This document shows positions 1-34,382 of a stretch of 34,382 nucleotides of DNA, one piece after another. Position numbers and translations under genes: made by a program. This stretch comes from Bifidobacterium breve (GTDB lineage Bacteria > Bacteroidota > Bacteroidia > Flavobacteriales > Flavobacteriaceae), in assembly GCA_943326765.2 (NCBI GenBank), contig CALPUN020000004.1, positions 1 to 34,382 of the forward strand, given 5' to 3'. The notes under the pieces are model-generated. The model saw only the letters and a program-made list of their open reading frames with translations. It had not been told where the DNA came from and made no database searches. Each line of letters begins with the position of its first letter. The stretch's first letter is position 1.

Positions 1-3
1 AGT

Positions 4-24
4 ATCAATTGTTAATTATCAATT
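4..24. repeat. Heptamer tandem repeat upstream of purE
   Basis: Three adjacent 7-base units, ATCAATT, GTTAATT and ATCAATT, end four bases before the purE start codon. The period of seven is shared with the CAACCRA and ATCAACM repeats elsewhere in the window, which suggests one class of short repeat. The window edge hides how far it extends to the left. Confidence 0.6.
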
Positions 25-27
25 AAA

Positions 28-513
28 ATGAAAGTAGCCATCATCATGGGAAGCAGTTCTGACTTGCCCGTCATGCAAGAAGCCATTGACATCCTAAAAA
101 GTTTCGGTATTGCAACCGAAGTCGATATTGTTTCCGCACACCGAACGCCCGAAAAACTATTCGATTTCAGCAAAAATGCACATACTCGAGATATCGCTGT
201 TATTATCGCAGGTGCCGGTGGTGCCGCACATTTGCCCGGAATGGTCGCGGCCATGTCGCCGTTGCCAGTCATCGGAGTTCCCGTAAAATCAAGCAATTCA
301 ATCGATGGTTGGGATAGTATTTTATCCATTCTCCAAATGCCTAGTGGTGTTCCTGTGGCAACCGTAGCACTAAATGGCGCTAAAAATGCCGGAATATTAG
401 CCGCACAAATCATCGGAAGTCACGATAAAAATGTTCAAAATAAAATCATCCAATACAAAGAAAGTTTGAAAGACAACGTCAATGCGGCGTCCGACCAGCT
501 TAAAAATAAATAA
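28..513 (+). CDS. purE: N5-carboxyaminoimidazole ribonucleotide mutase PurE
   Basis: PurE converts N5-carboxyaminoimidazole ribonucleotide to 4-carboxyaminoimidazole ribonucleotide in cytosolic purine synthesis. The 161-residue length is normal for the family. The N-terminal MGSSSDLPVM nucleotide-binding loop is present, as are SAHRTPEKL with the conserved His and the GAGGAAHLPGM segment that lines the active site of class I enzymes. The ATG follows an A-rich stretch (AATTAAAATG) with no Shine-Dalgarno sequence, as is usual in Bacteroidota. The partner purK is not visible and may lie to the left of the window. No promoter can be seen in the 27 bases available; a heptamer repeat fills most of them. 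The identification is firm. Confidence 0.97.
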   Translation: MKVAIIMGSSSDLPVMQEAIDILKSFGIATEVDIVSAHRTPEKLFDFSKNAHTRDIAVIIAGAGGAAHLPGMVAAMSPLPVIGVPVKSSNSIDGWDSILSILQMPSGVPVATVALNGAKNAGILAAQIIGSHDKNVQNKIIQYKESLKDNVNAASDQLKNK

Positions 514-517
514 TTTC

Positions 518-665
518 AGGAGCTACTTCCCGCTATCCGTTCCCAATCTTTTGTGCCACACGAACAGAACGAACTAACGAAGTAAATGCCGGCACAAAAG
601 GATTTCCACTGCTATCGGGGCTAGACAAATGCTACTAGTTTGTAAAACCTCCCGGAAGTAGATCG
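518..665. repeat. 148-bp palindromic intergenic repeat element (copy 1)
   Basis: The element fills most of the gap between purE and the M3 peptidase. It has nested symmetry. Outer arms AGCTACTTCCCG (521-532) and CCGGAAGTAGAT (652-663) are inverted repeats matching at 10 of 12 positions. Inner arms CTTTTGTGCC (548-557) and GGCACAAAAG (591-600) are a perfect 10-bp inverted repeat around a 33-base loop. The segment AAAGGATTTCCACTGCTATC (597-616) recurs with one change at 34291-34310, so this is a family and not a one-off hairpin. I recall similar intergenic elements in other Flavobacterium genomes. It may also end purE transcription, although no T-run follows the stem. Confidence 0.75.
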
Positions 666-714
666 AATCTTATTTCGAACTATCTTAAATTCTACATAAA
701 AAACAACAATCCCT

Positions 715-747
715 GCGAATTTTGCGATAATCATCGCGAACTTTGCG
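715..747. promoter_or_regulatory. GCGAAYTTTGCG direct repeat with dyad, upstream of M3 peptidase
   Basis: GCGAATTTTGCG (715-726) and GCGAACTTTGCG (736-747) match at 11 of 12 bases and are spaced exactly 21 bases apart, about two helix turns. Positions 721-740, TTTGCGATAATCATCGCGAA, also form an imperfect 20-bp palindrome with 8 of 10 pairs matching. It ends 19 bases before the peptidase ATG. It could be an operator or a copy of a dispersed GCGAAC/TTTGCGGTTAAA motif; I recall similar strings before many Flavobacterium genes. The function is unknown. Confidence 0.45.
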
Positions 748-766
748 GTTAAAAAGATTCTCAACC

Positions 767-2794
767 ATGAACCTACTCACCCAAAAATTCGAAACCAAAT
801 ACGACACCGCTCCGTTTTCAAAAATTAAAAACGAAGATTTCCTTCCCGCTTTCCAAGAAGGAATTGCCAAAGCAAAAGCTGAAATCGATGCCATTGTCGC
901 CAATACAGAATTGCCCACTTTTGAAAACACGATTGAAGCCTTGGCGTTTAGCGGCAACATTCTCGACCGAATTTCAAGCATCTTCTTCAATTTGCATTCC
1001 GCCGAAACTAATGACGAACTGCAACAAATTGCCCAAGAGGTTTCACCCCTACTATCAGAGTTCAGTAATGACATTCGCCTCAACGCTGCCTTGTTTGCGA
1101 AAGTAAAAACGGTTTTCGAACAAAAAGAAACTTTAAAACTAACTCCAGAACAAAACACTTTACTAGAAAAAAAATACAAAGGATTTTCCAGAAACGGAGC
1201 CAATCTTTCGGAAGATAAAAAACTACAACTGAGAGAAATCGACAAGGAATTGTCGAAGTTGAGTTTGCATTTTGGCGAGAACATTCTAGCCGAAACCCAC
1301 GCCTTCGAATTGCACCTAACCGACGAAAAAGACTTGTCAGGATTACCTGAAGGTGCTATCGAAGCCGCTCGCTCTTTAGCAAAAAGTCACGACAAAGAAG
1401 GCTGGATTTTCACCTTAGACCATCCAAGCTACCTGCCGTTTGTAACCTATGCGGACAACCGCGACTTGCGTAAAAAAATGGCGATTGCTTTTGGCGCAAA
1501 AGGGTTTCATAACAACACATTAGACAATCAGGAAAACGTGCTCAAAATTGCCAAGTTGCGTTTCGAAAGAGCCAATTTGTTAGGGTATGCCACGCATGCT
1601 CATTTTGTTTTGGAAGAACGGATGGCGCAAGATCCAGAAAAAGTAAAAACTTTTTTAAACGATTTACTAGCCAAAGCCCAACCCGCTGCCCAAAGAGAAT
1701 TCAAGCAATTGACTCAGTTCGCCAAAGAATTGCACGGCATCGAACAGCTTGAAAAATGGGACGGCGCCTACTATTCTGAAAAATTAAAGCAACAATTGTT
1801 CAAATTGGATGATGAGAAATTGAAACCCTATTTCCAATTGGAGAACGTATTGCAAGGTGCTTTTACAATAGCTCAAAAACTATACGGATTGACTTTTACC
1901 GAAATCTTCGACATCGACAAATACCATGAAGAAGTGACGACTTATGAAGTTCAAGACGAAAACGGAAATTTAGTTGCCCTTTTTTATGCCGATTTTTTTC
2001 CACGGAAAGGCAAACGCAATGGCGCTTGGATGACTTCGTTCAAATCGCAATACATCAAAAATGGCGTTAACGAACGTCCGCACATTTCCAATGTTTGCAA
2101 TTTCACCAAACCTACCGAAACCAAACCTTCCTTATTAACGTTCAACGAAGTAACCACTTTGTTTCATGAATTTGGTCACGGACTTCACGGCATGTTGGCC
2201 AATACTACGTATCCGAGTTTATCTGGCACTTCCGTTTATTGGGACTTTGTAGAATTGCCAAGTCAAATTATGGAGAATTGGTGTTACGAAGCCGAAGCCT
2301 TGGCATTGTTTGCAACACACTATCAAACCGGCGAAGTGATTCCGATGGCGTTGGTTCAAAAAATAAAAGAAAGTGCGAGTTTCCAAGAAGGCATGGCCAC
2401 GATGCGCCAATTGAGTTTTGGGTTGTTGGATATGGGTTGGCATGGTCAAGACCCAACAGGAATCACCAATTTGAAAGCCTTCGAAACCGAACAATTTGCA
2501 GCCACACAATTATACCCTGACGTGAAAGAAAATGCCATGAGCACTGCCTTTTCACACATTTTCCAAGGCGGCTATTCTTCGGGGTATTACAGTTACAAAT
2601 GGGCCGAAGTTTTGGATGCCGATGCTTTTGAATACTTTCAAGAGAAAGGAATTTTCAATACAGAAGTGGCCACCAAATTCAAAGACAATGTGCTTTCTAA
2701 AGGAGGCACGGAAGCACCGATGGTTTTATACAAACGTTTTAGAGGACAAGAACCTAAGCCGGAAGCCTTGCTGAGACGTGCAGGATTGGTATAG
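767..2794 (+). CDS. dcp: M3 family zinc metallopeptidase, Dcp-like
   Basis: This is a 675-residue peptidyl-dipeptidase/oligopeptidase of family M3, which degrades peptides; no signal peptide is seen, so it is probably cytosolic. The zinc motif is HEFGHGLHGM with His at residues 467 and 471 and catalytic Glu at 468. The third zinc ligand, Glu496, lies in DFVELPSQIMENW. The segment LSGT-x4-DFVE resembles Dcp more than oligopeptidase A. I chose the ATG at 767 because the open frame upstream can only begin at a TTG within the repeat motif at 743. A terminator follows at 2821. No Bacteroidota promoter is obvious upstream. The family is certain; the Dcp label is likely. Confidence 0.93.
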   Translation: MNLLTQKFETKYDTAPFSKIKNEDFLPAFQEGIAKAKAEIDAIVANTELPTFENTIEALAFSGNILDRISSIFFNLHSAETNDELQQIAQEVSPLLSEFSNDIRLNAALFAKVKTVFEQKETLKLTPEQNTLLEKKYKGFSRNGANLSEDKKLQLREIDKELSKLSLHFGENILAETHAFELHLTDEKDLSGLPEGAIEAARSLAKSHDKEGWIFTLDHPSYLPFVTYADNRDLRKKMAIAFGAKGFHNNTLDNQENVLKIAKLRFERANLLGYATHAHFVLEERMAQDPEKVKTFLNDLLAKAQPAAQREFKQLTQFAKELHGIEQLEKWDGAYYSEKLKQQLFKLDDEKLKPYFQLENVLQGAFTIAQKLYGLTFTEIFDIDKYHEEVTTYEVQDENGNLVALFYADFFPRKGKRNGAWMTSFKSQYIKNGVNERPHISNVCNFTKPTETKPSLLTFNEVTTLFHEFGHGLHGMLANTTYPSLSGTSVYWDFVELPSQIMENWCYEAEALALFATHYQTGEVIPMALVQKIKESASFQEGMATMRQLSFGLLDMGWHGQDPTGITNLKAFETEQFAATQLYPDVKENAMSTAFSHIFQGGYSSGYYSYKWAEVLDADAFEYFQEKGIFNTEVATKFKDNVLSKGGTEAPMVLYKRFRGQEPKPEALLRRAGLV

Positions 2795-2820
2795 ACTTTT
2801 AGATTTACAAACTAACCAGA

Positions 2821-2854
2821 AACCTCGAAGTAGCAGTATTTCGGGGTTTTTATT
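2821..2854 (+). terminator. Intrinsic terminator after M3 peptidase
   Basis: AACCTCGAA (2821-2829) pairs with TTCGGGGTT (2840-2848), nine pairs including one G-T wobble, around a 10-base loop, followed by TTTTTATTTT. It overlaps the end of the convergent UbiA-like gene and serves the plus-strand gene. Confidence 0.75.
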
Positions 2855-3680
2855 TTAGGAGAAGCAATAACCACCAGAAAATCGGAATGCTTTCGACCCA
2901 AAAGGAAGTGTAATATTTCGATCTTTTTTCCGAAGCGAAAAACAGAAAAAGAACAACTGTAATCGCTGCAAAAAACGGTAGAGGAATTGCTTTTTTTTGA
3001 ATGATACTGCTATCATTCGCAGCAACATTAAACCATTCTAAAGCACAAAACAAAACCATCAAACCATAGCCTAAAATCTTGGTTTTCTTGATGCCGATTT
3101 GTTGGGGAACTGTTTTAAGATGGGGGTCGTCTTTTTTTAAATCAAGGATTTCGAAAATAAGTATCAAGGAAAAAATCAGACCGAATCGTTGCACCGCTTT
3201 CAGGTAAAAATCGGGAGTCATCGGAATTGCGGCGTTGATAATTGGCAAAACCAAGGTAACTCCCACCCAACAAAAAGCCACGATATATATTTTGATACCC
3301 GCCCAATTGCGGGCATTTCTTTTGTTTGGAAAGAAGGGCAACGTGTACAACAATGTCAAAACTAAGAATGCAATGGAGACGATTTGCGTCATCCGCTCCA
3401 AGCGATAGAAGCAAAGAGTTGCCGCTAAGAAAGCCAAAAAACTAAGAGATGCGATGCCGATAATTTGATTGTTCCTTTTTACTTTTTTAGTTCTTGCTAA
3501 CGCATCGTATTTTACAAAATTGTACCCTACAATCGTTCCGAAGAATGCGAAGTAGGCCATCGATTCTCCGTCCGGAATTTCAAAAAGATGCTGTGTCATC
3601 CGAACCAAAGCAAAACAAGACAAAGCAACATGTATGCTCCCGTCTAGGTAAAAATCAAAAACTCGTTTAAAAATCTTCAT
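2850..3680 (-). CDS. UbiA-like polytopic membrane protein
   Basis: The 276-residue product is strongly hydrophobic, with about seven to nine likely membrane helices. It resembles the UbiA prenyltransferase family. The segment ILDLKKDDPHLKTVPQQIG (residues 178-196) matches the second Asp-rich motif of UbiA enzymes, where the form is DxxxDxxxGxxTLPxxLG. The first Asp-rich motif, normally NDxxDxxxD, is represented by NFVKYDALA (54-62) and lacks the expected Asp pair, so catalysis by the usual Mg-diphosphate mechanism is doubtful. It could be a diverged prenyltransferase or a UbiA-fold protein of other function. A TAAATTTG promoter element ends only four bases before the ATG, which implies a transcript with almost no leader. 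It is convergent with the M3 peptidase gene. Confidence 0.65.
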   Translation of the reverse strand: MKIFKRVFDFYLDGSIHVALSCFALVRMTQHLFEIPDGESMAYFAFFGTIVGYNFVKYDALARTKKVKRNNQIIGIASLSFLAFLAATLCFYRLERMTQIVSIAFLVLTLLYTLPFFPNKRNARNWAGIKIYIVAFCWVGVTLVLPIINAAIPMTPDFYLKAVQRFGLIFSLILIFEILDLKKDDPHLKTVPQQIGIKKTKILGYGLMVLFCALEWFNVAANDSSIIQKKAIPLPFFAAITVVLFLFFASEKRSKYYTSFWVESIPIFWWLLLLLK

Positions 3681-3684
3681 TGGT

Positions 3685-3692
3685 CAAATTTA
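3685..3692 (-). promoter_or_regulatory. Promoter -7 element of the UbiA-like gene
   Basis: Read on the minus strand this is TAAATTTG, an exact match to the Bacteroidota -7 consensus TAnnTTTG. Only four bases separate it from the ATG at 3680. No TTG is found at the usual 19-base spacing. Confidence 0.5.
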
Positions 3693-3868
3693 GCGAAACT
3701 GTCAATAAGAACTCTTTTTAGTTGAAACCCATTTTTAAAAACACTTCATCTTTAGTCTCAATACCAGCAAAATGGGCTCATGAACACCAAAGGCGAAAAA
3801 TTATATTTTGTGAATAAAAATTACTAAAAATGAAGTCGAAATTCAGGACTTGTTTTGAGATTAATCCA

Positions 3869-3876
3869 TAAATTTG
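3869..3876 (+). promoter_or_regulatory. Promoter -7 element of gcvP
   Basis: TAAATTTG matches the Bacteroidota -7 consensus and lies 34 bases before the gcvP ATG. A TTG at 3850-3852 is 16 bases upstream, shorter than the usual spacer of about 19. I looked for a glycine riboswitch in the 230-base gap and saw none. Confidence 0.5.
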
Positions 3877-3910
3877 TGCATCAAAAAATACAATCCCTTT
3901 TTTACCATAT

Positions 3911-6760
3911 ATGAAAACAGATGCTTTTGCTTTAAGACACATTGGCCCTAGAGAAAATGACATTCAACAAATGTTGAAAACCATTGGAGTAGAATCTATA
4001 GACCAATTGATTTATGAAACTTTACCTGATCATATCCGCCTAAAAGCACCTTTAGCGTTAGCTCCGGCAATGACAGAATATGAATTTGCGAACCACATTC
4101 ACGCTTTAGGGAATAAAAACAAAATGTTTCAATCCTATATTGGTTTGGGGTACAATCAAGCTATTGTTCCTGCGGTGATTCAAAGAAATATTTTTGAAAA
4201 TCCGGGATGGTACACTGCTTACACACCTTACCAAGCAGAAATTGCCCAAGGTCGTTTGGAAGCGATTTTGAATTTTCAAACGATGGTGATTGAACTTACC
4301 GGAATGGAGATTGCCAATGCTTCTTTACTAGACGAAGCAACCGCAGCAGCAGAAGCGATGGCTTTATTGTTTGATGTTCGGACTCGAGATCAAAAGAAAA
4401 ACAACATTAATAAATTCTTCGTTTCTGAAGAAGTTTTACCACAAACCATCTCGGTTTTACAAACTCGTTCAACTCCAATTGGCGTTGAATTAGTCCTTGG
4501 AAACCATGAAACTTTTGATTTTTCTTCCGATTTCTTTGGAGCCATTTTGCAATATCCTGGAAAATTCGGACAAGTAAATGATTATGCAGGATTTATTTCC
4601 AAAGCCAAAACCAATGATATTAAAGTGGCTGTGGCTGCCGATATTTTGAGTTTGGCAAAATTAACACCTCCCGGCGAAATGGGCGCTGATGTTGTTGTTG
4701 GAACCACACAACGTTTCGGAATTCCACTAGGATATGGTGGCCCACATGCTGCCTTTTTCGCGACTAAAGATGAATTCAAAAGAAGCATGCCAGGAAGAAT
4801 CATTGGAGTTACGGTTGATACTAATGGCAATCGTGCTTTGCGAATGGCTTTACAAACTAGAGAGCAACATATTAAAAGAGACAAAGCAACTTCAAACATC
4901 TGTACTGCACAAGTTTTGTTGGCAGTAATGGCCGGAATGTATGCCGTTTATCATGGCCCGAAAGGCTTGCGGTATATTGCTAACAAAGTACATGCTTCTG
5001 CAGTTACTTTAACAAATGAATTGGAAAAAATAGGCTTATACCAAACCAATACTCTTTATTTTGACACCATCGTTATTAAAGCGGACTCCAAAAAGGTACG
5101 CAGGAGTGCTGAACAAAAGCAAGTTAATTTTAACTACATAGACGACAATACAATTTCAATTTCTTTAAACGAAACTACTAGTGTTGCCGATATTAATACG
5201 ATTGTATCCGTTTTCGCTGAAGCAAATAGCAAGTCCGTTACTCCTATTTCAAGTATTGTAGGAACCCAGAATTTCGCAAGCACACTTGAGCGAACTTCAA
5301 CTTTTTTGCAGCATGGGGCTTTCAACGATTATCATTCGGAAAGTGCTTTGATGCGGTATATTAAAAAATTAGAACGCAAAGATTTGTCTTTGAATCATTC
5401 GATGATTTCCCTAGGGTCTTGTACTATGAAATTGAATGCGGCAGCTGAAATGTTACCCTTAAGCAATCCGCAATGGAACAACATTCATCCTTTTGCCCCC
5501 TTAGATCAAGCACAAGGATACCAAGAAATGTTGACTAAATTAGAACAACAATTAAATGTTATTACGGGTTTTGCCGGAACTACTTTGCAACCGAATTCTG
5601 GTGCTCAAGGAGAATATGCGGGGTTAATGGTGATTAGGGCCTACCATCAATCTCGAGGAGATCACCATAGAAATATTGCTTTGATTCCATCTTCAGCTCA
5701 CGGAACCAATCCAGCTTCGGCGGCAATGGCGGGGATGCACGTAGTTGTAACCAAAACTTTAGAAAATGGAAATATCGATGTGGATGATTTGCGGGAGAAA
5801 GCTATCCTTCACAAAGACAATTTATCTTGTTTGATGGTAACTTATCCTTCAACTCACGGTGTTTTTGAAAGTGCTATCAAAGAAGTGACGCAAATTATTC
5901 ATGATAATGGAGGTCAAGTTTATATGGATGGTGCCAACATGAATGCTCAAGTTGGGCTAACCAATCCAGCAACTATTGGCGCTGACGTATGCCATTTGAA
6001 CCTTCATAAGACATTCGCTATTCCGCACGGTGGTGGCGGACCAGGAGTTGGTCCCATATGCGTTGCTAAACAATTAGTACCTTTTTTACCTACGAATCCT
6101 GTGATTGCTACGGGGGGTGAAAATGCTATTACCGCAATTTCAGCGGCACCTTGGGGTTCTGCATTAGCATGCTTAATCTCTTATGGTTATATTTCAATGT
6201 TAGGTGCTGAAGGTTTAACCGACGCTACTAAATTTGCGATATTGAATGCAAATTATATCAAGGAACGACTTAGTGGTCATTACGACACTTTGTATACCGG
6301 AGAAATGGGGCGTGCTGCTCATGAAATGATTTTGGAATGTCGTCCGTTCAAACAAAAAGGAATTGAAGTAACCGATATTGCTAAACGATTAATGGATTAC
6401 GGGTTTCATGCTCCAACCGTTTCGTTTCCAGTTGCTGGAACTTTAATGATTGAGCCCACAGAAAGTGAAAATTTAGAAGAATTAGACCGCTTTTGTGAAG
6501 CGATGATTTCTATTCGGAAAGAAATTGAAGCCTCAAACGCTGAGGATTCAAATAATGTTCTAAAGAATTCACCACATACTTTAGCGATGCTAACTGCTGA
6601 TGTTTGGCATTTTCCGTACAGTAGAGAGCAAGCTGCTTTTCCTTTAGAATATATTGCTGACAATAAGTTTTGGCCATCCGTGCGGCGTGCAGACGACGCT
6701 TATGGCGATCGAAATTTGGTTTGTAGCTGCGCTCCTATTGAAGCCTATATGGACAAATAA
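3911..6760 (+). CDS. gcvP: Glycine dehydrogenase (aminomethyl-transferring), P-protein
   Basis: GcvP decarboxylates glycine with pyridoxal phosphate and passes the aminomethyl group to the lipoyl arm of GcvH. This is the single-chain form of 949 residues, in which the two halves (GcvPA-like and GcvPB-like) are fused. The PLP lysine is Lys700 in NLHKTFAIPHGGGGPG. The N-terminal FALRHIGPRENDIQQM and the CTMKLNAAAEM segment are typical. The gene stands alone: gcvT and gcvH are not in the window. It has its own TAAATTTG element and a strong terminator. The ATG at 3911 fits the conserved N-terminus. Confidence 0.97.
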   Translation: MKTDAFALRHIGPRENDIQQMLKTIGVESIDQLIYETLPDHIRLKAPLALAPAMTEYEFANHIHALGNKNKMFQSYIGLGYNQAIVPAVIQRNIFENPGWYTAYTPYQAEIAQGRLEAILNFQTMVIELTGMEIANASLLDEATAAAEAMALLFDVRTRDQKKNNINKFFVSEEVLPQTISVLQTRSTPIGVELVLGNHETFDFSSDFFGAILQYPGKFGQVNDYAGFISKAKTNDIKVAVAADILSLAKLTPPGEMGADVVVGTTQRFGIPLGYGGPHAAFFATKDEFKRSMPGRIIGVTVDTNGNRALRMALQTREQHIKRDKATSNICTAQVLLAVMAGMYAVYHGPKGLRYIANKVHASAVTLTNELEKIGLYQTNTLYFDTIVIKADSKKVRRSAEQKQVNFNYIDDNTISISLNETTSVADINTIVSVFAEANSKSVTPISSIVGTQNFASTLERTSTFLQHGAFNDYHSESALMRYIKKLERKDLSLNHSMISLGSCTMKLNAAAEMLPLSNPQWNNIHPFAPLDQAQGYQEMLTKLEQQLNVITGFAGTTLQPNSGAQGEYAGLMVIRAYHQSRGDHHRNIALIPSSAHGTNPASAAMAGMHVVVTKTLENGNIDVDDLREKAILHKDNLSCLMVTYPSTHGVFESAIKEVTQIIHDNGGQVYMDGANMNAQVGLTNPATIGADVCHLNLHKTFAIPHGGGGPGVGPICVAKQLVPFLPTNPVIATGGENAITAISAAPWGSALACLISYGYISMLGAEGLTDATKFAILNANYIKERLSGHYDTLYTGEMGRAAHEMILECRPFKQKGIEVTDIAKRLMDYGFHAPTVSFPVAGTLMIEPTESENLEELDRFCEAMISIRKEIEASNAEDSNNVLKNSPHTLAMLTADVWHFPYSREQAAFPLEYIADNKFWPSVRRADDAYGDRNLVCSCAPIEAYMDK

Positions 6761-6773
6761 TTATCCCAAATCA

Positions 6774-6806
6774 CCCTTTTAGAAGTAGCTCCCTAAAAGG
6801 GTTTTT
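6774..6806 (+). terminator. Strong intrinsic terminator after gcvP
   Basis: CCCTTTTAG (6774-6782) and CTAAAAGGG (6793-6801) form a perfect 9-bp stem with a 10-base loop, then TTTTT. It lies just 13 bases before the haemoglobin ATG, so that gene depends on read-through or on an unseen promoter. Confidence 0.9.
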
Positions 6807-6819
6807 GATTAAAAATTTA

Positions 6820-7197
6820 ATGAAAGACATTCAAAATCAAGAAGACTTATTGCTGCTTGTAACTAATTTTTATTCCAAATTATTAGCTGACAACTCCATA
6901 AGTTATATTTTCACCGAGGTAGTCAAAATAAAACTAGAAGAACATTTACCAATCTTAGTTACGTTTTGGTCTCAAGCCATTTTAGGTACTGGAGGTTATT
7001 ATAATAATCTGACGCAAATCCACCTAGATGTTAGCAAAAAAAAATACCTCTCTCCCGAATTATTTAAAATTTGGACCAATCATTTTAATACTGCGGTAGA
7101 TGAGCATTTTTCTGGACTTAATGCTGAGAAAATTAAGACACAAGCATTAAATCTAGGAACTGTTTTACAAATTAAAATAGCCCAAGAACCCAACTAA
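6820..7197 (+). CDS. Group III truncated haemoglobin
   Basis: The 125-residue product has the two-over-two globin pattern of group III truncated haemoglobins, small haem proteins linked to oxygen or nitric oxide chemistry. The group III signature EHLPILVTFW is at residues 41-50, and His68 in QIHLD is the likely proximal haem ligand. The ATG at 6820 is preferred over an in-frame TTG at 6805 that lies in the terminator T-run. It directly follows the gcvP terminator and precedes the ketosynthase gene, with no clear functional link to either. The family is fairly secure; the physiological ligand is unknown. Confidence 0.82.
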   Translation: MKDIQNQEDLLLLVTNFYSKLLADNSISYIFTEVVKIKLEEHLPILVTFWSQAILGTGGYYNNLTQIHLDVSKKKYLSPELFKIWTNHFNTAVDEHFSGLNAEKIKTQALNLGTVLQIKIAQEPN

Positions 7198-7256
7198 ATA
7201 TTATGATATCAATAATTATTAATAGTTTTATTTAAATATTTCATAATTTAATGGGA

Positions 7257-7289
7257 TTTGACAATAATTCATAAAGATTTTTACTTTTT
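7257..7289 (+). promoter_or_regulatory. Possible promoter of the FabH-like gene
   Basis: TTTG (7257-7260) is followed after 21 bases by TACTTTTT (7282-7289), which matches TAnnTTTG at all but the last position. It is 32 bases before the ATG, in very AT-rich DNA, so the match could be chance. Confidence 0.35.
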
Positions 7290-7321
7290 TATTAATAATT
7301 TAGTAAAGTAACACACGTAAA

Positions 7322-8380
7322 ATGAACATAAAAATCATAGGTTCTGGAAGCTATATTCCAGAAATAACAGTTAAAAATACTGATTTTAGCCAACACGAAT
7401 TTTTAAATGAAGACGGGACCCCATTTACCTATTCTAATGAAGAAGTCATCAGTAAATTCAAAAGTATTACTGGTATTGAAGAAAGACGTTATGCCGCTCC
7501 TAACTTATGTTCCTCAGATTTAGCGTTTTTTGCGGCTGAAAAAGCTATAAAAAATGCGAATATCGACCCTGAAACTTTAGACTATATCATTTTTGCACAC
7601 AATTTTGGCGACGTAAGACATGGTGCAATTCAGTCGGATACTGTTCCGAGTTTAGCTTCTCGAGTAAAATTTAAATTGCGCATTAAAAACCCGAAATGCG
7701 TTGCTTATGACATTCTTTTTGGCTGCCCCGGATGGATTGAGGGAATGTTGCAAGCCTATGCCTTCATTAATGCTGGAATGGCAAAAAGGTGTTTGGTCAT
7801 TGGGGCCGAAACCCTTTCTCGTGTAGTCGATACGCATGATCGAGATAGCATGATTTATTCGGATGGAGCTGGAGCCTCAATAGTAGAAGCAAGCACTGAT
7901 TCTTCTGGATTGTTAGCTCACGAGAGCGCTACATTTTCTTATGATGAATCTAATTATTTATATTTTGGGAATTCATTCAATGCACAACTAAATCCCGACG
8001 TTCGTTACATAAAAATGCATGGAAGAAAAATTTATGAATTTGCTTTGAATCAAGTTCCTAAAGCCATGAAAGATTGTTTAGACAAGAGTGGGATTCAAAT
8101 AGAAGAGGTCAAAAAAATATTGATTCATCAAGCCAATGAAAAAATGGATGAAGCGATTGTCAATAGATTTTACAAAATGTACAATCAGAAAATGCCCGAA
8201 GGAATTATGCCTATGAGTATTACTTTATTAGGCAATAGCAGTGTCGCTACTATCCCAACTTTGTATGATCTCCTGGTCAGTCATCAGCTTGAAAATCAAG
8301 AACTCCACAAGGGAGATGTTGTCTTATTTGCCTCGGTTGGCGCGGGTATGAATGTTAATGCTTTCGTTTACCGTTTTTAA
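7322..8380 (+). CDS. 3-oxoacyl-ACP synthase III family protein (FabH-like ketosynthase)
   Basis: The 352-residue product has the thiolase fold of initiating ketosynthases. The full catalytic triad can be placed: Cys135 in DILFGCPGW, His269 in LIHQANEKM, and Asn305 in LLGNSSVAT. The Cys context differs from canonical FabH (AACxGF), and the protein is longer than the usual 310-330 residues, with an insertion near the N-terminus (FLNEDGTPFTYSNEEV). It may therefore use an unusual starter or make a specialised lipid and not serve core fatty-acid initiation. The family is firm; the substrate is unknown. It is followed by two hairpin terminators before the methyltransferase gene. Confidence 0.88.
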   Translation: MNIKIIGSGSYIPEITVKNTDFSQHEFLNEDGTPFTYSNEEVISKFKSITGIEERRYAAPNLCSSDLAFFAAEKAIKNANIDPETLDYIIFAHNFGDVRHGAIQSDTVPSLASRVKFKLRIKNPKCVAYDILFGCPGWIEGMLQAYAFINAGMAKRCLVIGAETLSRVVDTHDRDSMIYSDGAGASIVEASTDSSGLLAHESATFSYDESNYLYFGNSFNAQLNPDVRYIKMHGRKIYEFALNQVPKAMKDCLDKSGIQIEEVKKILIHQANEKMDEAIVNRFYKMYNQKMPEGIMPMSITLLGNSSVATIPTLYDLLVSHQLENQELHKGDVVLFASVGAGMNVNAFVYRF

Positions 8381-8432
8381 TCTTTAGGAATGGTTTAGGG
8401 ACAACTCTGGAAAGAAATTATACCGTTAGTGT

Positions 8433-8455
8433 CCGCTAAGACTGAAGCGGTTTTT
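8433..8455 (+). terminator. Possible terminator after FabH-like gene (first of two)
   Basis: CCGCT (8433-8437) pairs with AGCGG (8446-8450) around an 8-base loop, followed by TTTTT. The stem is short, so this is a moderate call. Confidence 0.5.
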
Positions 8456-8516
8456 AAAAAAGAAAACGGTTATTGCTACTGTAGATTCATGCAATTACTT
8501 TAATATATTTAATAGG

Positions 8517-8544
8517 GAACTTCTTAATTGAGGTTCTTTTTTTT
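8517..8544 (+). terminator. Intrinsic terminator (second of two)
   Basis: GAACTTC (8517-8523) pairs with GAGGTTC (8530-8536), seven pairs with one wobble, around TTAATT, followed by eight Ts. The 61 bases between the two hairpins hold no ORF I can support; a small RNA ending here is possible but unproven. Confidence 0.65.
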
Positions 8545-8592
8545 GCTACTCTAATCCTATTTTTAGAGAACAAGTAAAGCCTATTTTCTTCC

Positions 8593-8600
8593 TATATTTG
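8593..8600 (+). promoter_or_regulatory. Promoter -7 element of methyltransferase gene
   Basis: TATATTTG is an exact match to TAnnTTTG and lies 31 bases before the ATG at 8632. No TTG is present at the usual distance. It follows the terminators, so a new transcription unit probably starts here. Confidence 0.55.
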
Positions 8601-8631
8601 CTGTCTTCAACTTTACTAATAAACGAATACT

Positions 8632-9162
8632 ATGTACGAGAACACTTATCCCAATAAACGTTTTAATCATACTTTACATTTTTTAAAGAAACATATTGCA
8701 ACTTCGGAACGTATTTTAGACCTTGGTGTTGAAAATCCATTTTCAGAAATCATGAAAAAAGAAGGCTATTCAGTTACTAATACGAGTGGAGAAGACTTAG
8801 ATAAAAACCAAGATGTTCTAAAAAAAGAAATTACAGAGGTAATAACCGCTTTTGAAATTTTTGAACATTTACTAAACCCTTTCACCATTCTGAATGAAAT
8901 TCAAGCCAAGAAATTAGTTCTATCAATCCCAATGCGCCTTTGGTTTTCTCCAGCTTACAGAAGCAAAACAGATTTATGGGATCGGCACTATCATGAATTC
9001 GAAGATTGGCAACTTGACTGGCTATTGGAAAAAACAGGATGGCAAATTATAGCCCGAGAAAAATGGACCAACCCAGTAAAAAAAATCGGAATTCGGCCCT
9101 TTTTACGAAGCTTTACAAATCGATATTATATTGTTTATGCAGAGCGAATAAATACAAATTAA
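8632..9162 (+). CDS. Small class I SAM-dependent methyltransferase
   Basis: The 176-residue product looks like a compact Rossmann-fold methyltransferase. RILDLGVENPFS (residues 27-38) is motif I, the S-adenosylmethionine loop, though ENPFS replaces the usual GxGxG. AFEIFEHLLNP (73-83) matches the FexxEHL signature common in this family. The C-terminal half has an unusual aromatic run (WDRHYHEFEDWQLDWLLEKTGW) also seen in methyltransferases of sugar or lipid pathways. The substrate cannot be told from the sequence. It heads a run with the glycosyltransferase and the lipid ABC transporter genes, which hints at an envelope substrate. Confidence 0.75.
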   Translation: MYENTYPNKRFNHTLHFLKKHIATSERILDLGVENPFSEIMKKEGYSVTNTSGEDLDKNQDVLKKEITEVITAFEIFEHLLNPFTILNEIQAKKLVLSIPMRLWFSPAYRSKTDLWDRHYHEFEDWQLDWLLEKTGWQIIAREKWTNPVKKIGIRPFLRSFTNRYYIVYAERINTN

Positions 9163-9264
9163 TCAAACCAAATAAATTAGTTCAGAAACGGGTTTTCGTC
9201 ATGAAATCCAGTTTCGTATGAGCAATTTTTATAATTTTACCACCAACATTGCCATCTACTCTCA

Positions 9265-10113
9265 ATGAAATATTACGTAATAATTCCGGCACATAATGAA
9301 GAACTCTTCCTTCCTTTAACGCTAAGTTCACTCGAAGAACAAACTATTCCTGCTACTAAAATTGTAGTAGTCAACGACAACTCTACTGATGCTACAGAAG
9401 CCATTATAACTTCATTCATAAAAAAAAACAAATCGATATCGGTAGTTAATAGCATCTCAAATTCAAATCATTTGCCAGGAAGTAAAGTTATTCAAGCTTT
9501 TCATAAAGGTTTAGCAACACTGGATCAAGAATATGATTTTATTGTAAAATTAGATGCCGATTTAATTCTTCCTGCGAACTATTTCGAAACCATTAGTAAG
9601 CATTTTCAAAAAGATCCGACGATTGGGATGGTTGGTGGATTTGCGTACATAGAAAAAAACGGAATCTGGACACTCGAAAACCTTACCGACAAAGACCATA
9701 TTCGCGGTGCTTTTAAAGCTTACAAAAAAGAATGTTTCCTGCAAATCGGCGGATTAAAGCCCGCTATGGGTTGGGATACTGTTGATGAATTACTTGCGAA
9801 ATATTATGGCTGGAAAGTACAAACGGATGCTTCATTAAAAGTAAAACATCTAAAACCAACGGGCGCCAATTATAACAAAACGGCTCGATTCAAGCAAGGA
9901 GAAGCTTTTTACACATTAGGTTACGGGTTCTTAATCACAGGAATTGCTTCGCTGAAATTAGCGTTCCTAAAAAAGAAACCACTGCTATTTTTCGATTATA
10001 TTCAAGGCTTTTGGAAGGCCAAATCCGAAAAAAAACCACTTCTAGTAACCCCAGAACAAGCCGCATTCATCCGCAACTATCGCATCCGAAAAATGAAAGC
10101 AAAATTATTTTAA
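9265..10113 (+). CDS. Glycosyltransferase family 2
   Basis: The 282-residue product has a GT-A fold. YVIIPAHNEE (residues 4-13) and VVVNDNSTDAT (34-44) form the nucleotide-sugar site, KLDADLILP (95-103) holds the DxD metal motif, and GWDTVDE (169-175) fits the acceptor/catalytic acid region. The C-terminal part (about 215-250) is hydrophobic and may associate with the membrane. It likely adds a sugar to an envelope lipid or polysaccharide; donor and acceptor are unknown. It follows the methyltransferase gene by 102 bases and precedes the mlaE-like gene by 58, so cotranscription is plausible. Confidence 0.87.
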   Translation: MKYYVIIPAHNEELFLPLTLSSLEEQTIPATKIVVVNDNSTDATEAIITSFIKKNKSISVVNSISNSNHLPGSKVIQAFHKGLATLDQEYDFIVKLDADLILPANYFETISKHFQKDPTIGMVGGFAYIEKNGIWTLENLTDKDHIRGAFKAYKKECFLQIGGLKPAMGWDTVDELLAKYYGWKVQTDASLKVKHLKPTGANYNKTARFKQGEAFYTLGYGFLITGIASLKLAFLKKKPLLFFDYIQGFWKAKSEKKPLLVTPEQAAFIRNYRIRKMKAKLF

Positions 10114-10171
10114 AAAAAGGGTTTGGCATTAACTGCAAACTATTCCTTATTTTAGCCAATATTTTTAAACC

Positions 10172-10921
10172 ATGATGCTCGTTCGCTATTTATCCCAAAT
10201 TGGAAGGTATTTTTTAATGTGGAAGGAAGTTTTTAATAAACCAACTAAATGGTCGGTAATGCGGCATCTTATCTTCAAAGAAGTTGACGATTTAATTATC
10301 GGCTCATTAGGCATTGTAGCATTTATCTCTTTCTTTGTCGGAGGAGTTGTCGCTATTCAAACTGCGTTAAATTTAACCAATCCTTTAATCCCCAAATATC
10401 TTATTGGTTTTGCTACCCGACAATCGGTCATATTAGAGTTTGCTCCCACTTTTATTTCCATTGTTATGGCAGGTAAAATGGGCTCCTTCATTACCTCAAG
10501 TATCGGAACAATGCGTGTCACTGAACAAATAGATGCACTCGAAGTTATGGGAGTTAATTCTCTAAACTATTTGGTATTTCCAAAACTAATCGCTTTGCTT
10601 TTATACCCTTTTATCATTGGTATTAGTATGTTTTTGGGAATCTTTGGTGGATGGATTGCAGCGGTATATGGAGGATTTGGATCTAGTTCTGACTTTATTG
10701 GTGGATTACAACAAGAATTTATTCCATTTCATATCGCCTACGCTTTTATAAAAACCTTTGTTTTCGCGTTGTTATTAGCGACAATTCCATCTTTCCACGG
10801 CTATTATATGAAAGGGGGCGCTTTAGAAGTTGGAAAAGCAAGTACGGTGTCGTTTGTTTGGACATCCGTTACCATAATTACCATGAATTATATACTAACT
10901 CAATTGCTTTTGACCTCATGA
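10172..10921 (+). CDS. MlaE family ABC transporter permease
   Basis: The 249-residue integral membrane protein has about five or six helices and fits the MlaE/YrbE permease family. These proteins pair with an MlaF-type ATPase and an MCE-domain MlaD to move phospholipids between inner and outer membranes. Typical segments are the charged amphipathic N-terminus and GKMGSFITSSIGTMRVTEQI, which resembles the family's conserved TEQIDALEVMG region. Two ATGs lie in tandem at 10172 and 10175; either could start. It overlaps the downstream ATPase gene by four bases (ATGA), a sign of translational coupling. No mlaD is adjacent within the window. Confidence 0.9.
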   Translation: MMLVRYLSQIGRYFLMWKEVFNKPTKWSVMRHLIFKEVDDLIIGSLGIVAFISFFVGGVVAIQTALNLTNPLIPKYLIGFATRQSVILEFAPTFISIVMAGKMGSFITSSIGTMRVTEQIDALEVMGVNSLNYLVFPKLIALLLYPFIIGISMFLGIFGGWIAAVYGGFGSSSDFIGGLQQEFIPFHIAYAFIKTFVFALLLATIPSFHGYYMKGGALEVGKASTVSFVWTSVTIITMNYILTQLLLTS

Positions 10922-11679
10922 TAGAAGTAAAAAATATTGAAAAATCATTTGGCGATAGTAAGGTGCTCAAAGGGGTGTCAACCATTTTTGAAACTGGTAA
11001 AACCAATTTAATCATCGGGCAAAGTGGCTCCGGAAAGACCGTATTACTTAAAAGTCTTTTAGGAATTCATACCCCAGATTCTGGTACTATTTCTTTTGAT
11101 GGTCGAATCTATTCTGATTTAACCGCCCATGAGAAAAGAGAATTACGCACCGAAATCGGAATGGTGTTTCAAGGAAGCGCCTTATTCGATTCGATGACGG
11201 TGGAAGAAAATGTAGGTTTCCCTTTGAAAATGTTTACCAACAACTCCAAAACAGAAAATCAAGACCGGGTGGATTTTGTTCTGAAAAGAGTAAACCTCAT
11301 CGATGCTCATAAGAAATTACCTTCTGAAATTTCAGGCGGAATGCAAAAAAGAGTAGCCATTGCCAGAGCAATTGTCAACAATCCGAAATACTTATTTTGT
11401 GACGAACCCAACTCTGGATTAGACCCGAATACTTCAATCCTAATTGATAATTTGATCAAAGAAATAACGGAAGAATACAACATCACAACAGTCATCAATT
11501 CTCATGATATGAATTCGGTTATGGAAATTGGTGAAAATATCGTGTTCCTGAAAAATGGTTTAAAAGCATGGCAAGGAACCAAAGAGGAAATTTTTAGAAC
11601 CGATAATCAAGCAGTAGTTGATTTTGTTTATTCTTCTAATCTATTCAAAAAAGTTCGCGAAGCCTATTTGAAAGGGTAA
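10918..11679 (+). CDS. MlaF family ABC transporter ATP-binding protein
   Basis: The 253-residue ATPase carries Walker A GQSGSGKT, the ABC signature SGGMQKRVAIARA, Walker B YLFCDEPNSGLDP and the H-loop INSHD. SGGM in the signature, in place of SGGQ, is typical of the MlaF/Ttg2A branch that works with MlaE permeases. The ATG at 10918 overlaps the permease stop codon as ATGA; a longer frame upstream lies inside the permease gene and is rejected. It would energise retrograde or anterograde phospholipid transport. The next gene is convergent, so this ends the unit. Confidence 0.93.
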   Translation: MIEVKNIEKSFGDSKVLKGVSTIFETGKTNLIIGQSGSGKTVLLKSLLGIHTPDSGTISFDGRIYSDLTAHEKRELRTEIGMVFQGSALFDSMTVEENVGFPLKMFTNNSKTENQDRVDFVLKRVNLIDAHKKLPSEISGGMQKRVAIARAIVNNPKYLFCDEPNSGLDPNTSILIDNLIKEITEEYNITTVINSHDMNSVMEIGENIVFLKNGLKAWQGTKEEIFRTDNQAVVDFVYSSNLFKKVREAYLKG

Positions 11680-11815
11680 CCCAAAAAAATTATCGCGTCA
11701 CACAGTACCAAGCTGTTTTTCTATAGTGAAATCGTTAGCAAAAAGGAGACTGGTTTGGATCAAAACTAAGATAATTGCTTTCAATCCCAATAAAGAAAAT
11801 CGTCAATTAGTAGCA

Positions 11816-12877
11816 TTAAACGCCTTTTAACTGGCTTGCAATACCTTTAATTTCCTGCTCTTTACTTTTGGGATAAATTAACAAAACATCATCCTTGTCT
11901 ACAATTATGAAGTCTTGTAATCCGTCGATAATCACCACTTTGTTTTTGGCGGTGCTGATGATATTGCTGGAGCTGTTATTCAATAAAACGGTAGCATTCA
12001 CCACGGCATTATTGTTAGCGTCTTTATTTAATTTTTCATGCAACGAACCCCAAGTCCCAAGGTCATTCCAATCGAAAGAAGCGGGCAATACATAAACATT
12101 TTGTGCTTTTTCAAGAATAGCATAATCAATAGAAACATTCTCCGCCAAAGGGTAATTTGCAGCTATAAAAGAAGCTTCCTTAGAAGTATTGTAATCGGTC
12201 CAACCTTTCAAAAACAATTCGTTCATCGCAGGTTGGAATTTTTCAAAGGCCGTGGTAATCGATTGCACGCTCCAAATAAAAATACCGCCATTCCATAAAA
12301 AATTGCCACTTTCTATAAAAGACTTAGCCGTTTCATAGTTGGGTTTTTCCCGAAATTGAATTACTTTTTTTACAGGAGTTGTCGCAGTTTTGTCAAATTC
12401 AATATAGCCAAAACCAGTATTGGGAAACGTAGGTTGAATTCCTAATGTCATCAGAGCATTATCAGCGCTACAAAAATCAAAACACCGTTGCAAATCTTGA
12501 ACAAAGACATCCTCATCTTCAATCCAGTGATCGCTTGGCGCTACGACCATCACTGCATTTGGGTTTTGCTTTTTAATTTTTAAAGAAGCATACAAAATAC
12601 AAGGTGCTGTATTGCGCATGGCGGGTTCTAAAAGCACTTGCTCTTGTTTTACCAATGGCAATTGATCCAACACTATTTGATTGTACTTTTCATTGGTTAA
12701 AATCAAAATGTTTTCAACTGGAATGATCTTAGCCAACCGTTCAAATGTTTTTTGAATCAACGTATGCCCCGACCCTAACATGTCGTGAAATTGTTTTGGA
12801 AATTCTGTAGTGCTCACCGGCCAAAATCGAGAACCTACTCCACCGGCCATTAATATCGCGTAATAATTTTTGTTCAT
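11816..12877 (-). CDS. manC: Mannose-1-phosphate guanylyltransferase
   Basis: The enzyme makes GDP-mannose from GTP and mannose-1-phosphate, feeding surface polysaccharide and glycoprotein sugars. AGGVGSRFWPVSTTEFPKQF at the N-terminus is the nucleotide-binding signature of the family, with the conserved FPKQF. VAPSDHWI and NFLWNGGIFIW are further conserved segments. At 353 residues it is the single-domain form without the phosphomannose isomerase domain of longer ManC proteins. It lies 38 bases downstream of the SprT-like gene on the same strand. Its 3' end is convergent with the ABC ATPase gene, and the 136-base gap between them holds no convincing terminator. Confidence 0.93.
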   Translation of the reverse strand: MNKNYYAILMAGGVGSRFWPVSTTEFPKQFHDMLGSGHTLIQKTFERLAKIIPVENILILTNEKYNQIVLDQLPLVKQEQVLLEPAMRNTAPCILYASLKIKKQNPNAVMVVAPSDHWIEDEDVFVQDLQRCFDFCSADNALMTLGIQPTFPNTGFGYIEFDKTATTPVKKVIQFREKPNYETAKSFIESGNFLWNGGIFIWSVQSITTAFEKFQPAMNELFLKGWTDYNTSKEASFIAANYPLAENVSIDYAILEKAQNVYVLPASFDWNDLGTWGSLHEKLNKDANNNAVVNATVLLNNSSSNIISTAKNKVVIIDGLQDFIIVDKDDVLLIYPKSKEQEIKGIASQLKGV

Positions 12878-12915
12878 TTTCTATTTAACGTTCTGATTGG
12901 TATTGCCCTTCGGTT

Positions 12916-13512
12916 TTACTTCAACAATTCAACTTCAGCATTCGGATTAAAGAGATACATTCTACCGGAACTCACCTCCTCGCATTCGTAGCGTTTGGTT
13001 CGCAAAGCACCTTTGGTAAAAATCTTTCCGTTGTGAATTCTAAAGTGACTTCCGTAAGGGAGCTCAAAGATATAATTTTTATCATTCTGTTGGTCAAACT
13101 GTTTTAAGGCTAGGGACAAGGTTGCATCAACATCACTACTCGCGGTTGGGTTTTTGAAATGCCTAGCCAGCAAAGGAAGCAATTGATTGGGGAAAATCTC
13201 AGGCCTAATAAATGGAACCATTAAGTGTTGAAACGTATATTTCCATTCGGTACCATGCGGTTTGATAGTGCGACCAAATTTTTCAAAGGCAACCAAATGA
13301 GAAATCTCGTGAATCAAAGTAATTAGAAATTTGTATTTGTTCAAATTAGCATTCACCGTTATTTCGTGCTTGCCATTTAATGCTTTCCGATAATCGCCAT
13401 GCCGAGTCACTCGTTCGTTCACGATTTTCAAATGCACTTCATTCACCACTATCAATTCAAAGACTGGCTTTACAGCATGTTCGGGTAAATATTTGACTAG
13501 AGTGTCGCTCAT
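12916..13512 (-). CDS. SprT-like zinc metalloprotein
   Basis: The 198-residue product has the SprT-like zinc-binding core: HEISH (residues 68-72) and a third ligand His86 in KPHGTEW. The family includes bacterial SprT and the protease domain of eukaryotic Spartan; the role of the bacterial members is poorly known. I chose the ATG at 13512 (MSDTLVKYLPEHAV). The frame is open further to an ATG at 13554, but those 14 codons are mainly CAACCGA heptamer repeat and would encode NRQPTTDNST, so the shorter start is more believable. It lies between the SDR and manC genes on the same strand. Confidence 0.8.
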   Translation of the reverse strand: MSDTLVKYLPEHAVKPVFELIVVNEVHLKIVNERVTRHGDYRKALNGKHEITVNANLNKYKFLITLIHEISHLVAFEKFGRTIKPHGTEWKYTFQHLMVPFIRPEIFPNQLLPLLARHFKNPTASSDVDATLSLALKQFDQQNDKNYIFELPYGSHFRIHNGKIFTKGALRTKRYECEEVSSGRMYLFNPNAEVELLK

Positions 13513-13519
13513 TGTGGAG

Positions 13520-13543
13520 TTGTCAGTTGTCGGTTGTCGGTTG
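13520..13543. repeat. CAACCGA heptamer repeat upstream of SprT-like gene
   Basis: Read on the minus strand, the run is CAACCGA, CAACCGA, CAACTGA and CAA: three units of seven bases plus a partial one. The same unit occurs inside pdhC at 30853-30880 and 31428-31460. It ends eight bases before the chosen SprT-like start codon. Confidence 0.8.
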
Positions 13544-13549
13544 AAATCC

Positions 13550-13570
13550 ATCAACCATCAACAAGCAACA
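13550..13570. repeat. ATCAACM heptamer repeat between SDR and SprT-like genes
   Basis: On the plus strand three 7-base units follow each other: ATCAACC, ATCAACA and AGCAACA. Together with 13520-13543, heptamer repeats occupy 45 of the 61 bases between these two genes. The two arrays have opposite strand polarity. Confidence 0.65.
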
Positions 13571-13573
13571 TAA

Positions 13574-14251
13574 TTAAGGGGTTGTAGCAGAAACCTGCAA
13601 GACTTTTCCATTGTAAAATTGATGGCCCGTAAGGGTAAAATTAAAGATATAATCTGCCATTTGAGCGGCTGTCAGCGGCGCTTGGTATCCTGGAAACGCT
13701 TCTGCCAACATTTCTGTTTGAACGGATCCTAAGGCCAAAACATTGAAAGCAATTCCTTGTTCTTTGTATTCTTCGGCCAATAATTCCGACAAGGTAATTA
13801 CGGCTCCTTTACTGGAACTGTAAGCAGACAGTCCGGCAAACTTAACGCTGCCTTGAATGCCTCCCATGGAGCTGATGCTCACCACATGACTTCCTTTTTT
13901 CAAATACGGCAAGGCCATTCTGGTTAAGCTAGCAATGGCAAAAACATTGACTTTATAAATGCGTTCAAAATCGGCTGTAGTGGTTTCTGCAAACGGACTC
14001 AACAATAACGCTCCGGCATTGTGAACGATAGCATCAACCATTTTCCATGTTGCCGAAAGGAACTTTTCTACCTCCAACAAATCAAGTTCCAGAGACAAGT
14101 CTACCGACAAGCAACTGATGTTTGGATGTTCCATCAAAGCTTTGGGCGTTTTTCTGGAAAGCGCTAAAACTTGGTGTCCGGCGTTGGCCAATTGCAAAGC
14201 CAATTCATAGCCAATTCCACGAGATGTTCCTGTGACAATGATATTTTTCAA
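13574..14251 (-). CDS. Short-chain dehydrogenase/reductase (TTG start)
   Basis: The 225-residue product is a classical SDR with the NAD(P) loop TGTSRGIG (7-14), NAG at 78-80, and a catalytic Ser128, Tyr144 and Lys148 (YSSSK). SRK near residue 32 suggests NADP. The start is a TTG at 14251: the conserved N-terminus MKNIIVTG begins there and no in-frame ATG lies between it and the loop or just upstream. TTG starts are less efficient, so expression may be low. The substrate is unknown. It shares strand with the SprT-like gene and manC and may be cotranscribed with them. Confidence 0.88.
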   Translation of the reverse strand: MKNIIVTGTSRGIGYELALQLANAGHQVLALSRKTPKALMEHPNISCLSVDLSLELDLLEVEKFLSATWKMVDAIVHNAGALLLSPFAETTTADFERIYKVNVFAIASLTRMALPYLKKGSHVVSISSMGGIQGSVKFAGLSAYSSSKGAVITLSELLAEEYKEQGIAFNVLALGSVQTEMLAEAFPGYQAPLTAAQMADYIFNFTLTGHQFYNGKVLQVSATTP

Positions 14252-14376
14252 TTTCTTTTTTTGGTAAAAGTAGAAAAAAAAAGTATCTCTTCTTGTGTAC
14301 TACCAAATTCATGACGAATGGGTAGCTTTAGGGAGCCTTTAACAAGGCTGCAAGTTAGCCGCTCCACTTCAACCAA

Positions 14377-14408
14377 ACAAAAAAACCCTTACGTTTCCGA
14401 AAGGGTTT
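14377..14408 (-). terminator. Intrinsic terminator after acyl-CoA dehydrogenase
   Basis: On the minus strand AAACCCTT pairs with AAGGGTTT (plus 14401-14408 with 14383-14390), an 8-bp perfect stem with a 10-base loop followed by a T-rich run. It separates this gene from the SDR gene. Confidence 0.85.
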
Positions 14409-14461
14409 ACTAATTATTTGCTTAAATATTCAATTGTAGTTGATTGTAAATTTACATCCGA

Positions 14462-15601
14462 TTAGGATGCCAAACCTCTAGAAATTACAATTCGTTGAAT
14501 CTCGGAAGTTCCTTCATAAATCTGAGTAATTTTCGAATCACGCATCATTCGTTCTACATGGTATTCGGCTACATAACCGTTTCCTCCGTGAATTTGAACG
14601 GCTTCATTGGCTACTTCCAACGCAATTTCAGAAGCATATAATTTTGCCATAGCACCCGAATGGGAGATGTCTTTACCTTCGTCTTTTTCGCACGCGGCTT
14701 TCATGATTAGTAACTTGGCGGCAGTAATTTTTACATACATATCGGCCAATTTAAAGGCAATTACTTGGTGATTAAAGATTTCTTTACCAAAAGCTTTTCG
14801 TTGGTGTGAATATTTTAAAGCCAATTCGTAGGCACCCGTAGCAATTCCTAAGGCTTGCGATGCAATTCCGATACGACCGCCATTCAATACATTCATGGCA
14901 AAATTAAATCCAAAACCATCTACACCAATTCGGTTTTCTTTAGGCACTTTCACATCTGTAAAGAGTAACGAATGAGTATCAGAACCTCGGATTCCCATTT
15001 TCTTTTCTTTGGGACCGATCTCAAAACCTGCCCATCCTTTTTCTATAATAAAGGCGTTGATTCCCTTGTGTTTTTTTTCAATATCCGTCTGGGCGATAAC
15101 CAAATAAGTCGAAGCAGAGGCTCCGTTGGTAATCCAGTTTTTAGTTCCATTCAATAGGTAATGATCGCCTTTGTCGATTGCGGTCGTTTTTTGAGAAGTA
15201 GCATCCGATCCTGCTTCGGGTTCCGACAAACAAAAAGCGCCAATTACTTCTCCTTTAGCTAACGGAATTAGGTATTTCATTTTTTGTTCTTCGCTACAGT
15301 ATTTTTCTAAACCGGCGCAAACTAAGGAGTTATTTACCGACATGATTACTGCGGCGGAAGCGTCTACTTTAGCAATTTCTGTCATCGCCAACACATACGA
15401 AACGCTATCCAAACCAGACCCTCCGTATTTTGGATCCACCATCATACCCATAAAACCTAAATCAGCCATCATTTTTACTTGTTCTGTGGGGAACTTGGAG
15501 TGCTCGTCTCTTTCAATTACGCCCGGTAATAATTCGGTTTGAGCAAAATCTTTTGCTGCTTGTTGAATCATCAAATGCTCTTCGGTAAGATTAAAATCCA
15601 T
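14462..15601 (-). CDS. Acyl-CoA dehydrogenase
   Basis: The 379-residue flavoenzyme has the standard length of short- or branched-chain acyl-CoA dehydrogenases, which oxidise acyl-CoA to enoyl-CoA in fatty-acid or amino-acid breakdown. Conserved segments are AFCLSEPEAGSDA, the KNWITNG loop that contacts FAD, and QIHGGNGY. The catalytic base is most likely Glu363 in IYEGTSEIQR, the position used in short-chain enzymes. A TATCTTTG promoter element lies 42 bases upstream on the minus strand. It is divergent from anmK. Chain-length specificity cannot be told from sequence alone. Confidence 0.95.
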   Translation of the reverse strand: MDFNLTEEHLMIQQAAKDFAQTELLPGVIERDEHSKFPTEQVKMMADLGFMGMMVDPKYGGSGLDSVSYVLAMTEIAKVDASAAVIMSVNNSLVCAGLEKYCSEEQKMKYLIPLAKGEVIGAFCLSEPEAGSDATSQKTTAIDKGDHYLLNGTKNWITNGASASTYLVIAQTDIEKKHKGINAFIIEKGWAGFEIGPKEKKMGIRGSDTHSLLFTDVKVPKENRIGVDGFGFNFAMNVLNGGRIGIASQALGIATGAYELALKYSHQRKAFGKEIFNHQVIAFKLADMYVKITAAKLLIMKAACEKDEGKDISHSGAMAKLYASEIALEVANEAVQIHGGNGYVAEYHVERMMRDSKITQIYEGTSEIQRIVISRGLAS

Positions 15602-15643
15602 AATACTATAAAATGAAGGTTATATTTTGTTTAAAAATGTTGT

Positions 15644-15651
15644 CAAAGATA
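15644..15651 (-). promoter_or_regulatory. Promoter -7 element of acyl-CoA dehydrogenase gene
   Basis: Read on the minus strand this is TATCTTTG, an exact TAnnTTTG match, 42 bases before the ATG. No TTG is found at 19-base spacing. Confidence 0.45.
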
Positions 15652-15684
15652 CTTTTTTATTGTCAAATTTTAAGTTTTGATTCG

Positions 15685-15692
15685 TAATTTTG
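15685..15692 (+). promoter_or_regulatory. Promoter -7 element of anmK
   Basis: TAATTTTG matches TAnnTTTG and ends four bases before the anmK ATG. A TTG at 15660-15662 is 22 bases upstream, a little longer than usual. If real, transcription would start at or very near the start codon. Confidence 0.5.
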
Positions 15693-15696
15693 GGCG

Positions 15697-16767
15697 ATGC
15701 TAAAAGAAAACTATAACGTTATAGGTGTAATGTCGGGGACTTCCTTAGACGGAGTCGATTTAGCCCACGTTCGTTTTACTATTCACCACTCGAAATGGAC
15801 GTTTGAAATCCTAGAATCAGAGACCATTCCCTACCATTCAGAGTGGATCGCGAGGCTAAAAACCGCCGTCAATTACTCCGAATCGCAACTTGAAACACTC
15901 AATAAAAGCTACACCAAACTTCTTGGAACCATCATTTCGGATTTCATTGAAAAATACCAACTTCAAGATCTTGATGCGGTTTGCTCTCACGGGCATACGA
16001 TTTTGCACCAACCCCAAAATGGTTTTACGCTTCAAATTGGAAATCTTCCAGACATTGCTGCCCTAACCAACCAAAAAGTAGTGTGTGACTTTAGAGTTCA
16101 GGATGTGCAAATGGGCGGACAAGGGGCTCCTTTGGTTCCGATTGGCGATCGAATACTTTTTTCAGAGTACGACTTCTGCTTGAACTTAGGTGGTTTTTCT
16201 AATGTTTCATTTGAAAAAAACGGACACCGCATTGCCTTTGATATTTCTCCTGTGAATACGGTTTTGAATTTTTATGCCAATCAATTGGGAATGGAATATG
16301 ATGATCGAGGGAAAATGGCTCAAACAGGAACCGTTAATGATGCGCTGTTGAACGAGCTGAATGGACTAGCCTATTACCACCAATCCTATCCCAAATCCTT
16401 GGGGTTTGAATATGTAAAAGAGATCGTCTTGCCCTTAATAGAAAGCCATACCCTTGCTATAGAAGATCTATTGCGAACCTTTACCGAACATGCTGCCGTT
16501 CAGATTGCTTTGGCTTTGCCTGAAAAAAAAGGAAAACTCTTAATTACCGGCGGTGGTGCTTACCATGATTTTCTTATCGAACGGATAAAAAAGTATCTGC
16601 CTGAAATTACGATTGTAATTCCACCAGCAGTGCTTTTAGAATATAAAGAAGCTTTGATTTTTGCACTTTTAGGAGTTTTGAAACTTCGGCAGGAAATCAA
16701 TGTCTTGGCATCGGTAACTGGTGCGAAACAAGACCACAGTTCCGGGGTAATTTTTCCTTTAACTTAA
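15697..16767 (+). CDS. anmK: Anhydro-N-acetylmuramic acid kinase
   Basis: AnmK opens and phosphorylates 1,6-anhydro-N-acetylmuramic acid to MurNAc-6-phosphate during recycling of peptidoglycan fragments. The 356-residue length fits. VMSGTSLDGVDLAHV at the N-terminus is the ATP-phosphate loop, CSHGHTILHQP and GGQGAPLVPIGD are conserved active-site segments, and LLITGGGAYHDFLIERI is the typical C-terminal ATPase motif. The promoter element ends only four bases before the ATG, so the mRNA may be leaderless. It is divergent from the acyl-CoA dehydrogenase and followed by the dehydrogenase gene, which has its own promoter. Confidence 0.95.
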   Translation: MLKENYNVIGVMSGTSLDGVDLAHVRFTIHHSKWTFEILESETIPYHSEWIARLKTAVNYSESQLETLNKSYTKLLGTIISDFIEKYQLQDLDAVCSHGHTILHQPQNGFTLQIGNLPDIAALTNQKVVCDFRVQDVQMGGQGAPLVPIGDRILFSEYDFCLNLGGFSNVSFEKNGHRIAFDISPVNTVLNFYANQLGMEYDDRGKMAQTGTVNDALLNELNGLAYYHQSYPKSLGFEYVKEIVLPLIESHTLAIEDLLRTFTEHAAVQIALALPEKKGKLLITGGGAYHDFLIERIKKYLPEITIVIPPAVLLEYKEALIFALLGVLKLRQEINVLASVTGAKQDHSSGVIFPLT

Positions 16768-16772
16768 TTCGA

Positions 16773-16802
16773 TTTTGCACTATTTAAAAAAAAGTACATT
16801 TG
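16773..16802 (+). promoter_or_regulatory. Promoter of Glu/Leu/Phe/Val dehydrogenase gene
   Basis: TTTTG (16773-16777), a 17-base spacer and TACATTTG (16795-16802) form a Bacteroidota-type promoter. It lies 24 bases before the ATG at 16827, which also argues against the upstream TTG start inside the promoter. Confidence 0.6.
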
Positions 16803-16826
16803 CAACGCAAAAACACTAAACCACTA

Positions 16827-18053
16827 ATGAAAGCATTACTAAAAAAATTTGAAAATAAAGAACCCGAAATCATCTTCAATTGGAAAGATCCAGAAACCGA
16901 AGCCGAAGGTTGGACGGTCATTAATTCACTTCGAGGTGGTGCAGCGGGCGGCGGAACCAGAATGCGCAAAGGATTGGATATAAACGAAGTATTGTCGTTA
17001 GCCAAGACTATGGAAGTGAAATTCTCGGTATCTGGTCCGGCTATTGGCGGTGCGAAATCGGGGATTAATTTTGACCCGAACGACCCTCGTAAAAAAGGAG
17101 TGTTGCAACGTTGGTACAAAGCGGTGTCTCCGTTATTGAAAAGTTATTACGGTACGGGAGGCGATTTGAATGTAGATGAAATTCACGAAGTCATTCCGAT
17201 GACCGAAGAATGTGGGGTTTGGCATCCACAAGAAGGGGTTTTTAACGGGCATTTTAAACCAAGTGATGCGGATAAAATCAACCGCATTGGACAATTGCGT
17301 CAAGGCGTGGTCAAAGTAATCGAGAATCCGAATTTTTCCCCTGACGTTTCTAGAAAATACACGGTTGCCGATATGATTACCGGTTATGGTGTTGCGGAAG
17401 CAGTTCGTCATTATTATGCGATTTATGGAGGTAATGCCAAAGGAAAAAAAGCGATTGTACAAGGATTTGGAAACGTAGGTTCAGCCGCCGCTTTTTATTT
17501 AGCCGAAATGGGCGTGAAAGTAATTGGAATCATCGACCGTGATGGCGGGGTGATTAACGAAAATGGATTTACCTTCGAACAAATCAGAACCTTATTTTTG
17601 AATAAAGACGGTAATAAATTGGTAGCTTTCAACATGATTCCCTTTGAAGAAATCAATGAAAAAATTTGGTCGTTAGGTGCCGAAATTTTCACTCCGTGTG
17701 CTGCTTCCAGACTGGTCAACCAAGATCAAATTGACAGCATGATAGCCTCTGGATTGGAAGTGATTTCCTGCGGCGCCAACGTGCCTTTTGCAGATACTGG
17801 AATATTCTTTGGCCCAATCATGGAGCATGTGGATCACAAAATTAGTTTGATTCCAGATTTTATTTCCAATTGCGGCATGGCGCGTGTTTTTGCTTATTTC
17901 ATGGAAAAGAAAGTACAAATGACTGACGAAGCTATTTTTTCAGACACGTCGAATACTATTCAAAAAGCCATCGAAAAAGCATACGAATTGAATCCGTCTA
18001 AGACCAATATTAGCGCTACCGCATTTGAAATTGCTTTGAAACAATTGGTCTAA
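16827..18053 (+). CDS. Glu/Leu/Phe/Val family amino acid dehydrogenase
   Basis: The 408-residue enzyme belongs to the glutamate/leucine/phenylalanine/valine dehydrogenase family, which oxidatively deaminates an amino acid to its 2-oxo acid with NAD(P). GPAIGGAKSGI holds the catalytic Lys, and GTGGDLNVDE the catalytic Asp. The Rossmann loop is VQGFGNVGSAAA. The glutamate dehydrogenase signature GGGKGG is replaced by GGAKSG, and the length is between leucine dehydrogenase (about 365) and glutamate dehydrogenase (about 450), so I do not assign a substrate. The ATG at 16827 is preferred because an earlier TTG overlaps the promoter. Confidence 0.9.
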   Translation: MKALLKKFENKEPEIIFNWKDPETEAEGWTVINSLRGGAAGGGTRMRKGLDINEVLSLAKTMEVKFSVSGPAIGGAKSGINFDPNDPRKKGVLQRWYKAVSPLLKSYYGTGGDLNVDEIHEVIPMTEECGVWHPQEGVFNGHFKPSDADKINRIGQLRQGVVKVIENPNFSPDVSRKYTVADMITGYGVAEAVRHYYAIYGGNAKGKKAIVQGFGNVGSAAAFYLAEMGVKVIGIIDRDGGVINENGFTFEQIRTLFLNKDGNKLVAFNMIPFEEINEKIWSLGAEIFTPCAASRLVNQDQIDSMIASGLEVISCGANVPFADTGIFFGPIMEHVDHKISLIPDFISNCGMARVFAYFMEKKVQMTDEAIFSDTSNTIQKAIEKAYELNPSKTNISATAFEIALKQLV

Positions 18054-18109
18054 TAACAATTTATTTTTTTTATATTCGTTATACAATAAAGCTAAAAAAA
18101 AGAATCCGC

Positions 18110-18994
18110 ATGGTGTTCACTGAAGTAGAAAACAGAAAAAAATCTTTTGCGTTAACAACGGCTTTGTTTGCCTTGTTGTTTTTGCTGCTTTTTTTATTGA
18201 AATTCTCGAATCAATCCCTTTTACCCGAATTAGAAGGTGGCGGCGGTGGCGGCGAAGTAGCCGTAAATTTTGGTGATAGCGATTTGGGTTCTGGTGATAA
18301 TTTTCAATCTACCGAAAAAGTCGTTTCGGCCCCTCAAAAAACACAGGTCACCCCTACTACAGAAAAAGAAATTGTAGTGAGCGAAAACAATGATGCTCCT
18401 GCGATTGCTGAAGTAAAGAAACCCACAGAAAAGCCGAAGAAAGAAGTAATACAAAAACCCATTGTCAAAGTAGTTCCGAAACCGTCTAAGTCGACCTCAG
18501 ATGCCCTAGCTAATATTTTGAATGGCTCTAGCAAATCAGGGGATGGTGATGACAAAGTTGCGGGAAACAAAGGGAAATCAAACGGAGATGCTAACGCTAG
18601 CGGGTACAATGGTGGTGGTGGCACTGGCACCGGAAGTGGTGGTGGTAACGGATCGGGGCAAGGATTGGGTACCGGAAGCGGTTACGGCAACGGTTCTGGA
18701 AGTGGCGTTGGTAACGGGAATGGCAATTACCAATTGGGAAATCGAAAAGCTTTAAACAAGCCACAACCCAACTATTTGTGTAATGAAGAAGGTGTTGTTG
18801 TGGTTCAAATCTCTGTGGACAAATCAGGCCGTGTTATTGGCGCTAATCCAGGTGTTAGAGGAACCACCAATGCGGCCAAATGTTTGTTAGATCAGGCCAA
18901 AATTGCGGCGATGAATACCAAATGGCAGGCAGATGATGCGGCTCCAGAAAAACAAGTGGGCAAGATTATCTACAATTTCAAACTGACTGATTAA
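18110..18994 (+). CDS. TonB-like energy transducer with glycine-rich spacer
   Basis: The 294-residue product has one N-terminal membrane helix (about 13-31), a Gly stretch (43-48), a Lys/Pro-rich part (about 103-128), a Gly/Ser/Asn-rich spacer (165-206), and a C-terminal domain (217-294) resembling TonB C-terminal domains. TonB proteins span the periplasm and couple inner-membrane proton motive force to outer-membrane transporters. The spacer is mainly glycine where typical TonB has proline. ExbB and ExbD, its usual motor partners, are not adjacent: only 56 bases separate this gene from the dehydrogenase gene. folC follows after 29 bases, so the two may be cotranscribed. A plain periplasmic protein of AgmX/TonB type is the alternative. 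Confidence 0.8.
   Translation: MVFTEVENRKKSFALTTALFALLFLLLFLLKFSNQSLLPELEGGGGGGEVAVNFGDSDLGSGDNFQSTEKVVSAPQKTQVTPTTEKEIVVSENNDAPAIAEVKKPTEKPKKEVIQKPIVKVVPKPSKSTSDALANILNGSSKSGDGDDKVAGNKGKSNGDANASGYNGGGGTGTGSGGGNGSGQGLGTGSGYGNGSGSGVGNGNGNYQLGNRKALNKPQPNYLCNEEGVVVVQISVDKSGRVIGANPGVRGTTNAAKCLLDQAKIAAMNTKWQADDAAPEKQVGKIIYNFKLTD
18602..18727 (+). repeat. Glycine-codon-rich low-complexity tract in the TonB-like gene
   Basis: This stretch encodes residues 165-206, almost wholly Gly with Ser, Asn, Thr and Tyr. Repeated GGTGGTGGT and GGAAGTGG-like runs make it prone to length change by slippage. It is much richer in G than the flanking DNA. Confidence 0.8.
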
Positions 18995-19023
18995 TTCCAA
19001 TTAGTCGTTTACATTTCATTAAA

Positions 19024-20244
19024 ATGAACTATCAAGAAACAGTGCATTGGATGTTTCATCAATTGCCGATGTACCAACTACAAGGTGCTTCTGCCTATAA
19101 AAAAGACTTAAACAATACTTTATTGCTTGCGGATTATTTGGGGCATCCCGAAGAAAAACTTCGATGCATTCATGTTGCCGGCACAAATGGCAAGGGATCG
19201 ACTTCCCATTTTTTAGCTTCTGTTTTTCAAGAAGCGGGTTATAAAGTTGGTTTGTATACTTCACCGCATTTAAAAGATTTTAGAGAGCGAATTAAAATTA
19301 ATGGCGAACTCATTTCGGAAGCATTTGTCACTGATTTTATTGGCAAACACCGAAGCTTCTTTGAAAAGCATGACCTGAGTTTTTTTGAAATGAGTGTCGG
19401 ATTGGCGTTTGATTATTTTCAGGAACAGCAGGTTCATATCGCTATCATAGAAGTTGGCATGGGCGGACGATTGGATTCGACGAACATCATCACGCCTCTT
19501 TTATCAGTGATCACCAATATTGGTTTCGACCATACTCAATTTCTGGGCAATACGTTAGCGGCCATTGCGACGGAAAAAGCAGGCATTATTAAAAGAAATA
19601 TTCCCGTAGTGGTTGGCGAATATACGTCGGAAACAAAGTCGGTATTTATAAACACCGCGACTGAAAATGATTCGGAAATTTATTTTGCCTCCGATTTAAT
19701 TCCAAAAACCTATCCGTCTCCGTTGGAAGGAAATTACCAACTTAAAAATAAGAAGACGGTCTTGCAAGCACTTCGTGTCATGCAAAAAACGCTTGACTTT
19801 ACTATTTCCGAAGAAGCGATTCAAGCTGGATTCTTGAATGTAATTCAAAATACGGGACTGCAAGGAAGATGGCAACAATTGCAAGAGACCCCGAAAGTAA
19901 TCTGCGATACCGCGCATAACAAAGAAGGGTTGCTTTTAGTTTTAGAGCAAGTGCTTTGCGAAGATTTTGAGCATTTGCACATCGTTTTGGGTATGGTAAA
20001 CGATAAGGATTTGAATCAAATCTTGCCTATATTTCCGAAAAATGCTATTTATTATTTTTGCAAACCGCACATTCCTAGAGGTTTAGATGCTTTTGTTTTA
20101 AAAAACGAAGCGGCTAAATTTGGTTTAATTGGCAAGGGATATCCTTCAGTTTCTGAGGCCTACAATGAGGCACTACTTGTGGCAAAAGCGACTGATTTTA
20201 TCTATATTGGCGGGAGTACGTTTGTTGTTGCTGAAATACTATAA
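19024..20244 (+). CDS. folC: Bifunctional folylpolyglutamate/dihydrofolate synthase
   Basis: FolC joins glutamate to dihydropteroate and adds further glutamates to folates, using ATP, in the cytosol. The 406-residue length fits the family. The P-loop HVAGTNGKGST starts at residue 50, and GLYTSPHLKDFRERI and EVGMGGRLDSTN are characteristic. It shares the Mur ligase fold with murF nearby, but the P-loop context and SPHL motif identify folC. The start codon follows TTAAAATG with no Shine-Dalgarno sequence. It lies 29 bases after the TonB-like gene. Confidence 0.95.
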   Translation: MNYQETVHWMFHQLPMYQLQGASAYKKDLNNTLLLADYLGHPEEKLRCIHVAGTNGKGSTSHFLASVFQEAGYKVGLYTSPHLKDFRERIKINGELISEAFVTDFIGKHRSFFEKHDLSFFEMSVGLAFDYFQEQQVHIAIIEVGMGGRLDSTNIITPLLSVITNIGFDHTQFLGNTLAAIATEKAGIIKRNIPVVVGEYTSETKSVFINTATENDSEIYFASDLIPKTYPSPLEGNYQLKNKKTVLQALRVMQKTLDFTISEEAIQAGFLNVIQNTGLQGRWQQLQETPKVICDTAHNKEGLLLVLEQVLCEDFEHLHIVLGMVNDKDLNQILPIFPKNAIYYFCKPHIPRGLDAFVLKNEAAKFGLIGKGYPSVSEAYNEALLVAKATDFIYIGGSTFVVAEIL

Positions 20245-20260
20245 TTAATCGAAAATTTAT

Positions 20261-20290
20261 TTGCAGATACCAAAAACAAGCTTATATTTG
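20261..20290 (+). promoter_or_regulatory. Promoter of tRNA-Val
   Basis: TTG (20261-20263), a 19-base spacer, and TATATTTG (20283-20290) match the Bacteroidota consensus exactly in both boxes and spacing. The tRNA starts 12 bases further on. This is the best promoter in the window. Confidence 0.85.
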
Positions 20291-20301
20291 CAGAGCAATA
20301 A

Positions 20302-20379
20302 GGGCGATTAGCTCAGTTGGTTCAGAGCATCTGGTTTACACCCAGAGGGTCGGGGGTTCGAATCCCTCATCGCCCACCA
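20302..20379 (+). tRNA. tRNA-Val (anticodon UAC)
   Basis: The sequence folds as a cloverleaf. The 7-bp acceptor stem is GGGCGAT with ATCGCCC (20369-20375). The anticodon stem CTGG/CCAG encloses the loop TTTACAC, giving anticodon TAC, which reads valine codons. The T arm contains GGTTCGAATCC. The discriminator base is A (20376), and the CCA end is encoded (20377-20379). It has its own promoter and terminator and lies between folC and the convergent murF. Confidence 0.97.
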
Positions 20380-20384
20380 TATTT

Positions 20385-20413
20385 AACTCTTCAGGAAACT
20401 GAGGAGTTTTTTT
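20385..20413 (+). terminator. Intrinsic terminator after tRNA-Val
   Basis: AACTCTTCAG (20385-20394) and CTGAGGAGTT (20399-20408) form a 10-bp stem with one G-T wobble, closed by a GAAA tetraloop, followed by a run of Ts to 20413. Confidence 0.92.
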
Positions 20414-20492
20414 ATGGGGTATAGTGTTTCCAAAAAACTAGTTCTAATTCTAAACCCTTTCTCTTGTTCTTAACAGAATTGTCCTTGGGTGA

Positions 20493-21776
20493 TTAAAGGT
20501 ATTCTAAAGTACGCTCTAAAGCCATCCCTCTCGATCCCTTGATCAAGATCATTTTGTTTTGTAACGATTCCTTTTGAAGCGCCTCCATGAAACTTTCAAA
20601 AGTTTCATAAAAATAAAAATGAGTCTTCTCTACTTTACTTTGGTAAAAATCTTTCCCTATAAAATAACAAGTGATGGTGTTTTCATTTAGGAGTACATTT
20701 ACTATGGCTTTGTGTTCGGATATACTTTCGGTTCCCAACTCAAACATGTCGCCAAGAATAGCAATTTTGTTTTCATTTTCAAGTTGGCTAAAGTTGGCAA
20801 TCGCAACGGCCATACTACTCGGATTCGCATTATAGGCATCTAGAATAATTTCATTCGTATTTTTATGCACCAATTGAGAACGGTTGTTTTCAGGTATGTA
20901 GCTTTCAATAGCTTGTCTTATGGATTCATCATCTACCTCAAAATATTTTCCAATGGCAATGGCTGCATTGATATTATTGGCATTATAAAGTCCAATCAGC
21001 CGGGAATGGATCGTAGTATTATCCCATTGAATTTTCACGAACGGGTTGGCCGAAACTGAAGTAATATTCACAAAAGCCTCCGATTTATTTACTCCAAAAG
21101 AAACAATTTTCATTTCTTTAGTTTTTGTGACTTGCAACGGATCTTCAAGATTTACAAAAACGGTTTTATCATTTTGTGAAAGAAAAGTATACATTTCACT
21201 TTTTCCTTTGATAACCCCATCAACACCACCGAAACCTTCGAGGTGCGCTTTACCAAAATTAGTGATGTACCCAAAATCGGGTTGTGCAATAGTACATAAG
21301 AACTCAATTTCTTTTTGGTGGTTGGCTCCCATTTCCACGATTCCGATTTGTGTGGTCGCATCGAAAGAAAGCAATGTTAGTGGAACTCCGATATGGTTGT
21401 TTAAATTTCCAAGGGTAGCTTTGGTCCTGAATTTTTTTGAAAGCACCACTTGAATCAACTCTTTTGTCGTAGTTTTTCCATTGCTTCCCGTTAAAGCTAT
21501 AATGGGTAACTGCAAGTAATTTCTATGAAACTTGGCTAACTCTTGCAGTGACACTAGACTATCATTTACAAGAATGGTTCGTTCGTCAATAAAGTAATTG
21601 GGATTGTCGATGACTACATATTTAGCCCCTTTTTCTAGAGCTTCTTTAGCAAAAGTATTGGCGTCGAAACGATCTCCTTTAATCGCAACAAAAAAAGAAT
21701 TTGGTAAAATGTTTCTGGTGTCGATTGAAATCGAATCACAGGTTAGGAACAAATTATGAATGTGTTGCATCTCCAT
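20493..21776 (-). CDS. murF: UDP-N-acetylmuramoyl-tripeptide--D-alanyl-D-alanine ligase
   Basis: MurF adds the D-Ala-D-Ala dipeptide to UDP-MurNAc-tripeptide, the last cytosolic step of the peptidoglycan precursor. The 427-residue length fits. The P-loop is ALTGSNGKTTTKELI, and SIDTRNILPNSFFVAIKGDRFDA at the N-terminus is typical of MurF. DAYNANPSSM and GDMFELG are further family motifs. Two ATGs, at 21776 and 21770, could start the protein. It follows gldJ on the same strand, with a terminator hairpin in the 61-base gap, so read-through or a weak promoter must drive it. It is convergent with tRNA-Val. Confidence 0.95.
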   Translation of the reverse strand: MEMQHIHNLFLTCDSISIDTRNILPNSFFVAIKGDRFDANTFAKEALEKGAKYVVIDNPNYFIDERTILVNDSLVSLQELAKFHRNYLQLPIIALTGSNGKTTTKELIQVVLSKKFRTKATLGNLNNHIGVPLTLLSFDATTQIGIVEMGANHQKEIEFLCTIAQPDFGYITNFGKAHLEGFGGVDGVIKGKSEMYTFLSQNDKTVFVNLEDPLQVTKTKEMKIVSFGVNKSEAFVNITSVSANPFVKIQWDNTTIHSRLIGLYNANNINAAIAIGKYFEVDDESIRQAIESYIPENNRSQLVHKNTNEIILDAYNANPSSMAVAIANFSQLENENKIAILGDMFELGTESISEHKAIVNVLLNENTITCYFIGKDFYQSKVEKTHFYFYETFESFMEALQKESLQNKMILIKGSRGMALERTLEYL

Positions 21777-21782
21777 AGTAAA

Positions 21783-21820
21783 AAAATTAAAAAATAAAAG
21801 CCCTATGAAAGGGCTTTTAT
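21783..21820 (-). terminator. Terminator between gldJ and murF
   Basis: ATAAAAGCCCT (21794-21804) and AGGGCTTTTAT (21810-21820) are an 11-bp perfect inverted repeat with a 5-base loop. On the minus strand a T-rich run follows, so it would end gldJ transcripts and leave murF to partial read-through. Confidence 0.85.
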
Positions 21821-21837
21821 AAAGTATCGCTTAGAAA

Positions 21838-23559
21838 TTAATTTCTTGGTCGTTTTTTCTTATCGGCTTTTGGCCCTACTCTTGACATGGCGCATCGGAA
21901 TCCGATATAATCCGTTGCCATATCTTGAGGGAAGTATCTTCTTTGAGCAGGATCTAACCAATACGCTCTATCTCTCCAAGAACCTCCTTTGTATACTCGA
22001 ACGTTATCATTTACAAGAGTAGTTCTTTTGTTTGATTTGTCGTATTTTCTAACCATATTTCCTAAGCTGTCAGTCGTAACATTATGCTCTGGCGAGTCGT
22101 ACATTTTGTGTTTCTCTTTGGTTTTAGCATCTTCTACTTCTTCCGCATTTCCGAATTTAAAATAACGAGTCGATTGTTTGTCTCCATCTCTGTAGTTTTT
22201 CTCGTCGCTTTTGTCGAAGTTTTGTCTCAAATAAGTTTCTTTCTCATCTACTGGAACTTGTGCCAATTGCCCTGGGAAATTACGAGCCATGATTCTACCA
22301 TTAGATAAAGTGTCGAAGGTTTGTGTTTCTGCAGATACTAATTCTGCTTTTCCATCTTCTCCAATTTTGTTTTTCGTATAAACATTACCTCTAAAGTAGT
22401 TGAAATCACTTGCTTCATCGTCAACGATTGGTCTGTAAACATCGGCAACCCATTCGGCTACGTTTCCAGCCATATCATACAATCCAAAATCATTTGGTGG
22501 GTATGATTTCACTACGTTAGTAATGTCAGCACCGTCATCAGACCATCCTGCGATTCCACCGTAATCTCCTTTTCCTTGTTTAAAGTTGGCCAATTGATCC
22601 CCGCGAACTTTTCTTTTTCCAGAACGAGTATACGAACCAGACCATGGATATTTCTTTTGTCCTTTGTAGATGTTGTATTCTCTCTGACCCACATCGGCGG
22701 CAGCGGCATATTCCCATTCTGCTTCGGTTGGCAGTCGGTATTCAGGAAGAATTAAACCTGAAGATCGTTGAGCGTATACATTTTTAGCCGGCGCTTCTGT
22801 AGCAGCTTGTCCTTTACCTCCAGCAACTTTTACTGGTTTTGATTTTGAATTTCTTGGCCCTTTTAATACAATTTTATCATCCCCTCCAAAAGCTTTGGTA
22901 GGTTGATTTAAATATGTTTCGGTACTAAAAGTTGTCTCTGCTTTCGCATCGACCACTTTCGCATCTTTTTTCAAATAGCCTTGAGTTTCGAGAGTGTTTT
23001 CGTTAACACGGTCTGTTCTCCATTTACTGAATTCTACAGCTTGAATCCAATTTACTCCAACAACTGGATAACTAGCATAAGCGGGGTGTCTTAAGTAATT
23101 ATTAGTCATCGTTTCATTGTATCCTAGACGATTTCTCCATACTAAAGTATCAGGAGAAGCACCTTCATAGATGTTTTTATAGTTTTCTTGTTCTGGTGGA
23201 AAAACTCGTTTCAACCAATCCAAGTATTCCATATACATGAGGTTCGTTACTTCCGTTTCGTCCATGTAGAAAGACATTACGTGTTGTTGATTTGGAGAGT
23301 TGTTCCAATCGTGCATCACGTCATCTTGAACTTTACCCATAGTAAAGGTTCCGCCTTCAACCATTACTAAACCTGGACCTGTAGCTTGTTTCTTAAAATT
23401 AGAAGCATATTGGAAGCCTCCTTTTTTATCGTTTATCTTCCACCCTGTAGCCGTCGAAGAGTTTTTTGCGCTTGACTTTTTACTACAGCTAGTAGCAATC
23501 CCAAATACTATTACGAGTGATAGTAAGAGTTTGACAGTCATAATTTTGTTTACTTTCAT
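21838..23559 (-). CDS. gldJ: Gliding motility lipoprotein GldJ
   Basis: GldJ is an essential lipoprotein of gliding motility and the type IX secretion system in Flavobacterium. The 573-residue product begins with a lipoprotein signal peptide whose lipidated Cys is residue 25 (GIATSC). The rest has the formylglycine-generating-enzyme (SUMF1-like) fold: MVEGGTFTMG, MDETEVTN, RLPTEAEWEYAAA, DMAGNVAEWVADVY, YKGGSWRD and IGFRCA near the end. It is not expected to be a sulfatase-modifying enzyme but a structural member. It is divergent from porU and followed by murF, matching the gene order I recall from F. johnsoniae. A TTG-N19-TATATTGC promoter lies upstream. Confidence 0.94.
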   Translation of the reverse strand: MKVNKIMTVKLLLSLVIVFGIATSCSKKSSAKNSSTATGWKINDKKGGFQYASNFKKQATGPGLVMVEGGTFTMGKVQDDVMHDWNNSPNQQHVMSFYMDETEVTNLMYMEYLDWLKRVFPPEQENYKNIYEGASPDTLVWRNRLGYNETMTNNYLRHPAYASYPVVGVNWIQAVEFSKWRTDRVNENTLETQGYLKKDAKVVDAKAETTFSTETYLNQPTKAFGGDDKIVLKGPRNSKSKPVKVAGGKGQAATEAPAKNVYAQRSSGLILPEYRLPTEAEWEYAAAADVGQREYNIYKGQKKYPWSGSYTRSGKRKVRGDQLANFKQGKGDYGGIAGWSDDGADITNVVKSYPPNDFGLYDMAGNVAEWVADVYRPIVDDEASDFNYFRGNVYTKNKIGEDGKAELVSAETQTFDTLSNGRIMARNFPGQLAQVPVDEKETYLRQNFDKSDEKNYRDGDKQSTRYFKFGNAEEVEDAKTKEKHKMYDSPEHNVTTDSLGNMVRKYDKSNKRTTLVNDNVRVYKGGSWRDRAYWLDPAQRRYFPQDMATDYIGFRCAMSRVGPKADKKKRPRN

Positions 23560-23585
23560 ACTTTAGTAGGTAATAAATTTAAGGC

Positions 23586-23615
23586 GCAATATAAGAATTA
23601 ACCTTTACACTGCAA
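23586..23615 (-). promoter_or_regulatory. Probable promoter of gldJ
   Basis: On the minus strand TTG (23613-23615) is followed by exactly 19 bases and TATATTGC (23586-23593). The -7 box deviates from TAnnTTTG at its last two bases, but the spacing is perfect. The leader is 26 bases. Confidence 0.5.
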
Positions 23616-23644
23616 CACCTTTTTTTTAAAAAAAATAAAATTTA

Positions 23645-23664
23645 ATGGGTCCTTTGGGGACCAT
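23645..23664. other. Bulged hairpin in the gldJ-porU intergenic region
   Basis: ATGGGTCC (23645-23652) and GGGACCAT (23658-23664, allowing a bulged G) form an imperfect palindrome around a short loop between the two divergent start codons. No T-run follows. It could be a regulator site for gldJ or porU. The rest of the 212-base gap is AT-rich without a clear porU promoter; TACTTTTTG at 23729-23737 is one base too long to match. Confidence 0.3.
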
Positions 23665-23771
23665 GAATAACCACTAACGCAAAATTAATACAATTATTAT
23701 GATGTCATCCTGCGAAATAATATAATTTTACTTTTTGTAATAATTCGATTTAAACTACGTTACATACACTG

Positions 23772-26700
23772 ATGAAAAATATTTTCCTATTCTTTATTTT
23801 CCTATTTACTAGTATTTCTTTTGGGCAACAAAAGGGTGACATTATTATTGCATGGAGCCCAAAATCTGCGGTCATTATTGGAGAAACCAAAATGATTGTC
23901 CCTCAGTTTAAGCCCGCCAATTTTCAGTTTGACAGTTACAACAAACAATTACTTTTTACTTCAAAAATTGCTACTTCAGGCGAAGTTGATGAGAAATCGC
24001 TTATCATTTCAAATGTTGTCTACGAAACGATTGCCCCTTCCGAATTAGGAGAGTTAGATCCAAAATCAATCCCAACGGCTGTTCAAGCTTCGGCCAAAAA
24101 CAAAAAAGCTCGGGAGATTAGCAGCACCATTCTTTCTATTTCACCGATTATTAAAGACGGTTCCGATTATAAAAAAATAATTTCCTTCTCCTACACTTTA
24201 GCTGCTCAAAGAAACCGAACAACTGCAACAAACTCCGAATTCAATCAAATTTCAAATTCCGTTTTAGCCTCAGGAGAATGGTATCGCTTTTATGTGGTTT
24301 CGTCAGGGGTTTACATTTTGAATAAAAGTTTTTTCATCCAACTCGGCATCAACGCGAATGTTGTCGACCCTAGAAAAATTAAGATTTATGGCAACGGAGG
24401 GCGAATGATTCCGCTTAAAAATAGCGACTATTATCCTGCCGATTTAAAAGAAAATGCGATTCAAGTCATTGGCGAAAGTGATGGTGTTTTTAACGATCCA
24501 GATTATGCATTGTTTTATGCCGAAGGTGTTGACCAATGGAGCGCAGAAAGCCAAACAAATAACAATCTTTACGATTCCAAATCCTACTACTATATTAACG
24601 TTCAAGGAGAAGACGGAAAACGCATTCAAACTATTGCGGAACCAACCGGCGCAAGCACCATTAGCATTCCTACTTTTGACGATACCCAATACCACGAAGT
24701 AGACAATGTGAATATCGTACGTCTGGGCAGACGTTGGTTCGGGGAAGAATTTGACGGATCCAACGAACAGGATTTCAATTTTAACATTCCAAACATAGAC
24801 ACTTCGGTTCCTGTCAATTTAAAAATATACACCGCTGCCATTTCCTATATAGGCACCACTTTTACAGCTAAAGCTAACGGCCAAGCAGCCGGATCCTTAG
24901 CAATCCCAGCTATTGGAGGTTCTAGGAAAGCAGAATGGAAAGAATTAAGCACACCAATTCCCGCTTCTGAAAATATAAAAATTTCCCTAAGCTATAACAA
25001 CAATGGGGTTCCGGATGCTAAAGGGTATTTGGATTATATTAGACTCAAATCGAAGCGATTCCTAAAAGGCTATGGAAGACAATTCCCATTTCAATATGAA
25101 GCCGCAAGCACGGGAACTGGTATTGGAGAATATCAGTTTACCAATGCCGCTTCTATTCAACAAATTTGGGACATTACTGATTTATTCAATGTTACTAAGA
25201 TTGAAAATCCGAATCAAAACACGTTCTCTTTCAAAGCCAATTTAGGAGAAGTGAGAAAGTACGTGGCGGTTTCTGGAAACAATTATTACGTTCCTCTTCA
25301 AGATGCTCAAAGTAGAGTCTTCAATCAAAATTTAAAAGGCACTATTTTTAACAATAGTCAAGGTCAATTTGAAGATATTGATTATTTGATTGTAACGCCA
25401 AATAGTTTAGCTGCCCAAGCCGAAAAATTGGCTAATTTTCACCGGCAGTATTCCAATTTAAATGTAAAAGTCGTCTCCTTAGAGCAAATCTATAAAGAGT
25501 TCTGTTCTGGAAAACAAGATATTGGCGCCATTCGAAATTTTGTCAAATACGTCTATTTCAATGCTTCATCCCCAGACCGAAAAGTAAAATACTTGAATCT
25601 TTTTGGCGATGCCTCCTACGATTTTAAAAATCGAATTAGCAATAACAGCAACGTGGTCCCTATTTACCACGCTCTAAACAGCTATACCGTAGACCCCAGC
25701 TCTTTTGCCACCGATGATTATTTCGGACTAATGGATGACAACGAAGGGAATGTCGATTTATCGCAAGAAGGGCTTGACATTGCTGTTGGCAGAATGATTG
25801 CAAACAATGTCGTTCAAGCGGACCAACTCGTTAACAAAGTCATTGATTACTACGACATCAAATCTTACGGAAATTGGCGTAACAATTTAGTTCTAGTAGC
25901 CGACGATGCAGATGTGAGCGGCGATCGCACCTTGCAATCCAGCATTAACAATATGACCGATGTCATTGTGGCGCAAAAACCCTTTATGAATTTCAAAAAA
26001 ATTCTTTTGGATTCCTATGTTCAAGAAACTTCTGCCGGAGGAAATCGGTATCCTAAAGCTCGAAAAGACATCTTCGAAGCCTTTGAAAAAGGAGCTTTAG
26101 TTTTTAACTATTTAGGCCATGGTGGTGAAGATGGTTTGTCGCAGGAACGTGTTTGGGAAAAATCAGATGGTCAAAATTTAAGAAATCGCTATAAATATCC
26201 TTTGTTTATTACCATTACCTGCGAATTTTCTAGATTCGACAATCCCTACCGGCCAACAGCTGGAGAATACACTTATTGGAATCCTAGCGGCGGTGCCATT
26301 TCTATGATTACTACTGTTCGAGAAATCTTTCAATCCACCGGACAAGATTTCAATGATACCTTAGCAAAATATTTATTTTCGTATGGTTCAAATGAATATA
26401 CTTCTATAGCGGATGCTTTACGATTGGCAAAAAATGATTTTGCTCCGCGAACTGACGTAGTGTTTTATTTGGGCGACCCTGCTTTGATTTTAGCCATCCC
26501 GAAACCAAAAATTAATTTAACTAAAGTCAACGATGTACCTATAACTGGAGCTATTGACGATTTCAAATCTTTAGCCTATGTGAAATTATCGGGGGAGGTA
26601 ACGGATGAAAACAACAATCCACTTCCTGCCTACAATGGCGAATTGGCTGTTCAGGTTTTTGATAAAAATATTATTCGAACCACATTAAACAATGACAACA

Positions 26701-27587
26701 ATAGCCCCCCTATTAATTTTAGCATATTAGGAGAAACGATCTTTAGAGGCAATGCCACCATTAAAAACGGACAATTTGATTTCGGGTTTGTGGTTCCTAG
26801 AGACATTACCATTGCTCCCGGAAATGGTCGTATCAGTTTTTATAGCAAACGCGGCCAAATTCTTTTTGACAAAACGGGTTACAACAACACCATTCGTGTG
26901 GGCGGCATCAACTTAAATGCTGCAGCAGATAATATTGCACCGAAAGTAAGGCTTTTTATGAATGATCAAAATTTCATTTCGGGTGGCATTACCAATTCTT
27001 CCCCAATATTTTTAGCGTATTTGGAAGATGAAAACGGAATCAATACGGCCAGCGGTATCGGACATGATATTGTGGCTATTTTAGATGGTGATGAAAATAA
27101 TCCCTACAAACTCAACGATTGTTACGAGACGGAACTTGACAATTACAAAAAAGGGAACGTAAAATATCTGTTCCGAAACTTAAGCAAAGGATTGCACACC
27201 ATTACCTTCAAAGCTTGGGATGTTTATAATAATTTGGTAACTGCCGACATTCAGTTTCTAGTGTTAGGAGATGAGTCCGTTCAAATTACCAATGTCCTAA
27301 ACTATCCAAACCCTTTTGTGAATTATACTCAATTTTGGTTTTCCCATAACAAACCTTTCGAACCGCTAGAAGTTCAGGTTCAAGTATTAACCATTACCGG
27401 GAAGTTGGTTTGGACAAAAAATCAAATTATTACTACCGATGGTTTCTTGTCTAGAGAAATTTCTTGGGATGGTAAAGATGATTTCGGGGATAAAATTGGA
27501 AAAGGAGTCTATGTATACAAGCTCACCGTCAAGTCGGTTTTAACGAATACCAAAACAGAAAAATACGAGAAACTTGTAATCCTTTAA
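23772..27587 (+). CDS. porU: Type IX secretion system sortase PorU
   Basis: PorU is the outer-membrane-associated C25 family protease that cleaves the C-terminal domain from type IX secretion substrates and attaches them to the cell surface. The 1271-residue product starts with a signal peptide (MKNIFLFFIFLFTSISFGQQ). The gingipain-like catalytic pair is visible: His783 in YLGHGGEDGLS and Cys817 in TITCEFSRF. At the C-terminus (about 1175-1271) is a sorting-domain-like segment: LNYPNPFVNYTQF, then WDGKDDFGDKIGKGVYVYKL, ending in KYEKLVIL. PorU keeps this domain uncleaved. porV follows directly, with its own promoter inside the porU end. Confidence 0.95.
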   Translation: MKNIFLFFIFLFTSISFGQQKGDIIIAWSPKSAVIIGETKMIVPQFKPANFQFDSYNKQLLFTSKIATSGEVDEKSLIISNVVYETIAPSELGELDPKSIPTAVQASAKNKKAREISSTILSISPIIKDGSDYKKIISFSYTLAAQRNRTTATNSEFNQISNSVLASGEWYRFYVVSSGVYILNKSFFIQLGINANVVDPRKIKIYGNGGRMIPLKNSDYYPADLKENAIQVIGESDGVFNDPDYALFYAEGVDQWSAESQTNNNLYDSKSYYYINVQGEDGKRIQTIAEPTGASTISIPTFDDTQYHEVDNVNIVRLGRRWFGEEFDGSNEQDFNFNIPNIDTSVPVNLKIYTAAISYIGTTFTAKANGQAAGSLAIPAIGGSRKAEWKELSTPIPASENIKISLSYNNNGVPDAKGYLDYIRLKSKRFLKGYGRQFPFQYEAASTGTGIGEYQFTNAASIQQIWDITDLFNVTKIENPNQNTFSFKANLGEVRKYVAVSGNNYYVPLQDAQSRVFNQNLKGTIFNNSQGQFEDIDYLIVTPNSLAAQAEKLANFHRQYSNLNVKVVSLEQIYKEFCSGKQDIGAIRNFVKYVYFNASSPDRKVKYLNLFGDASYDFKNRISNNSNVVPIYHALNSYTVDPSSFATDDYFGLMDDNEGNVDLSQEGLDIAVGRMIANNVVQADQLVNKVIDYYDIKSYGNWRNNLVLVADDADVSGDRTLQSSINNMTDVIVAQKPFMNFKKILLDSYVQETSAGGNRYPKARKDIFEAFEKGALVFNYLGHGGEDGLSQERVWEKSDGQNLRNRYKYPLFITITCEFSRFDNPYRPTAGEYTYWNPSGGAISMITTVREIFQSTGQDFNDTLAKYLFSYGSNEYTSIADALRLAKNDFAPRTDVVFYLGDPALILAIPKPKINLTKVNDVPITGAIDDFKSLAYVKLSGEVTDENNNPLPAYNGELAVQVFDKNIIRTTLNNDNNSPPINFSILGETIFRGNATIKNGQFDFGFVVPRDITIAPGNGRISFYSKRGQILFDKTGYNNTIRVGGINLNAAADNIAPKVRLFMNDQNFISGGITNSSPIFLAYLEDENGINTASGIGHDIVAILDGDENNPYKLNDCYETELDNYKKGNVKYLFRNLSKGLHTITFKAWDVYNNLVTADIQFLVLGDESVQITNVLNYPNPFVNYTQFWFSHNKPFEPLEVQVQVLTITGKLVWTKNQIITTDGFLSREISWDGKDDFGDKIGKGVYVYKLTVKSVLTNTKTEKYEKLVIL

Positions 27588-27603
27588 TAAAATACTATAT
27601 TTG
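27574..27603 (+). promoter_or_regulatory. Promoter of porV
   Basis: TTG (27574-27576), 19 bases, and TATATTTG (27596-27603) match the Bacteroidota consensus in sequence and spacing. The -33 box lies inside the last codons of porU, and the leader is about 15-20 bases. porV can thus be made without porU. Confidence 0.75.
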
Positions 27604-27623
27604 TAAACTTTTAAAAATTTAGA

Positions 27624-28823
27624 ATGAAAAAAATTGCAGCCTTATTACTTTGTATCACTACCGCCCAATTTGCTGAGGCCCAAGTAAGAGTAATCACTAC
27701 TGGAGTTCCCTTTCTATTAGTTGCCGCCGACGCCCGCGCTGCTGGTATGGGAGATAATGGTGTCGCTACTTCCCCTGATGCCTTTTCCCAACAATGGAAC
27801 CCTGCGAAATTTGCATTTTCTACTGATAAACAAGGATTTTCTGTGGGTTATACGCCCTATTTGGTAGAACTAGTAAATGATATCTCGCTTTCTCAAGTGT
27901 CTTACTTTAACCGCTTCAACGAGCACAGTGCCTTTGCAGGAAGTATTCGTTATTTTAGTTTGGGAGAAATTGAATTAAGAGAAAAAGTAGACGATATTCC
28001 AACAGTAGTAAAACCTGCTGAATATGCCTTAGACTTATCGTATGCCTTACAACTTAGCGAACATTTCTCGATGTCGGTTGGAGGACGTTATATTCGTTCT
28101 AATTTAAGAATTCCAACGGAAGGAACTAATTCGGCAGCAGCCACTTCCTTTGCTTTTGATGTTTCTGGCTATTACCAATCCGAAGAAATGGCCTTTAATG
28201 ATTTCAACGGAAAATTACGCTGGGGATTTAATTTACAAAATCTAGGTCCAAAAATTAACTACGACAAAGCGCAAGGAGATGCTGGGTCGAACTTCCTACC
28301 TTCCAACTTAAAAGTGGGATCTGGTTTTGATTTTATTTTGGACGATTACAATAAAGTCTCTTTAAATGTAGAGTTTAACAAATTATTAGTTCCAACACCT
28401 ATCGATCCAAAGCCAACAGACTTAAATGCCGATGGTGATTTTACGGATACTGTAAATGGCGTAAATGAAAATGGAATTGCTCAAGCCAATATTGACTATG
28501 ACAAAATAGGTTGGGTTTCGGGTGTATTCAAATCTTTTAATGACGCCCCTGGCGGATTCAAAGAAGAATTCAAAGAAATTACTTATTCTGCAGGAGCAGA
28601 GTATTTGTACCAAGATTCCTTCGCGTTCCGATTGGGGTATTTCCACGAAAGCCCCGACAAAGGAGCTAGAAAATTTTTATCGCTAGGCGCCGGATTTAAA
28701 TACAACATTGTAAAAGTAGATGTATCGTATCTGTTCTCTACTTCTTCTGTTAAAAACCCATTAGAAAACACACTCCGATTCTCGCTAAGCTTTGCTTTCG
28801 GAGACAAATACGATGAATATTAA
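27624..28823 (+). CDS. porV: Type IX secretion outer-membrane protein PorV
   Basis: PorV (LptO) is a FadL-like beta-barrel that shuttles secreted substrates from the translocon to the PorU sortase. The 399-residue product has a signal peptide (MKKIAALLLCITTAQFAEAQ) and the conserved opening TGVPFLLVAADARAAGMGDN-x-G, followed by SQQWNPAKFAF, all typical of PorV. The C-terminal strand ends with aromatic-rich FSLSFAFGDKY, as barrels do. A Gly/Asp-rich loop (PKPTDLNADGDFTDTVNG) may face outward. A strong 15-bp terminator follows. Confidence 0.95.
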   Translation: MKKIAALLLCITTAQFAEAQVRVITTGVPFLLVAADARAAGMGDNGVATSPDAFSQQWNPAKFAFSTDKQGFSVGYTPYLVELVNDISLSQVSYFNRFNEHSAFAGSIRYFSLGEIELREKVDDIPTVVKPAEYALDLSYALQLSEHFSMSVGGRYIRSNLRIPTEGTNSAAATSFAFDVSGYYQSEEMAFNDFNGKLRWGFNLQNLGPKINYDKAQGDAGSNFLPSNLKVGSGFDFILDDYNKVSLNVEFNKLLVPTPIDPKPTDLNADGDFTDTVNGVNENGIAQANIDYDKIGWVSGVFKSFNDAPGGFKEEFKEITYSAGAEYLYQDSFAFRLGYFHESPDKGARKFLSLGAGFKYNIVKVDVSYLFSTSSVKNPLENTLRFSLSFAFGDKYDEY

Positions 28824-28842
28824 TAGTCCTAAATTAATAATT

Positions 28843-28882
28843 AAAAATCCAAATTTCTATTTTTGAAATTTGGATTTTTTTT
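28843..28882 (+). terminator. Strong intrinsic terminator after porV
   Basis: A perfect 15-bp inverted repeat, 28843-28857 with 28865-28879, encloses a 7-base loop and runs into eight Ts. It sits 11 bases before the cdd start codon, so cdd has no room for its own promoter and likely relies on read-through. Confidence 0.93.
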
Positions 28883-28893
28883 CCCAATAAAGT

Positions 28894-29376
28894 ATGAAAA
28901 ACATTTCTGTAACTACCCACCTTTCGGTTTTTGAAACCCTTCTGGAATTGCCAAATGAAATTCAAGATTTGATGGCACAAGCCATTGCTATTCGCAAAAC
29001 AGCTTATGCTCCTTACTCCAGATTTAGAGTCGGCGCTGCCCTTCTTCTAGACAACGGAAAAGTAGTCTTAGGATCCAATCAAGAAAACGCTGCTTATCCT
29101 TCCGGATTGTGCGCTGAACGGGTGGCTATCTTTCACGCAGGAGCGGTTTATCCCAACGCCAGAATTGTAAAAATGGCTATTACAGCAGCCTCCGACACCA
29201 ATACGACGACCGCTCCAATTCCGCCTTGTGGTGCTTGCCGACAATCGATTGCTGAATACGAATCCAAACAGGAATATCCAATCGAAATTTATTTTATGGG
29301 GGAAACCGGAACAATTCATAAATCGGATTCACTCAAAAATTTACTCCCCTTTACCTTCGATAAAAACTTCTTGTAG
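28894..29376 (+). CDS. cdd: Cytidine deaminase
   Basis: The enzyme deaminates cytidine and deoxycytidine to uridine in pyrimidine salvage. The 160-residue length is slightly above the usual 130-140 of homotetrameric Cdd because of an N-terminal extension. Zinc and catalytic residues are Cys73 and Glu75 in CAERVAIF and Cys112 and Cys115 in PPCGACRQ. YAPYSRFRVGAALL is the substrate-binding loop. It sits between porV and pdhA on the same strand; the porV terminator and the pdhA promoter isolate it. Confidence 0.95.
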   Translation: MKNISVTTHLSVFETLLELPNEIQDLMAQAIAIRKTAYAPYSRFRVGAALLLDNGKVVLGSNQENAAYPSGLCAERVAIFHAGAVYPNARIVKMAITAASDTNTTTAPIPPCGACRQSIAEYESKQEYPIEIYFMGETGTIHKSDSLKNLLPFTFDKNFL

Positions 29377-29425
29377 AAACGTAAAAAATTACTCCTTTAA
29401 ATTTTAGTTCTTAGTCGGAATGTTT

Positions 29426-29444
29426 TACTTTTGCGATTCGCAAA
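29426..29444 (+). promoter_or_regulatory. pdhA promoter element overlapped by a perfect 15-bp palindrome
   Basis: TACTTTTG (29426-29433) matches the -7 consensus. TTTGCGATTCGCAAA (29430-29444) is a perfect palindrome with 7-base arms around one base. It covers the end of the -7 box and the expected start site, the usual place for a repressor operator. The pdhA ATG is 72 bases further on. No clear -33 TTG is present (TTA at 29404-29406). Confidence 0.5.
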
Positions 29445-29516
29445 TTTGTGTGTGAGTGAACTATTTTGCGTTGTATTCAATGTTTATTTAAAAATAACGC
29501 TTTATCAAAAGTAAAA

Positions 29517-30515
29517 ATGAAAGAAGTTACAAAAGAAGTTTATTTGAAGTGGTATGAAGACATGCTGCTTTGGAGAAAATTTGAAGACAAACTAGCCGCA
29601 CTTTACATTCAACAAAAAGTTAGAGGTTTTCTGCACTTATATAACGGTCAAGAAGCTGTTCTCGCTGGCGCATTGTACGCGATGGATTTGACTAAAGACA
29701 AAATGATTACGGCCTATAGAAATCACGTGCAACCAATTGGAATGGGTGTTGATCCCAAAGCGGTGATGGCAGAGCTTTTAGGAAAAGTTACTGGAACTTC
29801 CAAAGGAATGGGTGGATCTATGCACATCTTCTCTAAAGAAAAAGGATTTTATGGCGGACACGGTATCGTTGGGGCTCAAATCCCAGTGGGAGCCGGAATC
29901 GCTTTTGCCGATCAATATTTTAATACGGGTGGCGTTACCTTGACCTATTTTGGTGACGGTGCTGCCCGACAAGGTTCGCTTCATGAAGCTTTTAATATGG
30001 CGATGTTGTGGAAACTTCCCGTTGTTTTTATTGTAGAAAATAACGGTTATGCTATGGGAACATCCGTAGAACGAACTGCCAATCACACCGATATTTGGAA
30101 ACTTGGTTTAGGATATGAAATGCCTTGTGGACCTGTAGACGGAATGAATCCGGTGAAAGTAGCCGAAGCAATGCACGAAGCTATCGACAGAGCCCGTCGC
30201 GGTGACGGACCAACATTTTTAGAAATGAAAACGTACCGCTACCGAGGACACTCTATGTCGGATGCGCAATTATACCGATCCAAAGAAGAAGTAGAAGAAT
30301 ATAGAAAAATTGATCCTATCACACAAGTTTTGGATGTGATTAAAGATCAAAAATTTGCTACCGATGCTGAAATCGAAGCCATTGACGAACGAGTGAAAAA
30401 CCTTGTAGAAGAATGTGCCACCTTTGCTGAAGAATCTCCGTTCCCAGAAGTACAACAATTGTACGACGTGGTATACGAACAAGAAAATTATCCATTTATT
30501 CCACATAAACTATAA
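29517..30515 (+). CDS. pdhA: Pyruvate dehydrogenase E1 component, alpha subunit
   Basis: E1-alpha binds thiamine diphosphate together with E1-beta and decarboxylates pyruvate. The 332-residue length is standard. The thiamine diphosphate motif is FGDGAARQG followed by VVFIVENNGYAMGT, and YRYRGHSMSDAQLYR carries the conserved loop of this subunit. The ATG at 29517 gives the usual N-terminus (MKEVTKEVYLKWYEDML); the frame is open 17 codons further but only to a TTG. pdhC starts six bases after the stop, so the pair forms an operon. The E1-beta gene is absent here and must be elsewhere. Confidence 0.96.
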   Translation: MKEVTKEVYLKWYEDMLLWRKFEDKLAALYIQQKVRGFLHLYNGQEAVLAGALYAMDLTKDKMITAYRNHVQPIGMGVDPKAVMAELLGKVTGTSKGMGGSMHIFSKEKGFYGGHGIVGAQIPVGAGIAFADQYFNTGGVTLTYFGDGAARQGSLHEAFNMAMLWKLPVVFIVENNGYAMGTSVERTANHTDIWKLGLGYEMPCGPVDGMNPVKVAEAMHEAIDRARRGDGPTFLEMKTYRYRGHSMSDAQLYRSKEEVEEYRKIDPITQVLDVIKDQKFATDAEIEAIDERVKNLVEECATFAEESPFPEVQQLYDVVYEQENYPFIPHKL

Positions 30516-30521
30516 TCGATT

Positions 30522-32168
30522 ATGGCAAAAATTATCACGATGCCACGCTTGAGTGATACTATGACCGAAGGAGTTGTAGCGAAATGGCTTAAGAAAGTGG
30601 GCGATAAAATTAGCGAAGGAGATATCTTAGCTGAAATTGAAACCGACAAAGCAACGATGGAATTTGAATCATTCAATTCCGGAACGCTTTTGCATATCGG
30701 AATTCATGAAGGCGAAACCGCTCCCGTTGATGCGCTCTTAGCCATCATTGGTGCCGAAGGAGAAGACATTACTCCACTATTGAATGCTGCTAAACAAGCT
30801 GCTACAACTTCAGCTCCAGTAGAAGAAGATGAAAAAGCTGAAGGCACACCATCAACCGACAACCAACAACCGACAACCACTTTACCAAAAGGGGTCGTTG
30901 TGGTGACCATGCCGCGCTTAAGCGATACCATGACCGACGGTACTGTAGCGACTTGGTTGAAAAAAATTGGAGATACAATAGCCGAAGGAGATATATTAGC
31001 CGAAATCGAAACCGATAAAGCTACCATGGAATTTGAATCTTTCAACGCTGGAACTTTATTGTTCATCGGCGTTAACGAAGGCGAAACCGCACCTGTCGAT
31101 AGCGTACTTGCCATTATTGGACCTGCAGGTACTGACATTACAGGCATCGCAGAAAATTATAAAAAAGGTGGTGCCTCAGCAGCAGCTGTATCCCCGAGCA
31201 CAGTTGAAGGGCACAAACCAACAGAAACCACAACAGAAGAAACGATTCAAGTAGTTTCTGACGGAAGAAGAATCTTTATATCGCCATTGGCAAAAAAAAT
31301 AGCGGAAGAAAAAGGCATTAATATCGCTCAGGTAAATGGGTCAGGTGAAAACGGACGTATCGTCAAAAGCGATATCGAAAATTATACGCCCTCGTCGCAA
31401 GGGGTCACCTCGGACGTAGCCGAGGGGCAACCGACAACCAACAACCAACAACCGACAACTGTAAAACCATTTGTTCCTGCTGGAGAAACCTTTACCGAGG
31501 AAATCAAAAATTCGCAAATGCGCAAAATCATTGCGAAACGTTTGTCAGAATCTATCTTCACCGCACCACATTTCTATTTGACTATAGAAGTAGCAATGGA
31601 CGAGGCTATGAAATCAAGAGCGACGATTAACACGATTCCAGACACCAAAGTTTCGTTCAACGATATGGTGATCAAAGCCTGTGCAATGGCGTTGAAAAAA
31701 CATCCGAAAGTAAACTCTCAATGGAGAGAAGACGCTATCATCATTAACCATCATGTCAATGTGGGAGTTGCTGTAGCTGTTGAAGACGGATTGGTAGTAC
31801 CCGTTTTACAATTCACCGATCAAATGAGTTTGTCTCAAATTGGCAATAGCGTAAAAGATTTAGCAGGAAGAGCCAAATCGAAAAAATTACAACCTGCAGA
31901 AATGGAAGGTAGTACTTTTACGGTTTCTAATCTGGGTATGTTTGGTATTTCAGAATTCACTTCTATTATCAATCAACCCAATTCCGCGATTTTATCCGTT
32001 GGCGCTATCGAAGAAAAGCCTGTCGTAAGAAACGGACAAATTGTAGTTGGAAATACCATGAAAGTTACTTTAGCTTGCGATCATAGAACTGTAGATGGTG
32101 CTACTGGAGCACAATTCCTTCAAACACTAAGACAGTATTTGGAAAATCCAGTAACAATGTTAGCCTAA
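30522..32168 (+). CDS. pdhC: Pyruvate dehydrogenase E2, dihydrolipoamide acetyltransferase, with two lipoyl domains
   Basis: E2 is the core of the complex and transfers acetyl groups to CoA. Domains in this 548-residue protein: lipoyl 1 (about 1-77, lipoyl Lys43 in ETDKATMEF), linker 1 (78-123), lipoyl 2 (about 124-204, Lys166 in the same motif), linker 2 (205-246), E1/E3-binding domain (about 247-283, IFISPLAKKIAEEKGI), linker 3 (284-322) and catalytic domain (323-548, His521 and Asp525 in DHRTVDG). The lipoyl domains are a tandem duplication offset by 123 residues. Linkers 1 and 3 contain in-frame copies of repeats found between genes elsewhere in the window, giving QQPTT-type runs. A short intergenic space and terminator follow. 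Confidence 0.96.
   Translation: MAKIITMPRLSDTMTEGVVAKWLKKVGDKISEGDILAEIETDKATMEFESFNSGTLLHIGIHEGETAPVDALLAIIGAEGEDITPLLNAAKQAATTSAPVEEDEKAEGTPSTDNQQPTTTLPKGVVVVTMPRLSDTMTDGTVATWLKKIGDTIAEGDILAEIETDKATMEFESFNAGTLLFIGVNEGETAPVDSVLAIIGPAGTDITGIAENYKKGGASAAAVSPSTVEGHKPTETTTEETIQVVSDGRRIFISPLAKKIAEEKGINIAQVNGSGENGRIVKSDIENYTPSSQGVTSDVAEGQPTTNNQQPTTVKPFVPAGETFTEEIKNSQMRKIIAKRLSESIFTAPHFYLTIEVAMDEAMKSRATINTIPDTKVSFNDMVIKACAMALKKHPKVNSQWREDAIIINHHVNVGVAVAVEDGLVVPVLQFTDQMSLSQIGNSVKDLAGRAKSKKLQPAEMEGSTFTVSNLGMFGISEFTSIINQPNSAILSVGAIEEKPVVRNGQIVVGNTMKVTLACDHRTVDGATGAQFLQTLRQYLENPVTMLA
30853..30880. repeat. CAACCRA heptamer repeat inside pdhC linker 1
   Basis: Four exact 7-base units, CAACCGA, CAACCAA, CAACCGA and CAACCAC, encode residues 111-120 of E2, between the two lipoyl domains. 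Reading frame is kept because the flanks absorb the extra base. Confidence 0.85.
31404..31427. repeat. CGAGNGNAGYCGAGG hairpin repeat inside pdhC linker 3
   Basis: The stretch begins GTCACCTCGG and ends CCGAGGGG. CCTCGG (31408-31413) and CCGAGG (31420-31425) are a 6-bp inverted repeat. It aligns with intergenic copies at 32179-32202 and 34251-34274. It encodes VTSDVAEG, residues 295-302, directly joined to the next repeat. Confidence 0.7.
31428..31460. repeat. CAACCRA heptamer repeat inside pdhC linker 3
   Basis: Units CAACCGA, CAACCAA, CAACCAA, CAACCGA and a partial CAACT encode QPTTNNQQPTT, residues 303-313, between the E1/E3-binding and catalytic domains. Confidence 0.85.
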
Positions 32169-32178
32169 CTAATTTTAC

Positions 32179-32202
32179 CAACCCGAGCGCAGTCGAGGGC
32201 AT
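32179..32202. repeat. CGAGYGCAGTCGAGG repeat after pdhC
   Basis: CCGAGCGCAGTCGAGGG lies 10 bases after the pdhC stop. It shares CGAGYGCAGTCGAGG with the copy at 34251-34274 and a diverged version inside pdhC. The CGA/TCG arms form a short imperfect hairpin. Confidence 0.7.
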
Positions 32203-32216
32203 CATTATTAAAATAC

Positions 32217-32253
32217 AAATTCCCGTTGTGATACTTCAGAACGGGAATTTTTT
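32217..32253 (+). terminator. Intrinsic terminator after pdhC
   Basis: AAATTCCCGTT (32217-32227) and AACGGGAATTT (32240-32250) form a perfect 11-bp stem around a 12-base loop, followed by six Ts in total. It separates the pdh operon from the aminopeptidase gene. Confidence 0.92.
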
Positions 32254-32280
32254 ATTTAATTTACAATATAAATCCACATC

Positions 32281-34128
32281 ATGAAAAAGCTAATTACTCT
32301 TTGTTTTCTATCAACTCTTTTATCTTGCCAAAAAAAAGAAGTTGCTGCAATACCTCAATTCGTCAAAGACGAACATTCTTTCTCCACCCCAAATGATGCT
32401 GTAGTAAAACACTTGGACTTAGATATCAAAGTCGACTTTGATTCACAAACCATATTTGGTAAAGCCTCCTGGACAATTGAAAATACATCCAAAGGAAACA
32501 CCATTATCTTTGACACTAATACATTAAACATTACTAAAGTTACCCTAGGTAATGATGAAAAAGTAGCGGAATATTGCATGGGGAAAGCCGTTGAATTCCA
32601 TGGCAAACCAGTTCATATTTCCATAGATGCCAACACCACCAAAGTCAATATCTACTACAACACTACCAAAGATGCTGTGGCACTGCAATGGTTAAATCCA
32701 GCGCAAACGGCTGATAAAAAGAAACCGTTTCTATTCTCTCAAGGCGAAAGCATTTGGTCTCGCACTTGGATACCGTGTCAAGATTCTCCTGGAATTCGAT
32801 TCACTTACAACGCCAAAGTTTCTGTTCCTAAAGATTTATTGGCAGTAATGAGCGCCACCAATCCACAACAAAAAAATGACACTGGAATTTATACTTTTCA
32901 ACAAAAAAACCCGATTCCTTCCTATCTTATGGCTATTGCTGTGGGAGACCTTCAATTTCAAGCTATTGACAGTCGAACCGGAGTGTATGCCGAACCATCC
33001 TTACTAACAAAAGCCGCCTGGGAATTTGCCGAATTAGGTAAAATGGTAAATACCGCGGAAAAATTATTTGGCCCCTACCAATGGGGGCGCTACGATGTTC
33101 TAGTACTTCCGCCTAGTTTCCCTTATGGCGGCATGGAAAACCCCAACTTGACGTTCTTAACTCCTGGCGTTCTTGCAGGCGACCGTTCGCTAAGCAGTTT
33201 GCTGGCGCACGAATTGGGCCATAGTTGGAGTGGCAACTTAGTGACCAACGCCACTTGGAACGACATTTGGCTCAACGAAGGGTTCACTACTTATGTAGAA
33301 CACCGAATTGGTGAAGCTATTTTCGGAGTGAAAGAAGCTAAAATGCAAGATGTTTTGAGTCGAAAATCGCTCTATGACAACATGAAGGATTACGGACCGA
33401 ACAATGCCGAAACCCAACTCAAAGTAAATGTTGATGGCAAAAATGCTGATGATTCCCTTAGTGATATTCCGTATGAAAAAGGATATGCTTTTCTACAAAC
33501 CGTCGAAAACATGGTAGGTCGTGAAAAATTTGATATTTTCATTACGAAATATTTCAACAGTCATGCCTTCCAATCCATTACTACTGAAGACTTCTTAAAA
33601 TATTTTAATGAAAATCTTATCAAAGGCGATAAAGCATTAGCTTCAAAAATCAAAGCCGAAGAATGGATTTACAAACCCGATATTCCATCGAATATCATCG
33701 TTCCGATTTCCAAAGATTTCAACACCATCGATAGCATTCAAGCGAATTGGCGCAAAATGGGCATCAAAGGATTGAGTAGCATCATCAAATCAACCAACGA
33801 AAAACAATACTTTATCGATCATCTTCCCGAAGACATTATCCCCAAAGAAATGACCGATTTGGATGCCGAATTTCATTTCTCCGACAAAGGCAATTTTGTC
33901 ATCAAGCGGCAGTGGTTTGTCATTGCCATCAAGCACCACTACCAACCCGCGTATCCCGCCATCGAAGCGTTTATGATTGCTACAAGCCGCACAGGTTCGT
34001 TACAAATGCTCTACAAAGAAATGGTCAAAACACCACAAGGAAAAGTCTGGGCGAAACGTATTTTTGAAAAAGCGAAATCGGGGTATCATCTCACGACCGT
34101 ACAAGATTTGCAACGCACTTTAAAGTAA
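32281..34128 (+). CDS. M1 family aminopeptidase, leukotriene A4 hydrolase-like lipoprotein
   Basis: The 615-residue product is an M1 zinc aminopeptidase of the leukotriene A4 hydrolase/aminopeptidase B branch. A lipoprotein signal peptide (MKKLITLCFLSTLLSC, Cys16) places it in the envelope. The exopeptidase motif GGMEN is at 283-287, and the zinc site is HELGH (310-314) with the third ligand Glu333 in NEGFTTYVE. The C-terminal part (about 475-615) fits the helical domain of that branch. It likely trims peptides in the periplasm or at the cell surface. It has no obvious promoter in the 27 bases after the pdhC terminator. Confidence 0.94.
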   Translation: MKKLITLCFLSTLLSCQKKEVAAIPQFVKDEHSFSTPNDAVVKHLDLDIKVDFDSQTIFGKASWTIENTSKGNTIIFDTNTLNITKVTLGNDEKVAEYCMGKAVEFHGKPVHISIDANTTKVNIYYNTTKDAVALQWLNPAQTADKKKPFLFSQGESIWSRTWIPCQDSPGIRFTYNAKVSVPKDLLAVMSATNPQQKNDTGIYTFQQKNPIPSYLMAIAVGDLQFQAIDSRTGVYAEPSLLTKAAWEFAELGKMVNTAEKLFGPYQWGRYDVLVLPPSFPYGGMENPNLTFLTPGVLAGDRSLSSLLAHELGHSWSGNLVTNATWNDIWLNEGFTTYVEHRIGEAIFGVKEAKMQDVLSRKSLYDNMKDYGPNNAETQLKVNVDGKNADDSLSDIPYEKGYAFLQTVENMVGREKFDIFITKYFNSHAFQSITTEDFLKYFNENLIKGDKALASKIKAEEWIYKPDIPSNIIVPISKDFNTIDSIQANWRKMGIKGLSSIIKSTNEKQYFIDHLPEDIIPKEMTDLDAEFHFSDKGNFVIKRQWFVIAIKHHYQPAYPAIEAFMIATSRTGSLQMLYKEMVKTPQGKVWAKRIFEKAKSGYHLTTVQDLQRTLK

Positions 34129-34206
34129 AAATAGAGCATCTCAGTTTTGCTAAGTCATTGATCATTTTTGGCGTGCCGGCTCTAGAAAACCTCTAGTACT
34201 GAGGAA

Positions 34207-34330
34207 CATCGGGCGAGCCGTCGGGCTGTTCGCTGCAATCTTTTTTGTTTGTCACACCGAGTGCAGTCGAGGTACTTTTTTTAAAACAAAAAAGGATTTC
34301 CACTGCCATCCCTCACGCGGGCGAGCGGAA
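34207..34330. repeat. Palindromic intergenic repeat element (copy 2) with a nested repeat
   Basis: CTTTTTTGTTT (34240-34250) and AAACAAAAAAG (34284-34294) are a perfect 11-bp inverted repeat. The right-hand segment AAAGGATTTCCACTGCCATC (34291-34310) differs by one base from copy 1 at 597-616, and CAATCTTTT precedes both left arms. The arms themselves differ in sequence, so pairing is kept while sequence changes. GGGCGAGCCG (34211-34220) and GGGCGAGCGG (34319-34328) flank the core as direct repeats. The loop holds a CGAGYGCAGTCGAGG repeat. The exact ends are uncertain. Confidence 0.65.
34251..34274. repeat. CGAGYGCAGTCGAGG repeat in the loop of the palindromic element
   Basis: The sequence opens GTCACACCGAG and continues TGCAGTCGAGGTA. 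It aligns with the copies at 31404-31427 and 32179-32202 and occupies most of the 33-base loop of the surrounding palindromic element. Confidence 0.75.
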
Positions 34331-34382
34331 CAAATTTAAAAGGGGTATACTTGCCACGGAATTATTTCACTTCTTGGCGACT

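Follow-up and report, generated by a model that had tools for sequence, protein, structure and literature searches.

Some 23S rRNA IVS elements encode the protein IVP/S23p, for which, to our knowledge, no function is known. In the 23S IVS of Coxiella, GACAGAT heptamers are located before the S23p gene, a 28-bp stem is formed and the element is excised by RNase III (PMC4990558). In the literature, heptamer arrays have been interpreted as sites of regulation, as G-quadruplexes or as products of slippage, with no accepted origin, and one of the papers on them states that "no mechanism is evident". The TAACTGA and GGGAATC repeats are patchily distributed across Gammaproteobacteria, Cyanobacteria and Bacteroidota (PMC4679880, PMC4692102). 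IVS elements, S23p and heptamer repeats are all known already, each on its own.

Here we analyzed a gap between two protein genes that is occupied by two heptamer arrays. It is part of a stretch of DNA of 34,382 nucleotides, which is called the window throughout. The genome of the window, a 2.4-Mb assembly with a completeness of 92%, was covered by pattern searches and sampled stretches. We consider it likely that the arrays represent the two arms of an IVS-like element that sits between cistrons, belongs to a family with heptad arms and, in this short form, lacks a gene.

Results

Two heptamer arrays of opposite polarity in the SDR-SprT gap

The element sits between the genes of a short-chain dehydrogenase (SDR) and a SprT-like protein, and not within a 23S rRNA gene. 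The features are as follows, in coordinates of the window:

3-25, plus strand: TATCAAT array of period 7, just upstream of purE, whose start codon is at 28
12916-13512, minus strand: SprT-like gene (PF10263), downstream cistron, with its ATG at 13510-13512
13513-13573, minus strand: whole intercistronic element of 61 nt, occupying all of the space between the SDR stop and SprT start codons
13519-13543, minus strand: arm 1, CAACCGA CAACCGA CAACTGA CAAC, 3.6 units, reading GTTGNNN on the plus strand
13539-13556, no strand assigned: innermost perfect inverted repeat GGTTGA-AATCCA-TCAACC
13550-13569, plus strand: arm 2, ATCAACC ATCAACA AGCAAC, polarity opposite to arm 1
13574-14251, minus strand: SDR gene (PF00106), upstream cistron, with its stop codon at 13574-13576

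The preliminary description had reported a gap made up of two heptamer arrays of opposite polarity, which was confirmed, and the length of exactly 61 nt is correct as well. Three CAACYGA units had been claimed for the minus strand, where 3.6 are present; the count of three ATCAACM units on the plus strand was slightly generous, as two are exact and the third is degenerate (AAGCAAC). The period of seven ascribed to the array near the start of the window is also seen, directly before purE. The contig end probably cut a similar element here, so that only one arm is left and any partner arm is lost.

On one strand of the SDR-SprT gap, a loop of about 6 nt separates GTTGNNN units from the CAACNNN units that follow, and together they make up a hairpin. 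Outside the innermost repeat GTTG pairs with CAAC every 7 nt, with mismatches in between. The fold is predicted to have an MFE of about -16 kcal/mol (-16.2) with a z of -2.75 to -3.1, so the window copy has complementary termini that are able to form a stem (z -2.75). The motif CAACNNNCAAC has 13 matches in the window compared to 1.0 expected, and none of 100 shuffles reached this number; for CAACNNNCAACNNNCAAC with up to two mismatches, there are 18 matches in the window compared to 2.9 expected. The window copy contains neither an IVP gene nor a visible IVP remnant. A search of Rfam at gathering score returned nothing over 13300-13800 apart from one match at chance level.

Turnover of the gap within the genus

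The SDR-SprT neighbourhood is conserved in the genus and therefore the gap is directly comparable between species. Among 76 resolved gaps of genus genomes, 29 are empty (about 4-35 nt), 17 hold an insert of about 400 nt with an IVP gene between (AATTATG)n and (CATAATT)n arrays, and three contain GTTG/CAAC short forms (G000, G103, G127); the remaining occupied gaps contain other heptamer arrays or other repeats. The window short form may or may not derive directly from the IVP element found at this gap in related species: its heptamer unit is a different one, and no trace of IVP is seen in it. The same gap is occupied in some species and vacant in others, and one genome (G004) represents an internally deleted intermediate, in which the first and last IVP codons are retained between the arms. 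The IVPs at the SDR-SprT gap form one clade and are under purifying selection, with a median dN/dS of 0.07. In G011 the gap is empty, and an IVP that belongs to this clade and is flanked by the same arms is located between two unrelated genes elsewhere, which places the same type of element at another gap. The relatives are diverged (about 72%), so that insertion junction and target-site duplication are not definable, and no transposase was tied to the element.

Some short arrays at this position (AAATTCC and TTTTAAC) form no stem. In G113 and G054 (L166, L173) the gap holds TAGCCCCCTAGCCCCCAAAAGGGGG, in which a unit of 8 nt precedes an inverted arm; this may be the same design with a period of 8. 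A different repeat, TTGTCAGGCTGAGCGGAGTCGAAGCC, was observed in the gap of four species (G074, G083, G116, G122; loci L216, L174, L208, L215), indicating that the SDR-SprT gap collects several repeat families.

These data bear on the possibility that the hairpin was selected for the host operon, acting in mRNA stability, SprT translation or attenuation, with no mobile element involved. The hairpin adjoins the SprT start codon, and a significant predicted fold is found at the same gap in all three genomes with GTTG/CAAC short forms. However, 29 species have an empty gap, and at least 29 changes of its contents are counted on an SDR+SprT tree, which is weakly resolved and was used only to show turnover. 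The same design also recurs between unrelated genes, and the stem is not followed by a U run and hence is not a standard intrinsic terminator. We therefore regard a regulatory or processing hairpin of the host as unlikely.

A family of heptamer elements in the genome of the window

Tandem degenerate heptamers are present at many intergenic loci of this genome. The motif CAACNNNCAACNNNCAAC, corresponding to CAAC(N3CAAC)2, has 81 matches in the assembly, which bears out the earlier expectation of a genome-wide family as opposed to a few loci only. The arrangement of GTTG followed by CAAC (GTTGNNNGTTGN{4,34}CAACNNNCAAC) is matched 23 times at nine distinct loci, and was also detected in three of 12 relatives of the same genus and in one genome of another family. 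The pattern read backwards, that is with reverse polarity, gave no match in all 21 genomes searched, and with 23 matches versus none the opposite polarity is the defining feature of the element, which the preliminary description had not recognized, nor had it noted that the long form encloses an IVP gene. With a slightly wider spacing, 12 bipolar GTTG/CAAC loci were identified in the genome, and all 12 are located between co-directional genes and abut their ends. Among the 21 genomes, that of the window has the highest number of GTTG/CAAC matches.

In an unbiased 354-kb sample of the same genome, period 7 and its multiple 14 were the commonest intergenic tandem periods, with units such as ATTTAGG, TTCTGAT, ATTATCA and others, two clearly bipolar. 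The units are therefore not restricted to CAAYNN, as had been supposed, and what the loci have in common is the period and the polarity; as a shared consensus, GTTG/CAAC is only one of several units in the genome. The short elements have predicted folds with z of -3 to -7.6. Several centres of the short GTTG/CAAC elements look palindromic, and no shared core was seen by eye when they were inspected for a conserved loop sequence.

Arrays with a single arm occur as well, some of them inside genes, and two are present in the pyruvate dehydrogenase (PDH) E2 gene of the window:

30848-30879, plus strand: CAAC heptamer array in the first inter-lipoyl linker, STDNQQPTT
31428-31459, plus strand: CAAC heptamer array in the linker before the catalytic domain, QPTTNNQQPTT

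Relatives have other linkers here, which are Ala/Glu-rich. Intragenic CAAC arrays always have CAAC in sense and encode QPTTNNQQ-like peptides; besides the two PDH E2 linkers they were observed in LeuRS, MetH, PurL and a second E2 (L056, L050, L045, L064). A large protein of peptidase family C25 (gingipain-type) is encoded at 23772-27587 of the window.

IVP genes between complementary heptamer arms

The long form of the element consists of two mutually complementary heptamer arrays with an IVP/S23p gene (PF05635) between them, and is located in sense between co-directional genes. It is found in the genome of the window on contig C77, where the gene for an IVP with homology to PDB 2GSC (E 1.3e-21) lies between an 81-nt GTTGTCG array and a 25-nt CAACCGA array, both with the units of the window element. 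The transcript is predicted to close by a 31-bp stem round the whole gene (z -5.3). Two other loci, L153 on contig C124 and L154 on contig C221, share the same IVP neighbourhood and downstream gene and have different arm units (CAACTGA vs CAACATA). This pair is either a duplication or stems from two strains in the assembly, and its arms change faster than its genes.

To describe IVP genes in general, we analyzed the 110-nt flanks of 69 of them (PF05635) from 17 genomes of the order. Autocorrelation of the flanks at period 7 reached z of 23 on the left and 19 on the right side, and other periods were near 0 except for the multiple 14 and a weak signal at 8. Comparison of the left arm with the reverse complement of the right arm gave 24.9 for the own and 13.1 for swapped partners (p 6e-36); in this analysis, 19 of the 69 loci fell outside the top 5% for arm complementarity. 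In a separate comparison with 251 control genes from the genome of the window, 51 of the 69 loci scored above the 99th percentile. The arms often comprise about 4.4-5 units. Of 66 IVP genes, 65 lie between two co-directional neighbours and share their orientation, compared to a baseline of 55% (p 7e-16). In orthologous IVP loci, arms of one locus pair better with each other than with arms of another species in some groups only, so that co-evolution of the arms is at most a tentative reading. IVP is also found directly before nadD and after another gene, an order as in gmk-IVP-nadD of F. columnare (PMC5524665), which suggests Flavobacterium as the genus. Several IVP genes are spaced about 1.6 kb apart within one region (G179:C14:220758-226839, G151:C6:181421-184952 and G163:C11:492107-498082), which looks like repeated invasions of a single operon.

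The same architecture was detected at 26 IVP loci in other genera and orders of Bacteroidota and at 16 IVP loci on cyanobacterial plasmids, where the arms are STRR-type heptamers (GGGAGTA, GGAACAG, AGTCAGA and others) in inverted orientation; some of the cyanobacterial copies are antisense to their neighbours. The likening of the window arrays to cyanobacterial STRR heptamers was apt. In contrast, the idea that Bacteroidota have a counterpart with a separate mechanism was not supported, and the heptamers of both phyla look like one phenomenon because cyanobacterial IVP genes have arms of the same design. Three of the cyanobacterial plasmid elements (L230, L231, L233) are located between CRISPR genes (cas6/cas4, cmr2/cmr3).

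Plain polymerase slippage, an explanation attributed to Mrazek (2007), would let heptamer arrays arise anywhere because 7 nt is a favourable length for the polymerase; their hairpins and their vicinity to IVP would then be a coincidence. Heptanucleotide repeats are indeed the commonest long class of simple repeats in many genomes (PMC4679880, PMC4692102), arrays with a single arm exist, and slippage plausibly alters copy number. However, it predicts neither the strict polarity nor the complementarity of the arms, nor the enrichment at IVP genes, 39% of which have a period-7 value of at least 0.75 in a flank compared to 2.8% of control genes. It also does not predict the absence from IVP-free genomes: in sampled stretches, a strong period-7 segment was found in 0 of 233 gaps from IVP-free and 17 of 462 gaps from IVP-bearing genomes, a comparison that is confounded by phylogeny. 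The 17 comprise 12 of 325 from IVP-rich genomes and five of 137 from the genome of the window, and the matches are clustered in few genomes. Slippage is improbable as an explanation and, as the sole cause, is already disfavoured.

A REP- or MITE-like DNA element, that is a hairpin moved by a RAYT or IS200/IS605 transposase, would account for a short intergenic palindrome with many copies and for the empty gap in relatives. We consider this very unlikely, and it is already weakened by the result that the Y1 transposase domain (PF01797) has no match in the genome of the window (92% complete); furthermore, no conserved core sequence is present, and heptad arrays and an association with IVP are not REP features. 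Copying through RNA by a host reverse transcriptase is very improbable: IVP, which would act like the Avd of diversity-generating retroelements, does resemble Avd (PMC10053308) and a sense orientation in operons would fit an RNA intermediate, but RVT_1 (PF00078) has no match in the genome of the window or in seven other IVP-bearing genomes (G001, G003, G008, G012, G013, G014, G018), some of these assemblies being incomplete.

Discussion

For the IVS-like elements with heptad arms, a mechanism can be proposed. The element would be co-transcribed with its operon, and the arms may fold in vivo into a long RNA stem, which would be a substrate for RNase III, as has been shown for rRNA IVS. The cut would be tolerated by the cistrons, with no need for rejoining. 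Such a tolerance in cistron gaps, as at rRNA IVS sites, would fit the result that nearly all IVP genes of Bacteroidota lie between cistrons and in sense. The IVP itself probably binds the arms or the stem and helps the element to persist or spread. Short forms like that of the window could be remnants, or dependents of an IVP supplied elsewhere in the genome.

By analogy to TRAP, which reads spaced triplets, one may speculate that the period of 7 is the register of an RNA wound round a pentameric IVP ring with one heptamer per subunit. We think that this is rather doubtful. If true, a ring protein would set the repeat length whatever the sequence, which would explain why arms of differing sequence, often of about 4.4-5 units, share the period, and cyanobacterial STRRs and Bacteroidota heptamers would be footprints of one ancient element class.

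We found no paper linking heptamer arrays to IVP in the open-licence literature, and priority elsewhere is possible. The tie between the two offers an origin for the heptamers of cyanobacteria, Xanthomonas, Beggiatoaceae and Bacteroidota, and joins two unexplained observations into a single system open to experiment, in which operon gaps harbour an IVS-like element whose protein is conserved and whose arms keep a fixed period. IVP genes are then the place to search, and RNase III cuts and the binding of IVP to heptamers are the quantities to measure.

Several known systems resemble parts of this design. Like REP/BIME and MITE, the short forms are intergenic palindromes with many copies; unlike these, they have no conserved tetranucleotide head and no sequence core, and no HuH transposase was found in the genome of the window. 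Diversity-generating retroelements differ by their reverse transcriptase, for which this genome has no PF00078 match. The P6b stem of the Nostoc tRNA-Leu intron is also built from complementary 7-nt repeats with a repeatedly replaced unit (PMC4476775), but it is part of a group I intron and without an IVP gene. Judged by their descriptions, the TAACTGA repeats of Beggiatoaceae (PMC4679880) and the GGGAATC repeats of Xanthomonas and Nostoc (PMC4692102) are comparable intergenic heptamers, mostly between or beside genes, for which translational or G-quadruplex roles were proposed and no link to IVP was made. The cyanobacterial STRRs are degenerate tandem heptamers in gene gaps as well; they were reported as direct repeats to which no gene belongs, whereas here the arrays are paired arms of an element.

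The 23S rRNA IVS of Coxiella, Leptospira and others likewise carry an IVP gene inside terminal inverted repeats, whose stem is close to 30 bp long (Coxiella 28 bp, contig C77 a predicted 31 bp), and the heptamer repeats just before the IVP gene are a further likeness to Coxiella (PMC4990558). In contrast to the 23S rRNA IVS, the elements described here are located in gaps between protein genes, both of their arms are heptamer arrays and the window copy is gene-less. The novelty lies in IVS-like elements whose arms are heptad arrays and whose sites are gaps between protein genes; the window provides a gene-less example.
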